This document shows, piece after piece, positions 1-50,119 of a stretch of DNA of 50,119 nt (positions within the stretch are counted from its first letter, which is position 1; each line of letters starts with the position of its first letter). Below the pieces are notes generated by a model, which made no database searches, had not been told where the DNA came from, and worked only from the letters and a program-made list of their open reading frames with translations. Origin of the DNA: a virus; the IMG/VR virus record IMGVR_UViG_3300020202_000015, positions 1-50,119 of that record, one strand, 5' to 3'. Position numbers and translations under genes: made by a program.

Positions 1-127
1 CACTGTAGGAAATCGCGTCAATTTGCACTCGATGGACAGACTCTCAACCAGATCGCCTAAAGCGACAAACATGCGCGTTTCCCCTCACGTCCTACAAAAA
101 AACGTGACCGATGTCGCGATCGGCGGG
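1..127. repeat. Terminal direct repeat, left copy
   Basis: The first 127 bases are identical to the last 127 (49993-50119). A short exact end repeat of this size is what a de Bruijn assembler (k=127) leaves on a circular contig. Read as such, the true genome is circular or circularly permuted and about 49,992 bp long. A genuine 127-bp terminal redundancy is less likely because the cut falls inside the early regulatory leader. Confidence 0.95.
96..123 (-). terminator. Possible leftward terminator / paired hairpins
   Basis: Read on the minus strand, a 5-bp hairpin (CCGAT/ATCGG, loop of six) is followed a few bases later by seven T residues. On the plus strand a second stem, TCACGT (85-90) with ACGTGA (102-107), sits directly beside it. 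It lies in the leader between the cro-like and CII-like genes, so it could end a leftward RNA or act as a nut-like structure. The gap between stem and T-run makes it weak. Confidence 0.3.
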
Positions 128-333
128 AGAGAAGAGATTTGCCGGCGCACATCGTATGCGCAAATTGCTCGTTGTGGTGTCGACAAATCAACGGCTTCGT
201 TGATTCTGTTTTTCGGATTCGGGGTTTGTCTGACTCGCATCGGTAGGGGTGCTCAGGGTCTGTCTTACGTGCTGACTATTACGCGCGACCCCGGTTGTGC
301 GTTCCTGTTCGATTCGTACAAGGACGTACAAGC
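128..333. other. Untranslated leader upstream of CII-like gene
   Basis: With 49917-49992 and 1-127 this makes about 410 bp without a convincing gene between the Cro-like stop and the CII-like start. An open frame crosses it (23-337) but the translation has no protein-like features. I see no strong sigma70 promoter. AAGGA at 320-324 is the ribosome site for the GTG at 334. Confidence 0.5.
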
Positions 334-720
334 GTGAATCAGAAGGAGCTTTTCCACGACACGATCTATGACGCGCTCGGCGCTGATGTCGCCGCAGCGG
401 GCGGATTCAAGACTGTCGCGGCGAAGCTGTGGCCGGCAGAGAGCCCGGTCACCGGCTCTGCGAAGCTGCGAAACGCGCTCAATCCCGATCAGCCGCACAA
501 GCTCTGCCCGAACGAAGTACTCCAGATCAAGCGCCTCGCCCAAGAGGCCGGCTCATCCGCGACCGTGCTCTACGAAGCACAGCAGCTCGGCTATGTCGTG
601 ACCTGGGTCGAGCCGGAAGACGAGCTCGAACGCATCGAGCGTGAGAACAATGAGCTGCTGAAAGCGCTCAGCAAGCGAATGGAGCGCGCGGAGCTGCTGC
701 GCACGAAGGTGAGGCGATGA
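334..720 (+). CDS. CII-like phage regulatory protein
   Basis: A 128-residue cytoplasmic protein with an N-terminal helical DNA-binding-like region (LWPAESPVTGSAKLRNALNP) and a C-terminal coiled coil (DELERIERENNELLKALS). The arrangement resembles the phage regulatory CII (CP76-type) family. GTG 334 is chosen because AAGGA lies nine bases upstream; an upstream in-frame ATG at 295 has no such site. It is the first gene after the immunity leader, as cII is in lambdoid phages, and shares ATGA with the next gene. Family assignment comes from pattern only; it could be another early HTH regulator. Confidence 0.6.
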   Translation: MNQKELFHDTIYDALGADVAAAGGFKTVAAKLWPAESPVTGSAKLRNALNPDQPHKLCPNEVLQIKRLAQEAGSSATVLYEAQQLGYVVTWVEPEDELERIERENNELLKALSKRMERAELLRTKVRR

Positions 721-920
721 AGCTGAGAGTAGTGGAGCGACCCTGGGACATCGATCGTCGCCGGTACGCGGTAGAGCAGTTGCGTTGGACTACTACCGAA
801 GGAGAAGAGTTCTGGGGCGTCGAGAAATTCTTCGATAACGTCCTCGACGCCCAGCTCTTTCTGGCGAGTTACTCGAAAGGACCCCGCGTCGTCACGGTCC
901 GCGAGGTCCCGGGCTCATGA
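717..920 (+). CDS. Hypothetical early protein, 67 aa
   Basis: Begins with an ATGA overlap on the CII-like stop, the usual coupling in this operon. The product is small, mixed-charge and rich in aromatic residues (FWGVEKFFDN), with no signal peptide or membrane segment. I do not recognise it. Confidence 0.6.
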   Translation: MKLRVVERPWDIDRRRYAVEQLRWTTTEGEEFWGVEKFFDNVLDAQLFLASYSKGPRVVTVREVPGS

Positions 921-1080
921 GCCTGCTAAGCATCCCCTGGAACAACACAAATTCCTGGCGTAGCGCCTCTAGGGTATCGGCGATTTGTCCCAGGTTGTGT
1001 GCTGCCAGTGCTTGCGGGTCAGAAATCGCGTCGCGCTGGGCCTTCCGGTATTCGGAGATTCTCTGCGGATCCACAGGCAT
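892..1080 (-). CDS. Hypothetical antisense early protein, 62 aa
   Basis: A reverse-strand gene inside the rightward early operon, filling the gap between 920 and 1135 where no plausible forward gene exists. Its translation looks like a real soluble helical protein (EYRKAQRDAISDPQALAAHN), and GGAG stands at the proper distance before its ATG. Its end overlaps the previous gene tail-to-tail by 29 bp. It may be expressed separately from the lytic programme. No function recognised. Confidence 0.5.
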   Translation of the reverse strand: MPVDPQRISEYRKAQRDAISDPQALAAHNLGQIADTLEALRQEFVLFQGMLSRLMSPGPRGP

Positions 1081-1134
1081 AGGTCTTCTCCACTTTGTTG
1101 GTTGGCAAGTGATTGTATCGCAGGAGACTGCTCA

Positions 1135-1320
1135 ATGAGCGACGGACATAGCCTCACGGCGAGCGACAACGAATTCCCGCTCACCCAGGACGAGATTAGA
1201 ACCCGCATGAAGCGCGAGAAACACTTGTCAGAGCATGCCGAAACTCCGCACGAGCGCTTTGCGGCCTGGTGGATGTCCGTACAACTCGAGTCGATGCGTC
1301 CAATCTGGGGTAACGAATGA
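1135..1320 (+). CDS. Hypothetical early protein, 61 aa
   Basis: ATG 1135 is preceded by AGGAG with an eight-base spacer, favouring it over the earlier in-frame ATG at 985. The product is short, charged and soluble (LTQDEIRTRMKREKHLSEHA, then FAAWWMS). Its stop overlaps the next start (ATGA). Unknown function. Confidence 0.6.
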   Translation: MSDGHSLTASDNEFPLTQDEIRTRMKREKHLSEHAETPHERFAAWWMSVQLESMRPIWGNE

Positions 1321-1541
1321 GTAGTCAAACACAAAAGGCGCAGGTGCTGAATCACATGCGCACGCAGGGTTCGATCACGACCTTCATCGCATTCGATCGC
1401 TACTCGATCTGCAGGCTTAGCGAGCGCATTCGGGAGCTTGAGCGAGATGGTTATGTGATCAACCACACGCGCATCGATCGCGGTGGAAAGCGCTACACCG
1501 CGTACAGCCTGGTCGAAGGGAAGCGAGTCGAAGCGGCGTGA
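1317..1541 (+). CDS. Winged-helix/HTH DNA-binding protein
   Basis: A 74-residue protein consisting almost wholly of a helix-turn-helix with a small wing: QVLNHMRTQGSITTFIAFDR, then RLSERIRELERDGYVI, then a basic strand with GGKRYTAYSL. This is the pattern of small phage HTH proteins found just before replication genes. Coupled at both ends (ATGA with 1320; GTGA with the replisome gene). Likely a DNA-binding accessory of replication or an early regulator; the target is unknown. Confidence 0.75.
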   Translation: MSSQTQKAQVLNHMRTQGSITTFIAFDRYSICRLSERIRELERDGYVINHTRIDRGGKRYTAYSLVEGKRVEAA

Positions 1542-2314
1542 GTGGGTGGATCAAATTCGAGAAATCGCTCGAGTCCGACCCGCGGGTGCTTCGGATGGCA
1601 AAGGCGCTCGCCAAGCGGTGGTCGATGTTCGATAGCGGAATTGATCTCGATCTCTGTAACGCAACACCGTTACCGGCTGTAACGCTAGTGTGTGGCGCTC
1701 TTTCTCGGCTCTGGATTTATGCCGATTCGCATGCTCGTGAGGACGACACCTTGGATCTTGGCGCGAGCGAGCTCGACGAGATTCTCGGGATACCAGGATT
1801 CTGTTCTTTGATGCCTAAAGATTGGCTGGTCGAGGTCAATGAGAGCACCGTAGAGCTGCCGGGTTTTCAACAACATAACGGTGTTGAGGCAAAGAAGAGG
1901 GCGCTCACCCAAAAGAGAGTTGAGCGCCACAGAGAAAAGAAGAAACTCGATAGCGTTGCACCGTGTAACGCACCAGCGTTACCAGACCAAGACCAGACCA
2001 AGACCAGACCAGACCAAGACAGCGTCGCTTGCGTGCCGAGCGGGAATGTGACGCCTGCGGGAGAGATGGCGATCGCTCTGCGAGACCTCGGGGTCTCCGT
2101 TCGGAGCACAGACCCGGTTCTCCACGGGTGGCTCAACGATGGGTTCTCCGTTCAGCAAGCAACCGACGCGGTCGGCATCGCGCGCATCCGCAAACCTCAC
2201 CCCGAGGCTATCCCGGCCAACTACCTTGACAAGATCCTGCGAGCTCGGCCACCGCCAGCGCCCCGCAAACAACAGACGGCATGGGACCGGGTGATGGAGG
2301 CGAACGGTGATTAG
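1538..2314 (+). CDS. Replisome organiser (lambda O-like)
   Basis: A 258-residue replication initiator-like protein. The N-terminus (MSGWIKFEKSLESDPRVLRM) is typical of phage replisome organisers with a winged-helix origin-binding domain. Next come a basic stretch (RVERHREKKK), a low-complexity DQDQTKTRPDQD linker, and a C-terminal domain resembling the DnaT/O partner-binding region. It lies directly before a helicase-loader-like gene, the O-P order. GTG start, GTGA overlap. The linker is encoded by short DNA repeats that could be part of the origin. Good confidence for replication, less for the exact family. Confidence 0.8.
   Translation: MSGWIKFEKSLESDPRVLRMAKALAKRWSMFDSGIDLDLCNATPLPAVTLVCGALSRLWIYADSHAREDDTLDLGASELDEILGIPGFCSLMPKDWLVEVNESTVELPGFQQHNGVEAKKRALTQKRVERHREKKKLDSVAPCNAPALPDQDQTKTRPDQDSVACVPSGNVTPAGEMAIALRDLGVSVRSTDPVLHGWLNDGFSVQQATDAVGIARIRKPHPEAIPANYLDKILRARPPPAPRKQQTAWDRVMEANGD
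1982..2020 (+). repeat. Short tandem AGACCA/AGACCAAG repeats, candidate ori
   Basis: Five to six near-perfect copies of AGACCA, some as AGACCAAG, in 39 bp in the middle of the O-like gene. Origin iterons occupy this place in lambdoid O genes, but the units here are short and could simply encode the Asp-Gln-rich linker. Confidence 0.45.
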
Positions 2315-2759
2315 CTGGCAGGCAAAGCAGGTTTGGAAGCGCTTCTGCGCGTGGTACGGCGCTGATGTCATCGAGCGCAAGTACGGCGTCCAGGTGCCTG
2401 ATGACTGGTGCGAGGTCATCGACAGCATCGACCGCGGCAAGCTTGAGGGCGTGCTAGCCGACGTGCGCTCGAAGCACCCAACCTGGCCTCCTGGCCTGCC
2501 GGAATTCGAGCAGGTCGTGAAGGCCGCCAACAAACCAGTTTGCGTCGAAGGGCCGACGATGCAGGAGCGACTGCGAGACTTCGTGCTGCGAACGAAGCCG
2601 CTTACGCAGGCTCAGATCCGTGCGCCGTGGAAGGACATCGGCACTGGTAACGCACGAACCGGGGAGGGTTTCGCGGTGGTTGGCGTCGTAGTTCCTCCAG
2701 ACGGTGAATTCCCGGGCTACCGAGTGATGGTCGTCGATATGCAGGCGGATGCAGCGTGA
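2307..2759 (+). CDS. Helicase-loader-like replication protein (P-like)
   Basis: A 150-residue protein with the sequence style of lambda P-type loaders: W-rich N-terminal helix (WQAKQVWKRFCAWYG), then WCEVIDSI and HPTWPPGLPEFEQVV, equivalent to the WPPSLPEF block of P proteins. By analogy it would bring the host DnaB helicase to the O-like complex. GTG 2307 is set by a strong GGAGG at 2296-2300 and overlaps the O-like stop by eight bases. Residues after about 90 match nothing I know. Confidence 0.65.
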   Translation: MISWQAKQVWKRFCAWYGADVIERKYGVQVPDDWCEVIDSIDRGKLEGVLADVRSKHPTWPPGLPEFEQVVKAANKPVCVEGPTMQERLRDFVLRTKPLTQAQIRAPWKDIGTGNARTGEGFAVVGVVVPPDGEFPGYRVMVVDMQADAA

Positions 2760-3028
2760 TTCGCGTCTGCCAGCAGTGCAAGCGCAGTTTCCGGTCATGG
2801 CGTTCGTTGCAGAAGTTCTGTTCTCACGCGTGCCACAACGAAAGCATGCGCGCGGCACGTTCTGTCGACCTAAAGACACTTCAGGCACTAGCCGTGTCGG
2901 GAGTTCCAAAATCGCGCATGGCTCGCGAGCTCGGAGTAGGGCGCTTCGTCGTAAGGCGTCTTGTGTCTCGCTATGGGCTGGAGCGCGTTTGGCGAGCGAG
3001 CAGATATGCGAAGGCGCGGGCGGCATGA
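2756..3028 (+). CDS. Zinc-finger plus HTH protein, copy 1
   Basis: A 90-residue protein with an N-terminal four-cysteine treble-clef-like finger (CQQCKRSF, then FCSHACHNE) and a helix-turn-helix (GVPKSRMARELGVGRFVVRR) ending in a basic tail. The gene at 3228 has the same architecture and linkers, so the two are paralogues separated by one small gene. Starts at GTG 2756 overlapping the previous stop. A DNA-binding role is inferred from the HTH; no target is visible. Confidence 0.75.
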   Translation: MIRVCQQCKRSFRSWRSLQKFCSHACHNESMRAARSVDLKTLQALAVSGVPKSRMARELGVGRFVVRRLVSRYGLERVWRASRYAKARAA

Positions 3029-3231
3029 CTTTCACCCGCCTGAAGGACAACAAGTACTGCGAGCGCTCGGAATGCGGCCAGTACACGGTCTGCGCGATCG
3101 GCGGTGCTGACGGGTTCAGGTTCGAGGGATGGTTCGGTAAGCAGCAGCTCGAGCCGGTGAATCTAGCGACAGCCGAGGAGGCGCGAGAGGTGTGCAGGCA
3201 GCACAAAGCAATGCAGGTAAAGGCGGCATGA
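3025..3231 (+). CDS. Hypothetical protein, 68 aa
   Basis: Starts at ATG 3025 in an ATGA overlap; the frame is open further upstream but that part is a shadow of the preceding gene. The product looks like a small beta-rich domain (YTVCAIGGADGFRFEGWFG) with a C-terminal helix. Function unknown. Confidence 0.65.
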   Translation: MTFTRLKDNKYCERSECGQYTVCAIGGADGFRFEGWFGKQQLEPVNLATAEEAREVCRQHKAMQVKAA

Positions 3232-3485
3232 CGACGATCGTCTGCATTTGCTGCGCCTGCGGGAAGCAATTCGGCGGTTGGCGACGTAAGGATGTTTCAC
3301 AAAAGTATTGCTCGATGGATTGCTGGAACCAGAAGCGACGCGTTGCGAAGAGAGATCAGTTGCTTTCGCTACTTCAGGGCGGCTTGAACTGTGACCAGAT
3401 TGCGGAGCGGCTTGGGGTCGCTGCCTCGACCGTTCGAGGCGCAATCAGACGCTTTGGCATCAAGCGCAAGGTGGTCTACGAGTGA
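3228..3485 (+). CDS. Zinc-finger plus HTH protein, copy 2
   Basis: An 85-residue paralogue of the 2756 gene: Cys finger (CCACGKQFGGW, then YCSMDCWNQ) followed by an HTH (LNCDQIAERLGVAASTVRGA) and a basic end. The HTH resembles those of resolvases and small sigma-like regulators. Start at ATG 3228 by ATGA overlap. Sequence identity between the copies is modest, so the duplication is old or the two were gained separately. Probable DNA-binding protein of the early operon. Confidence 0.75.
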   Translation: MTTIVCICCACGKQFGGWRRKDVSQKYCSMDCWNQKRRVAKRDQLLSLLQGGLNCDQIAERLGVAASTVRGAIRRFGIKRKVVYE

Positions 3486-3751
3486 AGTATCGAGGCTTCG
3501 ACGCTCGACGTGACGACAACGAGCTCGCGATCGTTCGCGACCTTGAGCGAGTTGGAGCAAAGGTCCATCGCCTTGCTCAACCCTGTGACCTTCTCGTGCG
3601 ATTTGGCTATCGCCTTTACCTGCTGGAAGTTCGCAATCCAGCGAACAAGTACCGCAAGCGGAAGGCGTCGCAGGTTGAATTCCTCAAAGCGTGGGACGTG
3701 CCAGAAGTGACCACGAGCGATGAGGCGTTACGCGTGATAGGTGCGATGTGA
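3482..3751 (+). CDS. PD-(D/E)XK nuclease-like protein (VRR-NUC type)
   Basis: An 89-residue single domain with the order E14..I..L..GA, then CDLLVRFGYRLYLLEVRNP, which fits the minimal PD-(D/E)XK core: Asp in CDLL, Glu in LLEVR, and a basic residue in place of the usual Lys two positions on. A Phe-Leu-x-x-Trp helix follows. Such small proteins near phage replication genes act as structure-specific nucleases, possibly for branched replication intermediates. The Lys-to-Arg change leaves activity uncertain. GTG start in a GTGA overlap. Confidence 0.65.
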   Translation: MKYRGFDARRDDNELAIVRDLERVGAKVHRLAQPCDLLVRFGYRLYLLEVRNPANKYRKRKASQVEFLKAWDVPEVTTSDEALRVIGAM

Positions 3752-3852
3752 CAAACGATCTCGACGTCGATCGCCGCCCGCTTTGGAAGCTCAGCGCCGT
3801 GGTGGTCATGAGTTGGGTCGTAGTGGCTACGTTTATTTGGGCGATGAACTGA
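3748..3852 (+). CDS. Single-span membrane microprotein, 34 aa
   Basis: Starts at GTG 3748 (GTGA overlap with the nuclease stop) and its TGA shares bases with the next ATG (TGATG). A charged N-terminal segment (TNDLDVDRRPLWK) precedes one hydrophobic span rich in Val, Trp and Ala (about residues 16-33). Start and stop coupling on both sides supports it as a real gene. Unknown role; it would sit in the inner membrane. Confidence 0.6.
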   Translation: MTNDLDVDRRPLWKLSAVVVMSWVVVATFIWAMN

Positions 3853-4277
3853 TGGCTGCAACAATGACTGAAATCGTTAGCAAGCGCCGCAATGGCGTGC
3901 CGGATGAAGTTCACGCCTTACTGACCATGTGGGGCAACTACAGGCGACGCACGAGGGTAGGGCCGCAAGGGTTCCCCAAGGAGTCGCCGTTCGTCAAAGC
4001 CGCCCTATACGGCAAGCTGGGCATTCCCCAAGAGTCGAACGTGAGGGTCGACGACGACGGCATGCCGGCGCTCGTCGAGTGGATCGATCGGATCGTAGTC
4101 GCCATGCCCGAGGAGCTGCGGCAGATCATAGACACGCGCTACAAGCCGCCACTGAACGAATACGGCAACGAGCCGCCGTTCGAGATGATGGCGAAGAGCC
4201 TGTACATGAGCCCGAGCACGTTTCGGACGCGACTCGAGAGTGCGCAGTGGTATGTCTATGCACGGATGTACCCGTGA
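3852..4277 (+). CDS. Q-like late antiterminator
   Basis: A 141-residue cytoplasmic protein resembling phage Q-type antitermination proteins: an early W-G-N-Y-R-R-R block, a middle region ending MPEELRQIIDTRYKPPLN, and a C-terminal HTH (MAKSLYMSPSTFRTRLESAQ). Position supports it: last recognisable early gene, followed within 350 bp by a hairpin-rich leader with an intrinsic terminator and then all late genes. ATG 3852 overlaps the microprotein stop. It should let polymerase from the late promoter read through the terminator at 4627-4691. A sigma-like late activator is the alternative. Confidence 0.7.
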   Translation: MAATMTEIVSKRRNGVPDEVHALLTMWGNYRRRTRVGPQGFPKESPFVKAALYGKLGIPQESNVRVDDDGMPALVEWIDRIVVAMPEELRQIIDTRYKPPLNEYGNEPPFEMMAKSLYMSPSTFRTRLESAQWYVYARMYP

Positions 4278-4477
4278 GAAACGCACGGCATGTCATGAGC
4301 GCCTACCGTCACTACATCCTTGCGACGAAGCGCAACTGGAACCTAGACCGTACGAGCCACGGGAAGAGTCCGGCGCGACGCATCGCCAGGGCGCTCGTCC
4401 ATTATCACGGCTATATGGATTCGTACCTAAAGGCGAAGCGTGCGGTCGTGGCGGGAAACGAGATGGTCGATGCGTGA
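4274..4477 (+). CDS. Hypothetical basic protein, 67 aa
   Basis: GTG 4274 overlaps the Q-like stop (GTGA); an internal ATG at 4295 is the alternative start. The product is strongly basic and helical (SYLKAKRAVVAGNEM near the end), with no known motif. Last gene of the early rightward operon. Confidence 0.55.
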   Translation: MRNARHVMSAYRHYILATKRNWNLDRTSHGKSPARRIARALVHYHGYMDSYLKAKRAVVAGNEMVDA

Positions 4478-4478
4478 A

Positions 4479-4495
4479 GTTAACTTGATGTTAAC
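4479..4495. promoter_or_regulatory. GTTAAC dyad at putative late promoter
   Basis: GTTAAC (4479-4484) and GTTAAC (4490-4495) separated by TTGAT, two bases after the last early stop codon. A weak promoter-like pair overlaps it: TTAACT at 4480-4485 and CATAGA at 4504-4509, spacer 18. Symmetric half-sites at the start of the late leader could bind a regulator such as the Q-like protein. Confidence 0.4.
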
Positions 4496-4512
4496 GGGCT
4501 CTCCATAGATCG

Positions 4513-4560
4513 TGGGCAGTATGGAGATAGCGCCTGATGCGCTACTCCGCCCATTGCCCA
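4513..4560 (+). promoter_or_regulatory. Long RNA hairpin in late leader
   Basis: Three nested perfect stems: TGGGCA (4513-4518) with TGCCCA (4555-4560), GGAG (4523-4526) with CTCC (4545-4548), and TAGCGC (4528-4533) with GCGCTA (4539-4544), closed by a CTGAT loop. No U-run follows, so it is not a terminator. A structured RNA between a Q gene and its terminator could load an antitermination complex, as HK022 put RNAs do; that role is inference. Confidence 0.5.
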
Positions 4561-4626
4561 GCCCCGGCCGCCCTTTATGGCAAGCATTTACGCATATGCC
4601 GTGTTGCGCTGGGCTCTTTCAATGAC

Positions 4627-4691
4627 GCCCCGAGCAGTACCCGTAGTGAGCTAGCAGTAGCTACGGCGAGCCTCGGGGCTGTTTCTTTCTT
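4627..4691 (+). terminator. Intrinsic terminator before late operon
   Basis: Outer stem GCCCCGAG (4627-4634) with CTCGGGGC (4672-4679), inner stem CCGTAG (4641-4646) with CTACGG (4661-4666), then a pyrimidine tail TGTTTCTTTCTT. Position after the putative late promoter matches lambda tR', the site Q-modified polymerase must pass. The remaining bases up to 4797 hold nothing I recognise. Confidence 0.75.
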
Positions 4692-4808
4692 CGGCAACTG
4701 ATCGCGCGCGGATGTGAATTCCGGCTCCTCTGGCGCGGATCAGGCGTGCGGATTGCCCTTTCACAACTGGATCTGCCGCACGCAGCCGATCTAACTCGAG
4801 GAGTGTTC

Positions 4809-5201
4809 ATGAAGCGTTTCGTAGCCCTGTTCCTGCTGCTCGCCGCACCAGCGGCTTTTGCTGGTACGGTCACGGTGACGTGGGTCGCGCCGACAAGCTG
4901 TGCAGACGGCTCCCCGATCGCCGAGGGCTGTCCGCTCACCGGTTATGAGGTGTGGCAGGGCACGTCCATCAACGGGACTGCGTACACGCTGCGCGAGACT
5001 GTTGCAGGGACCGTTACGTCAGTGACGTACACGAACGTCCCTCCGGGCACGCGGTGCTTCTACCTCAAAGCCGTTGCTGGGACGCTGAAGTCAGCCGAGA
5101 GTGTGCGGGGCTGCGCGAATGTGCCGTATGTCGCGCCGGGATCGCCTACGGGCGTTACGGTCGTGACCGTGGCGTTGCCCGCGCCGTTGCCCACGCCGTA
5201 A
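4809..5201 (+). CDS. Secreted fibronectin-III-like protein
   Basis: A 130-residue protein with a clear signal peptide (MKRFVALFLLLAAPAAFAG, cleavage near residue 18). The mature part has Fn3 character: TVTWVAPTSCADGSP, YEVWQGTSINGT, and a Tyr-Thr-Asn-Val-Pro turn before the last strands. Two cysteine pairs could form disulfides outside the cytoplasm. GAGGAG five bases before ATG 4809 sets the start. As the first late gene it may be a virion or surface-binding adhesin; a virion protein with a Sec signal would be unusual. Confidence 0.7.
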   Translation: MKRFVALFLLLAAPAAFAGTVTVTWVAPTSCADGSPIAEGCPLTGYEVWQGTSINGTAYTLRETVAGTVTSVTYTNVPPGTRCFYLKAVAGTLKSAESVRGCANVPYVAPGSPTGVTVVTVALPAPLPTP

Positions 5202-5202
5202 T

Positions 5203-6294
5203 GTGGCGATCTTCATTGCCCGCCAGAGCTCTGCTGGAGGAGGCGGGGGCGGATCTCTCACGGATGGTGGAACAACGACGATAAACGGAAGCGGGTTCGG
5301 CACGAACGTTTCCGTCGCGAATCAGGAATGGCTGGGTGGCGTCAATGGCGTCATCGAGGGTATCGCGAACAACACGACTTGGATATCTGTTGCGCGTACC
5401 AACTGGACCTTCCCGGGCGGCCACGTTCAGCGCATCACGACGTTAGCGTCTCTGAACGGCACCAAATCGCTGGGCAATCTGAACTTCAGTGACGCCAGTA
5501 ATTATCAATTCGGTACAAAATTCGACACTGGCGGTTACCGTGTCTGCACGGTGCGTGTCCCGGTATACGTCTACAACTCGGCCAACAGCACGACCGGGCA
5601 GGTCAAGTTTCTCCGCTTTGTTGGCGGCCCGATCGCAGATGATCAGGGCATCGACGACGATGACGTTCCCAACTGCTACGTTAGCAGGTTCTGGAACGGT
5701 ATCGAGTCGAACTTCGCGGTCAACGAAGGGACGCCAGACCTGATCGGCTACATCGATCCGAAGGTATCGGGCGATATCGGTTTCCGCGGTGAGTGGATGG
5801 AGAAGCAGACCACTCGCGCTGGCGATTGGTACATTTTTGAATTTCAGTTCACTGCCCCATCTGCTGCCGGCGTAGCAGATGGGGCGCTGCGCTGGCGCAC
5901 CTACAACGCGACAACCGGGGCGGTTAAGTCTGCGGGCGAGGTCACGAGCCGCGCCTGGTGGCAAAGCACTTCCAATGCTTTCCGTTACTTGACCCTTCAG
6001 GGTTACATGGGCAACACGCTTGCCGATGGCTCTGAGGTCTATTTCGACCGCGATATCTACATCACGTGGAACACGAGCGGGACGACGCCACCGAAATACA
6101 TCCTTTTGGGTGACGCATCCACATTCGCTGCTTGCACCAAGCTGACGACGTGCCGGTGGACAGGCAGTTGGAGTGACACGCAGATTACTGGTGTGGAAGT
6201 GAACAAGGGATATCACTCGAACCTGACCGGCAAGTATTGGTACGTGATGAGCGCTCCTGGGAGCCCCATCAACTCCAACGGGATTGCGGCCTAG
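5203..6294 (+). CDS. Putative virion adhesin / fibre-associated protein
   Basis: A 363-residue beta-rich protein of low charge. The N-terminus (MAIFIARQSSAGGGGGGSLT) has a Gly-rich linker as in short adhesins, the middle has Trp-rich beta strands suggestive of a carbohydrate-binding jelly roll, and the end (WYVMSAPGSPINSNGI) resembles IPT/Ig-like domains. GTG 5203 follows the previous stop. It lies in a run of fibre-like genes. A host-recognition role is inferred from composition and neighbours, not homology. Confidence 0.5.
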   Translation: MAIFIARQSSAGGGGGGSLTDGGTTTINGSGFGTNVSVANQEWLGGVNGVIEGIANNTTWISVARTNWTFPGGHVQRITTLASLNGTKSLGNLNFSDASNYQFGTKFDTGGYRVCTVRVPVYVYNSANSTTGQVKFLRFVGGPIADDQGIDDDDVPNCYVSRFWNGIESNFAVNEGTPDLIGYIDPKVSGDIGFRGEWMEKQTTRAGDWYIFEFQFTAPSAAGVADGALRWRTYNATTGAVKSAGEVTSRAWWQSTSNAFRYLTLQGYMGNTLADGSEVYFDRDIYITWNTSGTTPPKYILLGDASTFAACTKLTTCRWTGSWSDTQITGVEVNKGYHSNLTGKYWYVMSAPGSPINSNGIAA

Positions 6295-6812
6295 TGGCTA
6301 ACGAGATTGGCTACTGGAACGGCGGGGCAGGGGCATCGACCCTGGCGTGCTTTCCAGATGAATACCTGTCCCCGGTCACGGCCGCCAATGCGTACACGGC
6401 GAGTTCCGGCGACTCGATCACAGCAGTCCGTTTAAGCCAGTCCTCGAGTGGTGCGCGCACGATCGGCGTCGCGCTTTACGAGTACGACGCTGGTACTGAT
6501 CGGCCCACAGGCCCAGCGTTGCAGACGACGACGATCGCAACGACAGGCACGGGCACTTTCTCGACCTCAGTCAGTTGGGCGCTGACGGCTGGGCTCGACT
6601 ATGTGCTCGCCCTGGGCGATCCTGACGTGGCCGTCAATATCACGGCCGATACGTTGAGCAATGGCACTAGTCGTGATGACAGTGGCGACGCCACGTTCCC
6701 CACTTGGGGACACACCAGTTACAGCAACGTGCAGATCGAACTTGCTGGTGATGTTACGAACAGCGGCGGCGGTGCAACGCCGAAGGGTCTAATGCTTCTT
6801 GGAGTGGGTTAA
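6294..6812 (+). CDS. Putative virion-associated beta protein
   Basis: A 172-residue protein starting at GTG 6294, sharing one base with the previous TAG. Thr-, Ser- and Gly-rich with short strands (TIGVALYEYDAGTDRPTGPA, SVSWALTAGLDYVLALG), consistent with a beta-sandwich adhesin domain. No cysteine-rich or enzymatic motif seen. Its place between two fibre-like genes suggests it belongs to the same surface structure. Confidence 0.45.
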   Translation: MANEIGYWNGGAGASTLACFPDEYLSPVTAANAYTASSGDSITAVRLSQSSSGARTIGVALYEYDAGTDRPTGPALQTTTIATTGTGTFSTSVSWALTAGLDYVLALGDPDVAVNITADTLSNGTSRDDSGDATFPTWGHTSYSNVQIELAGDVTNSGGGATPKGLMLLGVG

Positions 6813-8450
6813 GTGGCTGACGGCACACGCCTGAATTCAAACTCGTCGAGTGGCGACCTCATTGCCACGGACGAGCTGAGTTCCGGTGGCTTTTCCGGAC
6901 AGAAGGCGCAGGTCGTCAAGCTCCTGATCGGGGCTGACGCTGCGGGTGAGTTGGTGTCCAACTCGACGCCGCTGCCTGTGTCTGATGCCGGCTCGACGCT
7001 CTCGGTCGATGACGGCAGCAGCTCGCTCACTATCGACAATGCCACGCTGGCTGTCACCGGTGGTGGTGCGGAATCAACCGCACTACGCGTCACGCTCGCG
7101 AGTGATTCGACCGGTCTCGTCTCAGTCGATGACAACGGTTCGACACTGTCCGTCGATGACGGCGGTGGATCACTCACTATTGATGGGACCGTAGCGGTCT
7201 CCTCGCTGCCAGCCTCCACGAATACGATTGAGGTCGTAGGCGATGCGACCCACGATGCGGCGGTCGCAGGCAATCCCGTACTCACGGGTGGTTATGCTTC
7301 TGCTGCTGCGCCATCCGATGTCAGCGGTGACGGTGATGTCGTCAGAGCCTGGCATCTCAGGAACGGCGCGCAGGCGACTGTTATCACTGCGGCTGGTGCT
7401 TTGGTCGGCGGGGATGCCACGAACGGCCTAGACGTCGATGTGACCCGGATCATCCCGGGCACCTCAGCGACGCACCTCGGCAAGGCGGTTGATTCTGCCG
7501 CGGGGTCGTCTGACACGGGCGTAGCGATGCTCGCCGTTCGCGATGACACGCTCGCTACGCTCACACCGGTCGATGGTGATTACGTGCCGCTGCGGACATC
7601 CTCAACGGGTGCGCTGCATATCTCCGTAACGGAGGGTGGTATCGCTGGTAGAGCCGAGGACAGCGCGCACAGTACAGGTCATGACGGAATCGTGGTTCTG
7701 GCAGTTCGGCGGGACACTGCGTCGTCTGGTGTGGACACCGACGGCGACTATGCGACGCTGAGTACGGATTCGACCGGGAACCTGCGGACGGCAGCTGTCG
7801 GAGCTGCGGCTCAGGATGCCGCGATATCTGGCAATCCGCTGCCGATCGGAGCTCGGGCATCGACCGCAACCCCGACAGCGATGTCAGCGGATGGCGATGT
7901 TGTGTATCCGTGGGCCACGCGCTCAGGCGCGCTGGTCACAGCCGGTACGACGGTTGATGATGCGGCCTTTACGGCTGCCACGGATCGAGTCCACCCGGTT
8001 GGTTTTTTCGCGGATGAAACCTCCACGGATAGCGTGGACGAGGGCGACATCGGCGCTGCGCGAATGTCGCTGGATCGCAAGCAGTATGTCATTGCGCACA
8101 GCGAGACCAGCACGATCTACCAGAATGGCACGGCGAGAACGCCTTCCTTCGCGGTGATCGATGCGGCGTCGTCAGGGGACAATACGCTGCTAGCCGCCCA
8201 GGGAGCGGGTAACAAGATTCGCGTGCATCAGCTCTTCCTCGTATCAGCGGGGACGGTGACTGTGAGGTTCGAGTCTGGTGCCGGTGGCACAGCCCTAACA
8301 GGGCAGATGAACCTGGTTGCGAATACCGGCTTCGTTCTTCCGTACAGCCAGATCGGGTGGTTTGAGACCGCAGCGAATACGCTCCTGAATCTCGAGCTTT
8401 CGGGTGCCGTGTCCGTGGATGGGAACTTCGCCTATACCGTCGTGACGTAA
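6813..8450 (+). CDS. Repeat-rich structural/fibre protein
   Basis: A 545-residue low-charge protein made of internal repeats: STLSVDDGSSSLTID with STLSVDDGGGSLTID; DVSGDGDVVRAWHLRNGAQA with AMSADGDVVYPWATRSGA; and a DTGVAMLAVRDDT block with HDGIVVLAVRRDT, each followed by DGDY and an STG turn. The repeated strands suggest an elongated virion fibre or shaft, while the C-terminal 100 residues (IRVHQLFLVSAGTVTVRF) look like a compact beta domain. GTG start directly follows the upstream stop. Confidence 0.6.
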   Translation: MADGTRLNSNSSSGDLIATDELSSGGFSGQKAQVVKLLIGADAAGELVSNSTPLPVSDAGSTLSVDDGSSSLTIDNATLAVTGGGAESTALRVTLASDSTGLVSVDDNGSTLSVDDGGGSLTIDGTVAVSSLPASTNTIEVVGDATHDAAVAGNPVLTGGYASAAAPSDVSGDGDVVRAWHLRNGAQATVITAAGALVGGDATNGLDVDVTRIIPGTSATHLGKAVDSAAGSSDTGVAMLAVRDDTLATLTPVDGDYVPLRTSSTGALHISVTEGGIAGRAEDSAHSTGHDGIVVLAVRRDTASSGVDTDGDYATLSTDSTGNLRTAAVGAAAQDAAISGNPLPIGARASTATPTAMSADGDVVYPWATRSGALVTAGTTVDDAAFTAATDRVHPVGFFADETSTDSVDEGDIGAARMSLDRKQYVIAHSETSTIYQNGTARTPSFAVIDAASSGDNTLLAAQGAGNKIRVHQLFLVSAGTVTVRFESGAGGTALTGQMNLVANTGFVLPYSQIGWFETAANTLLNLELSGAVSVDGNFAYTVVT

Positions 8451-8451
8451 G

Positions 8452-9036
8452 ATGCTGCTCGTCCTCCAGCTCAATAACCTGCTGGGGTTGGAGTCAGGCG
8501 CCCCGACGTTCTCCGGGACGATCCCAGACTACTCGGTGCGCTGGGAGAGCGGCGAGTACACGATCTACGCCGCGAACTACTTCACGGGCGCTACGAGCTA
8601 CAGCATCAGCCCTGCGGTAGAGCCCGGCTGGTCGTTCAACACCACGACCGGCGAGCTGACATTCGACTCGGATGATATCGACGCCTTCGGGCCATTCATC
8701 ATCACGGGGACGAACGTCAACGGCAGCACGGCTAGCAATGCGTTCGACATCGCCGTTACGTTCGGAACGTTCGGTGACTACTCAGGGGCGAACAGCAACG
8801 CCACGACTGACGTCCCATCGAACTACGAGATCTGCGACCGCACAGGCTTCAGGGTGCTGCCTGGTCAGCTCGTGAGGGAATGGAACGGCGCGATGGTGCG
8901 TAGAGAGTCCTGGGAAGCCAGACACCCTCAGGACTTCGTGCGAGGCCGCGCAGAGAGACAGCGTGGCAGCCCCAGACCAGAGCCTGCGGATACATTCATC
9001 GCGGACAACGATCAGGTGACGGTGAGCGACCTATGA
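8452..9036 (+). CDS. Ig-like virion protein with conserved C-terminal module
   Basis: A 194-residue protein. Residues about 20-105 form a putative Ig/cadherin-like domain (YSISPAVEPGWSFNTTTGEL, FIITGTNVNGSTASNAF). The C-terminal part (YEICDRTGFRVLPGQLV, then RHPQDFVRGRAE) matches a small module common in podophage structural proteins. Overlaps the next gene by four bases. Probably a minor virion protein near the fibre base; the module itself has no function known to me. Confidence 0.55.
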   Translation: MLLVLQLNNLLGLESGAPTFSGTIPDYSVRWESGEYTIYAANYFTGATSYSISPAVEPGWSFNTTTGELTFDSDDIDAFGPFIITGTNVNGSTASNAFDIAVTFGTFGDYSGANSNATTDVPSNYEICDRTGFRVLPGQLVREWNGAMVRRESWEARHPQDFVRGRAERQRGSPRPEPADTFIADNDQVTVSDL

Positions 9037-9533
9037 CAACCATAGCCTGGGATGGAAAGTCACTCGCCGCAGATACCCGTTGCACGACAGGCGGAATGCC
9101 CTGGCAGACCACGAAGGCAGTCAGACTCAAGGATGGACGCCTATTCGCTGCTAGTGGTGCAGGAGAGGACTGCGAAGCCGTAAGGACATGGCTAGAAGGC
9201 GGAGAGAAGCCAACTCCCAAAGACTTCGTAGCCATCCTGATAGAGAACGGCGAATGCATCCGCATGGAAGACAAGCTCGTGAAGATGCGCGTAGAGAGCC
9301 CATTCCACGCAGTAGGCTCAGGCCGCGATTACGCCATTGCAGCGATGCACTACGGGAAGACAGCCCGAGAGGCGATAGAGCTTGCTGCCTTGTATGACAT
9401 CTACACAGGGACGCCCGTGACTGTGCTTACGTGTGAACCATCTAACGTCGCATACTTGACCGAGCTTCAGCGCTTGAGCAAGTACGGTGTCGTGGTGAGC
9501 AGTGATGGGACGAGAGCAGTCGGACAGGAATAG
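9033..9533 (+). CDS. Ntn-hydrolase (proteasome/HslV-like) phage protein
   Basis: A 166-residue protein starting MTTIAWDGKSLAADTRCTTG, the pattern of phage proteins with a proteasome-beta/HslV-like Ntn-hydrolase fold. Cleavage after Met1 would expose Thr2 as nucleophile. HAVGSGRDYAIAAMHYGKTA matches the conserved central GSG block, and YDIYTGTPVTVL the later strands. It sits between fibre and terminase genes. No ATPase partner is encoded nearby. A protease role in capsid maturation is possible, but many relatives have no shown activity. Confidence 0.7.
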   Translation: MTTIAWDGKSLAADTRCTTGGMPWQTTKAVRLKDGRLFAASGAGEDCEAVRTWLEGGEKPTPKDFVAILIENGECIRMEDKLVKMRVESPFHAVGSGRDYAIAAMHYGKTAREAIELAALYDIYTGTPVTVLTCEPSNVAYLTELQRLSKYGVVVSSDGTRAVGQE

Positions 9534-9861
9534 AGTGGGTAGCTCCGCAGTGCAGGACTCAAATTGTACCGCTTCGCACATTAATCCTGCTGATTGTTGC
9601 GATCGATTCGCATCTGCTGGTGCAAAATCCCGGTATACAGCACAAATTCACGACATTGTTGCAAGCTGTTGATCCGTCAACAGATACGCTCGCGACTTTA
9701 CATATAAGAGTGGTTATGCGAACCGTGATTTTGGCGTGAATTTCGGTGCAATTAGCCCTTCACATGGGTCCCTTCTGGAGGGGCCGGTTGGGGCAAATCG
9801 CGCAAACGAAAAATCGACATCACCCCCCGTTCAAAACCGCTGCTGATTTTCATCGAGTCCT
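9534..9861. other. Intergenic region before terminase, with perfect hairpin
   Basis: 328 bp without a plausible gene. A perfect 7-bp hairpin CTGTTGA/TCAACAG with a TCCG loop lies at 9666-9683, a TATAAG box at 9703-9708 without a good -35, and an imperfect stem (GGTCCCT/AGGGGCC) near 9765-9785. It immediately precedes terS, so packaging (pac) or promoter signals could lie here; neither is established. Confidence 0.45.
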
Positions 9862-10329
9862 ATGAAGGAACGCCGCACATACTCCGAATCTGAGCGGGTC
9901 ACGGCTGTGCGTGCCTACATTGTGCACGGGACGTTCGATGCTGCGGAAGTGGCGACTGGTGTGGACCGCGACACGATCGCATCTTGGAAGTATCGGGATC
10001 CGACTTGGTGGGAGGAGACCTATAACCGGGTGTCGCTGGAGCTGTTGCGGTCATGCTCTAACGACGACAAGGATGCGCTGCGGCGGATTCGCTCCAAGGT
10101 GGTCGCGCAGTTGGAGGATCGAATCGACAAGGGCGACCAGAAGCTCAACGTGAAGACTGGGGAGCTGGTTCGCGTTGAGGTCACTGCCAAGGAGTTGTCC
10201 GCGATCCTGACTGCGGTCAGTGGTGCGCTGGAGGAGGAGAAGGATCAGCCGGACGAGGAGAAGCTGCGGCAGGAGCGAGCTGCGAAGTTTCGGCAGATCG
10301 CTGAAGCGGACCGCGCCAAGTCCAACTGA
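9862..10329 (+). CDS. terS: Terminase small subunit
   Basis: A 155-residue protein with an N-terminal HTH (FDAAEVATGVDRDTIASWKY, then DPTWWEE) that would bind the packaging site, and a long charged helical C-terminus (ALEEEKDQPDEEKLRQERAA) of the kind that oligomerises and contacts the large subunit. The TGATG junction with the large-subunit gene supports the call. Confidence 0.8.
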   Translation: MKERRTYSESERVTAVRAYIVHGTFDAAEVATGVDRDTIASWKYRDPTWWEETYNRVSLELLRSCSNDDKDALRRIRSKVVAQLEDRIDKGDQKLNVKTGELVRVEVTAKELSAILTAVSGALEEEKDQPDEEKLRQERAAKFRQIAEADRAKSN

Positions 10330-11843
10330 TGACGCTGCCGTTTTTGGCCCCTTCCGACTGGGAGGGGTCCGATGCTGTTTGGGGGTTTTCCAAGCAGTAT
10401 CTGGTGTCGCGTTACGACGATCCTAAGCCGATTCCAGCGATCCACCGCGAGTGGTGGGCGCTGTGCATGTCTGCCTATCCGCAGGTCGCCATAGCGGCCC
10501 CGCGAGGCCATGCGAAGTCGAGCGCGATCACCCTGGCGTTCGTGCTGTACGTGCTTCTGGAGCGCCTGGAGTCGCATCTGTTGGTGCTGGGCTCCAATGA
10601 GAGCCTCGCATCCTCGTTCGTGGCTGAGATCAAAGGCGAGCTCACGGAGAACGAGGAGCTGCGGGGGGATTACGGCGTTGAGCGTTTTCTGAAGGAGACG
10701 GAGCACGAGATCATCGTTGAGCTTCGTGGCGGTCATCGCTTCCGGGTGATCGCGAAAGGCGCGGGCCAGCGAATGCGCGGCCTGAAGTGGGATCGAAAGC
10801 GGCCTGGAATGGTCGTTTTCGACGACATGGAAGACGAGGAGATGGTGCTCAATGAGGGCCGCAGGGAGAAATTCCGCCGCTGGTTCTACGGCACGGTCCG
10901 CCCGATTCTGAGGGGCGGCGGGAAGATTCGCGGCGTCGGGACGATCATCGGCTTTGATTCGCTCCTCGAGCGGATGATGCCGAACGAGAAGGACCCGAGC
11001 ACCGTGAAAGAGCCGCTTCGGGTCTACGCGAGAGAGCCGAAGGGCTGGGCGTCGATCAAGTATCGCGCTCACAGCCACGATTTCAGCCAGATCCTGTGGC
11101 CGGAGCAGAGATCGGCGGAGGAGCTCAAGAAGATCCGCGCCGAGTATGCCGCGATGGGCATGCTCGACATCTACGGTCAGGAGTACCTGAACGATCCCGT
11201 CGATCAGGGAACCGCGTACTTTCGGCAGCAGGACTTTCTGCCGATGCGTCCCCAGGACCGGGAGACCAGGAAGACCTACTACGTCGGTATCGACCTTGCC
11301 ATCGGCGAGAACAAACGCTCCGCGTATAGCGTAATGGTCGTCGGCGGCATGGATGCCGAGGGCACGCTGCACATTGTGGACGTGCGTCGCAGCCGCATAG
11401 ACGGCCTTCAGATCATGGATGAGATGTTCTCGATCCAGGAGCGATGGTCGCCTGAGATGTTCCGCACCGAGTCGGAGAACATCGAGAAGGCGATCGGTTC
11501 GTTCATCCACCGCGAGATGGATGAGCGCCAGCAGTATCTGAACATCGACCCCCGACCGCCTACCAAGGACAAGGACAAGCGCGCGCAGTCCATCCGGGCT
11601 CGCATGAGAGCCGGCAAGGTGCGCTTCGACAAGGAGGCTGAGTGGTACGCGGATTTCGAGGAAGAACTGCTCAAGTACCCGAAGGCGCCATTCAAGGACC
11701 AGGTCGACGCAATCGCCTGGTTGGGCCTGATGTTGGAAGAGATGATCGAGCCACAGACCGAAGAAGAGATCGAGGAAGAGGAATACCAGATGGCGTACGA
11801 ACAGCACACATCGCTCGGGCGGTGTGGGACCACGGGGTACTAG
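10329..11843 (+). CDS. terL: Terminase large subunit
   Basis: A 504-residue packaging motor and nuclease. ATPase domain: Walker A-like AAPRGHAKSS (residues 56-65) and Walker B MVVFDDMEDEE (161-171). RNase H-like nuclease domain starts near residue 315 with YYVGIDLAIGENKRS, providing the first Asp; a later DQVDAIAW block supplies the last acidic residue. It pumps DNA into the prohead and cuts it, probably by headful packaging given the circular assembly. Length is normal for the family. Confidence 0.95.
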   Translation: MTLPFLAPSDWEGSDAVWGFSKQYLVSRYDDPKPIPAIHREWWALCMSAYPQVAIAAPRGHAKSSAITLAFVLYVLLERLESHLLVLGSNESLASSFVAEIKGELTENEELRGDYGVERFLKETEHEIIVELRGGHRFRVIAKGAGQRMRGLKWDRKRPGMVVFDDMEDEEMVLNEGRREKFRRWFYGTVRPILRGGGKIRGVGTIIGFDSLLERMMPNEKDPSTVKEPLRVYAREPKGWASIKYRAHSHDFSQILWPEQRSAEELKKIRAEYAAMGMLDIYGQEYLNDPVDQGTAYFRQQDFLPMRPQDRETRKTYYVGIDLAIGENKRSAYSVMVVGGMDAEGTLHIVDVRRSRIDGLQIMDEMFSIQERWSPEMFRTESENIEKAIGSFIHREMDERQQYLNIDPRPPTKDKDKRAQSIRARMRAGKVRFDKEAEWYADFEEELLKYPKAPFKDQVDAIAWLGLMLEEMIEPQTEEEIEEEEYQMAYEQHTSLGRCGTTGY

Positions 11844-11894
11844 CCATGCCGACCACTACGCCGGGCAATCCCGCCCGCAGCAAGTGGAAAGGCC

Positions 11895-12146
11895 ATGAAG
11901 CGATTTCAGATGGATCGCCACGTGATGGTGACGCGGTGGCGGAAGGAATGGGAGGCGCACGGACGTGACTTCGGAGCGTGCCATTGTGGGCGAGGCATGG
12001 GAACGATGAGGAAGCACCGCCCCTACGAGTCGCATCCGTCGAGCTCCTGCCGTGTGTGCGCCTGGGAGCGCACCGAGGGTCGCAAGCAGCGTCGACGCGA
12101 ACGGTACGCAGCGCGCCACGTAATTTCTGAGTCTTTGGACGACTGA
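11895..12146 (+). CDS. Small Cys/His-rich basic protein
   Basis: An 83-residue very basic protein with two Cys pairs (FGACHCGRG; SSSCRVCAWER), consistent with a zinc-binding finger, and an Arg-rich end. It fills the gap between terminase and portal and shares TGATG with the portal start. Nucleic-acid binding is plausible; no family recognised. Confidence 0.55.
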   Translation: MKRFQMDRHVMVTRWRKEWEAHGRDFGACHCGRGMGTMRKHRPYESHPSSSCRVCAWERTEGRKQRRRERYAARHVISESLDD

Positions 12147-14296
12147 TGGAATTCTTTCTTCCCCTCCGCGAAATCGAGCGCTCGAAGAATGTCGACGCTC
12201 TTTTGACGGAGGAACAGTCCGACTATATCGGCTCTGAGGTCGTTCGCGCGTTCAACGAGGACAAGACCAGCCGTAAGGAGTGGGAGACCCGCATGGATGC
12301 GGCGATCAAGCTCGCTCTACAAATGGTCGAGCAGAAATCGTTCCCTTGGCCGAACGCCTCCAACGTCAAATTCCCGCTGATCACGATTGCTGCGCTTCAG
12401 TTTGCGGCGAGAGCCTATCCAGCGCTGATCAAAGGCCCGGATCTGGTTCGCTACAGGGTTATCGGCGAGGACAAGAACGGGCAGAAAGCGGCCAGGGCAG
12501 GGAGAATCGGCCGTCACATGTCATACCAACTGCTCGATCAAGACGAGCAATGGGAGGAAGACACGGATCGGAAGTTCATCGTCCTTCCGATCATCGGCTG
12601 CGCGTTCAAGAAGACCTACTGGGATCCGCTCAAGCAGAAGAATTGCAGCCACCTGGTGCTGCCGCAAAACCTCGTCGTGCACTACTACACGCGCTCGATC
12701 GAGGACTGCGAGCGCAAGACGGAGGTTTTCGAGCTCTACGAGCGCGAAATCAGGGAGAAGCAGCTCGGGGGGCTGTACTCACAGCGCGAGCTGACGAGTG
12801 CTGCGCCTTCGACCTCGAAGCTCGCGGACCAGCGGCAGGGCGTATCCGCACCTCCTGTGAGCAGGCATACCCCCAGAGAGCTGCTGGAGCAGCACTGTTA
12901 CTGGGATCTCGACGGCGACGGCTACCCAGAGCCGTATGTCGTGACAGTCGACCGAGCAACGCGGAAGGTTTTCCGCATCGTGCATCGCTTCGGCCATGTC
13001 GTTACCGAGCAATCGCTTGAAATTGAGCGCCTGACGAACGAGATCAAGTCGCTCAACTTACAGATGTCTGCATTGGTCGAGTCGCTTCCGCCGCCAAATG
13101 GGCAGGAAGACGACGCGCAAGTCGAACTCGCGCGGCAGATTGAGGTCCAGGCAAGTGCCGTTAAGGCCAGAATCGAGGCTTTGGGCTCGCAGATTAAGCA
13201 ACTGAAGGCGTCCGATCAGCAAGAACCTCGTGTTTTGCGCATTTCGCCGCTCGAGTGCTACACGAAGTACGGCTTCATCCCCTCTCCGGATGGCGGATTC
13301 TACGATCTGGGCCTCGGAGCGCTGCTCGGTCCGCTGAATGACTCCGTCAACACGCTGATCAACCAGCTGATCGACTCCGGAACGCTGCAAAACGGCTCCC
13401 AGGGCTTCATTGGCAAGGGCGCGCGCATTCAGGGTGGTGAATTGCGCTTCAAACCGTTCGAGTGGAAGCGCGTGAACGTGGCTGGGCAGGCGCTCAAGGA
13501 CTCAATCGTCCCGCTGCCGATCAATCAGCCCTCGCAAGTGCTGTTTTCGCTCCTGTCTCTGCTGATCCAGTACGCGGAGAAGGTGTCTAGCGTCAATGAC
13601 GCCATGATGGGGAACAACCCCGGACAGAACACGCCTGCGTACAATTTCCAGGCGATGCTCGAGCAGGGCTTGCAGGTGTTCAACGGCATCTTCAAGCGCC
13701 TGTATCGATCCTTCCGCAAGGAGCTGCGCAAGCTCTTTGTGATGAATCGGATATATCTCAATCCGATCGAGTATTTCGAGACGCTGGACGGCCGCTGGAA
13801 GGCGCTCCAGGACGACTATGCCGGTGATGAGAGTGATGTCATCCCCGCGGCGGATCCGAATGCGTTCTCCAGTCAGGAAAACCTGATGAAGGCGCAGTTT
13901 CTTGCGCAACGCGCGGCATCGGTTCCGGGTTACAACATGCCGAAGGTCGAGCTTCGCATCCTCGAAGCGATGGATATCCCGGACGTGCAGGACGTGTATC
14001 CAGTCGATGAGCAAGGCAACAACACGATTCCGCCGCCGCCGAATCCGGAGCTACAGATGCAGGCCGCCGAGGAGGAGAGGCGCGCCGCAGAGTCGAAGAT
14101 CCGTAGCGAGAACGACACGCGGCGCACGATCGCCGATATCTCGCGCATGGAGGCTCAGACGCTGATTGAATTCGAGAAGGTCAAGCAATCGGCGGACAAG
14201 TTGCTGATCGATGAGTTCAAGGCGATTACAGATAGGTTAAAGGCGCAACGAGAGGCAGCAGAAAAACGTGTCAAAGCTTCAGAAAGAGCAGCTTGA
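12146..14296 (+). CDS. Portal protein (P22-like)
   Basis: A 716-residue protein, close in length to P22 gp1. Recognisable blocks: KSFPWPNASNVKFPLITIAA (about residues 65-84), AARAYPALIKGPDLVRYRVI, and ITIRSPLE-type text replaced here by LRISPLECYTKYGF. Two coiled-coil stretches occur, near residues 290-355 and at the C-terminus (AEEERRAAESKIRSEN), the latter comparable to the P22 portal barrel. It forms the dodecameric DNA channel at one capsid vertex. Directly follows terminase as expected. Confidence 0.9.
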   Translation: MEFFLPLREIERSKNVDALLTEEQSDYIGSEVVRAFNEDKTSRKEWETRMDAAIKLALQMVEQKSFPWPNASNVKFPLITIAALQFAARAYPALIKGPDLVRYRVIGEDKNGQKAARAGRIGRHMSYQLLDQDEQWEEDTDRKFIVLPIIGCAFKKTYWDPLKQKNCSHLVLPQNLVVHYYTRSIEDCERKTEVFELYEREIREKQLGGLYSQRELTSAAPSTSKLADQRQGVSAPPVSRHTPRELLEQHCYWDLDGDGYPEPYVVTVDRATRKVFRIVHRFGHVVTEQSLEIERLTNEIKSLNLQMSALVESLPPPNGQEDDAQVELARQIEVQASAVKARIEALGSQIKQLKASDQQEPRVLRISPLECYTKYGFIPSPDGGFYDLGLGALLGPLNDSVNTLINQLIDSGTLQNGSQGFIGKGARIQGGELRFKPFEWKRVNVAGQALKDSIVPLPINQPSQVLFSLLSLLIQYAEKVSSVNDAMMGNNPGQNTPAYNFQAMLEQGLQVFNGIFKRLYRSFRKELRKLFVMNRIYLNPIEYFETLDGRWKALQDDYAGDESDVIPAADPNAFSSQENLMKAQFLAQRAASVPGYNMPKVELRILEAMDIPDVQDVYPVDEQGNNTIPPPPNPELQMQAAEEERRAAESKIRSENDTRRTIADISRMEAQTLIEFEKVKQSADKLLIDEFKAITDRLKAQREAAEKRVKASERAA

Positions 14297-14564
14297 GGAA
14301 TGGTTCGAGAGCCCCGTTACTCGCTATCTCCTGTCCCTTCTGCATTCGCGTCTGGATCACACCTTTGCGCTGCGCGCGCAGGTGTTCTTCCCTGGCGAGC
14401 CGCATAAGACACAGGAAGGCAAGGCCACTCTTCTCGGTATGGAGGGTGAGCTTGGGGATCTGATCGAAGCGTTCAGCGAGAAAGATTTGAGTCTATTGGA
14501 AGTAGAGGAGGCGAGTGATGAACAAATCGGGCATTCACCCGAGCGGCGACCGGGTTCTCATTAA
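14268..14564 (+). CDS. Hypothetical morphogenesis protein, 98 aa
   Basis: GTG 14268 lies inside the 3' end of the portal gene, and its own end overlaps the co-chaperonin gene. The acidic helical product (LEEWFESPVTRYLLSLLHSR, then MEGELGDLIEAFSEKDLSLL) resembles small conserved proteins between portal and scaffold genes in podophages. No function recognised. Confidence 0.65.
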   Translation: MSKLQKEQLEEWFESPVTRYLLSLLHSRLDHTFALRAQVFFPGEPHKTQEGKATLLGMEGELGDLIEAFSEKDLSLLEVEEASDEQIGHSPERRPGSH

Positions 14565-14928
14565 ACCGGACGAGATCGAGAAGAAGACAGACGGCGGGAT
14601 CATCATCCCCGACACGGTCGGCGAGCTGCACGCAATGGCGCAGTCGATCGGTACGTTCGTGGAAGCAGGCCCCGACGCCTATATCGATCACGTCGAGAAG
14701 GACGCGCAGGGCAACGTCACGAAAGTTGTGGGCTATCGCGGTCCGTTCGCGAAGCCAGGCGATCGTGTGGCGTTTGCGAAGTACGGCGGCCTTCAGGTCA
14801 TCGGCAAGGACGGCGAGACCTATCGACTGATGAACGATGTCGATGTCACCGCCGTCGTGGAAGAGGGCGTGAACTTCACCGAGTTGAAGGCCCGCACGCC
14901 GGTTTTTGAGTCGAGGAAGCGCGCATGA
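14518..14928 (+). CDS. GroES-like co-chaperonin
   Basis: A 136-residue Cpn10-type protein (host GroES is about 97). HPSGDRVLIKPDEIEKKTDG carries the first strands and the start of the mobile loop, followed by GIIIPD, the loop hydrophobics that contact GroEL. FAKPGDRVAFAKYGG and YRLMNDVDVTAVV match the remaining barrel strands; about 20 extra residues sit between the halves and 20 at the end. Like T4 gp31 it may adapt host GroEL to fold the capsid protein. ATG 14518 is set by AGGAG seven bases upstream, rather than GTG 14515. Confidence 0.85.
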   Translation: MNKSGIHPSGDRVLIKPDEIEKKTDGGIIIPDTVGELHAMAQSIGTFVEAGPDAYIDHVEKDAQGNVTKVVGYRGPFAKPGDRVAFAKYGGLQVIGKDGETYRLMNDVDVTAVVEEGVNFTELKARTPVFESRKRA

Positions 14929-15674
14929 GTGACGAAAGAGACTACGAGGCCGAGGCCCGTGCCGACGGCTGGGTCAGCCAGGAAGAGTGGAAGGGCGACG
15001 CGAACAAGTGGATTCCCGCGGAGGAGTTCGTTAAGCGCGGAGAGACCATTCTGCCGATCGTGCAGGCGAAGCTGCGCAAGAAGCTCGAAGAGGTGGACGA
15101 TCTCAAGCGCCGCTTCGATGAGCGCGAGAACGTCTTCAAGGACTTTCAGACCTTCCAAGAGCAGGCACTAGCGAAGGCCAAGAAGGAGCGCGAAGAGGCG
15201 ATCGCCGCGCTCGAGGCGGAGCGCAAGAAAGCCATTACCGAAGGTGATGGCGAGGCGTTCGACAAGGCCGACAAGAAGCTCCAGGACCTGCGCGCGCAAC
15301 CTCCTCAGCCGAAGGAGTCAACCGAGGTGACCGCATGGAAGGCGGAGAACAAATGGTATGAGACAGACGCAGAGCTCACCGCCATCGCGGACGGGCTTGC
15401 GGATGTCGTGAAGCGAGAGAATCCCGGGCTGAAGGGGAAAGCGTTTCTGGACAAGCTCACGGAGCGAGTTCGGAGCGTTGTCCCACACAAGTTCGAGAAT
15501 CCGCGGCGGTCGGACGTCATCACTACCGGCGGCGGGAACAAGAAAGGGTCAGGAAAGAGCAAGGGTTACGACGATCTCCCCGCGGATGCTAAGGCGGCTT
15601 GCGATCGGTTCGTCAAGTCGATCCCGGGTTTCTCGCGGGAAGCCTACCTGTCGACCTACGACTGGAGTGAGTGA
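14925..15674 (+). CDS. Scaffolding-like protein
   Basis: A 249-residue highly charged protein with a long central coiled coil (about residues 45-135: KKLEEVDDLKRRFDERENVF and an Ala/Glu/Lys-rich continuation), then a lysine- and glycine-rich spacer and a short conserved end (AAC-DRF-KSIPGFSREAY). Composition and position before decoration and capsid genes indicate an internal capsid scaffold. Overlaps the co-chaperonin stop by four bases. Confidence 0.75.
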   Translation: MSDERDYEAEARADGWVSQEEWKGDANKWIPAEEFVKRGETILPIVQAKLRKKLEEVDDLKRRFDERENVFKDFQTFQEQALAKAKKEREEAIAALEAERKKAITEGDGEAFDKADKKLQDLRAQPPQPKESTEVTAWKAENKWYETDAELTAIADGLADVVKRENPGLKGKAFLDKLTERVRSVVPHKFENPRRSDVITTGGGNKKGSGKSKGYDDLPADAKAACDRFVKSIPGFSREAYLSTYDWSE

Positions 15675-15675
15675 A

Positions 15676-16092
15676 ATGTCCAAGACACACAGAGAAAGGG
15701 TTCCGTTCTCAGCACAAAGGAAGCGACTACAGATCGATGAGAAGTTCGATGGCTTCGTGACGCGCTGGTTCAACGAGCAAGACGATCGGATTGAGCGCGC
15801 TCTCGCTGCCGGCTACGAATTTGTCGATCGAGACAGCGTGAAGCAGGTTGGGGACAAAGACATCTCCAACGGGAATACCGACATGAACTCGAAGGTGAGT
15901 CGTGTCGTCGGACGCACGGCGAACAATCAGCCGATTCGCGCTTTCCTCATGAAGATTCGCAAGGACTGGTACGAAGCCGACCAAGCGAAGAAAGAGGAGA
16001 CGAATCGTCTCGTCGATGACGCCATTCGTGCAGGTAAAGTCGGCGGAGCGGACATCAAGAATCAATATGGCGAAGTCAAACTTCAAGCCTGA
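15676..16092 (+). CDS. Hypothetical virion morphogenesis protein
   Basis: A 138-residue protein beginning MSKTHRERVPFSAQRKRLQI, with GGAG eight bases before the ATG. WFNEQDDRIERALAAGYEFV and FLMKIRKDWYEADQAKKEE are typical of conserved proteins next to podophage scaffold genes. It precedes an intrinsic terminator and so closes the portal-scaffold cluster. Function unknown. Confidence 0.65.
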   Translation: MSKTHRERVPFSAQRKRLQIDEKFDGFVTRWFNEQDDRIERALAAGYEFVDRDSVKQVGDKDISNGNTDMNSKVSRVVGRTANNQPIRAFLMKIRKDWYEADQAKKEETNRLVDDAIRAGKVGGADIKNQYGEVKLQA

Positions 16093-16119
16093 TTCTGTCG
16101 TAGCCGTTTCGCCTCCATG

Positions 16120-16141
16120 CCCGCTCCTGTAGCGGGTTTTT
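16120..16141 (+). terminator. Intrinsic terminator upstream of decoration gene
   Basis: Stem CCCGCT/AGCGGG with a CCTGT loop, followed by five T residues. It lies 20 bp before the decoration-protein start and probably tunes the ratio of morphogenesis to capsid transcripts, since no new promoter is obvious. Confidence 0.85.
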
Positions 16142-16160
16142 CATTTCTGGAGACTGTGAA

Positions 16161-16739
16161 ATGGCTAATGCAGATACTCCGTTCGGGCTGCGGCCCGTGC
16201 GGTACATCAGCGGTGCGCCTTACAACGGCGCGGCGAACGTGTATTCGACCGCGACGGGTGATGCGACCGCGATCTACATCGGTGACCCGGTGAAGCTTTC
16301 TGGCACGTCGCAGACGATCAATGGTGTCATCTATCGCGACGTTGACCAGGCTGCGACCGGTGATGTCGTAGTGGGCGTGGTGGTCGGTGTGCTGCCGGAG
16401 ACGGCGGACTCGCTGATCTATCGCGCAGCTTCGACGCAGCGCCGCCTCCTGGTTGCAGACGATCCGGCTCTCGTATTCGAGATCCAGGAGGTGTCTGGCG
16501 GCACTGCTCTGGCGGCGAACGACATCGGCCTCAATGCGAACTTCGTTGTCGGTACGGGTTCGACCACGACCGGCATGTCCGGTGTCGAGCTGAACAACGG
16601 CACCGAGGCGACGACGGCGACGCTTGACTTGCAGATCGTTGACTTCGCGAACCGCGTGGACAACGAGATCGGCGAGCACGCGAAGTACCTCGTGCGCATC
16701 AATCGTCACCAGTACCGCGACCAGGTTGCGGGCATCTAA
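16161..16739 (+). CDS. Capsid decoration / structural cement-like protein
   Basis: A 192-residue, mainly beta protein of low charge beginning MANADTPFGLRPVRYISGAP, the signature opening of the small head proteins coded just before podophage major capsid genes. IYIGDPVKLSGTSQTING and RRLLVADDPALVFEIQ are typical internal blocks. It would bind the outer capsid lattice and stabilise it. Ends 12 bp before the capsid gene. Confidence 0.75.
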   Translation: MANADTPFGLRPVRYISGAPYNGAANVYSTATGDATAIYIGDPVKLSGTSQTINGVIYRDVDQAATGDVVVGVVVGVLPETADSLIYRAASTQRRLLVADDPALVFEIQEVSGGTALAANDIGLNANFVVGTGSTTTGMSGVELNNGTEATTATLDLQIVDFANRVDNEIGEHAKYLVRINRHQYRDQVAGI

Positions 16740-16751
16740 GGAGCAGCAATC

Positions 16752-17663
16752 ATGAGCGGTGTTATCTCAACTTCCAATCATCCGAAGGCCCTCTGGCCCG
16801 GAGTCGCAGCCTGGTTCGGCGCGAAGTACGCAGAGCATCCCGTCGAGTACACGCAGATCTTCGACGTCAAGACTTCTACGAAGGCTTACGAGGAGATGGT
16901 GCAGACCTACGGGTTCGGTCTTGCTCCGGTCAAGTCGCAGGGCGGCGGCTACTCCTACGACAGCCACTCGCAGGGCTTCACGGCGCGCTTCTCGCACGTC
17001 GCGTACGGCCTCGGGTATATCGTGACGCGCGAGGAGTTGGCGGACAATCAGTACGTCGAAGTGTCGATGACGCGGGCGGAGAGTCTTGCGTTCTCGATGG
17101 CGCAGACGCGCGAGAACGTCGGCGCGAATGTGCTGAATCGCGGCTTCAACAGCTCCTACACTGGCGGTGACAGCAAGGAACTCTTCGCGACGGATCACCC
17201 TCTCGCACTGGGCGGGACGTGGTCGAACGAGCTCAATCCTTCGGCGGACTTCTCTGAAGCCGCGCTCGAGGATCTGGCGATTCAGATCATGAACGCGACG
17301 AATCCGCGCGGTCTTCGGATCTCGCTGCTGCCGAAGCGGCTGATCATGCCGACCTCGCTCGTGTTCGAGGCGGAGCGAGTCCTGAAGTCTCAGCTCCAGA
17401 ACGACTCCGCCAACAACGCGATCAACGCGCTCAAGGCCAAGGGCATCATCCCAGAGGTCGCGGTCAATCACTATCTCACCGATACGGATGCGTTCTACAT
17501 CAAGACGAACGCGCCGCAGGGTCTGACGTGGTTCGATCGTGAGGCGGTCGAGTTCCGGCAGGACGTCGATGGCGACACCGACAATGCCAAGAGCAAGGCG
17601 TACATGCGCTTTGTCGCTGGCTGGGGTGATCCGCGCGGTGCCTTCGCCTCTCAAGGGGCGTAA
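16752..17663 (+). CDS. Major capsid protein (Mu gpT-like fold)
   Basis: A 303-residue capsid protein. Motifs: WPGVAAWFGAKYAEHPVEYT at the N-terminus, HVAYGLGYIVTREELADNQY in the middle, LFATDHPLALGGTWSNE, and MRFVAGWGDPRGAF at the end, as in Mu-type major head subunits of HK97 fold. A strong terminator directly after the stop isolates it from the downstream genes, as expected for the most abundant late protein. Confidence 0.9.
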   Translation: MSGVISTSNHPKALWPGVAAWFGAKYAEHPVEYTQIFDVKTSTKAYEEMVQTYGFGLAPVKSQGGGYSYDSHSQGFTARFSHVAYGLGYIVTREELADNQYVEVSMTRAESLAFSMAQTRENVGANVLNRGFNSSYTGGDSKELFATDHPLALGGTWSNELNPSADFSEAALEDLAIQIMNATNPRGLRISLLPKRLIMPTSLVFEAERVLKSQLQNDSANNAINALKAKGIIPEVAVNHYLTDTDAFYIKTNAPQGLTWFDREAVEFRQDVDGDTDNAKSKAYMRFVAGWGDPRGAFASQGA

Positions 17664-17667
17664 CCGA

Positions 17668-17692
17668 GAGGGGCCTTCGGGCCCCTCCTTTT
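17668..17692 (+). terminator. Strong intrinsic terminator after capsid gene
   Basis: Perfect 8-bp stem GAGGGGCC/GGCCCCTC with a stable TTCG tetraloop, followed by CTTTTCC. Confidence 0.9.
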
Positions 17693-17712
17693 CCGAACTG
17701 TGAGTTTTCTTA

Positions 17713-17733
17713 TGTGACCCGATCGGGTTCACA
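17713..17733 (+). promoter_or_regulatory. Hairpin abutting a ribosome-binding site
   Basis: TGTGA/TCACA with inner CCCGA/TCGGG (one T bulged) forms a near-palindrome ending exactly where the AGGAGG ribosome site (17733-17738) of the next gene begins. It could be a translational operator or a processing site below the capsid terminator. Confidence 0.4.
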
Positions 17734-17742
17734 GGAGGATCA

Positions 17743-18678
17743 ATGTCTATCTCGAGTTTCCCCCGCGGATTCGCCGGGGGTGTGTCGATTCGCAATCTCG
17801 CTCTGTATGAGACGTTCGGCGGCAACGTCTTCTGGGTAAATTCGGCGCGCGGCTCGGACAGCAACAAGGGCACGCGCGACAGACCTTTCGCGACGCTCGA
17901 CTACGCGATTGGCCGCTGTACGGCCAACAACGGCGACGTGATTTTCGTTGCCCCGAATCATGCAGAGACGATCACGGGTGCCGGCGGCATCACTGCCGAT
18001 GTCGCAGGCATCACCATCATCGGTCTGGGTACGTACAACCAGCGTCCGCGATTCCTGATGGACGGCGCGGCAACGGTGACGTTTGTCGTGTCGGCCGACG
18101 ATGTGACCGTACAGAACTGCGTGTTCGCGTCCGGCCATGCCGACGTGGTCCGCTGTTTCAACATCACGGCGAAGGGCTGCACGCTCATCGATGTCGAGTT
18201 CGCCGATCACACGACGGACGAGAATTGGCTCACGCCGGTCGATGCATCAAGCACCACGGACAACAATGCGGACGGGCTCAAAGTCATCGGCTGTCGCTGG
18301 GTGTCGCCGGATGCCGGCTGCTTGAACATGATCGAGCTCAATGCCGACGTGGCCGATCTGGTTGCGGTTGACAACTTCGTGTGCGTGGAGGGCGGCACAA
18401 ACTCCGCCTTCCTGAAGTGTGCGACGGGCAAGGATGTGACCACGTGCTTCATTGCCTGGAACTTCATCGTCAACGGCATGACCGCGAACGATCTGTTCAT
18501 CGATAACGACACGACAGCCAACACGGGCATAGTGGCGCACAACCGTGCCGGTCATCACGACGTGACGGGCGCGCACTCGCTGATCGACTGCGACGGTGTG
18601 CGGCTGTTCGACAACCTCTCGAATTCCACGGATACGACCTCCGGCTTCGTCCTGCCGGCGATCGACGTGGATCTGTGA
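17743..18678 (+). CDS. Beta-helix virion protein
   Basis: A 311-residue protein with right-handed parallel beta-helix character: ARGSDSNKGTRDRPFATLDY (the usual pectate-lyase-like opening), then repeated short rungs such as ITADVAGITIIGLGTYNQRP, VSADDVTVQNCVFASGHADV and AHNRAGHHDVTGAHSLIDCD. Directly downstream of the capsid, such proteins are head fibres or decoration proteins. The AGGAGG-ATG spacing is good. No catalytic triad evident. Confidence 0.65.
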   Translation: MSISSFPRGFAGGVSIRNLALYETFGGNVFWVNSARGSDSNKGTRDRPFATLDYAIGRCTANNGDVIFVAPNHAETITGAGGITADVAGITIIGLGTYNQRPRFLMDGAATVTFVVSADDVTVQNCVFASGHADVVRCFNITAKGCTLIDVEFADHTTDENWLTPVDASSTTDNNADGLKVIGCRWVSPDAGCLNMIELNADVADLVAVDNFVCVEGGTNSAFLKCATGKDVTTCFIAWNFIVNGMTANDLFIDNDTTANTGIVAHNRAGHHDVTGAHSLIDCDGVRLFDNLSNSTDTTSGFVLPAIDVDL

Positions 18679-19136
18679 TGCTTGCGGAGCACGAAGTCTA
18701 TCGCCGTATCAAGGCGGTGGATATTGGCCCCGTGCTCCGCGTCATCGACAAGCTCGAGTTTGCGGACTCTGGTGGAGTATGCGCGTGGGTCACGAAGCAA
18801 GGCTCCGCCGCTCCACCGGAGCTCGTTACGCTCATTCGATCTCTGCAACTCGGTGGCACGGTCAAGCGGTGCTTTTGCCGCAAGCTGATGCCTCGTCAGT
18901 GCATACCACCACACGTCGATGAATGGATGCCGCAGGAACTCAACTGGCGGCGGTTCCAAGTGCCTCTCGTGAGTCACCCGGACATCGTTATGCGATGGCC
19001 CGATGACGGCGTGGAGGTCCATCTTGAGCCTGGATATCTGTACGAGGTGCGCTTCGATCGCATGCACGAGGTCGTGCACAAGGCGGACTGCGAGCGCATC
19101 CATCTACAGATCGATCAAGTCGACGCAACGATTTAG
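18678..19136 (+). CDS. Fe(II)/2-oxoglutarate dioxygenase-like protein 1
   Basis: A 152-residue protein with the layout of aspartyl/asparaginyl beta-hydroxylases: an HxD pair (His79, Asp81 in PPHVDEWM), RFQVPLVSHPDIVMRWPDDG, a turn EPGYLYEVRFDRMHEVVHKA offering the distal His, and Arg140 (CERIHLQID) to bind 2-oxoglutarate. It may hydroxylate a protein, perhaps a virion component, given its place in the head genes. TGATG overlap with the beta-helix gene. Activity is inferred from motifs. Confidence 0.7.
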   Translation: MLAEHEVYRRIKAVDIGPVLRVIDKLEFADSGGVCAWVTKQGSAAPPELVTLIRSLQLGGTVKRCFCRKLMPRQCIPPHVDEWMPQELNWRRFQVPLVSHPDIVMRWPDDGVEVHLEPGYLYEVRFDRMHEVVHKADCERIHLQIDQVDATI

Positions 19137-19145
19137 GAGCCGTTC

Positions 19146-19538
19146 GTGGCAGACGCTGTTGATTCACTCGTCGTATTCGCGGGTCGCCGTCGCCGCGTCG
19201 TACGACTGACAAATCTCTCTGACGGCACCGGCGAGACTGCCGTCGTCAAGGTCGACAAGTCGACGCTCACTGGCCCGGACGGCACGGAACCCTCCAAGCT
19301 CGTCGTCGAGAAGATCCAATACTCGTGCGTCGGCATGTCCGTGCGACTGCTTTGGGACCACGACACGGACGATGAGATCGTGACCCTTGCGGGAGAGGGT
19401 ACGTTCGACTGGACCGACTGCGGTGGATTGGTCGATCCGGCTTCTGCCGGCGGACCCGGGGACATCCTCCTCACGACCAACGGCCATACCGCTGGCGATA
19501 GCTACGACATCACCCTGCATATGCGGCTGAAAGACTAA
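19146..19538 (+). CDS. Hypothetical virion protein, 130 aa
   Basis: GTG 19146 with AGGAG five bases upstream. An all-beta sequence (RRRRVVRLTNLSDGTGETAV; DEIVTLAGEGTFDWTDCGGL; DSYDITLHMRLKD) seen in small podophage structural proteins between capsid and connector genes. One base overlaps the gp4-like start. Likely virion component, exact part unknown. Confidence 0.6.
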   Translation: MADAVDSLVVFAGRRRRVVRLTNLSDGTGETAVVKVDKSTLTGPDGTEPSKLVVEKIQYSCVGMSVRLLWDHDTDDEIVTLAGEGTFDWTDCGGLVDPASAGGPGDILLTTNGHTAGDSYDITLHMRLKD

Positions 19539-20461
19539 TGGCCGTTTCCGGCTCGAAGAACTTCACGATCACACGGACGGACATCATCGGCGCTGCCTTG
19601 CGAAAGGTGGGGGCGTTTGATTCTGGTGACGCGATCGATGCGAGCGATTCTGAGGACGCGGCGCTTGCCTTGAATCTGATGATCAAGGAATGGTCAGCCA
19701 GAGGGATCGACGTTCCCTGGAGAGAGACGGTCACACTGTTCCTGCAACCCGATACGCAGTCTTACACCATCGGGCCGAGCGGAGATCACGCCACGTCGTC
19801 ATATCGGGAAACGACGTTGTCGGCGGCAGCGGCATCGGGTGCGACCACTCTGACTCTCACATCGACCAGCGGCCTTACGGCAGCCGATTACATCGGCATC
19901 AAGCTTGATAGCGGCTCGATCCACTGGACGACGATCGTGAATGCTTCGACAACCAGCATCACCTCGGGGCTGGCCTCGGCGGCATCGTCTGGGAATGCTG
20001 TGTACTCGTACACCACGAAAGCGAACCGGCCGCAGAAAGTTGTTTTCGCTCATCGGCGTGACTCTGATAGCCACGACACGGAGGTTACCATCATCGGAGA
20101 GGTCGCATATCGATCCCTCTCTACGAAGGGTGCCGATGGTCCTGTGAACCAGTGCTACTACCAGCCGACCTTGACCAACGGCACGCTGTTCGTGTGGCCG
20201 GCCAATGCGAATGGAGTCGACAAGCTCATCCTCATCTGCCAGCCGCTGGTCGATGATTTCGACGCGGCGTCCAACAATCCGCAATTTCCCATCGAGTGGG
20301 GCAACGCGATTGTTTGGAACCTCGCCGTTGAACTCGCGCCGGAATATGGGTTGTCGGTGCGAGAGCGCATTGCGCTGAAAGCAGAGGCCAGGGAGAAGCT
20401 CGAAACAGTTCTCGACTACGACGTTGAGAATGCCTCGGTGGTGTTCGGCCGCGAGCAATGA
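19538..20461 (+). CDS. Head completion / tail adaptor protein (P22 gp4-like)
   Basis: A 307-residue protein. Residues 1-60 (GAALRKVGAFDSGDAIDASD, then LALNLMIKEWSARGI) and the C-terminus (FPIEWGNAIVWNLAVELAPE, then RERIALKAEAREKLETVL) match the P22 gp4 tail-accessory family that binds under the portal. A beta-rich insert (TLSAAAASGATTLTLTSTSG) lies between, a common insertion in larger relatives. It precedes a gp10-like gene, the P22 order. Confidence 0.85.
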   Translation: MAVSGSKNFTITRTDIIGAALRKVGAFDSGDAIDASDSEDAALALNLMIKEWSARGIDVPWRETVTLFLQPDTQSYTIGPSGDHATSSYRETTLSAAAASGATTLTLTSTSGLTAADYIGIKLDSGSIHWTTIVNASTTSITSGLASAASSGNAVYSYTTKANRPQKVVFAHRRDSDSHDTEVTIIGEVAYRSLSTKGADGPVNQCYYQPTLTNGTLFVWPANANGVDKLILICQPLVDDFDAASNNPQFPIEWGNAIVWNLAVELAPEYGLSVRERIALKAEAREKLETVLDYDVENASVVFGREQ

Positions 20462-21870
20462 AGATTCCGTTCATCGGCGGGGCGTATGCGGGTCGATCCT
20501 CCAACGTCAACGCCGAGCGCTGCCTCAACTTCTACCTTGAGATGGGACCGCAGCCCGTTCTCGTCGGAACTCCTGGGCTCACTCTTCAGCTGACACTCGA
20601 TCAGGGTCCGATACGCGGGATGATCGCGTTCGATGATTTGATCATCGTCGTCGCTGGCGCGACCGTCTACAAGATAGATTCGCTGCATAACGAGACCAGC
20701 CTTGGGACGATCAGCACGACGAGCGGCCGCGTCTCAATGGCGAATAACGGCTCGCACGTTCTGATTGTGGACGGCTCTACGAAGGGCTTCTACACGAACG
20801 GGCAGGCGCTTACACAAATCTCTGATGGAGATTTCATTGGCGGTGTGACCGCAGCGTACCAGGATGGCTACCTGATGGTCACGGAGCCGAATTCTGGTCG
20901 TTTCCGGATTTCGGATCTCAATTCGGCGAGCAACTGGATCTCGACCGACTTTGCGACAGCAGAGGGTGCTCCCGACAAACTCAGGGCCGTCATCTCCAGC
21001 GCACGAGAGGTGTGGCTGTTAGGTGAGAAGACCACAGAGGTCTGGTGGAACTCTGGAAACAGCGATTTCCCATTCGAGAGGATCCAGGCGGGGTTCATCA
21101 ACCGCGGCATCATTTCGAGTTACGCGGTATCGATTCTCGACAACTCTCTTGCATGGATTTCAGCCGATGACCGTGGCCATCCAATGGCCGTCCAGGTCGT
21201 TGATGGCTATCAGCCGCAAGTCATTTCACCGGCGAACATCAACTGGCAGTGGGCACAGTACGAGACGGTCTCGGATGCCTTTACGTATACATACCAGATC
21301 GAGGGCCACGAGTTCTGGGTCGTCACATTTCCCACCGCAAACAGGACGTGGGTCTATGACGCGACCACGAAGCAATGGCATCAGTGGTCGTCGAATCTCT
21401 CGAACGAACCACTGAGCCGACACCGATCGAACTGTCACGTCTACTGCTTCGGCCGACATTACATTGGCGATTACGCAAGCGGGAAGATCTACTCGCTCGA
21501 GTCTGAGGTCTACACCGAGGATGGCTCTGCGATCATTCGCGACCGCATCAGTCAGCATGCCAGCGCGGATGAAGAGCGCATCAGCGTCTCGCAAGTGCAG
21601 GTGTGTTTCGAGGAAGGTGTCGGACTGATCTCGGGCCAAGGCTCGAATCCCCAAGCAATGCTTCGCTGGTCGAAGGACGCAGGACACACCTGGAGCAACG
21701 AGCAGTGGCGAACGGTAGGCGCGATCGGCGAATACGGGACGCGTGCTGTGTGGCGCAAGCTTGGAGTCGCCCGAAACTGGACCTTCTGGCTTCGCGTGTC
21801 TGATCCCGTGAAGTGGATCGTGACCGATGCAGTGGCGAAACTGCGCGAGAAGGATCGGGAGGCGGCCTAA
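20458..21870 (+). CDS. Packaged-DNA stabilisation protein (P22 gp10-like)
   Basis: A 470-residue beta-propeller-like tail hub protein. The N-terminal MKIPFIGGAYAGRSSNVNAE with CLNFYLEMG and the Tyr-Trp-rich centre (EVWLLGEKTTEVWWNSGNSD) are hallmarks of gp10. It closes the portal-gp4 channel after packaging and links to the needle and tailspike. ATGA overlap with the gp4-like gene. Confidence 0.85.
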   Translation: MKIPFIGGAYAGRSSNVNAERCLNFYLEMGPQPVLVGTPGLTLQLTLDQGPIRGMIAFDDLIIVVAGATVYKIDSLHNETSLGTISTTSGRVSMANNGSHVLIVDGSTKGFYTNGQALTQISDGDFIGGVTAAYQDGYLMVTEPNSGRFRISDLNSASNWISTDFATAEGAPDKLRAVISSAREVWLLGEKTTEVWWNSGNSDFPFERIQAGFINRGIISSYAVSILDNSLAWISADDRGHPMAVQVVDGYQPQVISPANINWQWAQYETVSDAFTYTYQIEGHEFWVVTFPTANRTWVYDATTKQWHQWSSNLSNEPLSRHRSNCHVYCFGRHYIGDYASGKIYSLESEVYTEDGSAIIRDRISQHASADEERISVSQVQVCFEEGVGLISGQGSNPQAMLRWSKDAGHTWSNEQWRTVGAIGEYGTRAVWRKLGVARNWTFWLRVSDPVKWIVTDAVAKLREKDREAA

Positions 21871-22541
21871 TGGCGATTCGCAGGGCCTTCCGAAGCATGC
21901 CGAAGAATCCGGCGGAGCTGGACCGGCTATTTCGCGATGTCGACGTCGATGTCGGGGACATTTCCCTGGATCAGATCCAGGACATCACGTCGGACCGGTT
22001 GATAGGCAGAGACACAGCTTCCGCCGGAAGCCCGGAACTGTTGACCGTCTCTGGCGGTCTTGAGTTCACCGGCTCGGGTGGCATTCAGCGCTCGGCGCTG
22101 ACGGGTGACGTAACCGCTTCCGCTGGATCCAATGCAACCACCATCCCGGCGAACACCGTCACGTACGCCAAGATTCAGGACGTCTCAGCGACCGACAGGA
22201 TTCTCGGCCGCTCCTCCTCTGGAGCCGGTGATATCGAGGAGATCGTCTGCACCGGAGCAGGCAGGGCGCTGATCGATGATGCGAGTGCAAGCGATCAGCG
22301 CACGACGCTTGGCCTGGGCACGGCGGCGACACAGAACACTGGCACGAGCGGAGCAACGGTGCCGCTGCTGAATGGGACGAACGTTCACGCCTCCGGTCAG
22401 TTCACCGCGTTCGGGGTTGGAACGACTGCGACACAGCAGGCTGCGAATCCCGACACCTCAGGCGCGACACTCGGCCAGCTAGAAACCGAGGTGAATCAGA
22501 TCAAGGCGGTTCTTCGGGCCTTTGGGTTGATCGCGACATGA
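21870..22541 (+). CDS. Tail fibre / needle-like protein
   Basis: A 223-residue low-complexity fibre protein. An N-terminal charged helix (RRAFRSMPKNPAELDRLFRD) could dock to the tail hub; then Gly/Ser/Thr-rich beta repeats such as ALTGDVTASAGSNATTIPAN and AATQNTGTSGATVPLLNGTN, common in phage shafts; and a C-terminal helix (LGQLETEVNQIKAVLRAFGL). Position after gp10 suggests a needle or short fibre. Confidence 0.6.
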   Translation: MAIRRAFRSMPKNPAELDRLFRDVDVDVGDISLDQIQDITSDRLIGRDTASAGSPELLTVSGGLEFTGSGGIQRSALTGDVTASAGSNATTIPANTVTYAKIQDVSATDRILGRSSSGAGDIEEIVCTGAGRALIDDASASDQRTTLGLGTAATQNTGTSGATVPLLNGTNVHASGQFTAFGVGTTATQQAANPDTSGATLGQLETEVNQIKAVLRAFGLIAT

Positions 22542-23107
22542 TCCCGCACAGCATCGTCATAGACGACTTCTTGCCTGATTTCCCCGGCTGGAGGGCATGG
22601 GCCGATGAGTTGCGATATGCGCCTGTAAAGAACCCCGTAGATGGCGTTGAGTACCCGGGTATCTATACGACTGTGCCGACCTTCGGCATGCGGCAGCGCT
22701 TGTCCATGATCATGGATGCAGAGATTCGTCTCAATGCGCTTTTTCTGAGGCTTTCGCTGGAGGGCCGGCAGGCTCCGCACTACGCGCACACGGACAAGAT
22801 CATGGGCCAGTTCTCGTGCATGGTGTACCTGAATCGACCGGAACACTGCCAGGGCGGGACTGCACTGGTCCGGCATCGCACCGGCATGGATTCACACCCG
22901 AGAGACGAGCATGAAGTGAGCGTTTGGCAGCGAGACACCAACCGTCCCGAAATGTGGGACGTGTACTCGCGGTGTGAGATGAGAGCGAATCGTGCGTTCA
23001 TCTTCCGCGCGGACCTGATGCATGCAGCGCTTCCCTTGGGTGGGTTTGGCCATGACGCGAAAGATGGACGCCTCGTCATGACGGCATTCTTCGACCTATG
23101 CAGATAG
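22538..23107 (+). CDS. Fe(II)/2-oxoglutarate dioxygenase-like protein 2
   Basis: A 189-residue protein with a prolyl-hydroxylase-like layout: HxD in YAHTDKIMGQFSCMVYLNRP (His84, Asp86), GGTALVRHR on the next strand, distal His162 in FRADLMHAALP, and Arg178 before the last strand (RLVMTAFF). It resembles DUF6445-type phage proteins. It is unrelated in detail to the dioxygenase at 18678, so the late operon carries two. Overlaps neighbours at both ends. Substrate unknown; tail fibre residues are candidates given the neighbour. Confidence 0.75.
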   Translation: MIPHSIVIDDFLPDFPGWRAWADELRYAPVKNPVDGVEYPGIYTTVPTFGMRQRLSMIMDAEIRLNALFLRLSLEGRQAPHYAHTDKIMGQFSCMVYLNRPEHCQGGTALVRHRTGMDSHPRDEHEVSVWQRDTNRPEMWDVYSRCEMRANRAFIFRADLMHAALPLGGFGHDAKDGRLVMTAFFDLCR

Positions 23108-23547
23108 TTCGACCGGCAACGGAAGCCGACATTCCAGAGATGATTCGCATGGGGCGACTCTTCTGGAGTCAGACGCCATACCGAGACGTTCCCTACTGCC
23201 CCGATTCCGTCGCCTTTACGGCACGGCAAATGATGGGGCTCGGGATGTTGTTGTTCGCGGAAGTCGACGGCAAACCCGCTGGATCCGTCGGCGCGATGGC
23301 ATGCCCGCTCTATGCCAACCGAGATGTCCTAGTCGCGAGCGAGCTCTGGTTCTGGGTGGAGCCCGAGTTCCGCAATTGTGGGATCGGCAAGGTCATGTTC
23401 ACCGAGATCGAGCGCGTCGCGAAGAGTGCCGGAGTCGGCTGGTTTTCGATGATGGCGTTTGAAGATATCGAGATAGACAAGGCAGCTGCAATCTATAGGA
23501 AGGCTGGATACTCACCAACCGAGCGGACTTTTGGCAAGGCTCTATAG
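23098..23547 (+). CDS. GNAT N-acetyltransferase
   Basis: A 149-residue GCN5-type acetyltransferase. IVRPATEADIPEMIRMGRLF is the typical N-terminal helix, ELWFWVEPEFRNCGIGKVMF holds the acetyl-CoA loop (Arg-Asn-x-Gly-x-Gly-Lys, residues 92-98), and AAAIYRKAGYSPTERTF the final beta bulge. Overlaps the dioxygenase end by ten bases, so the two may modify the same target. GNAT genes at this place are common in podophages; substrates are unknown. Confidence 0.8.
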   Translation: MQIVRPATEADIPEMIRMGRLFWSQTPYRDVPYCPDSVAFTARQMMGLGMLLFAEVDGKPAGSVGAMACPLYANRDVLVASELWFWVEPEFRNCGIGKVMFTEIERVAKSAGVGWFSMMAFEDIEIDKAAAIYRKAGYSPTERTFGKAL

Positions 23548-24468
23548 ATGGCTGCGACCACGGCTCTAGTTGCAACGGCGATCGGCACGACAGCGTACTC
23601 CGCGCGGCAATCTCGAAACGCGACGCGCGCGCAGACTCGTGCATCAGGCCAAGCCGTAGACGCCATGGCAGAAGCCGAGGCGCGTGCGCTTGAGATGCAG
23701 CGGCCTAGCTATGAGGCCGGCTACGCCGCGACGGCCGCGATGATGGATATGACGGGCCTTGATCGCTCTGGGATGGGCTCTGCGGCTCGACGTGCAGATG
23801 CAGAGGAGCGCGGCTTACTCGTTGGAGACACACTGCTGCCGGAAGGCACGACCACAAAATCGGTGGGTGATGGTTGGTACGAAGTCTGGTACGACGAAAA
23901 ACGCATCGGCACGCTGCGTCCTGGCGGCCCGAACGGAATCTTTGAGAACGATACCGGTTTTGACGTTGAGGGGGCATTTGCCGCCCAGTCGAATGCGAAT
24001 TCCACCGTACCGGGAGACCTGTCGTCGTATCCGAAATACGACTGGAAGCAGGACCCTGGCTATCAGTTCCGGCTCGACGAAGGAATGCGAGCGCTCGAGA
24101 GAGGCGCTGCTGCTCGCGGGATTCTTCAGTCCGGTGGCACGATTCGCAGTGCAACTCGGTACGCGCAGGACTATGCCTCAAACGAGTACCAGCGCGTGTT
24201 CGATCGAATCGCAACGATCGCCGGGCGCGGCCAGAACGCCGCGAACGCTGGCTCTGACGTGATCGTGAACACCGGCTCGAACATCGGGCGTGCGCTGGTG
24301 AACGCAGGCGAGGCTCGTGCATCGGGTTACGTTGCGCAGGGCAATGCATGGGCCAACCTCGGCGGACAGATGGCACTCGCTTACGGGTCCGGGATGTTCG
24401 GCAAGACAGGCGGCAGTAATCTCATGGGCTGGAATTACCAGCCGAACGGGGCAATAGGGTACGCGTGA
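23548..24468 (+). CDS. Ejection (DNA transfer) protein 1
   Basis: A 306-residue protein whose second half is diagnostic: DPGYQFRLDEGMRALERGAA, then ARGILQSGGTIRSATRYAQD and NEYQRVFDRIATIAGRGQNA, the P22 gp7-type DNA-transfer signature. The Ala-rich N-terminus (AATTALVATAIGTTAYSARQ) may insert in the membrane. It is packed in the capsid and expelled ahead of the genome. First of three consecutive ejection genes. Confidence 0.8.
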   Translation: MAATTALVATAIGTTAYSARQSRNATRAQTRASGQAVDAMAEAEARALEMQRPSYEAGYAATAAMMDMTGLDRSGMGSAARRADAEERGLLVGDTLLPEGTTTKSVGDGWYEVWYDEKRIGTLRPGGPNGIFENDTGFDVEGAFAAQSNANSTVPGDLSSYPKYDWKQDPGYQFRLDEGMRALERGAAARGILQSGGTIRSATRYAQDYASNEYQRVFDRIATIAGRGQNAANAGSDVIVNTGSNIGRALVNAGEARASGYVAQGNAWANLGGQMALAYGSGMFGKTGGSNLMGWNYQPNGAIGYA

Positions 24469-25622
24469 TGGCCTACGACGTTGCTGGGAACCAGATCCTC
24501 GCTCAGCCGGTTTCGGCCTTTCTACAGGGCCGCGCTATTCGGCAGGCTGAGGAGCAGAACGAACGCAAGACTCGCGCTCTCGTGGCGGCCGAAGCTCGCG
24601 AAGATGAAGCTTTCGAGATGCAGAAGCAGGACCGACAAGCCAAATATGATCAGATCAATGGACAGAAGGCGCTCGCCGGCGCTGAGCAAGTGCTCGCCGT
24701 CCCGAAGGGGCAGCGCAAGGCGTTTGTCGAGAAGAACTTTGCTGAGGTCATCTCGGGCCTTGAGAAGCAAGGCTACGGCACGTGGGATGAGATCGACGAG
24801 GATGAGCTCGAAGAGCTGGCCACCGGTATCAGGGCCCGCGCGATGCGGGACCTGGGAATGTCGCCGGCCAGGCCAGAGGAGTACACCCTCGGCAAGGGTG
24901 AAAAGCGCCTGCGCGGCGACAAGGTGATTGCCGAGAACATTACGCCCGAAGATGATGAATGGACTAAGCCAGAGCCTGCGATGATCGGCGGTAAACAGGT
25001 GATGGCTCAGTACAACAATGCGAAAGGAACGTTTCGCGTCGTTGAGGGCGTATCTCCAATTTCTGGCAAGGACGGTGATGGAGATAAGAGCTTCAACCGC
25101 GCCAACATTCTGCGAGACGAGTACAACGCGCAGGCGAAGGACTTCGTGTCTGTGGAGGCATCCTACAGCACGATCAAGGCGCTCGGAGAGAAGCCGTCGG
25201 CAGCCGGTGATATCGGGCTGCTAACTTCCTATATGCGCATGGTTGACCCTGGCTCAACGGTCCGCGAGGGCGAATTTGCAACAGCCGAGAATGCTGGAGG
25301 CGTGCCAGACAGAGTGCGCTCCAGGTACAACAACCTCTTGCGCGGTGAACGCCTGTCCGATGATCAGCGCAAGGACTTCATTAGCCAAGCGGAGAACATG
25401 TATCAGGCTCGCAGAAATGAGCACGCCAAACTGCGAACGAGGTACAAGGATCTTGCGACTCGCTCAAACGTGGATCCTCTGGATGTGATCGGGGGCGAGG
25501 AAGAGCCGGAAGCGCAACTCAAACCCGTTGAACCAGCGCGTCCGGCCACGCCAGAAGAGGCGATGAAGCTCCCGCCCGGTACGTTATTCTTCACGCCCGA
25601 CGGGCGGCTCAAGGTGCGCTGA
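24468..25622 (+). CDS. Ejection protein 2
   Basis: A 384-residue, very hydrophilic helical protein (AEEQNERKTRALVAAEAREDEA and a long Lys/Glu/Gln-rich region). The opening YDVAGNQILAQPVSAFLQGR is typical of the second internal ejection protein of P22-like phages. ATG 24468 is preferred to GTG 24465. Its end overlaps the next start. Probably forms part of the DNA conduit across the periplasm. Confidence 0.7.
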   Translation: MAYDVAGNQILAQPVSAFLQGRAIRQAEEQNERKTRALVAAEAREDEAFEMQKQDRQAKYDQINGQKALAGAEQVLAVPKGQRKAFVEKNFAEVISGLEKQGYGTWDEIDEDELEELATGIRARAMRDLGMSPARPEEYTLGKGEKRLRGDKVIAENITPEDDEWTKPEPAMIGGKQVMAQYNNAKGTFRVVEGVSPISGKDGDGDKSFNRANILRDEYNAQAKDFVSVEASYSTIKALGEKPSAAGDIGLLTSYMRMVDPGSTVREGEFATAENAGGVPDRVRSRYNNLLRGERLSDDQRKDFISQAENMYQARRNEHAKLRTRYKDLATRSNVDPLDVIGGEEEPEAQLKPVEPARPATPEEAMKLPPGTLFFTPDGRLKVR

Positions 25623-27439
25623 TGCCGGATGCGTGGGATCAGTTCAAGGACGCCGAAACGGTCGGAGATGATCCATGGCAGCAGTTTCAGGATGCCGACT
25701 CACCGAAGCAGCGTGGCACAGGCGAGGAGCTGGGGAGGCAGGTTGGTCTTTCTGCGCGGTACGCTGTTGAAGGTATTCTCTCGTTGCCCGGCGTGCTCGC
25801 GAACGTCCCTGGTTATCTCGCGAACAAAGCACTGGAGTCAGTGGGGAGTGACTACCGATTCCCAGATCAAAACGCGCTCATCTCAGACACGCTGTCGAAG
25901 GCTGGATTACCTGAGCCAGAGAGTCGCACCGAGAGGCTCGTAGGTGATGCCTCGCGTGCGGTTGCCGGGGCTGGCAGCGTGCTGGCTGGAGCTCGTGTCG
26001 CTTCTCCAGCAATCCGGACTGTACTTCAAACGAGACCTGACTTGCAGGCTGCCGCGGCGGTTACGAGTGGTGCCGCGGCAGGAACCGTGAGGGAGGAGGG
26101 CGGCGGCCAAGGAATGCAACTTGCCGCCGGCATAATCGGCGGTGTCGTTGGTGGCGGAGCTCCTTCGGTGGCTGCCGGCACAGCGCGCGGGCTCGGACGT
26201 GCGGCTACCACCATAACTGATTCAGGCCGCAGGGCTCTTGCTGGTCGAGCACTGAACATGGCGGCATCCAATTCGGAGCGCGCACTTCAGAATCTCGAAG
26301 GTGCAACAGAGATTGTTCCTGGATCGGTCCCAACAACTGGTCAAGCAGCGCAAGATGCAGGGCTCGCGTTCTTCGAGAATCGCATGCGAGCCCTCGGGGA
26401 TTCAAGGTTCGGCAATCGCCTGTCGTCGCAGAACGCAGCTCGTCAAACTTTGCTCGACACGGTCGCAGACGGGGGCCTGCCGCCTCGCGTGCAGGAGCTC
26501 ATCGCTACGCGCGAGAAGTTCACTGCCGGGCAGCGCGCTCGAGCCTTTAAGCAAGCGGAAGGGAAGGCCGTCAACACTCAGCGGGTGCTCGACGACATTG
26601 ACTCTCTGCTCGCAGTTCCCGACAACGCCGGAGAATCTGTGCAACGCGCACTCAAGGCGGTCAGAGCGCAGGTCGAAGGCAAAACGGACGCGCGCGCTCT
26701 CTACGCTGTTCGCAAAGAGATCAACCGTATTCTCGAAGGCCGCTACGTCAATGCTGACGAGTCGGTCCTTCAATATGCTGGCGGGCAGCTTGCGTCCGTT
26801 AAGCAGTCCATCGACAACGCGATTGCAGAGATCGCCCCGAGCTGGAAGACGTACTTGCAGCGCTACGCCAAGCTCTCTGAGCCGATTAATCGAGCACAGA
26901 AGATCGGCGAGATCCGGCAGAACACTTCGCTTGCTGCTCCGGATGTCGAGACGGGACGCGATTTCATCTCTCAGCCGAAGTGGCGAAACGTGGTTGCGCG
27001 CAATCGCGAAGAGCTCGCAGAGACGCTGACGCCGGAGCAGATGAAAAAGCTGGACCTGGTGACGGCGGACTTGGACCGAGGCGCTGCTGCGACCAATTCC
27101 TCCAGTATCAAGTTGCCTGGCTCAGATACCGCGGCGAACCTCGTGACGTCTGGGCAGATTTCAGTTGCAAACATCATCGGTCGCACGCTGGGCATCGATG
27201 CAAGCAACCTACCACCTGCTATTCGCACGGCTACGCGTCCGCTTGCTTGGGTCTACAAGCTCAACGACGAGGCTGTTCGAGAACTGATCGTGGACGCAAT
27301 GCTTGACCCGAAGCTAGCAGCGCAACTGATGCGCGAAGGAACTCCTGAGAACGTGCAAGCCTTCGCTGCATCGTTGACAGATCACGCTAAGGCGATTGGC
27401 GTAGGCGCAGCCTCAGGCTCGCAGGATCTGACTCCATAG
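25622..27439 (+). CDS. Ejection protein 3, membrane-spanning
   Basis: A 605-residue protein. The N-terminus repeats a WDQFKDAE/WQQFQDAD motif usual in large ejection proteins. Residues about 110-200 are very Ala/Gly-rich and hydrophobic (AAGIIGGVVGGGAPSVAAGT), suited to membrane insertion; the rest is helical (YAVRKEINRILEGRYVNADE). By position it corresponds to P22 gp16/gp20 and may help carry DNA across the inner membrane. A terminator follows. Confidence 0.75.
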   Translation: MPDAWDQFKDAETVGDDPWQQFQDADSPKQRGTGEELGRQVGLSARYAVEGILSLPGVLANVPGYLANKALESVGSDYRFPDQNALISDTLSKAGLPEPESRTERLVGDASRAVAGAGSVLAGARVASPAIRTVLQTRPDLQAAAAVTSGAAAGTVREEGGGQGMQLAAGIIGGVVGGGAPSVAAGTARGLGRAATTITDSGRRALAGRALNMAASNSERALQNLEGATEIVPGSVPTTGQAAQDAGLAFFENRMRALGDSRFGNRLSSQNAARQTLLDTVADGGLPPRVQELIATREKFTAGQRARAFKQAEGKAVNTQRVLDDIDSLLAVPDNAGESVQRALKAVRAQVEGKTDARALYAVRKEINRILEGRYVNADESVLQYAGGQLASVKQSIDNAIAEIAPSWKTYLQRYAKLSEPINRAQKIGEIRQNTSLAAPDVETGRDFISQPKWRNVVARNREELAETLTPEQMKKLDLVTADLDRGAAATNSSSIKLPGSDTAANLVTSGQISVANIIGRTLGIDASNLPPAIRTATRPLAWVYKLNDEAVRELIVDAMLDPKLAAQLMREGTPENVQAFAASLTDHAKAIGVGAASGSQDLTP

Positions 27440-27464
27440 CGCATCAACTGCTGACTTCCACCAG

Positions 27465-27487
27465 AACCCGCCTAGTGCGGGTTTTTT
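27465..27487 (+). terminator. Intrinsic terminator before tailspike
   Basis: Stem AACCCGC/GCGGGTT with CTAGT loop, merging into a run of six T residues. It ends the ejection gene cluster. Confidence 0.9.
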
Positions 27488-27506
27488 CGTTATAGGGCTC
27501 GACTAA

Positions 27507-29315
27507 ATGGCTTTCCCGGTCATCAACCCGATCTTGCAGTTCTTCGACAACTCGGGCCAAGTGCTGAGTGGTGGGCTTCTGTACACCTATTCACCGGGCA
27601 CGACCACGCCGAAGACGACATACACGGACGAGAACCTTTCGGTTCCCAACTCGAATCCGATCGTTCTGGACTCCGCAGGTCGCTGCACGATCTTTCTAAC
27701 TGATGCCGAGGAGTATAAGTTCGTTCTCCAGACATCTGCCGGTGTCACGCTGAGAACGGTTGACGAGGTCAAGAGTCCCGCCAGCATCACTCAAGCGGTC
27801 GTCGGCGCGGCGCTCTACCCTCGCACGGCGGAGGAGATTGCCGCAGGGATAACGCCCACCAACTACTACTATCAGACGGGGCATGTGTATCGATACGGGA
27901 CGAACTCCACGCCCGGAACGACCGACATGTCGACGCCTTTGCAGCGTGCGATCGACAGCATTCCTGCCGGTGGGACGGTTTACCTTCCCGCTGCACTGCT
28001 GAGCATCGGGTCGACCAATATCACGATTACGAAGTCGCTCACGATTCAGGGTGAGGGCGGGCGCGAGAACTTCGACAATTCCTGGGACAACGGCGGCGGC
28101 TCGCGCATCCATTACAAGGGGCTGACTGGCGACGCTATCTCCATCTCTCCACCGAACTCGACGAACAGCCGAATCAAGGTGATCCTGCGAAACTTCGTTC
28201 TACGTGGCGCCCGTGTGTCTCCAGGCTCCGCGACGTCTGGACGTGGGATTGTCATCGATGGCAGGCAGCTCGGCGGGACCGCTATTCACCTGCACCGCGA
28301 AAACGTCTACGTCGCCGAGGCCAAGGACGAGGGATGGTATATCACCGGTGCCGTGTATGGCGGATCGGCTCTCAATTGGGGCGCCTACGACTGCGGCAAG
28401 AACGGAATCCGAGATCTGACGGCCGGCAGTGATCCCATCGGCGAAGAGGTGTGGGTACAGACCCGCATCTTCGACAACGGCGCTGACGGAACCGGTGATG
28501 AGAAAGCAGGGTTGCGCAGGAATCCAGGCGCTACGAGCAACGTCATGCACGGCCTTTCTTGCTCAAACAACTCTGGACCTGGCGCCATCCTTCAGGGCGG
28601 CAACTTTCAAGGCTCAGGCTGGCAGTTCGAGAGCAACGCTGGAACTAGTCAACTGTACCTCGGCTCTGCCGGTGGTGGCGCTGGGCTCACCAGCCTAGCC
28701 GTTACAGGGATTGCATTCTCCCCCGGAAGTTCATACACGGGAGATCTCATCAACATCACGAGCGATGCCAGTAACGTAAAGATCATCGGCGTCTACTTCG
28801 GCGATACGCTCGGCGGCGGTGGGAACGATGTGCGTTGTGCCGGCAGTAGCTGTTCCATCGCTGGCATCACCGGAACGCACACGTTCACCCACACCACGAC
28901 GGCGACAGATGCATTCTACGAGGGCGTGACCCCGCATTCATTCACGCCATCGCTGAGGTTCGGCGGGGCGACGACCGGCATCACGTACACGACGCAGGTC
29001 GGCCGCTATCTCAAAGTCGGCAATGCGATCGACTTCACGATCTATATCGTTCTGAGCGCGAAAGGTTCAGCGACTGGAGCCGCGGTCATCGAGGGCTTGC
29101 CGATCGCGTCGGCCAATATCACCAACCTGATTCATTCCGTCTCGGTCACCGGTGACACGCTTGTTAACACCGTAGACGTATTGGCCGGCAGAGTGCTGCC
29201 GAACAGCACAGGTATCTTGTTGTATCGATACTTCGATGGATCGTTAACGGCGCTGGCGGATACTGACTTTAACAACACTTCGTCGCTGTCAATCTCCGGC
29301 CGAATCTTTGTTTGA
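27507..29315 (+). CDS. Tailspike with pectate-lyase-like beta helix
   Basis: A 602-residue receptor-binding protein. Residues 1-90 (FPVINPILQFFDNSGQVLSG, then LLYTYSPGTTTPKTTYTDEN) form the virion-attachment domain common to podophage fibres. From about residue 150 the text is a right-handed beta helix (LQRAIDSIPAGGTVYLPAAL, then TITKSLTIQGEGG), and the last 110 residues are a separate beta domain. It likely binds or cleaves host surface polysaccharide. The C-terminus overlaps the convergent methyltransferase gene by 27 bp. Confidence 0.8.
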   Translation: MAFPVINPILQFFDNSGQVLSGGLLYTYSPGTTTPKTTYTDENLSVPNSNPIVLDSAGRCTIFLTDAEEYKFVLQTSAGVTLRTVDEVKSPASITQAVVGAALYPRTAEEIAAGITPTNYYYQTGHVYRYGTNSTPGTTDMSTPLQRAIDSIPAGGTVYLPAALLSIGSTNITITKSLTIQGEGGRENFDNSWDNGGGSRIHYKGLTGDAISISPPNSTNSRIKVILRNFVLRGARVSPGSATSGRGIVIDGRQLGGTAIHLHRENVYVAEAKDEGWYITGAVYGGSALNWGAYDCGKNGIRDLTAGSDPIGEEVWVQTRIFDNGADGTGDEKAGLRRNPGATSNVMHGLSCSNNSGPGAILQGGNFQGSGWQFESNAGTSQLYLGSAGGGAGLTSLAVTGIAFSPGSSYTGDLINITSDASNVKIIGVYFGDTLGGGGNDVRCAGSSCSIAGITGTHTFTHTTTATDAFYEGVTPHSFTPSLRFGGATTGITYTTQVGRYLKVGNAIDFTIYIVLSAKGSATGAAVIEGLPIASANITNLIHSVSVTGDTLVNTVDVLAGRVLPNSTGILLYRYFDGSLTALADTDFNNTSSLSISGRIFV

Positions 29316-30047
29316 GATCACGATGTTCGCGCAGCATGGCAGTACGTGTTGCAGCACGCGGGCCTTGCGCAGCACTCGGTAGTACGCGCCGGCTGCGAAC
29401 GATCGCCGGATGATGGAAGGATCGTAGTCCACGCGCACAGCCAGTTGAGCGGTGCGCGCTTGTTGTCTCAGCCGAGAAGGCACGAGCAAGTCCTCAGGTA
29501 CATGGGGTCGCTTGGCGTTGACTCGCTTAAGTGCGATCGGATACAGCCAGCGCTCGCACGTAGGCTCATAGAAGTAGATGCAGACGCCTTCGGACTTGAG
29601 AATGCGCGCGAGCTCAATAAGCGTGCGCTGCTGGTTGCTGAAATGGTGCGCTGACGCAAAGCAGAACGCCATGTCGATGGAATGGTCCGGCTCTCTCGTT
29701 GCATAGCTGTTGCAGGCGTACACCTCATCCGGCGATGCGCCGAAAATCGGCTGCCAACGGTGCACTGACTCAAGCGCGTACTGCGATATGTCGGTCGCGA
29801 TGACGTGTGAGTTCGGGAAGTTGCGCTTCACCAGGCATGAAGCCCAACCGTGCCCGGCTCCGAGCTCGAGTATTCGACCGTTCTTCGGGAAGTAGTTTCG
29901 GTACCTGCCGAGCAGATCAAGGAAGACCTCGGCGTCCTTCACCTTGTTGATGATTGCATCGAGTGATGTTGCGCCTGGACTTTGGTGCTCTGACGTGCGC
30001 CAGAACTCGATCTCGATTCGCTCCCGCTCTTGTTCTGGAAAAATCAT
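29289..30047 (-). CDS. SAM-dependent methyltransferase (cargo gene)
   Basis: A 252-residue class I methyltransferase: RILELGAGHGWASCLVKRNF is motif I, VIATDISQYALESV motif II, and DMAFCFASAHHFSNQQRTLI motif IV. ATG 30047 shares CATG with the divergent lipoprotein start. Transcribed against the late genes, it was probably acquired as a moron and is likely expressed in the lysogen. With the glycosyltransferase at 32917 it could methylate cell-surface sugars and change phage receptors. Substrate is inferred. Confidence 0.8.
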   Translation of the reverse strand: MIFPEQERERIEIEFWRTSEHQSPGATSLDAIINKVKDAEVFLDLLGRYRNYFPKNGRILELGAGHGWASCLVKRNFPNSHVIATDISQYALESVHRWQPIFGASPDEVYACNSYATREPDHSIDMAFCFASAHHFSNQQRTLIELARILKSEGVCIYFYEPTCERWLYPIALKRVNAKRPHVPEDLLVPSRLRQQARTAQLAVRVDYDPSIIRRSFAAGAYYRVLRKARVLQHVLPCCANIVISNKDSAGD

Positions 30048-30258
30048 GCGCCTAAACCTAGCACACGCAGCCCTGCTGCTGCTATTGGCCGGGTGTGTCC
30101 GTCCGTGGGACATCCAGCCAGAGATCAAGCCACAAAAGCTCATCGCCTTCTGTGAAGGAACCGCCAGTCGCATCAAGACGCGCTGCGATCGCGTGACCTA
30201 TCAGACGGACGACCAAGTGCGCCAGGTGATCCGCGAACTCGAGAGGGCCGGGCTGTGA
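30046..30258 (+). CDS. Small lipoprotein
   Basis: A 70-residue prolipoprotein: hydrophobic signal ending in the lipobox LLAGC (Cys17), then a short periplasmic domain with two further cysteines (FCEG; TRCDRV). It opens the lysis cassette, four bases overlapping the holin gene. It could be an outer-membrane spanin subunit, but no inner-membrane partner is obvious, so this stays tentative. Confidence 0.7.
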   Translation: MRLNLAHAALLLLLAGCVRPWDIQPEIKPQKLIAFCEGTASRIKTRCDRVTYQTDDQVRQVIRELERAGL

Positions 30259-30467
30259 TCGAGCGCGATATCGGGCGGCATGACGAGGCGATTGAGACTC
30301 TGAAAAACGAGGTCAGCGCCTTGCGCACTGATATCGCAGAGATCAAGTCCATTCTGGCTAGCGCGAGGGGAGGCTGGAGAACGCTCTTGGCAGTTGGCGG
30401 GATCGCTGGCGCAGTCGGCGCAGCGATCTTTAAGTTCATCGGAACTGTGAAGGGCGGCGGGTTGTGA
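30255..30467 (+). CDS. Holin-like membrane protein
   Basis: A 70-residue protein with an N-terminal coiled coil (EAIETLKNEVSALRTDIAEI) and one C-terminal transmembrane span (RTLLAVGGIAGAVGAAIFKF), the XhlA-like layout of class III holin-type proteins. It stands directly before the endolysin gene, GTG start, overlapping at both ends. It would form the inner membrane lesion that releases the endolysin. Confidence 0.75.
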   Translation: MIERDIGRHDEAIETLKNEVSALRTDIAEIKSILASARGGWRTLLAVGGIAGAVGAAIFKFIGTVKGGGL

Positions 30468-30949
30468 GCGACTACGGTTTGGACGTTGCCCAGCTTCGGC
30501 TGAACGTCATCCGGCCGGTTCTTGTTCGGTTAGACCTTCACACCCCTGCCGCCGAAAACCTCGTCCTCGGGACCGCTCTGCATGAGAGCCATGCGCGGTA
30601 TATCAGGCAGATCAAGGGCCCGGCGATGGGGATCTACCAGATGGAGCCTGGCACCCATTACGACCTGCACCACAACTTTCTGCGGTTCAACACGCCGTTG
30701 AAGATCCGCGTCAACCAGTACGCAGGCTTCTTCAGTGGCGACATGCCCGATCCGGCCGAGCTCATCGGGAACCTGTACTACGCGACGGCGATGTGTCGCA
30801 TCCACTACCGCAGGCTTAAGGCTCCGCTGCCCACGAACGAGCCGTATGCGCTCGCTCAGTACTGGAAGGACTTCTACAACACGAGACTCGGCAAGGGAAC
30901 CGTCGAGCAGGCTTTGCCACACTTCACGAGGGCTTTCGCGAATGAGTAA
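30464..30949 (+). CDS. Endolysin, lysozyme/transglycosylase-like
   Basis: A 161-residue protein without signal peptide. LGTALHESHARYIRQIKGPA carries the probable catalytic Glu, followed by MGIYQMEPGTHYDL, as in the GPAxGxxQ-E block of goose-type and phage transglycosylase domains; the end (LAQYWKDFYNT) matches helices of the family. It cleaves peptidoglycan after holin opening. Overlaps the holin stop (GTGA). Confidence 0.75.
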   Translation: MSDYGLDVAQLRLNVIRPVLVRLDLHTPAAENLVLGTALHESHARYIRQIKGPAMGIYQMEPGTHYDLHHNFLRFNTPLKIRVNQYAGFFSGDMPDPAELIGNLYYATAMCRIHYRRLKAPLPTNEPYALAQYWKDFYNTRLGKGTVEQALPHFTRAFANE

Positions 30950-31361
30950 TTCTGTTGCCATTTGTTTGCTTCTGGTCTCGCTTCTACTCGGCTGCAAGAC
31001 GCTGGAGAAGCATCCCGCGACCTCCAGCATCGTCATTCAGGCGGTCACGCTCAAGGTCATCGAGGAAAGCGACGACCGGGCGGCTCAGGCCCGCAAGATC
31101 ATCGCTGCCGCGGAGGACGCCCGAGCATTGCTCGACTTCGAGGGCGTCAGTGTCGAGTCGTTGGTCGCTAGGGTGAGGGAGCGCATCGCTGCGTCTGACG
31201 CCGAGCTCTCCGAGAAAGTCGCCCTGAACGGCCTACTGACGGCGCTAGAGGCCGAAGTGCGCGGTCGCATCGATGCGGGAACGCTCGACCCGGCCGAGAA
31301 GCAGACGATCAATCGCGTCCTTTCGCTCGTCATCACTGCCGCACAGGCGTACGCCGGCTAA
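30942..31361 (+). CDS. Lipoprotein of the lysis region
   Basis: A 139-residue prolipoprotein: signal with lipobox LLLGC (Cys17), then a charged helical domain (QARKIIAAAEDARALLDFEG, then VRERIAASDAELSEKVALNG). It overlaps the endolysin stop by eight bases. A lipoprotein just after holin and endolysin suggests a role in outer-membrane disruption. It lacks the proline-rich stretch of Rz1 and is longer, so a spanin is only one option. Confidence 0.65.
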   Translation: MSNSVAICLLLVSLLLGCKTLEKHPATSSIVIQAVTLKVIEESDDRAAQARKIIAAAEDARALLDFEGVSVESLVARVRERIAASDAELSEKVALNGLLTALEAEVRGRIDAGTLDPAEKQTINRVLSLVITAAQAYAG

Positions 31362-31696
31362 TGTTCCTGACTCCGCTCGATCTCCGGGCAGACAAGCCTG
31401 GTCATTGGGTATTGCTTCGAGAGTTGATCTGGGACGACGGCGTGCGCATCGTAGTTCCGGCTGGGTTCGTCACCGACCTAGCGAGCATCCCGAGAGCCTT
31501 TCGCTGGCTGCTCCAGCAGAACGGGGCTTCTCGTAAGGCAGCCGTTCTTCACGACTTCCTGTATCGAACGCATCGCATGACCCGGAAGGATTCTGATGCC
31601 ATGTTCAAGAAGGCTCTCGCGGCGGAAGGTGTGAATCCCGTAGGTGGCTGGCTCTACTGGGCCGGCGTTCGAGTTGGCGGCTGGATGGCGTTCTGA
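31361..31696 (+). CDS. DUF1353 family protein
   Basis: A 111-residue protein with the DUF1353 hallmarks: VPAGFVTDLASIPRAFRWLL, AAVLHDFLYRTHRMTRKDSD and a hydrophobic end (WLYWAGVRVGGWMAF). The conserved His-Asp and Thr-Asp pairs suggest a metal site and possible peptidoglycan-related hydrolase action, but the family has no proven function. Common beside phage lysis genes. Confidence 0.85.
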   Translation: MFLTPLDLRADKPGHWVLLRELIWDDGVRIVVPAGFVTDLASIPRAFRWLLQQNGASRKAAVLHDFLYRTHRMTRKDSDAMFKKALAAEGVNPVGGWLYWAGVRVGGWMAF

Positions 31697-32004
31697 TGAA
31701 GAGGGTGCCGAAGCAGTTCTCATTGCTCGGCCACACCATCACCGTCCGGATTGTGCCGAAACGAGACTGGGATGCGCTGCTTGATGAATGCGAGGACATG
31801 GAGGAGGGGGATCTGGGCTACTGGATCCCCGCCGATAACCTGATCGTCCTCTTGCGCCAGCCGAAGTCGCAGCTTCTGCACACGTTCTATCACGAGCTGA
31901 TGCACGCAGTTCTGTACTACATGAACAGTGACATGTGGACGGACGAGATCTTTGTCGACAACGCAGCGGGCCTCTTCGCGCAGGCGATGGACACGGCCGA
32001 ATGA
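31696..32004 (+). CDS. Zinc metallopeptidase-like protein (HExxH)
   Basis: A 102-residue mini-protein with HELMH at residues 66-70 (FYHELMHAVLYYMNSD) and Glu84 as likely third zinc ligand, the gluzincin-type pattern of ImmA/IrrE- and SprT-like domains. It has no DNA-binding part. Start and stop overlap neighbours. Target unknown; similar small proteins recur beside DUF1353 genes. Confidence 0.75.
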   Translation: MKRVPKQFSLLGHTITVRIVPKRDWDALLDECEDMEEGDLGYWIPADNLIVLLRQPKSQLLHTFYHELMHAVLYYMNSDMWTDEIFVDNAAGLFAQAMDTAE

Positions 32005-32765
32005 CGCGGCACCTGGTCATACCAGACACGCAGATCAGACCGGGAGTCGATACAAAACACATTGATTGGGCAGCGCAGGCGATTGTCGAGTACCTGCCGG
32101 AGGTCATCGTGATCCTCGGCGACTGGTGGGACTTCCACAGTCTCAACGGGCACGAGGAGAAGGGATCAGCTGAGATGGAGAACAGCCGCTACAAGGATGA
32201 CCTAGACGTCGGCAACGAGGCTTTCAGGCGGCTTTGTGCTCCGATGAATGCGGAGATCCTGCGCCGACGCACGTCGCATAAGAAGCGCTGGGAGCCTCGC
32301 AAGGTCTTCGTCGACGGCAACCACGAGTACCGCGCAGATCGCGTCGCCAAGAACGACCCGAAGTGGCAAGGCATCATCGGCAGCCACAACTGCGAGACGC
32401 TGGACTTCGAGCGGCATCCGTTCTTGGAGGTCGTGGTGATCGACGGGATTCGCTACTCGCACTACTTCTCCAACGTCAACTCATCCAAGCCGATCGGTGG
32501 CTCGATCGACAACAGGCTCAACCGCATCGGCGAATCGTTTATCCAGGGGCATGAGCAGGGCTTCCTGTACGGCAACCGAACGTTCCCGACCGGTCGTGTG
32601 AAGCATGGCCTGGTGGCGGGCTCCTTCTACACGCATGACGAAGGCTATAAAGGCCGCCAGGGAAATGGGCACTGGCGAGGAATCATCGTGCTGAACGAAG
32701 TCAACGATGGAGCCTATGACGTCATGCCGCTATCAATGTCGTACCTCGCAAGGAAGTTCGGTTAA
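32001..32765 (+). CDS. Calcineurin-like metallophosphoesterase
   Basis: A 254-residue phosphoesterase with the expected metal motifs: Asp9 (VIPDTQ), GDWWDFH (residues 40-46), GNHEYRADR (from 106), and later histidines (SHYFSN; KHGLVAGSF). It could act on nucleotides or DNA ends. ATG 32001 overlaps the metallopeptidase stop; the in-frame region upstream is a shadow. Confidence 0.85.
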   Translation: MTRHLVIPDTQIRPGVDTKHIDWAAQAIVEYLPEVIVILGDWWDFHSLNGHEEKGSAEMENSRYKDDLDVGNEAFRRLCAPMNAEILRRRTSHKKRWEPRKVFVDGNHEYRADRVAKNDPKWQGIIGSHNCETLDFERHPFLEVVVIDGIRYSHYFSNVNSSKPIGGSIDNRLNRIGESFIQGHEQGFLYGNRTFPTGRVKHGLVAGSFYTHDEGYKGRQGNGHWRGIIVLNEVNDGAYDVMPLSMSYLARKFG

Positions 32766-32920
32766 TGGACATCGACGCCCTCAAGCTCTATTACGAGTGG
32801 GCTCGACAGCTACCTACGGACGGCCAGAAAGCCGACGCTGCGCTAGAGCTTTGTCACCAGCTCATCCTCGAGCTTGCAAACCACGTATACGACTACCATC
32901 GGACTCCGCCCGAATCTTAG
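32765..32920 (+). CDS. Hypothetical protein, 51 aa
   Basis: ATG 32765 shares a base with the previous TAA. A helical acidic product (LKLYYEWARQLPTDGQKADA, then LELANHVYDYHR). It is the last gene of the rightward late operon and ends four bases inside the convergent glycosyltransferase gene. Function unknown. Confidence 0.6.
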   Translation: MDIDALKLYYEWARQLPTDGQKADAALELCHQLILELANHVYDYHRTPPES

Positions 32921-33810
32921 ACTCGCTTCAGTCCTCCGGCCATCGCCACAGTTCGCAGCAGCATCTTGAATGCTGCCTGTTCTGGCAGAGCTTCCAATCC
33001 GTGGCGCCAGGATTCTCTAAACTGGCGTCGGTCCGCATGGACGCGTGCGAGAGCTACCAGAGTCTCCGCCGAAAGCTTGTCGAGCTCGCGCTGGTGGACC
33101 GGCCTAGTTTCTGACGCTCTCAGCATGCGCTGAGCAATCAGCCAATGCGTGAGCATCCTGAGCATGTCACCGCTGATGTTCGAGCCGTGAACTCGCCGTT
33201 TCGCGCCCACCAGGTTCAAGAAGCCAACATCCCAACGCTTGCTCACCAAGTATGCGAAGTGCACATCCTCGCCAATCGTGACCTCGGTCGTGAAGCCGGG
33301 AACGCGGGTTAGGACCTCACGGCGGATCATCATCGAGCTCGGCAGGGCGAAGTTCTCGCGCAGCAGCAAGAGGGATGCGGCGGCCCCGTCCATACTGAAT
33401 GACGGTTCATGGCGCAGGCTCAGTGTTGGGCAGGTCTGCCAATGGCTTCTATCTTCACCCTCAGCGCTGAAGTTGACGAAGTTCGTGACGACCAGTCCGA
33501 CCTCAGGATGCTCGTCCAGGAACTGCGCCTGTAGCCGCAGTCGTTGCGGATGACTGATGTCATCGGCGTCTAGGAAGGCAATGTACGGTTGGGTGCAAAG
33601 CCGCAAGCCCACATTGCGAGTGCCGCCGGGAGTTCCTTGATTCGGCTGGCGGACGTAGCGCACCGGCCATTTGGAAACACGGTCTGCGGTGTCATCCGTT
33701 GAGCCGTCGTCTACAACGATAATCTCGCTCGCCTGATCGATGACGCTCGCCAAAGCTTCATCTATGAAGCGCCCGTGCTGGTATGCGGGTATGACCACGC
33801 TGGTGGACAT
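32917..33810 (-). CDS. Glycosyltransferase family 2
   Basis: A 297-residue GT-A fold enzyme: SVVIPAYQHGRFIDEALASV at the N-terminus, IIVVDDGSTDDT nucleotide-binding loop, and IAFLDADDISHP, the DxD metal site, then GEDVHFAYLV near the acceptor loop. No membrane spans follow. It probably transfers a sugar to a host surface polysaccharide or to a phage component. It is preceded by about 105 bp without a gene (33811-33916), where I see no clear promoter. Works plausibly with the methyltransferase at 29289 in lysogenic conversion. Confidence 0.85.
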   Translation of the reverse strand: MSTSVVIPAYQHGRFIDEALASVIDQASEIIVVDDGSTDDTADRVSKWPVRYVRQPNQGTPGGTRNVGLRLCTQPYIAFLDADDISHPQRLRLQAQFLDEHPEVGLVVTNFVNFSAEGEDRSHWQTCPTLSLRHEPSFSMDGAAASLLLLRENFALPSSMMIRREVLTRVPGFTTEVTIGEDVHFAYLVSKRWDVGFLNLVGAKRRVHGSNISGDMLRMLTHWLIAQRMLRASETRPVHQRELDKLSAETLVALARVHADRRQFRESWRHGLEALPEQAAFKMLLRTVAMAGGLKRV

Positions 33811-33916
33811 CGTCCATCCTCTTATTGTTCATTCCTTTCTTCGTCTGGCCGTATTTTACTCCGGCCCGCGCCTCACTGTGTGCGCGAGTTCACTTATCAT
33901 CTGGATGTTGACAGCT

Positions 33917-34054
33917 CTACGCATCCTGCCCACAGCGCTTGCAGATCCGGATCAGCTTATCGTCCAAGTCGTACGCCTCGACCGGATCGTGAAATCCCAG
34001 GGCGCAGCGAATGCGCCAGTAGATCCGTTCTAACTTGTACTCGATCCAGCTCAC
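33917..34054 (-). CDS. Zinc-ribbon mini-protein, 45 aa
   Basis: GTG 34054 overlaps the preceding stop (GTGA). WIEYKLERIYWRIRCALGFH is followed by LIRICKRCG, a possible Cys-x-x-Cys zinc knuckle. Last small gene of the leftward operon before the glycosyltransferase. Unknown function. Confidence 0.5.
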   Translation of the reverse strand: MSWIEYKLERIYWRIRCALGFHDPVEAYDLDDKLIRICKRCGQDA

Positions 34055-34317
34055 TTCCAGTGCTTCATCATGTCCATAGCACAGGTCGAGTCCTTCCATA
34101 ACGTGACGGCATAGACCTTCCTGTTCTTTTCCTTTCTCTGGTCGCAGCTTGTGCAGCGCAGGCGTGGTAACAGATCGCGCACGAGGAAGTCTGGGCCTAA
34201 TTGCTGCAACATCTCCTCCAAGTTGATCCGTCGAGTCAGCATGCATGGCTTGCAGCTCGCGCCGTAGTAGATCAGGTCAACGGCTTCGGCGAGCGTCAGG
34301 TCATCGGCTGACTTCAT
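34051..34317 (-). CDS. Cys-rich hypothetical protein, 88 aa
   Basis: Two Cys-x-x-Cys pairs (SCKPCML and LRCTSCDQ) about 30 residues apart, framing a helix (RRINLEEMLQQLGPDFLVRD). Similar to HNH-less zinc proteins of phage operons. Preceded by an inverted repeat rather than an overlap, so it may have its own control. Confidence 0.55.
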   Translation of the reverse strand: MKSADDLTLAEAVDLIYYGASCKPCMLTRRINLEEMLQQLGPDFLVRDLLPRLRCTSCDQRKEKNRKVYAVTLWKDSTCAMDMMKHWK

Positions 34318-34325
34318 ACTCGAGC

Positions 34326-34348
34326 GCGTATAGCGGAGGTTTATACGC
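34326..34348. promoter_or_regulatory. 7-bp inverted repeat between two leftward genes
   Basis: GCGTATA (34326-34332) and TATACGC (34342-34348) flank nine bases. It falls in one of the few gaps of the leftward operon and could be an operator or an RNA hairpin upstream of the 34317 start. Confidence 0.35.
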
Positions 34349-34598
34349 TAGGGCGTATGAGCGTCTGTCTTCTGAGGCAGCCGCTGCGAACACTTTGGGC
34401 AACGGTCACGGGTGCTTCCCCTTGTCAGTGGACCGGTCCACCCGAGTTTCCGAGCCTCCTGGCGCAGAGTGTCTTCTGCGTCCCATAGAGCGCCTGCGGA
34501 TTGATCTGCTCGCCGCCGAGCGTCGCTCCGCAGCTATCGCAAAGCAGGCCGATGCCAGTCGGAAAGCCTTCGATTCCGCCGACGGTCGCTGTTTTCAC
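34348..34598 (-). pseudogene. Frameshifted zinc-binding protein gene
   Basis: GTG 34598 (AGGAG upstream, GTGA overlap) reads TATVGGIEGFPTGIGLLCDS and a Cys pair, then after about residue 37 runs out of the family pattern and stops at 34425. In the next frame the expected continuation is intact (ALWDAEDTLRQEARKLGWTG, then RDRCPKCSQRL) and stops at 34348. One base missing near 34490 explains both halves. Together they make an 83-residue protein with paired Cys-x-x-Cys ends. A real mutation, an assembly error or programmed -1 shifting would all fit. Confidence 0.6.
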
Positions 34599-34780
34599 TT
34601 GCCCGCTCCTGTCTGGTCGTAGACTCGTTCCAGGAATGCGTTGATCGCGAACACGTCTCCCTCCACGCTGAACCAGGCTAGGCCAGCGGAGGCCGCGAAG
34701 AAACGCAGGCCCAGGTCGTCCGCTATCGAGCGTAGGTCGTCTGGGGATTCGCCAGTCAACCAGCCTCTGAGCTCAGCCAT
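34595..34780 (-). CDS. Hypothetical protein, 61 aa
   Basis: Start at ATG 34780, inside the last bases of the preceding gene. A compact alpha/beta sequence (PDDLRSIADDLGLRFFAASA, then WFSVEGDVFAINAFLERVYD). No cysteine or membrane segment. Unknown. Confidence 0.5.
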   Translation of the reverse strand: MAELRGWLTGESPDDLRSIADDLGLRFFAASAGLAWFSVEGDVFAINAFLERVYDQTGAGK

Positions 34781-35000
34781 CGCTCGCTCCTGTGTTGGAT
34801 ACTTCGTCCTTGAACAGAGGCAGGTCGAGAAACTCGGCGATTTTGGCCTCCATCTCGATCGCCGCTTCCCGTCGCGGGTCAAGATCCGGCAGCCGCCGCA
34901 ACAGTATGAAGTCGCGGCTGATCTGCTCCAGCAGGAAATGAGCGTCGAAGAGCATGCGCTCGGTAGGCGTCATGTCTGGTCTCTTCCCGTGCTCGATCAT
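34773..35000 (-). CDS. Hypothetical helical protein, 75 aa
   Basis: ATG 35000 lies in an ATGA overlap. The product is helical and charged (ERMLFDAHFLLEQISRDFIL, then RREAAIEMEAKIAEFLDLPL), with no known motif. Confidence 0.5.
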   Translation of the reverse strand: MIEHGKRPDMTPTERMLFDAHFLLEQISRDFILLRRLPDLDPRREAAIEMEAKIAEFLDLPLFKDEVSNTGASDG

Positions 35001-35179
35001 TCCGGCGCTCCTGTGTTGGCGGATGCTCGCTTGACGCGGTCGACGACATGTCGCATGTGGACAATGCCACACGTCCGAAGCTCTGCATCTATGCATTGAC
35101 GCACCAGAAGCACGTCGCCACGCGCAAGGGCAATGAGGAGTCCGTACGCACGCTCAATCAAGGGATCGCGTAGGTTCAT
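34997..35179 (-). CDS. Hypothetical protein, 60 aa
   Basis: ATG 35179 in an ATGA overlap. Leu- and Arg-rich helices (IERAYGLLIALARGDVLLVR; MRHVVDRVKRASA) with two cysteines. Unknown function. Confidence 0.5.
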   Translation of the reverse strand: MNLRDPLIERAYGLLIALARGDVLLVRQCIDAELRTCGIVHMRHVVDRVKRASANTGAPE

Positions 35180-35439
35180 GGGTTGCCTGTACTGCTGCCG
35201 CCCCCGTCGGACAAGTGACCGAGAAACGACGTTTGTATGCCGTTCTTCAGCGCCCAATCATTCATTCCGGCAAGACGGCCCATCTGTCGAGCTAGCAGAA
35301 TCATGGCTTCCTCCTTCGAGGGACTTGACTTGAGGTTGAGTTCCCGCTGCTCCTCGAAGAACGGAGGCCCGGCCACGGCGAGCCGATATGCGGCATCCCA
35401 TGCTTCCTGCGTTTCAGATGTCGGCATCTTTTTGTACAC
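35176..35439 (-). CDS. Hypothetical protein, 87 aa
   Basis: GTG 35439 is chosen over ATG 35427 because AGGAG lies six bases before it. Soluble helical product (EAWDAAYRLAVAGPPFFEEQ, then EAMILLARQMGRLAGMNDWA). Unknown. Confidence 0.55.
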   Translation of the reverse strand: MYKKMPTSETQEAWDAAYRLAVAGPPFFEEQRELNLKSSPSKEEAMILLARQMGRLAGMNDWALKNGIQTSFLGHLSDGGGSSTGNP

Positions 35440-35452
35440 AGCTCACTCCTGA

Positions 35453-35677
35453 TCAGTCTTTCACCCAGCCATTTGGAGGCCCATCGACCCAGCATTCCCG
35501 CGATCGACTCCAGTGCGACACGATGTCCATGTCGTCTGTTCGCGCTATGTGACACCACGCAGCTCCGCCATCGGCGCTGCACTGAGCCTCGTGCAGCGTG
35601 TCGAATACTCCAGAGCAGTCCATGGCCCCTCCATGAGTCTCGTGCTCCCAAGCCTCAAATAGGGCGTACTTCGTCAC
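35453..35677 (-). CDS. Hypothetical protein, 74 aa
   Basis: GTG 35677 has GGAG five bases upstream. Small alpha/beta domain (KYALFEAWEHETHGGAMDCS, then SRECWVDGPPNGWVKD) with four cysteines. It lies just beyond attP, so it would be at one prophage end after integration. Confidence 0.5.
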   Translation of the reverse strand: MTKYALFEAWEHETHGGAMDCSGVFDTLHEAQCSADGGAAWCHIARTDDMDIVSHWSRSRECWVDGPPNGWVKD

Positions 35678-35694
35678 TGCGTCTCCGAATGGCA

Positions 35695-35715
35695 GGCTGG
35701 CAAGTAATTGGAAAG
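35695..35715. repeat. attP arm repeat, left copy
   Basis: A 21-bp sequence (GGCTGG followed by CAAGTAATTGGAAAG) that recurs with one mismatch at 35884-35904. The copies flank the tRNA-like core and are likely arm-type binding sites for the integrase N-terminal domain. Confidence 0.7.
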
Positions 35716-35751
35716 AAGCATGGCACAAGTACCTGATCTGTATAATAGGCG

Positions 35752-36909
35752 TCAGTCGTCATTAGCCGACTTAAGCCACTGAATTCCTTGAAGTAGAAGA
35801 TCCTTGACATGGTAGGGGTCACAGGTTCGATCCCTGTCGCGCCCACCAACAACTTCAAGCACTTGCGTTTCACGTGGAACCGAGGCTGGAAAGTAATTGG
35901 AAAGCCAGCTCGGGTTGATTTCCCTCAGCAGACGCTCCACAGCCTCGGCAGCCGCACGCATGTACTCGGGCCTGTAGTGGGCGTAGCGCTCGGTCTCGCC
36001 GCCTATCGCGTGTCCCAACATGCCTTTGATGTCCCACTCGTGGACGCCTTCCTTTCGTAGCCAGATCGACACCGCTTTGCGAATGCCGTAGGCCGTACCT
36101 GCAACGCCTGCGCGCTTGGCGATTCGCATGAACGTCATCTTGTGGCCGCTGAGCTGCCGGCCGTTCCACTGGATCACAGGGCCAATTGAGCGGCGTTCGT
36201 TGAGATAGGCGAGGGCAGGCGCACACAGCGGGGCCTTTGCCCGGCGCTTCTTCGTGAGCTTGCGCCCTGGAACCGCGTAGTCGACGACGCCAGTCTCAGC
36301 GTTCACGCGATCCCAGGTCAGATCAAGTGTCGCACCCGGTCGCGGCCCCGTTGTGAGGGTGAGCAGGAAGAAACGACGCTCATGTTCATGTAGGCACGCC
36401 TCTGCGAGGCGCTTGAGCTCGTCGATCGTGAACGGACGAACGCCTTCGCCATCCTGTGCCTGAACCTTCAAAAGCGCCGGCACTGACGGGAGCTCGCCGC
36501 CGTCCACTGCCCATTGGATAGCGGCTCGAACGACACCCCAGTAGCGCCTGCGGGTGCTGTCCTTCGTCGCGAGCTTCAGAGCGAATTCCTTCTGCTTGCC
36601 GATCGGCCAGTCATAGACCCGAGTCGTCGGCTCGTGTTTGGCGACCAAGCCCATCACTCGACGCACCGTGTCGGCCGCGAACGTGTCCTTGGCGTAGTGC
36701 TCCCAGTAACGCAGCAGCACCCAAATGGCGGTCGCGTCATTGATCAGCTTCCGCTGCGGGAGCCGGAGGATGTGTTCCGCGAGCTTCTTTTCCGCGGCTG
36801 CGCGATCTCGAGTGCCAGTGCTACGTTTGCTGCACTGTCCGGCTGCGTCGTCGTATTCCCAGATGTACCAGATGCCATTTTCTTTTCGCTGCTTGAGGTA
36901 GCAGTGCAT
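35752..36909 (-). CDS. int: Integrase (tyrosine recombinase)
   Basis: A 385-residue phage integrase. N-terminal arm-binding domain (NGIWYIWEYDDAAGQCSKRS), core-binding helices (about 60-145), catalytic domain from 155: Arg190 (TTGPRPGATLDLTW), Y-x-x-R (Tyr274, Arg277) where most have H-x-x-R, MLGHAIGGE (His300) and the nucleophile region ERYAHYRPEY (Tyr309 or Tyr312). Residues 354-370 are encoded by the attP core, so the C-terminus changes when the phage integrates. It overlaps the excisionase gene by 166 bp. Drives integration into a tRNA-Val gene. Confidence 0.9.
   Translation of the reverse strand: MHCYLKQRKENGIWYIWEYDDAAGQCSKRSTGTRDRAAAEKKLAEHILRLPQRKLINDATAIWVLLRYWEHYAKDTFAADTVRRVMGLVAKHEPTTRVYDWPIGKQKEFALKLATKDSTRRRYWGVVRAAIQWAVDGGELPSVPALLKVQAQDGEGVRPFTIDELKRLAEACLHEHERRFFLLTLTTGPRPGATLDLTWDRVNAETGVVDYAVPGRKLTKKRRAKAPLCAPALAYLNERRSIGPVIQWNGRQLSGHKMTFMRIAKRAGVAGTAYGIRKAVSIWLRKEGVHEWDIKGMLGHAIGGETERYAHYRPEYMRAAAEAVERLLREINPSWLSNYFPASVPRETQVLEVVGGRDRDRTCDPYHVKDLLLQGIQWLKSANDD
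35802..35848 (+). other. attP: attP core: 3' part of tRNA-Val(GAC)
   Basis: The plus strand reads from the anticodon loop (TTGACAT, anticodon GAC) through a perfect T arm (ACAGG-TTCGATC-CCTGT) to CGCGCCC-A-CCA. The 5' half of the tRNA is missing and the upstream side of the anticodon stem does not pair, so identity to the host starts about at the anticodon. This is how phages that integrate into tRNA genes restore the 3' end. Confidence 0.88.
35884..35904. repeat. attP arm repeat, right copy
   Basis: Second copy (GGCTGG followed by AAAGTAATTGGAAAG), 20 of 21 bases identical to 35695-35715 and 189 bp away in the same orientation. It lies within the integrase coding sequence. Confidence 0.7.
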
Positions 36910-37088
36910 TCCCGTCTCCGCAGGTACTCGAGCACGTGGTTATCGGTGAACCGGATATTGCTGGCCACGAGGGTATAGCTCAAGCGGTTTCGACGTCGCT
37001 CACGAGCAACCGTTTCCGTGCTGACGCCGAGATACTTGGCGAGCTCGTCTTCGGTCCACAACCGCGGCAATGACTCAACAGTGCCCAT
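36744..37088 (-). CDS. xis: Excisionase-like HTH protein
   Basis: Residues 1-60 are a winged-helix/MerR-type DNA-binding domain: LWTEDELAKYLGVSTETVAR, then ERRRNRLSYTLVASNIRFTD and HVLEYLRRRE, the pattern of excisionases. The frame then continues 166 bp into the integrase gene as a Ser/Arg-rich tail that looks like read-through of another frame. ATG 37088 starts the conserved part. It would bend att DNA and favour excision. Confidence 0.75.
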   Translation of the reverse strand: MGTVESLPRLWTEDELAKYLGVSTETVARERRRNRLSYTLVASNIRFTDNHVLEYLRRRECTATSSSEKKMASGTSGNTTTQPDSAANVALALEIAQPRKRSSRNTSSGSRSGS

Positions 37089-37092
37089 GAGA

Positions 37093-37659
37093 TCAGGTCT
37101 CGCTCTCCGGTGCTCGCTTAAACATCCACGAAGCCGTTTCGAACGTCGGGACGAGCTCCTCATTGGAGTACGGTTCGAGCACGACCGACGTTTCGCTCAC
37201 CTCCGGCCCTTCGAGGAACATAACGATCGCATCGCGACTGAACCGGATGCTGTGGATCTGTCGATGGGTCATCGAGTAGGTGTCGCCCTCGGAATACTTA
37301 GTGGCGCTTTCGACCCAAGGCTCAGCGATTCCGCCGCGTGCGATGTCGTATCCGCCGAGTCCGCCATCCTTCGGGCGAATCGTTCCGGTCATGTAAAGGT
37401 TGGAGTTGGGGTAGCCGTAGTACGTGGCACGGGTGAACAGGATGTTTTCCACCGAGCCTGCCAGCACCAAGCACGTAAAGTCGAACCGATGACTGTGCGG
37501 CGTAATCCATTCACGCGTATCACGATCCGACAGGAAGAGGCGCACCTTGCCGTGCCCATTGCCTCCAATCAGGCAGCTCGTAAGCCCTGGAGTTGCGTAG
37601 TGACGTACGCGACTGTGCAGCATCGGCTTCAGCGCTTTGAGCAGTGCTTCGGTGTTCAT
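37093..37659 (-). CDS. Cupin-fold protein
   Basis: A 188-residue protein with a cupin metal site: WITPHSHRFDFTCLVLAGSV (His-x-His and strand), and later TYSMTHRQIHSIRF supplying the third His, then IVMFLEGPEVSE. Such proteins bind Fe or Mn and can be dioxygenases or small-molecule binders. ATGA overlap with the 37856 gene. Its substrate and role in the operon are unknown. Confidence 0.7.
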   Translation of the reverse strand: MNTEALLKALKPMLHSRVRHYATPGLTSCLIGGNGHGKVRLFLSDRDTREWITPHSHRFDFTCLVLAGSVENILFTRATYYGYPNSNLYMTGTIRPKDGGLGGYDIARGGIAEPWVESATKYSEGDTYSMTHRQIHSIRFSRDAIVMFLEGPEVSETSVVLEPYSNEELVPTFETASWMFKRAPESET

Positions 37660-37856
37660 AGAGCAGCGTCCCCGTTCACAGGGCGTCTTCGGCACGCAGC
37701 CGTAGCCCGCTTGTCACGAAACGCTCGAAATTGAACTCGCCCGAGACGAATTCGGAAGTCCAGCTTGTGGACGAGGCCGCAGTCGCAGCAGCGCATCTTG
37801 TAGCCGCGTCGAATCGGCTGAACCCACTCGCCGGCTTCAGGAGTTTCGTATCGCAT
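37656..37856 (-). CDS. Conserved zinc-knuckle phage protein, 66 aa
   Basis: Opens with EAGEWVQPIRRGYKMRCCDC, then GLVHKLDFRIRLGRVQFR, a short module often found in small phage early proteins: one Cys-Cys-x-x-Cys-type knuckle followed by strands, and an Arg-rich end. Overlaps the cupin start (ATGA). Unknown function. Confidence 0.65.
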   Translation of the reverse strand: MRYETPEAGEWVQPIRRGYKMRCCDCGLVHKLDFRIRLGRVQFRAFRDKRATAACRRRPVNGDAAL

Positions 37857-37986
37857 GCAAGCGCACTCTTCGAGCCTTCACAGCCGCGTAAATATCGCGG
37901 GCCAGCAGTTCGTCAGCCTCGGATCGCCAGCGAGCCTCGCGCTCGCTACAGCACAGATAGAACATCAAGTCGCGCATAGTGGGCAT
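37837..37986 (-). CDS. Hypothetical protein, 49 aa
   Basis: Starts at ATG 37986 (or 37977) within the end of the upstream gene. LMFYLCCSEREARWRSEADE and LLARDIYAAVKARRVRLHAI form two charged helices. No recognised family. Confidence 0.45.
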   Translation of the reverse strand: MPTMRDLMFYLCCSEREARWRSEADELLARDIYAAVKARRVRLHAIRNS

Positions 37987-38351
37987 GGATACGCATCTGC
38001 TCCCGCAGGACCGTGCACTGTGCGCTTGCCGTGACAGACAGTGCACGGAGCAACTTCCTTTCCCGGAGTGTTCTTCGGCGGAAGCCCGTGCGCGAGCCGC
38101 ACGCTATCCGGCCATGCGTCGACCTCTCGACGCGCGCGCTCGATACTCTCTGCGAGCTCGCCGATCGGCTTGATGCCGCCGGACGTTTCCTGAGCGGGCA
38201 TCTCGATCAGACTTGCCGGCACAATCGAAACAGTTTCGTATTTCGGCTCGACCAGCATGTAGGCACGCTCACCGCCATTGCACAGCACGGCACCAACCTT
38301 GTGGCGCAATCCCAGGTAGGTGACGTACGCGCCCGGAGGAATGATGTTCAT
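37965..38351 (-). CDS. Hypothetical protein with DnaJ-type Cys motif
   Basis: A 128-residue protein: an N-terminal SH3-like barrel (PPGAYVTYLGLRHKVGAVLC), then helices, then a zinc motif CTVCHGKRTVHGP...CPLC like one unit of a DnaJ zinc finger. ATGA overlaps at its start. Function unknown. Confidence 0.6.
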   Translation of the reverse strand: MNIIPPGAYVTYLGLRHKVGAVLCNGGERAYMLVEPKYETVSIVPASLIEMPAQETSGGIKPIGELAESIERARREVDAWPDSVRLAHGLPPKNTPGKEVAPCTVCHGKRTVHGPAGADAYPCPLCAT

Positions 38352-38959
38352 GTGCTACCTCCGGACTTCGTTACGGCTGTGCACTCGGGGCAGCATGCGT
38401 GGTATCCGTGCTCGCACGGCTCATGACCTGCCTTGCACGATCCGCAATCTGGATGCCAGAAGAGACGCGATCTCGGCGGTAGAGATGTGCCCACTTGTTC
38501 GGAAGTGGGCTGGTTTTTACCCGCTGCCGAGAGTCTGCGCAGCAGCTCGGAAACTTGACCCAAGTACGTCACGCTCCCGCGATCGCCGCGCGCATGGCAG
38601 GCAAGCTCGACAGTGCGCAGGTACAAGAGCGCGTTCTCGATCTCGCGACTAGTTGCCGGTTCGTCCGCTGTGCCTTCCAGTGCAGTGCGTGCCATCTTTG
38701 CGATCTCCGCCGGCGAAAGTGCGCACGCGGGGTATTCACATTCCTCCGCGATATCCCGCAGCGCCTCGACAGCTCGCCGATGGTTGACGGAGGCGGCATC
38801 GACGATACGAAGAAGCCGCGCGAAGTAGTCCGCGTCCTCGAGCCACTCTTCACGGTCAGCGCCAGTTTTCTGCTCGGCAATAGCCTGGCAGTTCTCCAGC
38901 CGCTCCAGCACCCATTCGAGCAATGGGAGCCGCTCCTTCGATGGACGTTGTTCGCTCAT
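38348..38959 (-). CDS. Hypothetical protein with C-terminal Cys/His cluster
   Basis: A 203-residue protein. Central helices (EEWLEDADYFARLLRIVDAA, then AEIAKMARTALEGTA); the last 35 residues are Cys/His-rich (WHPDCGSCKAGHEPCEHGYH, then CCPECTA), probably binding zinc. ATG 38959 with GGAG nine bases upstream. Unknown. Confidence 0.55.
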   Translation of the reverse strand: MSEQRPSKERLPLLEWVLERLENCQAIAEQKTGADREEWLEDADYFARLLRIVDAASVNHRRAVEALRDIAEECEYPACALSPAEIAKMARTALEGTADEPATSREIENALLYLRTVELACHARGDRGSVTYLGQVSELLRRLSAAGKNQPTSEQVGTSLPPRSRLFWHPDCGSCKAGHEPCEHGYHACCPECTAVTKSGGST

Positions 38960-39168
38960 TTCACGAGACTCCATCCGGTGGCGTGTTTGTGCATCCGCCG
39001 TACTGACACCCAGCTTTTCGTTGGGCCATCCAACCGCACTTTCCCGTTGAGCGCATCCACCGCTATCACACGGCGCGTGCGACCAAGCATCCGGACATCG
39101 AGATCGCGCCACAGTTGGCCGACCTCTACCCGAATGCCTTCCTTTGTGACTAGCGTCTCTGCGGTCAT
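38956..39168 (-). CDS. Hypothetical beta-barrel-like protein, 70 aa
   Basis: ATG 39168 by ATGA overlap. GIRVEVGQLWRDLDVRMLGR, then RRVIAVDALNGKVRLDGPTK: short strands resembling an SH3/KOW barrel. Unknown function. Confidence 0.55.
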   Translation of the reverse strand: MTAETLVTKEGIRVEVGQLWRDLDVRMLGRTRRVIAVDALNGKVRLDGPTKSWVSVRRMHKHATGWSLVK

Positions 39169-39365
39169 GATCTCTTCTCCCAAAGCACCGTCACGAAGTG
39201 CGTGAGCAGCCCGAGACGGTCACGCCATCGGTCTTTCTCTTCCGCGTCTGCCATCTCGATCGGCTTGCCGTACTCGGCGACCATGTAGTCACGCGCGGCA
39301 TCGACCAATTGAGCTCGCGTCCACGACTGCATTACTTCACTCATGAGAAGCTCTGTGACGCTCAC
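39165..39365 (-). CDS. Hypothetical protein, 66 aa
   Basis: Helical product (WTRAQLVDAARDYMVAEYGK, then DRWRDRLGLLTHFVTVLWEK). Both ends share four bases with neighbours. Unknown. Confidence 0.55.
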   Translation of the reverse strand: MSVTELLMSEVMQSWTRAQLVDAARDYMVAEYGKPIEMADAEEKDRWRDRLGLLTHFVTVLWEKRS

Positions 39366-39628
39366 CGACTCACGACGCGAAGCCGCGGCTTCGCTCGCAC
39401 CGGTCGCTTACGCTTTTTCGTCGTGTTGCGCTTGACCGCGCGCAGGATGCTCGGAATTTCAACGAAGTTGGAGCAGTGGAGCAGGCTGTTCAGCTTCTTG
39501 AGCTCGTCGCGGATCACGCAGAGCACAGCGAGCTGCAACGTCGCGTGGTCGGCGTGGCTGCCGTCGTCATTTATGTGGAGCTGTAGATCCCATTCACCAG
39601 GGACGCGGTAGTTCACTTTCTTGCTCAT
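39362..39628 (-). CDS. Hypothetical protein with basic tail, 88 aa
   Basis: A folded N-terminal part (VPGEWDLQLHINDDGSHADH; LAVLCVIRDELKKLNSLLHC) followed by a strongly basic tail (RNTTKKRKRPVRAKPRLRV) that could bind nucleic acid. Overlaps neighbours by ATGA. Unknown. Confidence 0.55.
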   Translation of the reverse strand: MSKKVNYRVPGEWDLQLHINDDGSHADHATLQLAVLCVIRDELKKLNSLLHCSNFVEIPSILRAVKRNTTKKRKRPVRAKPRLRVVSR

Positions 39629-39777
39629 GATTCACTCCCGGACGTTTGAACAGATAGGCAGTACATGGCGAGCTCAGGACGGTCAGGCCATCGATGTGTG
39701 ATCAAGCCGCGGCGGAGCAGGTCCTGCACTTCGGTCGCAGACAGCGTCGGACTCTGACCATTGCTGTACGTCACCAT
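39625..39777 (-). CDS. Hypothetical protein, 50 aa
   Basis: Likely start ATG 39777. TYSNGQSPTLSATEVQDLLR shows strand-turn-helix character like a small regulator. The frame is open to 39825, but that part is Arg-rich and not protein-like. Confidence 0.45.
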   Translation of the reverse strand: MVTYSNGQSPTLSATEVQDLLRRGLITHRWPDRPELAMYCLSVQTSGSES

Positions 39778-39799
39778 GAATTGCCCAGAGCCTCGGCGG

Positions 39800-39886
39800 C
39801 TATCCCCCCGGATGCGCCGTCTCATAGATATGGCGCTTCGGATTCTCCCGGAGCATTTCGATGGCGCGTTGCTGTGTGTGATTCAC
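39800..39886 (-). CDS. Possible micro-gene, 28 aa
   Basis: GTG 39886 sits in a GTGA overlap with the preceding stop, the standard junction here. It reads NHTQQRAIEMLRENPKRHIY and ends at 39800. Only the junction and reasonable composition support it. Confidence 0.35.
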   Translation of the reverse strand: MNHTQQRAIEMLRENPKRHIYETAHPGG

Positions 39887-40080
39887 CGCTGCACCTCGTC
39901 TACCCGATCAGTGCGCTGCTCATTGCCCGGCTCGCAGGCAACAGGCTCCTTCGGCGTGTCTGGAGCTGGAGGCACAAACGCATGGCCCCATGGTTCGCCT
40001 TTCCGAGGGCCGTCGATGACGGGCAAATGGATGCCCGCGTTTTCAGGCCAGCCGCATACCTTGCATCGCTCCCAGATCAT
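39883..40080 (-). CDS. Hypothetical zinc-knuckle protein, 65 aa
   Basis: Opens MIWERCKVCGWPENAGIHLP, a Cys-x-x-Cys knuckle, then a Pro-rich segment. AAGGAG seven bases before ATG 40080, TAATG junction. Unknown. Confidence 0.55.
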   Translation of the reverse strand: MIWERCKVCGWPENAGIHLPVIDGPRKGEPWGHAFVPPAPDTPKEPVACEPGNEQRTDRVDEVQR

Positions 40081-40361
40081 TACTCGCTCCTTGCTACCTG
40101 ATCAGATAGCTCACCGTGTTCGCAGTCGTAGTGCCAGGTGTCATGACTCACCGGAATCATTGGCACGCCGCAGTCAGCACAGACCGGCGTAGGAGCTGGT
40201 GATTCTGAGCGGCGTCGCTGCGATCGAACCCAGATCCGCAGCAGCTCTTCGAGGTCGCTCAGCTCGTGCTGTCGCAGAGGCGACGGATAGGTGATCGTGA
40301 TCGGCACCGCTACATCGTCCGTGCTGAATACGACACGTTCAACGTGACGAACCTTATCCAT
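40080..40361 (-). CDS. Hypothetical protein with Cys-x-x-Cys end, 93 aa
   Basis: ATG 40361 is preferred over GTG 40370 because AGGTGA lies six bases before it. VVFSTDDVAVPITITYPSPL (strands), a helix (SDLEELLRIWVRSQRRR) and a terminal knuckle VCADCGVPMIP with a His/Cys pair after it. Unknown. Confidence 0.55.
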   Translation of the reverse strand: MDKVRHVERVVFSTDDVAVPITITYPSPLRQHELSDLEELLRIWVRSQRRRSESPAPTPVCADCGVPMIPVSHDTWHYDCEHGELSDQVARSE

Positions 40362-40381
40362 TGCGCTCACCTGTCACGGTC

Positions 40382-40534
40382 TCAACGACTCGCTTCGTAG
40401 CAGTTGTTCGCCCAGATCAGCAGGACGACGCCAACAGCCACCATCGTTCCCGCCGCACGGATGAGCAAGTACCCGCCGATACCGGCCAGGACGTAGCTCA
40501 CCACTCGCATTCCAGTCTCGACTTTGAATGTCAT
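40382..40534 (-). CDS. Two-span membrane microprotein, 50 aa
   Basis: ATG 40534 shares ATGA with the methyltransferase stop. Two hydrophobic stretches (VVSYVLAGIGGYLLI; TMVAVGVVLLIWANNC) divided by Arg, so probably two inner-membrane spans. No family recognised. Confidence 0.65.
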   Translation of the reverse strand: MTFKVETGMRVVSYVLAGIGGYLLIRAAGTMVAVGVVLLIWANNCYEASR

Positions 40535-41178
40535 GTGTCACCAGCCGTTGCGCTGTCCGAAGTCACTTTGATCGCGCGCGCGATGAGCTGCGCCGCGTAT
40601 GTGCAGACGGCGTTGCCGAGCTGCTTACGTCGGTCCACCCAGGAGGGAAGCCCATCATCCGCTCCCAGTCTTCTGGGTGCAGAATCCCAAGACTCTGCAA
40701 ACTCTTTCGCCACCTCCCGACCCGGCCCGCACCACCACCGCGACAGCTTCCGTAGCTGCTCGCTGTCGGCGTGGGCAACAACGAAGACACGTCGTCGGAG
40801 ATGCTTTGCGCCAACTTCAAAGGCGGACAGTTGAAGAGGCACGCTGGCATACCCAGCCACGAATAGGCGGCTCCGCAGCTCGGGCACCCATCGTTTCCAC
40901 GTGTGCGCGACGTTCTCGACAACCAGCCAATCAGGTCGAACAGCAGCGAGCTCCTCGAGCCGGAGAGGCCGGTCCTCTTGCCAGCTACCGACAAGTCCTG
41001 ACACGGGAAGCCCGCAGAGATCACGAGCGTCCCGGTACGCAGGTACTCGAGGCCTGTGCTTGCCGAGCACGGCTCTGCATCCGTCGTCGATCTCGACGTA
41101 TGCAACAGGCTCGAATCCTTCTCGCTCGAATCCAACTGAAAACCCTCCGATGCCGGCAAAGAACTCGATGAGCTTCAC
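40531..41178 (-). pseudogene. C5-cytosine DNA methyltransferase with motifs split between two frames
   Basis: The frame beginning at GTG 41178 (GTGA junction) carries motif I (IEFFAGIGGFSVGFEREGFE), ENV (40917-40909) with ELRSRLFVAGYASVPLQ, RRRVFVVA (40797-40774) and the terminal QLGNAV (40623-40606). The catalytic FPCQDLSVAGKR (Cys in PCQ, 41006-40998) and the later LLPTPTASSYGS (from 40775) and MMGFPPGWTD (to 40629) lie in the next frame over the same DNA. Distances between motifs are about 10-17 residues shorter than usual. As written, no single frame is catalytically complete. It may be decayed, mis-assembled or recoded. Confidence 0.65.
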
Positions 41179-41261
41179 TGCGCCAACGCCCAAGCCACGA
41201 TCGCCACAGCCCAGCTAACGGCCGCAATCCACCAGAAAATCACGGTGAGTCGTTTGATCAT
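41175..41261 (-). CDS. Single-span membrane microprotein, 28 aa
   Basis: ATG 41261 shares ATGA with the gene before and its TGA overlaps the methyltransferase GTG. IKRLTVIFWWIAAVSWAVAI continues into a single Trp/Ala/Val-rich span. Coupling at both ends argues that it is translated. Confidence 0.55.
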   Translation of the reverse strand: MIKRLTVIFWWIAAVSWAVAIVAWALAQ

Positions 41262-41482
41262 GTGCGCTCTGATCCACTGTCAGGCCTTCCCGTTTCCGGG
41301 TACAGAGAAGCCGCTCGATCTTCGTCACAGCACACTGGCGCTGTCGCATACCACTGTTCGTTGCCAGTTGGGCCTACGGCATGCGCCGGCAGGCAACCTC
41401 TCGTGACAAGGAAGCCATGCCGACATAGTCCGTGCTCGAGCGCGCTGCATGGATGCACGTGTAAGCCGAGCCCACAGCTCAT
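41258..41482 (-). CDS. Cys/His-rich hypothetical protein, 74 aa
   Basis: ATG 41482 by ATGA overlap. MSCGLGLHVHPCSALEHGLC has alternating Cys and His and a later CC pair (APVCCDEDRA), so it may bind metal. Resembles small phage proteins displaying HxHPC blocks; unknown function. Confidence 0.5.
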   Translation of the reverse strand: MSCGLGLHVHPCSALEHGLCRHGFLVTRGCLPAHAVGPTGNEQWYATAPVCCDEDRAASLYPETGRPDSGSERT

Positions 41483-41676
41483 TGCGCACTCCCTGTTCCA
41501 TTGAACTCGCTTCCCCGAAGAAGCTTCACGTGCTCGGCCCATGACGCGGCATGCTCAGTCGGCACCAGCGTTTCGTCAGGAAGCCAGTAACGCAGCGCCT
41601 TCTCCAGCTCGGCAATGCGGTCGCGCAGGTCGCACACCGTGTCTTCGCTGTAGCAGCTTCTGTGGTCGTCATGCAT
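41479..41676 (-). CDS. Hypothetical protein, 65 aa
   Basis: Most likely start ATG 41676, overlapping the upstream stop by eight bases. CDLRDRIAELEKALRYWLPD is a short coiled coil followed by a helix (AASWAEHVKLLRGSE). Unknown. Confidence 0.5.
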   Translation of the reverse strand: MHDDHRSCYSEDTVCDLRDRIAELEKALRYWLPDETLVPTEHAASWAEHVKLLRGSEFNGTGSAQ

Positions 41677-41875
41677 TGCGACTACCCTCGGCTTTATTCG
41701 CTGCTCGTTCCTCATCGATCGCGGCTTTCACGCGCGATAGCGCATACTCCATGTCGATCAAGTCTTCGTAACTGAGAAGCTCGATGCTGCTGTTTACGGC
41801 CTCGTTGTAGTGATAGGTGACATTGCACAATGTGCCGTACCGTGCCACCTCAACGTTTCCTACTCTCTTCTTCAT
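41669..41875 (-). CDS. Hypothetical protein, 68 aa
   Basis: A strand-rich start (RVGNVEVARYGTLCNVTYHY) then an acidic helix (YEDLIDMEYALSRVKAAIDE). No motif recognised. Confidence 0.5.
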   Translation of the reverse strand: MKKRVGNVEVARYGTLCNVTYHYNEAVNSSIELLSYEDLIDMEYALSRVKAAIDEERAANKAEGSRNA

Positions 41876-41895
41876 GTGTACTTCTCAGGATTGGG

Positions 41896-42009
41896 TCAGA
41901 GTGGCGAGGCGCAGAGGTTTCTAGCCTCTTTCGCAAGCGGGCTCAGTCCAGCGACCGCTGCTACTTCGTTTCCGGGGATCTGCCTTGACGTGCGCCTCAT
42001 GTTCGTTAC
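41896..42009 (-). CDS. Hypothetical micro-protein, 37 aa
   Basis: GTG 42009 in a GTGA overlap. TNMRRTSRQIPGNEVAAVAG is basic and then Ala/Leu-rich. Supported mainly by the junction. Confidence 0.4.
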   Translation of the reverse strand, partial: VTNMRRTSRQIPGNEVAAVAGLSPLAKEARNLCASPL

Positions 42010-42203
42010 TCGTGCGGACTCTTCCGCTGGTACTTCTTCTCGATCTCCATCGCCTTCGCAAGCCACTCCTTGCACTTCTCGGAAGCCTCTCGCGCCTTGT
42101 CGTATTTGCCGGCATCCAGGTACGCGACGGATTTCTCTGCCCACTTCCTGGCCTTCTCGGAGTAGCGAATGTGATCGGCGAAGTGCTTGAGAATGTCGGT
42201 CAT
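42006..42203 (-). CDS. Helical protein, 65 aa
   Basis: Amphipathic helical repeats rich in Lys, Ala and Glu (EKARKWAEKSVAYLDAGKYD, then AREASEKCKEWLAKAMEIEK), like a single TPR-type hairpin. Overlaps the next gene. Unknown. Confidence 0.55.
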   Translation of the reverse strand: MTDILKHFADHIRYSEKARKWAEKSVAYLDAGKYDKAREASEKCKEWLAKAMEIEKKYQRKSPHE

Positions 42204-42222
42204 GACTCGTACGCGATATCGC

Positions 42223-42393
42223 TCAGATACTCACGACTAGAGAACAATCCCGCTTTTCCCCGTGACTCTCCTCAGTCTTCAGATCTGGGTACTCAGCGAT
42301 CCCCGCATGCATTGCACTCTCTCGAGCGTCACGGACCAGGTTGAGAGCGTGGCTCAGAGCCTGGGTTTTGACTTTGATAACGCCACGGGGCAT
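42223..42393 (-). CDS. Possible hypothetical protein, 56 aa
   Basis: ATG 42393 starts RGVIKVKTQALSHALNLVRD in the gap after the recombinase gene; the frame is open further upstream from a GTG near 42444. Composition is protein-like, but no good ribosome site precedes the ATG. Tentative. Confidence 0.4.
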   Translation of the reverse strand: MPRGVIKVKTQALSHALNLVRDARESAMHAGIAEYPDLKTEESHGEKRDCSLVVSI

Positions 42394-42485
42394 GACTTCC
42401 GCAGCGCGTGTCTTTGCTGAACGGCGGGCAACACGTGGCCCCACGCCTAACGCGGTTCGGACGCCGGCAATCGCCGGAAGGAAAC

Positions 42486-43307
42486 TCAGCGCAAAGGTTC
42501 TACTTCCCGCTCGTTGCGGTCGTAAACCCTGCGCGTCATAGCCATGGACGTGTGACCGAGGCGCTCGTACGCGGCTTCGATCGTTGCTGAATCCGAGGCA
42601 GACTTCGCTCGGATGTCGTGGAACGTAAAGCGCTCGTGACCTTTCGATATCCAGCTGCGCATGTAGCGTTGCCAGATGGCCCGGAAGCCTTCTGAGGTGT
42701 AGCCGAAGCCGTTGCGCTTTCGGATCACGTGCGGGCCGGGAGTCTCGAGTTCTCTGCAAGCGTCCAGCACCGCGGCAACGGCAGGGGTGATGCGCACGCC
42801 GAGGCGCTTCCCAGTCTTGGATTGGCGGAAGCGGATCCTTCCCGCTTCTCTGTCGACCTTCTCCCAGGTCAACCGCAGGATATCTCCCTGCCTTTGCCCA
42901 GTGAGCAGCGCCAGCTCCATCGCGAGCTGAAGTCGCATCGGTACGGTCGCCTTGAACGCTTGATACTCCTCGTCCGTGACGTAGCGCTCGCGCGGCTTCG
43001 ACGGATGCCTGTGAACGTCCCGGCAGGGGTTCTGCTCCATCATGTACCAGGGCGACACGGCAAGACTGAAGGCGCAAGAAAGGACCGCCATTTGGCGATT
43101 GCGCTGAATCTTTCCGCGGCCGACCACGGCCATGAAGTCCCGGAAGTCCCGAGGCTTCAGCTCGTTCGCGATGCGATTCCCGAACCACTTCCGCAGTGTG
43201 CGGACGTGATACGCATAGTCCTTCTGAGTGCGCTCCGCTAGCGTCGGAACGTACTCGGCCATGAACTTGTCGAGGATCTCGTTGACTGTGTGCGAATGCT
43301 GTTCCAT
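42486..43307 (-). CDS. Second tyrosine recombinase
   Basis: A 273-residue recombinase with all catalytic residues: Arg139 (LTGQRQGDILRLTW), Lys164/167 (SKTGK), His230-x-x-Arg233 (FTFHDIRAKSA), His252 (ERLGHTSMAM) and Tyr262 (RRVYDRNE). A SAM-like core-binding domain (MAEYVPTLAERTQKDYAYHV) precedes it. It is canonical where the attP-linked integrase is not, and belongs to a different subfamily. Possible roles: resolution of multimers, a second integration system or excision. A stop at the GTTAGACG upstream excludes a longer N-terminus. Confidence 0.9.
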   Translation of the reverse strand: MEQHSHTVNEILDKFMAEYVPTLAERTQKDYAYHVRTLRKWFGNRIANELKPRDFRDFMAVVGRGKIQRNRQMAVLSCAFSLAVSPWYMMEQNPCRDVHRHPSKPRERYVTDEEYQAFKATVPMRLQLAMELALLTGQRQGDILRLTWEKVDREAGRIRFRQSKTGKRLGVRITPAVAAVLDACRELETPGPHVIRKRNGFGYTSEGFRAIWQRYMRSWISKGHERFTFHDIRAKSASDSATIEAAYERLGHTSMAMTRRVYDRNEREVEPLR

Positions 43308-43382
43308 GGCTGAAATATGCCTCAGAAGCAGTATCGTCTAACAGTACCGCAGGGTACCGGAGAGCATCTGTCGTCGAACCAT

Positions 43383-43550
43383 TCATGCCTGCTCACCCAA
43401 CCGCGCCGCTACGACACCTTTGAGAGTTTCGGCATTCAACAGCGCGATCTGCCGAAGCTGATCGTTCTCGGTGCGCAGCCGCTCAATCTGCTGTAGCAGG
43501 TCGTAGATGATCTGCGGGTCGACTACCGGATCTTTGGTCAGGTCGCTCAT
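43383..43550 (-). CDS. Coiled-coil protein, 55 aa
   Basis: ATG 43550 shares ATGA with the preceding gene. DPQIIYDLLQQIERLRTEND continues as a leucine-zipper-like coil (QLRQIALLNAETLKG). It may dimerise. Unknown. Confidence 0.6.
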   Translation of the reverse strand: MSDLTKDPVVDPQIIYDLLQQIERLRTENDQLRQIALLNAETLKGVVAARLGEQA

Positions 43551-43729
43551 AGGCGCACCCTGACCCTAAACCCGAGGGATCCGGGCTGTAGTTCAATCTG
43601 GGTCGGGGAAAGGCGGTATTTGTCTGCGAACTCGCGAAACATATTATCTACCTGCGATTCCAGGGCTTCGAGATCGCTGTAGAACTCGCGCAAGGTCGAA
43701 GCTCTCTGATCAGAGGTTACGTCGCTCAC
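43547..43729 (-). CDS. Hypothetical protein, 60 aa
   Basis: STLREFYSDLEALESQVDNM (helix), then ELQPGSLGFRVRVRL (strands). ATGA junction. Unknown. Confidence 0.5.
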   Translation of the reverse strand: MSDVTSDQRASTLREFYSDLEALESQVDNMFREFADKYRLSPTQIELQPGSLGFRVRVRL

Positions 43730-43941
43730 AACGCCTCCAGCTTCTGTAGCGCCCGTGACGCCTCAAAATAGCTGCCGTACCTATCATCGAGTTCCGGCAT
43801 AACATCCTTAAGCATCACTGCGCAGTCGATGAGGGCGAGCAGAGTGAAGGGGCTAACGTGGGCAACTCTCCCGTGCTGAATGCCGGATTCGGCCATCTCA
43901 CGCAGGTATGCCAGCGTTTCCGAGGTCACTTGCTCGCTCAC
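43726..43941 (-). CDS. Hypothetical protein, 71 aa
   Basis: Opens MSEQVTSETLAYLREMAESG, similar in its first residues (MSEQ/MSD) to the two neighbouring genes, and continues FTLLALIDCAVMLKDVMPEL, mostly helical. Unknown. Confidence 0.5.
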   Translation of the reverse strand: MSEQVTSETLAYLREMAESGIQHGRVAHVSPFTLLALIDCAVMLKDVMPELDDRYGSYFEASRALQKLEAL

Positions 43942-44291
43942 AATCCCTTCTCCTCGTTGCCGAGGAAATCGCGAGGCGGGTACGCGATCGCTCGTAACCT
44001 AGCGATCTCGCGCCGCTGCGCCTCGATCTTCTTGCAAAGCGCTTTCATCAAGGCGTCCGTGCTGGCGCCCTCATCTTCGACCTCGGCGATCCGCAACACT
44101 TCTGTGTGCGGCAACTGGAGCTCGTGGATCCGGCGCTGCAAATCTTCGACTTGAGGAATCCAGCGCTCCAGTATCGTCGCAGTGATCGGCTCACCTTTCA
44201 TCCAATCGCCGCCCACCATCTTGGCTCTGGCATGGAGATACTTGCGTCGCATGTCAGCGAGCAACGAATCAGAAGATCGCTGCTCGCTCAT
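43938..44291 (-). CDS. Coiled-coil protein, 117 aa
   Basis: Charged helices throughout (MRRKYLHARAKMVGGDWMKG; EDLQRRIHELQLPHTEVLRI; KKIEAQRREIARLRAIAYPP). It overlaps the Ref-like nuclease stop. Perhaps an accessory of the recombination module; no family recognised. Confidence 0.55.
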   Translation of the reverse strand: MSEQRSSDSLLADMRRKYLHARAKMVGGDWMKGEPITATILERWIPQVEDLQRRIHELQLPHTEVLRIAEVEDEGASTDALMKALCKKIEAQRREIARLRAIAYPPRDFLGNEEKGL

Positions 44292-44611
44292 GCTGCGCGC
44301 TCCAGCTCTTCAATCATGCGATTCGTCTCTTCCAACAGATCGCGCTGCGAGCCGTAGATCTTGTTGAACAGCTTGTGATGGTGTCTAAGCGACGGACCGA
44401 CTCGATAAAGCATCTCATCGACAGTCATGCCTTCCTGCGGCACTCCACGGTGATGCCACGGGCACAGCGGGAGTGTCGCCTCGTCACCTCCTGACAGCTC
44501 CCGCGTGCCCTTATCAACTAGGTGATGGATATCAACCGGCACGCCGGGGAATCCCTCCTTTATGCAGCAGAGGCAGCCAATGTCGTGCAGACGCATGAAT
44601 CGCCGGTTCAT
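44288..44611 (-). CDS. Ref-like (RecA-dependent) HNH nuclease
   Basis: A 107-residue protein with Ref hallmarks: CLCCIKEG zinc knuckle, DIHHLVDKGTRELSG, then ATLPLCPWHHRGVPQEGMTV (Cys/His and the HNH His), and FNKIYGSQRDLLEETNR. Phage P1 Ref cuts DNA at RecA-bound D-loops. ATG 44611 by ATGA overlap; the in-frame upstream part is a shadow. It is grouped with exonuclease and SSB genes. Confidence 0.8.
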   Translation of the reverse strand: MNRRFMRLHDIGCLCCIKEGFPGVPVDIHHLVDKGTRELSGGDEATLPLCPWHHRGVPQEGMTVDEMLYRVGPSLRHHHKLFNKIYGSQRDLLEETNRMIEELERAA

Positions 44612-44937
44612 TGACCTTGCCTCCGGTTCGCGTTCACGCTTCTCCAAAGGTCCGTAATGCGCTCCTCGGTCCTACGGCGATTCGCCATCTGCTCGTGCTT
44701 GAGGAGCGCTGCAAAGTACTTATTGCGAGCCTCAACCGTGTTCTCGTGCGTCTCAGAGAACGCCTTGCGAAACTCGACGCTGCCGTCCACCCTCTGGTAT
44801 ATCGCAGCCTTGACGGCCTTGATCTCATCTTCCAGGCGCAGGGCCTCGACCTTCAGCTCCGCCGCTGATCTATCCGTCTCGGCCAAGTAGCGCATTGCGT
44901 TCTCGCAGCGCTCGTCAGAGATTGCTTCCAGGGTCAT
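44608..44937 (-). CDS. Coiled-coil protein of recombination module
   Basis: A 109-residue protein: CENAMRYLAETDRSAAELKV, RLEDEIKAVKAAIYQRVDGS, SETHENTVEARNKYFAALLK and an Arg-rich end. Proteins of this pattern commonly lie beside phage exonuclease genes. Overlaps neighbours at both ends. Unknown activity. Confidence 0.6.
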   Translation of the reverse strand: MTLEAISDERCENAMRYLAETDRSAAELKVEALRLEDEIKAVKAAIYQRVDGSVEFRKAFSETHENTVEARNKYFAALLKHEQMANRRRTEERITDLWRSVNANRRQGQ

Positions 44938-45614
44938 GCGGCTCTCTTACTCAGCTTCTTGTCGATGTCGTACGCGCGGCGGAACAGCAGAAACTGCTCC
45001 TTGGCCTCTTCGAGCTCGCCGAAAAAGTGATGCGCGAAATCTGCTGACTCCTTCGCGACCCTCAGCAGATGGAAGCCTTGCGGGGTCCATTCAGGAGCGC
45101 ACTCCTCCAAGAGCAAGGCGTAAGCGGCGAGCTGTATCAGGTAGTCCTGGTAGACGGCATTACTCGTCTTCCAGTCCAGTAGAACAATTCGGCCGCGACC
45201 GTCTCGGCCAATGGCATCGACAGTCCCGCCGAACTGATGACGCTCCGATACGTAGGCGCGCTCAGTCGCGACAATCTCGATACGTGACTGCTCCCGCCAT
45301 TCCAGAAACTGGGCAAAGGAATTGCGAGCTTTCGTGAGGATTTCATCGGATGCCTCCGGCTTGAACTCTTTGCCCAGAATGTGTGCCTCGATCATGTCGT
45401 GTGCGATGTTGCCGGCGAGGGCCGCTTCGTCCACGACGTCGTACAGATGCTTCGGTGCCGGCTTCCCCTGGAACACAAGGCGCTCATGCTCGCGGCCTGA
45501 CTTGTAGGCCCACTGCACCAGCCCACCGGATTCTTTGAATCGGCCGATGATGGTGGTCGTGCCCGGGAGCTTGTCGCCGGCCGCGTTGTAGTAGCCTTGT
45601 GTTGGTCTGCCCAT
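44934..45614 (-). CDS. RecB/Cas4-like PD-(D/E)XK exonuclease
   Basis: A 226-residue nuclease: GTTTIIGRFKESGGLVQWAY, then His72 (NIAHDMIEAH), Glu118 (VATERAYVSE), FGGTVDAIGRDG (Asp133), RIVLLDWKTSNAVYQ (Asp147, Lys149) and LIQLAAYALLLEE (Gln161). These are the RecB-type motifs of phage recombination exonucleases. It probably resects dsDNA ends for annealing. Four-base overlap with the next gene. Confidence 0.85.
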   Translation of the reverse strand: MGRPTQGYYNAAGDKLPGTTTIIGRFKESGGLVQWAYKSGREHERLVFQGKPAPKHLYDVVDEAALAGNIAHDMIEAHILGKEFKPEASDEILTKARNSFAQFLEWREQSRIEIVATERAYVSERHQFGGTVDAIGRDGRGRIVLLDWKTSNAVYQDYLIQLAAYALLLEECAPEWTPQGFHLLRVAKESADFAHHFFGELEEAKEQFLLFRRAYDIDKKLSKRAA

Positions 45615-45617
45615 AGA

Positions 45618-46022
45618 TCACCAGTCAGGACCGCCGCCGACGGCGTCATCAAAGGGGATGTCCGCGGCCTTGCCACTCAGCGCCGCCTTCGCTGCCTGGA
45701 ACCAGGCGTTGATCTGCCCTGGCTCGGTGATGGTCTTGGCGGTGATTGCCGATCCAACGCAGTTCGAGATGAAGCGCATTGCTGCGTCATCGACTCCAGA
45801 TGGCTGCGCCGCGTGGCCATTCCCGTTCGAGGCTGGGCGGATCGACTCGATCGAGTGGTACGTCTTCCCATTCCACTGATAGGGAGACGAGTTGAACTCG
45901 ACCCGCTGCCCGACGCTCAGGCCACCCACCAGCTCCTGCTTCGCGCTGTAGTACTTGCCGTCGATCTTCAGCTTGGGCCGGCCGCTCTGCGAGCTGCCGA
46001 TCTCTTGGATAGTTCCGATCAT
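45618..46022 (-). CDS. Single-stranded DNA-binding-like protein
   Basis: A 134-residue protein with an OB-like N-terminal barrel (GTIQEIGSSQSGRPKLKIDG, then YYSAKQELVGGLSVGQRVEF), a helical middle, and an acidic tail ADIPFDDAVGGGPDW containing the DIPF peptide by which SSB proteins contact partners, here not at the very end. It would coat ssDNA made by the adjacent exonuclease. Confidence 0.65.
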   Translation of the reverse strand: MIGTIQEIGSSQSGRPKLKIDGKYYSAKQELVGGLSVGQRVEFNSSPYQWNGKTYHSIESIRPASNGNGHAAQPSGVDDAAMRFISNCVGSAITAKTITEPGQINAWFQAAKAALSGKAADIPFDDAVGGGPDW

Positions 46023-46143
46023 TTTCTTGCTCCACTTTGTCTAGCCATTGCTCGTATGCTGGGTCCGCTCTCAGTTCGGCCTGCTCTCGTTCCCAGCGCT
46101 CTTGCAGATTCATTTCTGCCCATTGCCGCTCGTCGTCATCCAT
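45787..46143 (-). CDS. Acidic helical protein running into the SSB gene
   Basis: The first 42 residues (ERQWAEMNLQERWEREQAEL, then ADPAYEQWLDKVEQEND) look genuine, but the frame then crosses 236 bp of the SSB-like gene as an Arg-rich shadow. One extra A in the run at 46024-46027 would create the normal ATGA stop-start junction, so a one-base loss is likely. Confidence 0.4.
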   Translation of the reverse strand: MDDDERQWAEMNLQERWEREQAELRADPAYEQWLDKVEQENDRNYPRDRQLAERPAQAEDRRQVLQREAGAGGWPERRAAGRVQLVSLSVEWEDVPLDRVDPPSLEREWPRGAAIWSR

Positions 46144-46288
46144 AGCGGCGCGCTCTATCTAGCCGGAGCTTCGCCACGTTCGCCTTGCGTCGGTGGCCGA
46201 CCAGCTTCCACCACAGTTTCCGTAGAGGACCCGCCTTGACCTTCACCGGATGATCCCAGCGAGCTGCCGTTGGAAACCGAATGATCAC
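46136..46288 (-). CDS. Hypothetical basic protein, 50 aa
   Basis: GTG 46288 in a GTGA overlap with the microprotein stop. IIRFPTAARWDHPVKVKAGP and a Lys/Arg-rich helix (LRKLWWKLVGHRRKAN). Unknown. Confidence 0.5.
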   Translation of the reverse strand: MIIRFPTAARWDHPVKVKAGPLRKLWWKLVGHRRKANVAKLRLDRARRYG

Positions 46289-46377
46289 AGCACGATCCTC
46301 TGGATCAGCCACACCACGACACACGCGATGGCAATCCCGGTAAGCGCTCCACCAGCAGCAACAGTTAGATCTCTCAT
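46285..46377 (-). CDS. Single-span membrane microprotein, 30 aa
   Basis: ATG 46377 (ATGA) to TGA 46285 (GTGA). DLTVAAGGALTGIAIACVVV and a Trp/Ile-rich end make one inner-membrane span with a basic C-terminus. Unknown. Confidence 0.6.
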   Translation of the reverse strand: MRDLTVAAGGALTGIAIACVVVWLIQRIVL

Positions 46378-46553
46378 GACTTGCCCTCCAGATCGCACTC
46401 GTCGCATACGTCCAGCCACCCGCCGCGATGCCTGATCTCGTGCGTCGACTCCTCACCGCACGCATAGCAGGGGTAGTCGACAGGCTTCTCACGCTGCGGA
46501 CCGCGCTCCAGCGCCTCGAAGGCAGTCAGCAGCGCTTTGAGCTCGGCACTCAC
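46374..46553 (-). CDS. C4 zinc-finger mini-protein, 59 aa
   Basis: GTG 46553 in a GTGA overlap. Helix (AELKALLTAFEALERG), then VDYPCYACGEESTHEIRHRG and WLDVCDECDL: two Cys-x-x-Cys pairs about 25 residues apart, a classic treble-clef spacing. Unknown role. Confidence 0.65.
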   Translation of the reverse strand: MSAELKALLTAFEALERGPQREKPVDYPCYACGEESTHEIRHRGGWLDVCDECDLEGKS

Positions 46554-46747
46554 GCAGCCAATCCCACGATTTCCAGAAGCTCCTCGGCGGTCTCAGGCGA
46601 GACGTAGATCTCGCCCAGTGATCCGCCCGTATCGATGCGTACGCCGAGCCTGCGGCGCTCAGGAAGTGGTGAGAGCGGGTTTCGCTCGCGCTCCATGCGG
46701 CACGTATGGACGAAGTGCTCGGCGTGCAATGCGTCTTGTCTGCTCAT
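46550..46747 (-). CDS. Hypothetical protein, 65 aa
   Basis: ERRRLGVRIDTGGSLGEIYV, then a helix (PETAEELLEIVGLAA). ATGA junction. Unknown. Confidence 0.5.
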   Translation of the reverse strand: MSRQDALHAEHFVHTCRMERERNPLSPLPERRRLGVRIDTGGSLGEIYVSPETAEELLEIVGLAA

Positions 46748-46899
46748 TTGCGTTTCCTCTGCTCATCTCTCTTCCGCGCTTGGTAACCGCGGATGAAGGC
46801 AAGCCGCAGGTCGCTATGGACCAAGGGAACGTCTTCGCGCTTCCAATGGTCGTAGGCCCATCTGTCTGCTCGCTGCCAAAGGTTCCTGCGTCGCCGCAC
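46744..46899 (-). CDS. Basic hypothetical protein, 51 aa
   Basis: GTG 46899 with GGAG six bases upstream. Arg/Trp-rich helices (RRRNLWQRADRWAYDHWKRE, then LRLAFIRGYQARKRDEQR). Possibly nucleic-acid binding. Unknown. Confidence 0.55.
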   Translation of the reverse strand: MRRRRNLWQRADRWAYDHWKREDVPLVHSDLRLAFIRGYQARKRDEQRKRK

Positions 46900-46902
46900 C
46901 GG

Positions 46903-47130
46903 TTACTCCGTCTTCTGTTCGCTCTTCACGATGTGGATCAAACCCTCGACCAGTCGCTTCGCCTCGCCGACCTTCCACTCGGAGCTCGCTGCGATCGGCT
47001 TTCCGGTCTCGAGATCCCTGCGAGTACGCTCCCGCGCAGAGCACGTCGGCAGGTCGAGCACCTCCAAGATGCGCTCCAGGCGCGCTAGGAGGCGTTCGTC
47101 CCGTGAGTGGTGTGGCCGAGGGCGAGGCAT
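46903..47130 (-). CDS. Hypothetical helical protein, 75 aa
   Basis: Basic start (PRPRPHHSRDERLLARLERI), then ETGKPIAASSEWKVGEAKRL and a C-terminal helix. GGAG before ATG 47130. Unknown. Confidence 0.55.
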   Translation of the reverse strand: MPRPRPHHSRDERLLARLERILEVLDLPTCSARERTRRDLETGKPIAASSEWKVGEAKRLVEGLIHIVKSEQKTE

Positions 47131-47151
47131 CGCTGTTTTCTCCGTGGCTGC

Positions 47152-47484
47152 TCACTCGGGTAGCGGTTCACTCTGCCGTCGATGGTTGAGTGTCTGCCCA
47201 TCGGACGGCTCCGGGCCGTACACGTGTAGCTCGTCACCCCATCGCTCGACGAACCCCGAGTAGGTCAGCCCGCTGTCAGGTATCCGTCTCAGCCGATGCC
47301 ATACGTGGCCGCGTCCGTAGCTACCGATACCGGGTGACCACTTGTAACCCTCGTATCCGATGCACTCGAATCCAGTCTCCTTCCATCGCTCGCACGCGAG
47401 AGGCTTCACGTAGTCGACGTTGCTTGCTCCACAGGAGCCCAGGAGTAGCGCGATCACCACGAGGAAGAATGCTGTTGCCTTCAT
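47152..47484 (-). CDS. Lipoprotein of the leftward operon
   Basis: A 110-residue prolipoprotein: signal KATAFFLVVIALLLGSCGAS with the lipobox at Cys18, then a periplasmic domain with a Cys pair (LACERWKETGFECIGYEGY). An early or lysogenic lipoprotein may act at the cell surface, for example in superinfection exclusion; that is inference. Confidence 0.7.
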   Translation of the reverse strand: MKATAFFLVVIALLLGSCGASNVDYVKPLACERWKETGFECIGYEGYKWSPGIGSYGRGHVWHRLRRIPDSGLTYSGFVERWGDELHVYGPEPSDGQTLNHRRQSEPLPE

Positions 47485-47508
47485 GTGTACTGTCTCTCCA
47501 GACGTTGG

Positions 47509-47622
47509 TCACTTCACGAATTGCCAGCCGATCCACGCGAGCGCCACTACGGCCACGAGCGCGGGTACACCGACGACGATCGCAAGGGTCCACAACAGCC
47601 AAACCGGAATCACGATAGTCAC
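47509..47622 (-). CDS. Single-span membrane microprotein, 37 aa
   Basis: GTG 47622 with AGGAG eight bases upstream. TIVIPVWLLWTLAIVVGVPA continues as one long hydrophobic span. Unknown. Confidence 0.65.
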   Translation of the reverse strand: MTIVIPVWLLWTLAIVVGVPALVAVVALAWIGWQFVK

Positions 47623-47651
47623 GTGTGCTCTCCTGATGAATTCAACTCTGC

Positions 47652-47837
47652 TCACCGCTTCGGCTCGGCCGCTATCAGTTCGGCCAGCTCGCGACGCTTG
47701 TCTTCAACTGCTCCACGCCATGCAGCGTGATCGGACTCGCGAACTGCACGACCAATGCGACCGCCATGACCGCGTCGCATCCACGTCGCAGCGGCGATGA
47801 GCGCTATGAAGACCAGCAGCGGGATAAGTGCGTTCAT
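47652..47837 (-). CDS. Membrane-anchored small protein, 61 aa
   Basis: An N-terminal span (NALIPLLVFIALIAAATWMR) is followed by a charged cytoplasmic helix (HAAWRGAVEDKRRELAELIA). Similar in layout to small phage membrane regulators. Unknown. Confidence 0.6.
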   Translation of the reverse strand: MNALIPLLVFIALIAAATWMRRGHGGRIGRAVRESDHAAWRGAVEDKRRELAELIAAEPKR

Positions 47838-47846
47838 GTCTATCCG

Positions 47847-48047
47847 TCAGGTGACCTTGATCGTCAGCTCTTCGCTGTGATGGCGCTGCCCGAGCACGCG
47901 AACACCGGGCACGATGTGCCGACTAGAGTTGATGTCGCTGTTGCCCACGAAGCCGGAGCGCAGGTACCGCTTCAGGTTCTCCCACTGCTCGTCATTCAGG
48001 TCGTGCAGGTAGTCGTGGTTGAACTCAAGAATGGTTCGCGTGCTCAT
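47847..48047 (-). CDS. Hypothetical protein, 66 aa
   Basis: LEFNHDYLHDLNDEQWENLK, then GFVGNSDINSSRHIVPGVRV and strands; acidic at the front, beta at the end. Unknown. Confidence 0.55.
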   Translation of the reverse strand: MSTRTILEFNHDYLHDLNDEQWENLKRYLRSGFVGNSDINSSRHIVPGVRVLGQRHHSEELTIKVT

Positions 48048-48074
48048 GACTGCTCCCTGAGGGTGAGCTGTGCT

Positions 48075-48566
48075 TCAGCCGGCCTCGCGCTTCAGTGGGA
48101 TCACTGGGTTCTGCTCTGCCCATGGCTTCACGAAAATCCAGCAGCGAAGGCCATCCTCAGTCGAGCGTGTCGTGAGCATCAGGTGATCGCGATCCTTCGG
48201 TGCGGCCATGCGCCAGTTACGGAAGCTCTGCGAGACGCTCCCCTGTGCTCGATTCCAGAAGATGGCAAGCTCACTTTCGGTGGCGTCGTCAGGGTATGGA
48301 ATGACAAAGGAATCCCCGACCTGCATACTGTCGAATGGATACGGGGTCTCCTGCGTGCGCGTCGAAGGCACCGGTACATTCTTGTCGACTTGAAACTTGA
48401 CCATTTTGGAAACCTCCATCAGTTGGATAGCGACGCCAGTACGCGCGCCGAGCTGATAACAGGACCGACATAGACGGCCAGCGCTCGGAGACTTTCGTCC
48501 GTCGCATCGCTCGCAGTTCTTCGTCCACACATACGGGCGCTTTGAGTTTTCGCTTGCAACGAACAT
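48075..48566 (-). CDS. Hypothetical protein(s); internal strong start at 48404
   Basis: The frame from ATG 48566 encodes a Cys-rich segment (CERCDGRKSPSAGRLCRSCY) and then a 109-residue part that looks complete by itself (VKFQVDKNVPVPSTRTQETP, YPFDSMQVGDSFVIPYPDD, then a C-terminal alpha/beta region). GGAGG stands seven bases before ATG 48404, so that start is almost surely used. Either two proteins are made from one frame or two ancestral genes have fused. Unknown function. Confidence 0.6.
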   Translation of the reverse strand: MFVASENSKRPYVWTKNCERCDGRKSPSAGRLCRSCYQLGARTGVAIQLMEVSKMVKFQVDKNVPVPSTRTQETPYPFDSMQVGDSFVIPYPDDATESELAIFWNRAQGSVSQSFRNWRMAAPKDRDHLMLTTRSTEDGLRCWIFVKPWAEQNPVIPLKREAG

Positions 48567-48574
48567 CGCACGCT

Positions 48575-48712
48575 CTATCCGATGAGCACGAGGCTATCGG
48601 GGCTGGTGAATCCGATCTGCCGCGCACGCTCTAGGGCCAGGGCGAGCGTCTCTGCTACGACGGTCGCCGTTGCTCCGCCCTGCGTCACCTTCCACTTGCG
48701 CTTTTTGCTCAT
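48575..48712 (-). CDS. Hypothetical protein, 45 aa
   Basis: SKKRKWKVTQGGATATVVAE, then LALALERARQIGFTSPDSLV: a small beta-alpha-beta unit. GGAGAG lies upstream of ATG 48712. Unknown. Confidence 0.5.
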   Translation of the reverse strand: MSKKRKWKVTQGGATATVVAETLALALERARQIGFTSPDSLVLIG

Positions 48713-48726
48713 GGGGAACAGCTCTC

Positions 48727-48969
48727 CTATCGGCCGGTGTTCACGCCACGCAGGATCAGCTTCAGGCATCGCGGGCAGCTCACAGCCTTCGCGTTGTAGT
48801 GCGCAGAGTCGTCGCTGATGCTCTCGACCTTCACGCCGCCGCAGCGGACACTGACCGGCGCTCGATCCGAATCGATCTCGACCTGATGAACGAGGCAGCG
48901 CTTGCTGTCCCATTTGTGTGCCGCCGGATATGCTCCGGCCAACACAGGTGCGGCGACGTAGTTGCGCAC
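48727..48969 (-). CDS. Hypothetical protein with Cys knuckle, 80 aa
   Basis: GTG 48969 with AGGAG eight bases upstream. WDSKRCLVHQVEIDSDRAPV, then VSCPRCLKLILRG: a His/Cys set that may bind zinc. Unknown. Confidence 0.55.
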   Translation of the reverse strand: MRNYVAAPVLAGAYPAAHKWDSKRCLVHQVEIDSDRAPVSVRCGGVKVESISDDSAHYNAKAVSCPRCLKLILRGVNTGR

Positions 48970-48989
48970 TGCTGTTCTCCTGGACTCGG

Positions 48990-49169
48990 TTACTTCCGCT
49001 TGCCCCGAACCTGCTGAATCTTCAGCACCGCAGCCGCAGCCAGTTTGTGGGCTTGGTCCACGACAGAGGCGTGATCCCCCTTCTCCGAGTTCTTCGCCGA
49101 GGCGATGGCGGCGGCGAAGGCTCGGCTGTAGTGGGCTTTCAGTTCGCGAGAGGTGAAGTGCAGGTGCAT
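48990..49169 (-). CDS. First gene of the leftward operon, 59 aa
   Basis: HLHFTSRELKAHYSRAFAAA, then KGDHASVVDQAHKLAAAAVL: a helical protein. The frame is open to 49229, but the predicted start of transcription is near 49170, so ATG 49169 would be translated from a leaderless RNA. It is in the position of lambda N, though without the Arg-rich N peptide. Unknown function. Confidence 0.55.
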   Translation of the reverse strand: MHLHFTSRELKAHYSRAFAAAIASAKNSEKGDHASVVDQAHKLAAAAVLKIQQVRGKRK

Positions 49170-49173
49170 GGGT

Positions 49174-49189
49174 AGTACTTTACCCATAG
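49174..49189 (-). promoter_or_regulatory. Operator over leftward promoter -10
   Basis: The minus strand reads TGGGTAAAGTACT and then ACCC, a dyad GGGTA...TACCC that covers the -10 box of the putative leftward promoter. It is one of five related boxes around the repressor gene. Confidence 0.6.
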
Positions 49190-49204
49190 CAGTTACAGAG
49201 TCAA
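49177..49204 (-). promoter_or_regulatory. Putative leftward early promoter (PL)
   Basis: -35 TTGACT (49199-49204) and -10 TAAAGT (49177-49182) with a 16-base spacer, both on the minus strand. Operators overlap the -10 and lie just beyond the -35. Transcription should start near 49170 and feed the long leftward operon. Confidence 0.6.
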
Positions 49205-49219
49205 GCAATATTTTACCCA
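49204..49219 (-). promoter_or_regulatory. Operator upstream of PL
   Basis: The minus strand carries TGGGTAAAATATTGC, paired as an inverted repeat with the AGGGCAAATATTT copy at 49223-49238 on the plus strand, about five bases between them. Confidence 0.55.
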
Positions 49220-49222
49220 GAC

Positions 49223-49238
49223 AGGGCAAATATTTTTC
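49223..49238 (+). promoter_or_regulatory. Fifth repressor-box copy at repressor gene end
   Basis: AGGGCAAATATTTTTC on the plus strand, opposite in orientation to the neighbouring box and touching the repressor stop codon. The most divergent copy. Confidence 0.45.
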
Positions 49239-49638
49239 AGGTGTCGTTTTTCTTGGCTTTTGCCGCGAAAGCCATCGCGAGGCTTTCGACGTGGTGCCGG
49301 CCCTCGTCCTCGCAGAGCAGGTAAGCCTGCACCATGGCGATTAACCGCTCTCTAGCGGGGCTTTGAAGGTCTTCGCTCGATCGGCCAACTAGGAAGAGGA
49401 CCCACAGCGGACAGTCGAGAGCGGTCGCTATTGCCTCTAATGTACTGATCTGAGCGTCGTGGCGACCAGTCAGGGCGTTGTTAATCGTTTTTCTGGCTGG
49501 TGCACCGTTGTTCTTGCGGCTGGCGAGGCGCGCGAGCTCGGAATGGCTCTTTATGCCTCTCAGCTTCATGAGCACTTCAACGCCCTCCCGGAAGGCGGAG
49601 AAGCCTGCCTCGAGATGATCTTGTTGCGCCTTTCCCAT
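49237..49638 (-). CDS. Small HTH repressor (CI-like)
   Basis: A 133-residue regulator. An HTH spans about residues 28-65 (RGIKSHSELARLASRKNNGA, then RKTINNALTGRHDAQISTLE), followed by an AIATALDCPLWVLF helix typical of Cro/CI domains and a short helical dimer region. There is no S24 peptidase domain, so RecA-driven self-cleavage is not possible. Divergent from the Cro-like gene with operator boxes between. ATG 49638 has no Shine-Dalgarno and lies about 10 bases after the predicted start of transcription. Confidence 0.8.
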   Translation of the reverse strand: MGKAQQDHLEAGFSAFREGVEVLMKLRGIKSHSELARLASRKNNGAPARKTINNALTGRHDAQISTLEAIATALDCPLWVLFLVGRSSEDLQSPARERLIAMVQAYLLCEDEGRHHVESLAMAFAAKAKKNDT

Positions 49639-49662
49639 GCGTGTGCATTCTGGCAGGTTACA

Positions 49663-49678
49663 TGGGTAAAATTTTCCT
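49663..49678 (+). promoter_or_regulatory. Operator box in repressor promoter
   Basis: TGGGTAAAATTTTCC, with an AAAATTTT palindromic centre; 23 bases before the next box in the same orientation. Confidence 0.6.
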
Positions 49679-49685
49679 TGCAACG

Positions 49686-49701
49686 TGGGTAACATTTTGC
49701 C
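49686..49701 (+). promoter_or_regulatory. Operator box in Cro-side promoter
   Basis: TGGGTAACATTTTGCC, eleven of the first thirteen bases or more shared with the other boxes. It lies between the -35 and -10 of the rightward promoter. Confidence 0.6.
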
Positions 49702-49712
49702 AGACTCTGACC

Positions 49713-49916
49713 GTGAACCTCCTTGAGTCGACATACGCACTGATTGAAAAGGCGGACTTGAGTCAGCGTCAAATCGCCGCAGGCGCTGGCGTCGGACGTG
49801 ACTGGCTCGCCAAGTTCATACAACGACGCATCAAGTCCCCTGGTGCACCAAAGGTTCAGGCCGTCCACGACTTTCTGTCGAGACGCGCTCTGTGTGCTCG
49901 TGACCATGCCGCCTGA
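49713..49916 (+). CDS. Cro-like HTH protein
   Basis: A 67-residue single-domain regulator: YALIEKADLSQRQIAAGAGV and GRDWLAKFIQRRIKSPGAP form the helix-turn-helix, then a helix VQAVHDFLSRR. GTG 49713 has no ribosome site and coincides with the predicted rightward transcription start, suggesting leaderless translation. Divergent from the repressor. It should compete for the same boxes and start the lytic programme. Confidence 0.75.
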   Translation: MNLLESTYALIEKADLSQRQIAAGAGVGRDWLAKFIQRRIKSPGAPKVQAVHDFLSRRALCARDHAA

Positions 49917-49992
49917 CCTCCGTCTCATTGAGATGGATGTCAGTTTCCATATCGCGACAGCGCGCGCAAGTGGACCTGTCAACCGCGACTTT
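49917..49992. other. Leader continuing from Cro-like gene to the contig end
   Basis: No convincing gene. An open frame (49798-50052) overlaps the Cro-like gene in another frame and looks like a shadow. With positions 1-333 it makes the roughly 410-bp leader of the rightward early operon. Confidence 0.5.
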
Positions 49993-50119
49993 CACTGTAG
50001 GAAATCGCGTCAATTTGCACTCGATGGACAGACTCTCAACCAGATCGCCTAAAGCGACAAACATGCGCGTTTCCCCTCACGTCCTACAAAAAAACGTGAC
50101 CGATGTCGCGATCGGCGGG
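49993..50119. repeat. Terminal direct repeat, right copy
   Basis: Exact copy of bases 1-127. See the left copy for interpretation: features split here continue at base 128. Confidence 0.95.

Follow-up and report, generated by a model that had tools for sequence, protein, structure and literature searches.

The window, that is, the whole stretch of DNA analysed here, is a virus record from IMG/VR with a length of 50,119 bases; its genes include those for a phage terminase, portal, exonuclease and integrase. On its minus strand lies a methyltransferase locus in which two frames, A and B, are open over largely the same bases, B being at +1 relative to A (Table 1). The open stretch measures 227 codons in A and 203 in B, with an overlap of 609 nt, whereas the third frame has 6-7 stops. 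Motifs I, IV, VI, VIII, IX and X of the cytosine-5 (C5) methyltransferases are all present in the order of the DNA, yet they are spread over the two frames: I, VI, VIII and X are in A, which lacks the catalytic PCQ of motif IV and motif IX, and B holds motif IV, a four-cysteine block, PTPTASSYGSCRGGG and then motif IX, the PTPTASSYG stretch running from 40775 onwards in reading order. The initial annotation of this DNA had described five motif blocks in this order and in these frames, both open for about 200 codons, and the coordinates agree with it throughout. It had also proposed a profile search of each frame separately, which matched Pfam family PF00145 with A (2.2e-14) as well as with B (8e-8), parts of both being matched. 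Upstream of A, the stop codon of a short hydrophobic ORF overlaps the start of A, and the two may be translationally coupled.

Table 1. Features of the overlapping methyltransferase frames in the window
Feature	Position	Strand	Evidence
28-aa hydrophobic ORF, TGA overlapping the GTG start of A (GTGA)	41175..41261	-	sequence only
ORF A (alpha), 215 aa from GTG at 41178	40531..41178	-	motifs I, VI, VIII, X; conserved in nine contigs; fold model
Motif I EFFAGIGGF, frame A	41140..41166	-	sequence
Frame-A stretch facing motif IV, CGLPVSGLVGSWQEDRPLRLEEL	40948..41016	-	weakest constraint in A; low-confidence part of A model
Motif VI VVENV, frame A	40909..40923	-	sequence
Motif VIII RRRVFVVA, frame A	40774..40797	-	sequence
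Frame-A VIII-X linker, HADSEQLRKLSRWW...DDGLPSWVDRR, facing PTPTA and motif IX of B	40627..40773	-	constraint map
Motif X QLGNAV, frame A	40606..40623	-	sequence
ORF B (beta), +1 to A, open 203 codons	40563..41174	-	conserved in nine contigs; Pfam; profile match
Motif IV SAGFPCQDL with catalytic Cys (core GFPCQD), frame B	40992..41018	-	core invariant in nine contigs
Four-cysteine block CPxCG...C...C (C-x2-C-x11-C-x3-C), frame B	40827..40886	-	four Cys invariant in nine contigs
PTPTASSYGSCRGGGAGR, frame B, probable target-recognition element	40722..40775	-	B identity 0.89-0.94 vs null 0.32-0.36
Motif IX MGFPPGWTD, frame B	40629..40655	-	sequence; profile match

Searches of IMG/VR with either frame revealed eight more contigs (L010-L014 and L098-L100) that divide the motifs in this way, A having I, VI, VIII and X, and B having IV and IX. 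In none of the nine does a single polypeptide hold the motifs of a canonical monomer, since A is without IV and IX, and B without I, VI, VIII and X. The contigs are not near copies of each other, because the pairwise identity of their A proteins is 49-79%. The offset between the frames is nevertheless always +1 and the open overlap ranges from 579 to 713 nt. The spacing of the motifs is also similar, with 151 nt between I and IV (124 in L012 and L014), 218 nt between IV and VIII (221 in L014) and 174 nt between VIII and X, and the motif coordinates of the window fit it. A distant blastn search of isolate phages with the locus gave no match, nor did tblastn searches of isolate phages and of plasmids with frame B; a scan of genome contigs returned mostly partial matches of the size of motif IV, among which no member of the window type was recognised. 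The apparent changes of frame could be errors of sequencing or assembly, an option raised by the initial annotation that would suit a metagenomic-type virus contig such as the window. But separate contigs agree in their frames, and nearly in their spacing, even though roughly one in three of their codon positions 1 and 3 differ. The explanation fails because nine contigs of divergent sequence share the arrangement, and we give it virtually no credence.

The methyltransferase of the window is flanked on both sides by tyrosine-integrase-like genes (35752-36909 and 42486-43307, minus strand), and two integrase-like matches lie downstream of the methyltransferase of L013. A scan of a few of the neighbouring genes in the window revealed no recognisable restriction gene.

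Both frames are under purifying selection over identical bases. All nine contigs have a stop-free frame B, whereas synonymous shuffles of A predict 2.3-5.3 per gene, and the per-gene probability of a stop-free B under such shuffling lies between 0 of 5000 shuffles and 0.05. When the A protein was held, the mean pairwise identity of B was 0.569 against a null of 0.285 +/- 0.006, and when B was held that of A was 0.596 against 0.270 +/- 0.006; these shuffles ignore relatedness, and z-scores derived from them are not probabilities. We trust the contrast because of a control made of 50 pairs of ordinary genes of similar divergence. Changes at A codon positions 1, 2 and 3 stand at 2420:1580:2500 in the nine, which gives a position 1/3 ratio of 0.98 against a mean of 0.51 in the ordinary pairs, and the identity of the +1 frame exceeds its null by 0.290 (0.208 in the lowest pair) against 0.073 (sd 0.081). 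For the integrase common to the window and L013, the ratio is 0.58 and the excess 0.02. Ordinary genes were used instead of "one-frame" homologs of the methyltransferase because the latter are unfit as a negative control, most of them carrying motif IX in the +1 frame. A dual-coding gene had been among the readings put forward at the outset, to be given up if relatives conserved frame A only; we found the opposite, with 0.57 against 0.28 for B and 0.60 against 0.27 for A under reciprocal shuffles.

A sliding map locates the constraint along each frame. In B it sets in shortly before PCQ and ends shortly beyond motif IX, the first 40 codons or so having hardly any, and PTPTASSYGSCRGGGAGR is the best-conserved part. 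In A it runs along the whole length and is least facing PCQ; the linker between VIII and X has an identity of 0.59-0.71 against a null of 0.29-0.52. In A, the residues invariant across the nine include EN and GN, the RxR of motif VIII and the motif I glycines; in B, they include motif IV, the four cysteines, PTPTAS, YGSCRGGG and the core of motif IX. These patterns bear on the idea of a decaying pseudogene, in which small deletions broke an ordinary one-frame methyltransferase. The intervals on the two sides of motif IV are indeed 38 and 31 nt shorter than in the sister locus L258, but decay would not keep one layout in nine contigs at 49-79% identity, with intact motifs, no stops and selection on both frames. 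The initial annotation had already doubted simple decay, and we consider it extremely improbable.

The order of the motifs and their alternation between frames could also suggest a single polypeptide made by programmed ribosomal frameshifts in the order A-B-A-B-A. This would require four switches, and with an alternating product one of the two frames would be unconstrained at every position. Instead, both frames are conserved over common nucleotides, where the cysteine block of B faces the VI-VIII region of A and where PTPTA and motif IX of B face the linker of A. Recoding into one chain, another of the early proposals, is thus not sufficient to account for the locus, and we regard it as highly unlikely.

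Structural and profile comparisons relate both products to C5-methyltransferases. The AlphaFold model of A has a core like that of these enzymes, which are also its best Foldseek matches (E about 1e-6), with TM-scores of only about 0.4; its pLDDT falls below 50 at residues 53-79, the part opposite motif IV. The profile of B matches residues 73-105 of M.HhaI (E 1e-7); it also has a weak match (E 0.016) to the motif IX region of DNMT3A. Modelled alone, B has a pLDDT of 35 and no confident model, as expected if it folds on its partner, but equally from a shallow alignment. Its four-cysteine block, which has resembling counterparts in L004 and L258, is possibly a zinc site. Candidate starts of B are TTG at 41135 and GTG at 41024. 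A conserved Shine-Dalgarno sequence with the TTG start was considered and dropped as not specific, since the GGAGG-TTG site occurs in only 5 of the 9 contigs and GGAGG with a start codon is also found there in 8 of 28 simpler relatives.

In C5-methyltransferases, motifs I and X bind S-adenosylmethionine (SAM), the cysteine of PCQ in motif IV attacks the cytosine, the ENV of motif VI assists, and motif IX supports the recognition domain. Judging from the sequences, the two overlapping phage genes probably encode both chains of a heterodimeric DNA (cytosine-5) methyltransferase. Alpha, from frame A, would be the SAM-binding core with motifs I, VI, VIII and X; beta, from frame B, would provide the catalytic loop with motif IV, the four-cysteine module, the probable target-recognition element and motif IX. 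The two would assemble non-covalently, and alpha would receive its motif IV segment and its DNA-recognition part from beta. As neither chain has a full active site, activity would need the association of both. Alternatively, both proteins may be made and conserved after the loss of methyltransferase function, for example as a DNA-binding regulator on the old fold. The lack of the catalytic cysteine in A and of motifs I and X in B would fit such a protein, and the enzymatic role we propose is itself a prediction. Yet the residues of PCQ, EN, RxR, GN and motif IX are invariant or almost so in the nine contigs, which would be unexpected without catalysis, making this alternative unlikely. For the heterodimeric enzyme, we infer that both chains are translated, assemble and methylate the phage DNA, the likely role being self-methylation against host restriction.

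Two-chain C5-methyltransferases are already known. The small chain of M.EcoHK31I is read from an alternative frame inside the gene of the large chain, and M.EaeI is a C5-methyltransferase of two polypeptides like it. M.AquI and M.EcoHK31I are natural two-chain enzymes, the former with a single cut in the variable region that separates motifs I-VIII from IX-X, the latter with motif IX on the small chain, and I-VIII, X and the predicted target-recognition domain (TRD) on the large one (PMC3404938). Our locus resembles M.EcoHK31I in having a second chain in an overlapping frame inside the first gene, with both frames selected. Unlike it, the window puts motif IV with the catalytic cysteine, a TRD-like block and motif IX all on the nested chain. 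A small chain with only motif IX, as in M.EcoHK31I, is found in L258 and other phage relatives, but not in the window and its eight relatives, which have IV on B. The locus also differs from M.AquI, since its motifs alternate between the chains, with IV on B and X on A, and its genes overlap almost fully. Complementation between fragments is also seen with M.HhaI and M.SssI after artificial splitting (PMC3404938, PMC3439449), but these are engineered with one cut, whereas the arrangement in the window is natural, interleaved and overlapping. What appears to be new here is the presence of a catalytic motif and a TRD-like block on the nested chain. Among the papers searched, none describes the phage nested-frame cases.

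A simpler layout, in which motif IX alone occupies the +1 frame, is the usual form in phages and is missing from annotations. A survey of 88 non-redundant classified loci, a sample that is partly biased because one seed peptide contained motif IX, places this motif in the +1 frame (b) 73 times, the nine included, and 7 times in frame a; frame c never has it. Eight of the eight annotated phages reached without that bias, via A or the DNA of L100, have motif IX at +1 relative to motif X. All 8 of these records list the alpha gene, and none has a coding sequence annotated for the nested frame. L258, the Mycobacterium phages Rhynn and Hades, the Lactobacillus phage Lc-Nu and Virus Rctr197k share the alpha signature of the window and have IX, usually with PTPTA, in the +1 frame, but differ from it in keeping motif IV in alpha.

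These relatives suggest how the layout of the window arose. The nine contigs, L258 and L004 form one clade (support 98/96); L004, which has another layout, sits within it with the nine and L258, and the tree leaves the interior branching open, including the number of switches of motif IV. L258 has motif IV in A, and a similar cysteine block and PTPTASSYGSCRGGG in B, with spacings of 189 nt from I to IV, 249 nt from IV to VIII and 180 nt from VIII to X, against 151, 218 and 174 nt in the window. The net changes flanking motif IV, -38 and -31 nt, add up to -69, a multiple of three, so that they would shift the catalytic loop to the nested frame and keep the remainder in place. They are likely to represent single deletions in one ancestor. 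The most likely origin would thus be a layout like that of M.EcoHK31I, with only motif IX and the TRD on beta, followed by two compensating deletions that put the motif IV segment into a nested frame that was already open. The initial annotation had noted shortened spacing at each switch of frame and considered repeated small deletions. The shortening stands around motif IV only, VIII-X being nearly unchanged, and the two deletions there are shared and maintained, hence not decay. The later switches, to PTPTA and IX in B and back to X in A, are not explained by deletions, as this block is at +1 in nearly all phage relatives.

Other motifs may have moved in the same way. In L004 and L021 it is motif I that lies nested, the other frame holding IV, VI, VIII and X, but these layouts are suggestive only, since a single frameshift, natural or from sequencing, could mimic them; L183, with motif I in frame b, was left out because this frame has a stop and the locus may be a damaged gene of a metagenome-assembled genome. 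We lean slightly towards a wider proposition, in which phage C5-methyltransferases would be a broad group of frame-overlapping heterodimers and small compensating indels would move whole catalytic motifs between subunits with function kept, motif IV and the catalytic cysteine in the clade of the window, motif I in L004 and L021. If true, the chain topology of a catalytic domain evolves by frame exchange within one DNA stretch.

To our knowledge, same-strand overlapping genes with both products in one enzyme are rare. Here, the catalytic cysteine and the cofactor site would be on different chains read from common bases. This natural enzyme of the Rossmann type would allow tests of strand-and-loop complementation, as well as of active-site redistribution between subunits by frame exchange. 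The records inspected also point to a systematic gap in annotation: a phage methyltransferase that looks like an "orphan" may be cloned with half of the enzyme missing and then mistaken for inactive. M.EcoHK31I, being naturally split, has already served for targeted methylation (PMC3439449), and a pair with deeper interleaving could become another scaffold.

Several phage and viral loci show other arrangements of the motifs. In Mycobacterium phage Llama (L266, 865-1624), alpha is annotated as two "DNA methyltransferase" genes and the motifs occupy all three frames, with I, IV and VI in one, VIII and X in the next and IX in the third. The split is probably not a sequencing error, because Ochi17, Seabastian and OfUltron likewise have two methylase annotations under the matching region. 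The viral contigs L027-L065 carry a large, seemingly one-frame family of C5-methyltransferases, in which LMGWPDGH/W (motif IX) lies at +1, a good distance upstream of motif X. L114 and L115 have motifs I-VIII in one frame, IX and X in another, and many stops elsewhere, a split like that of M.AquI or a frameshift. Two overlapping-frame methyltransferases lie in tandem in L100 (1640-3130), the upstream one with only motif IX nested, followed directly by one of the window type. Finally, the Lactobacillus phage Lc-Nu (L093, 1513-2998) has two adjoining "putative methylase" ORFs, the first with motif IX in its +1 frame.
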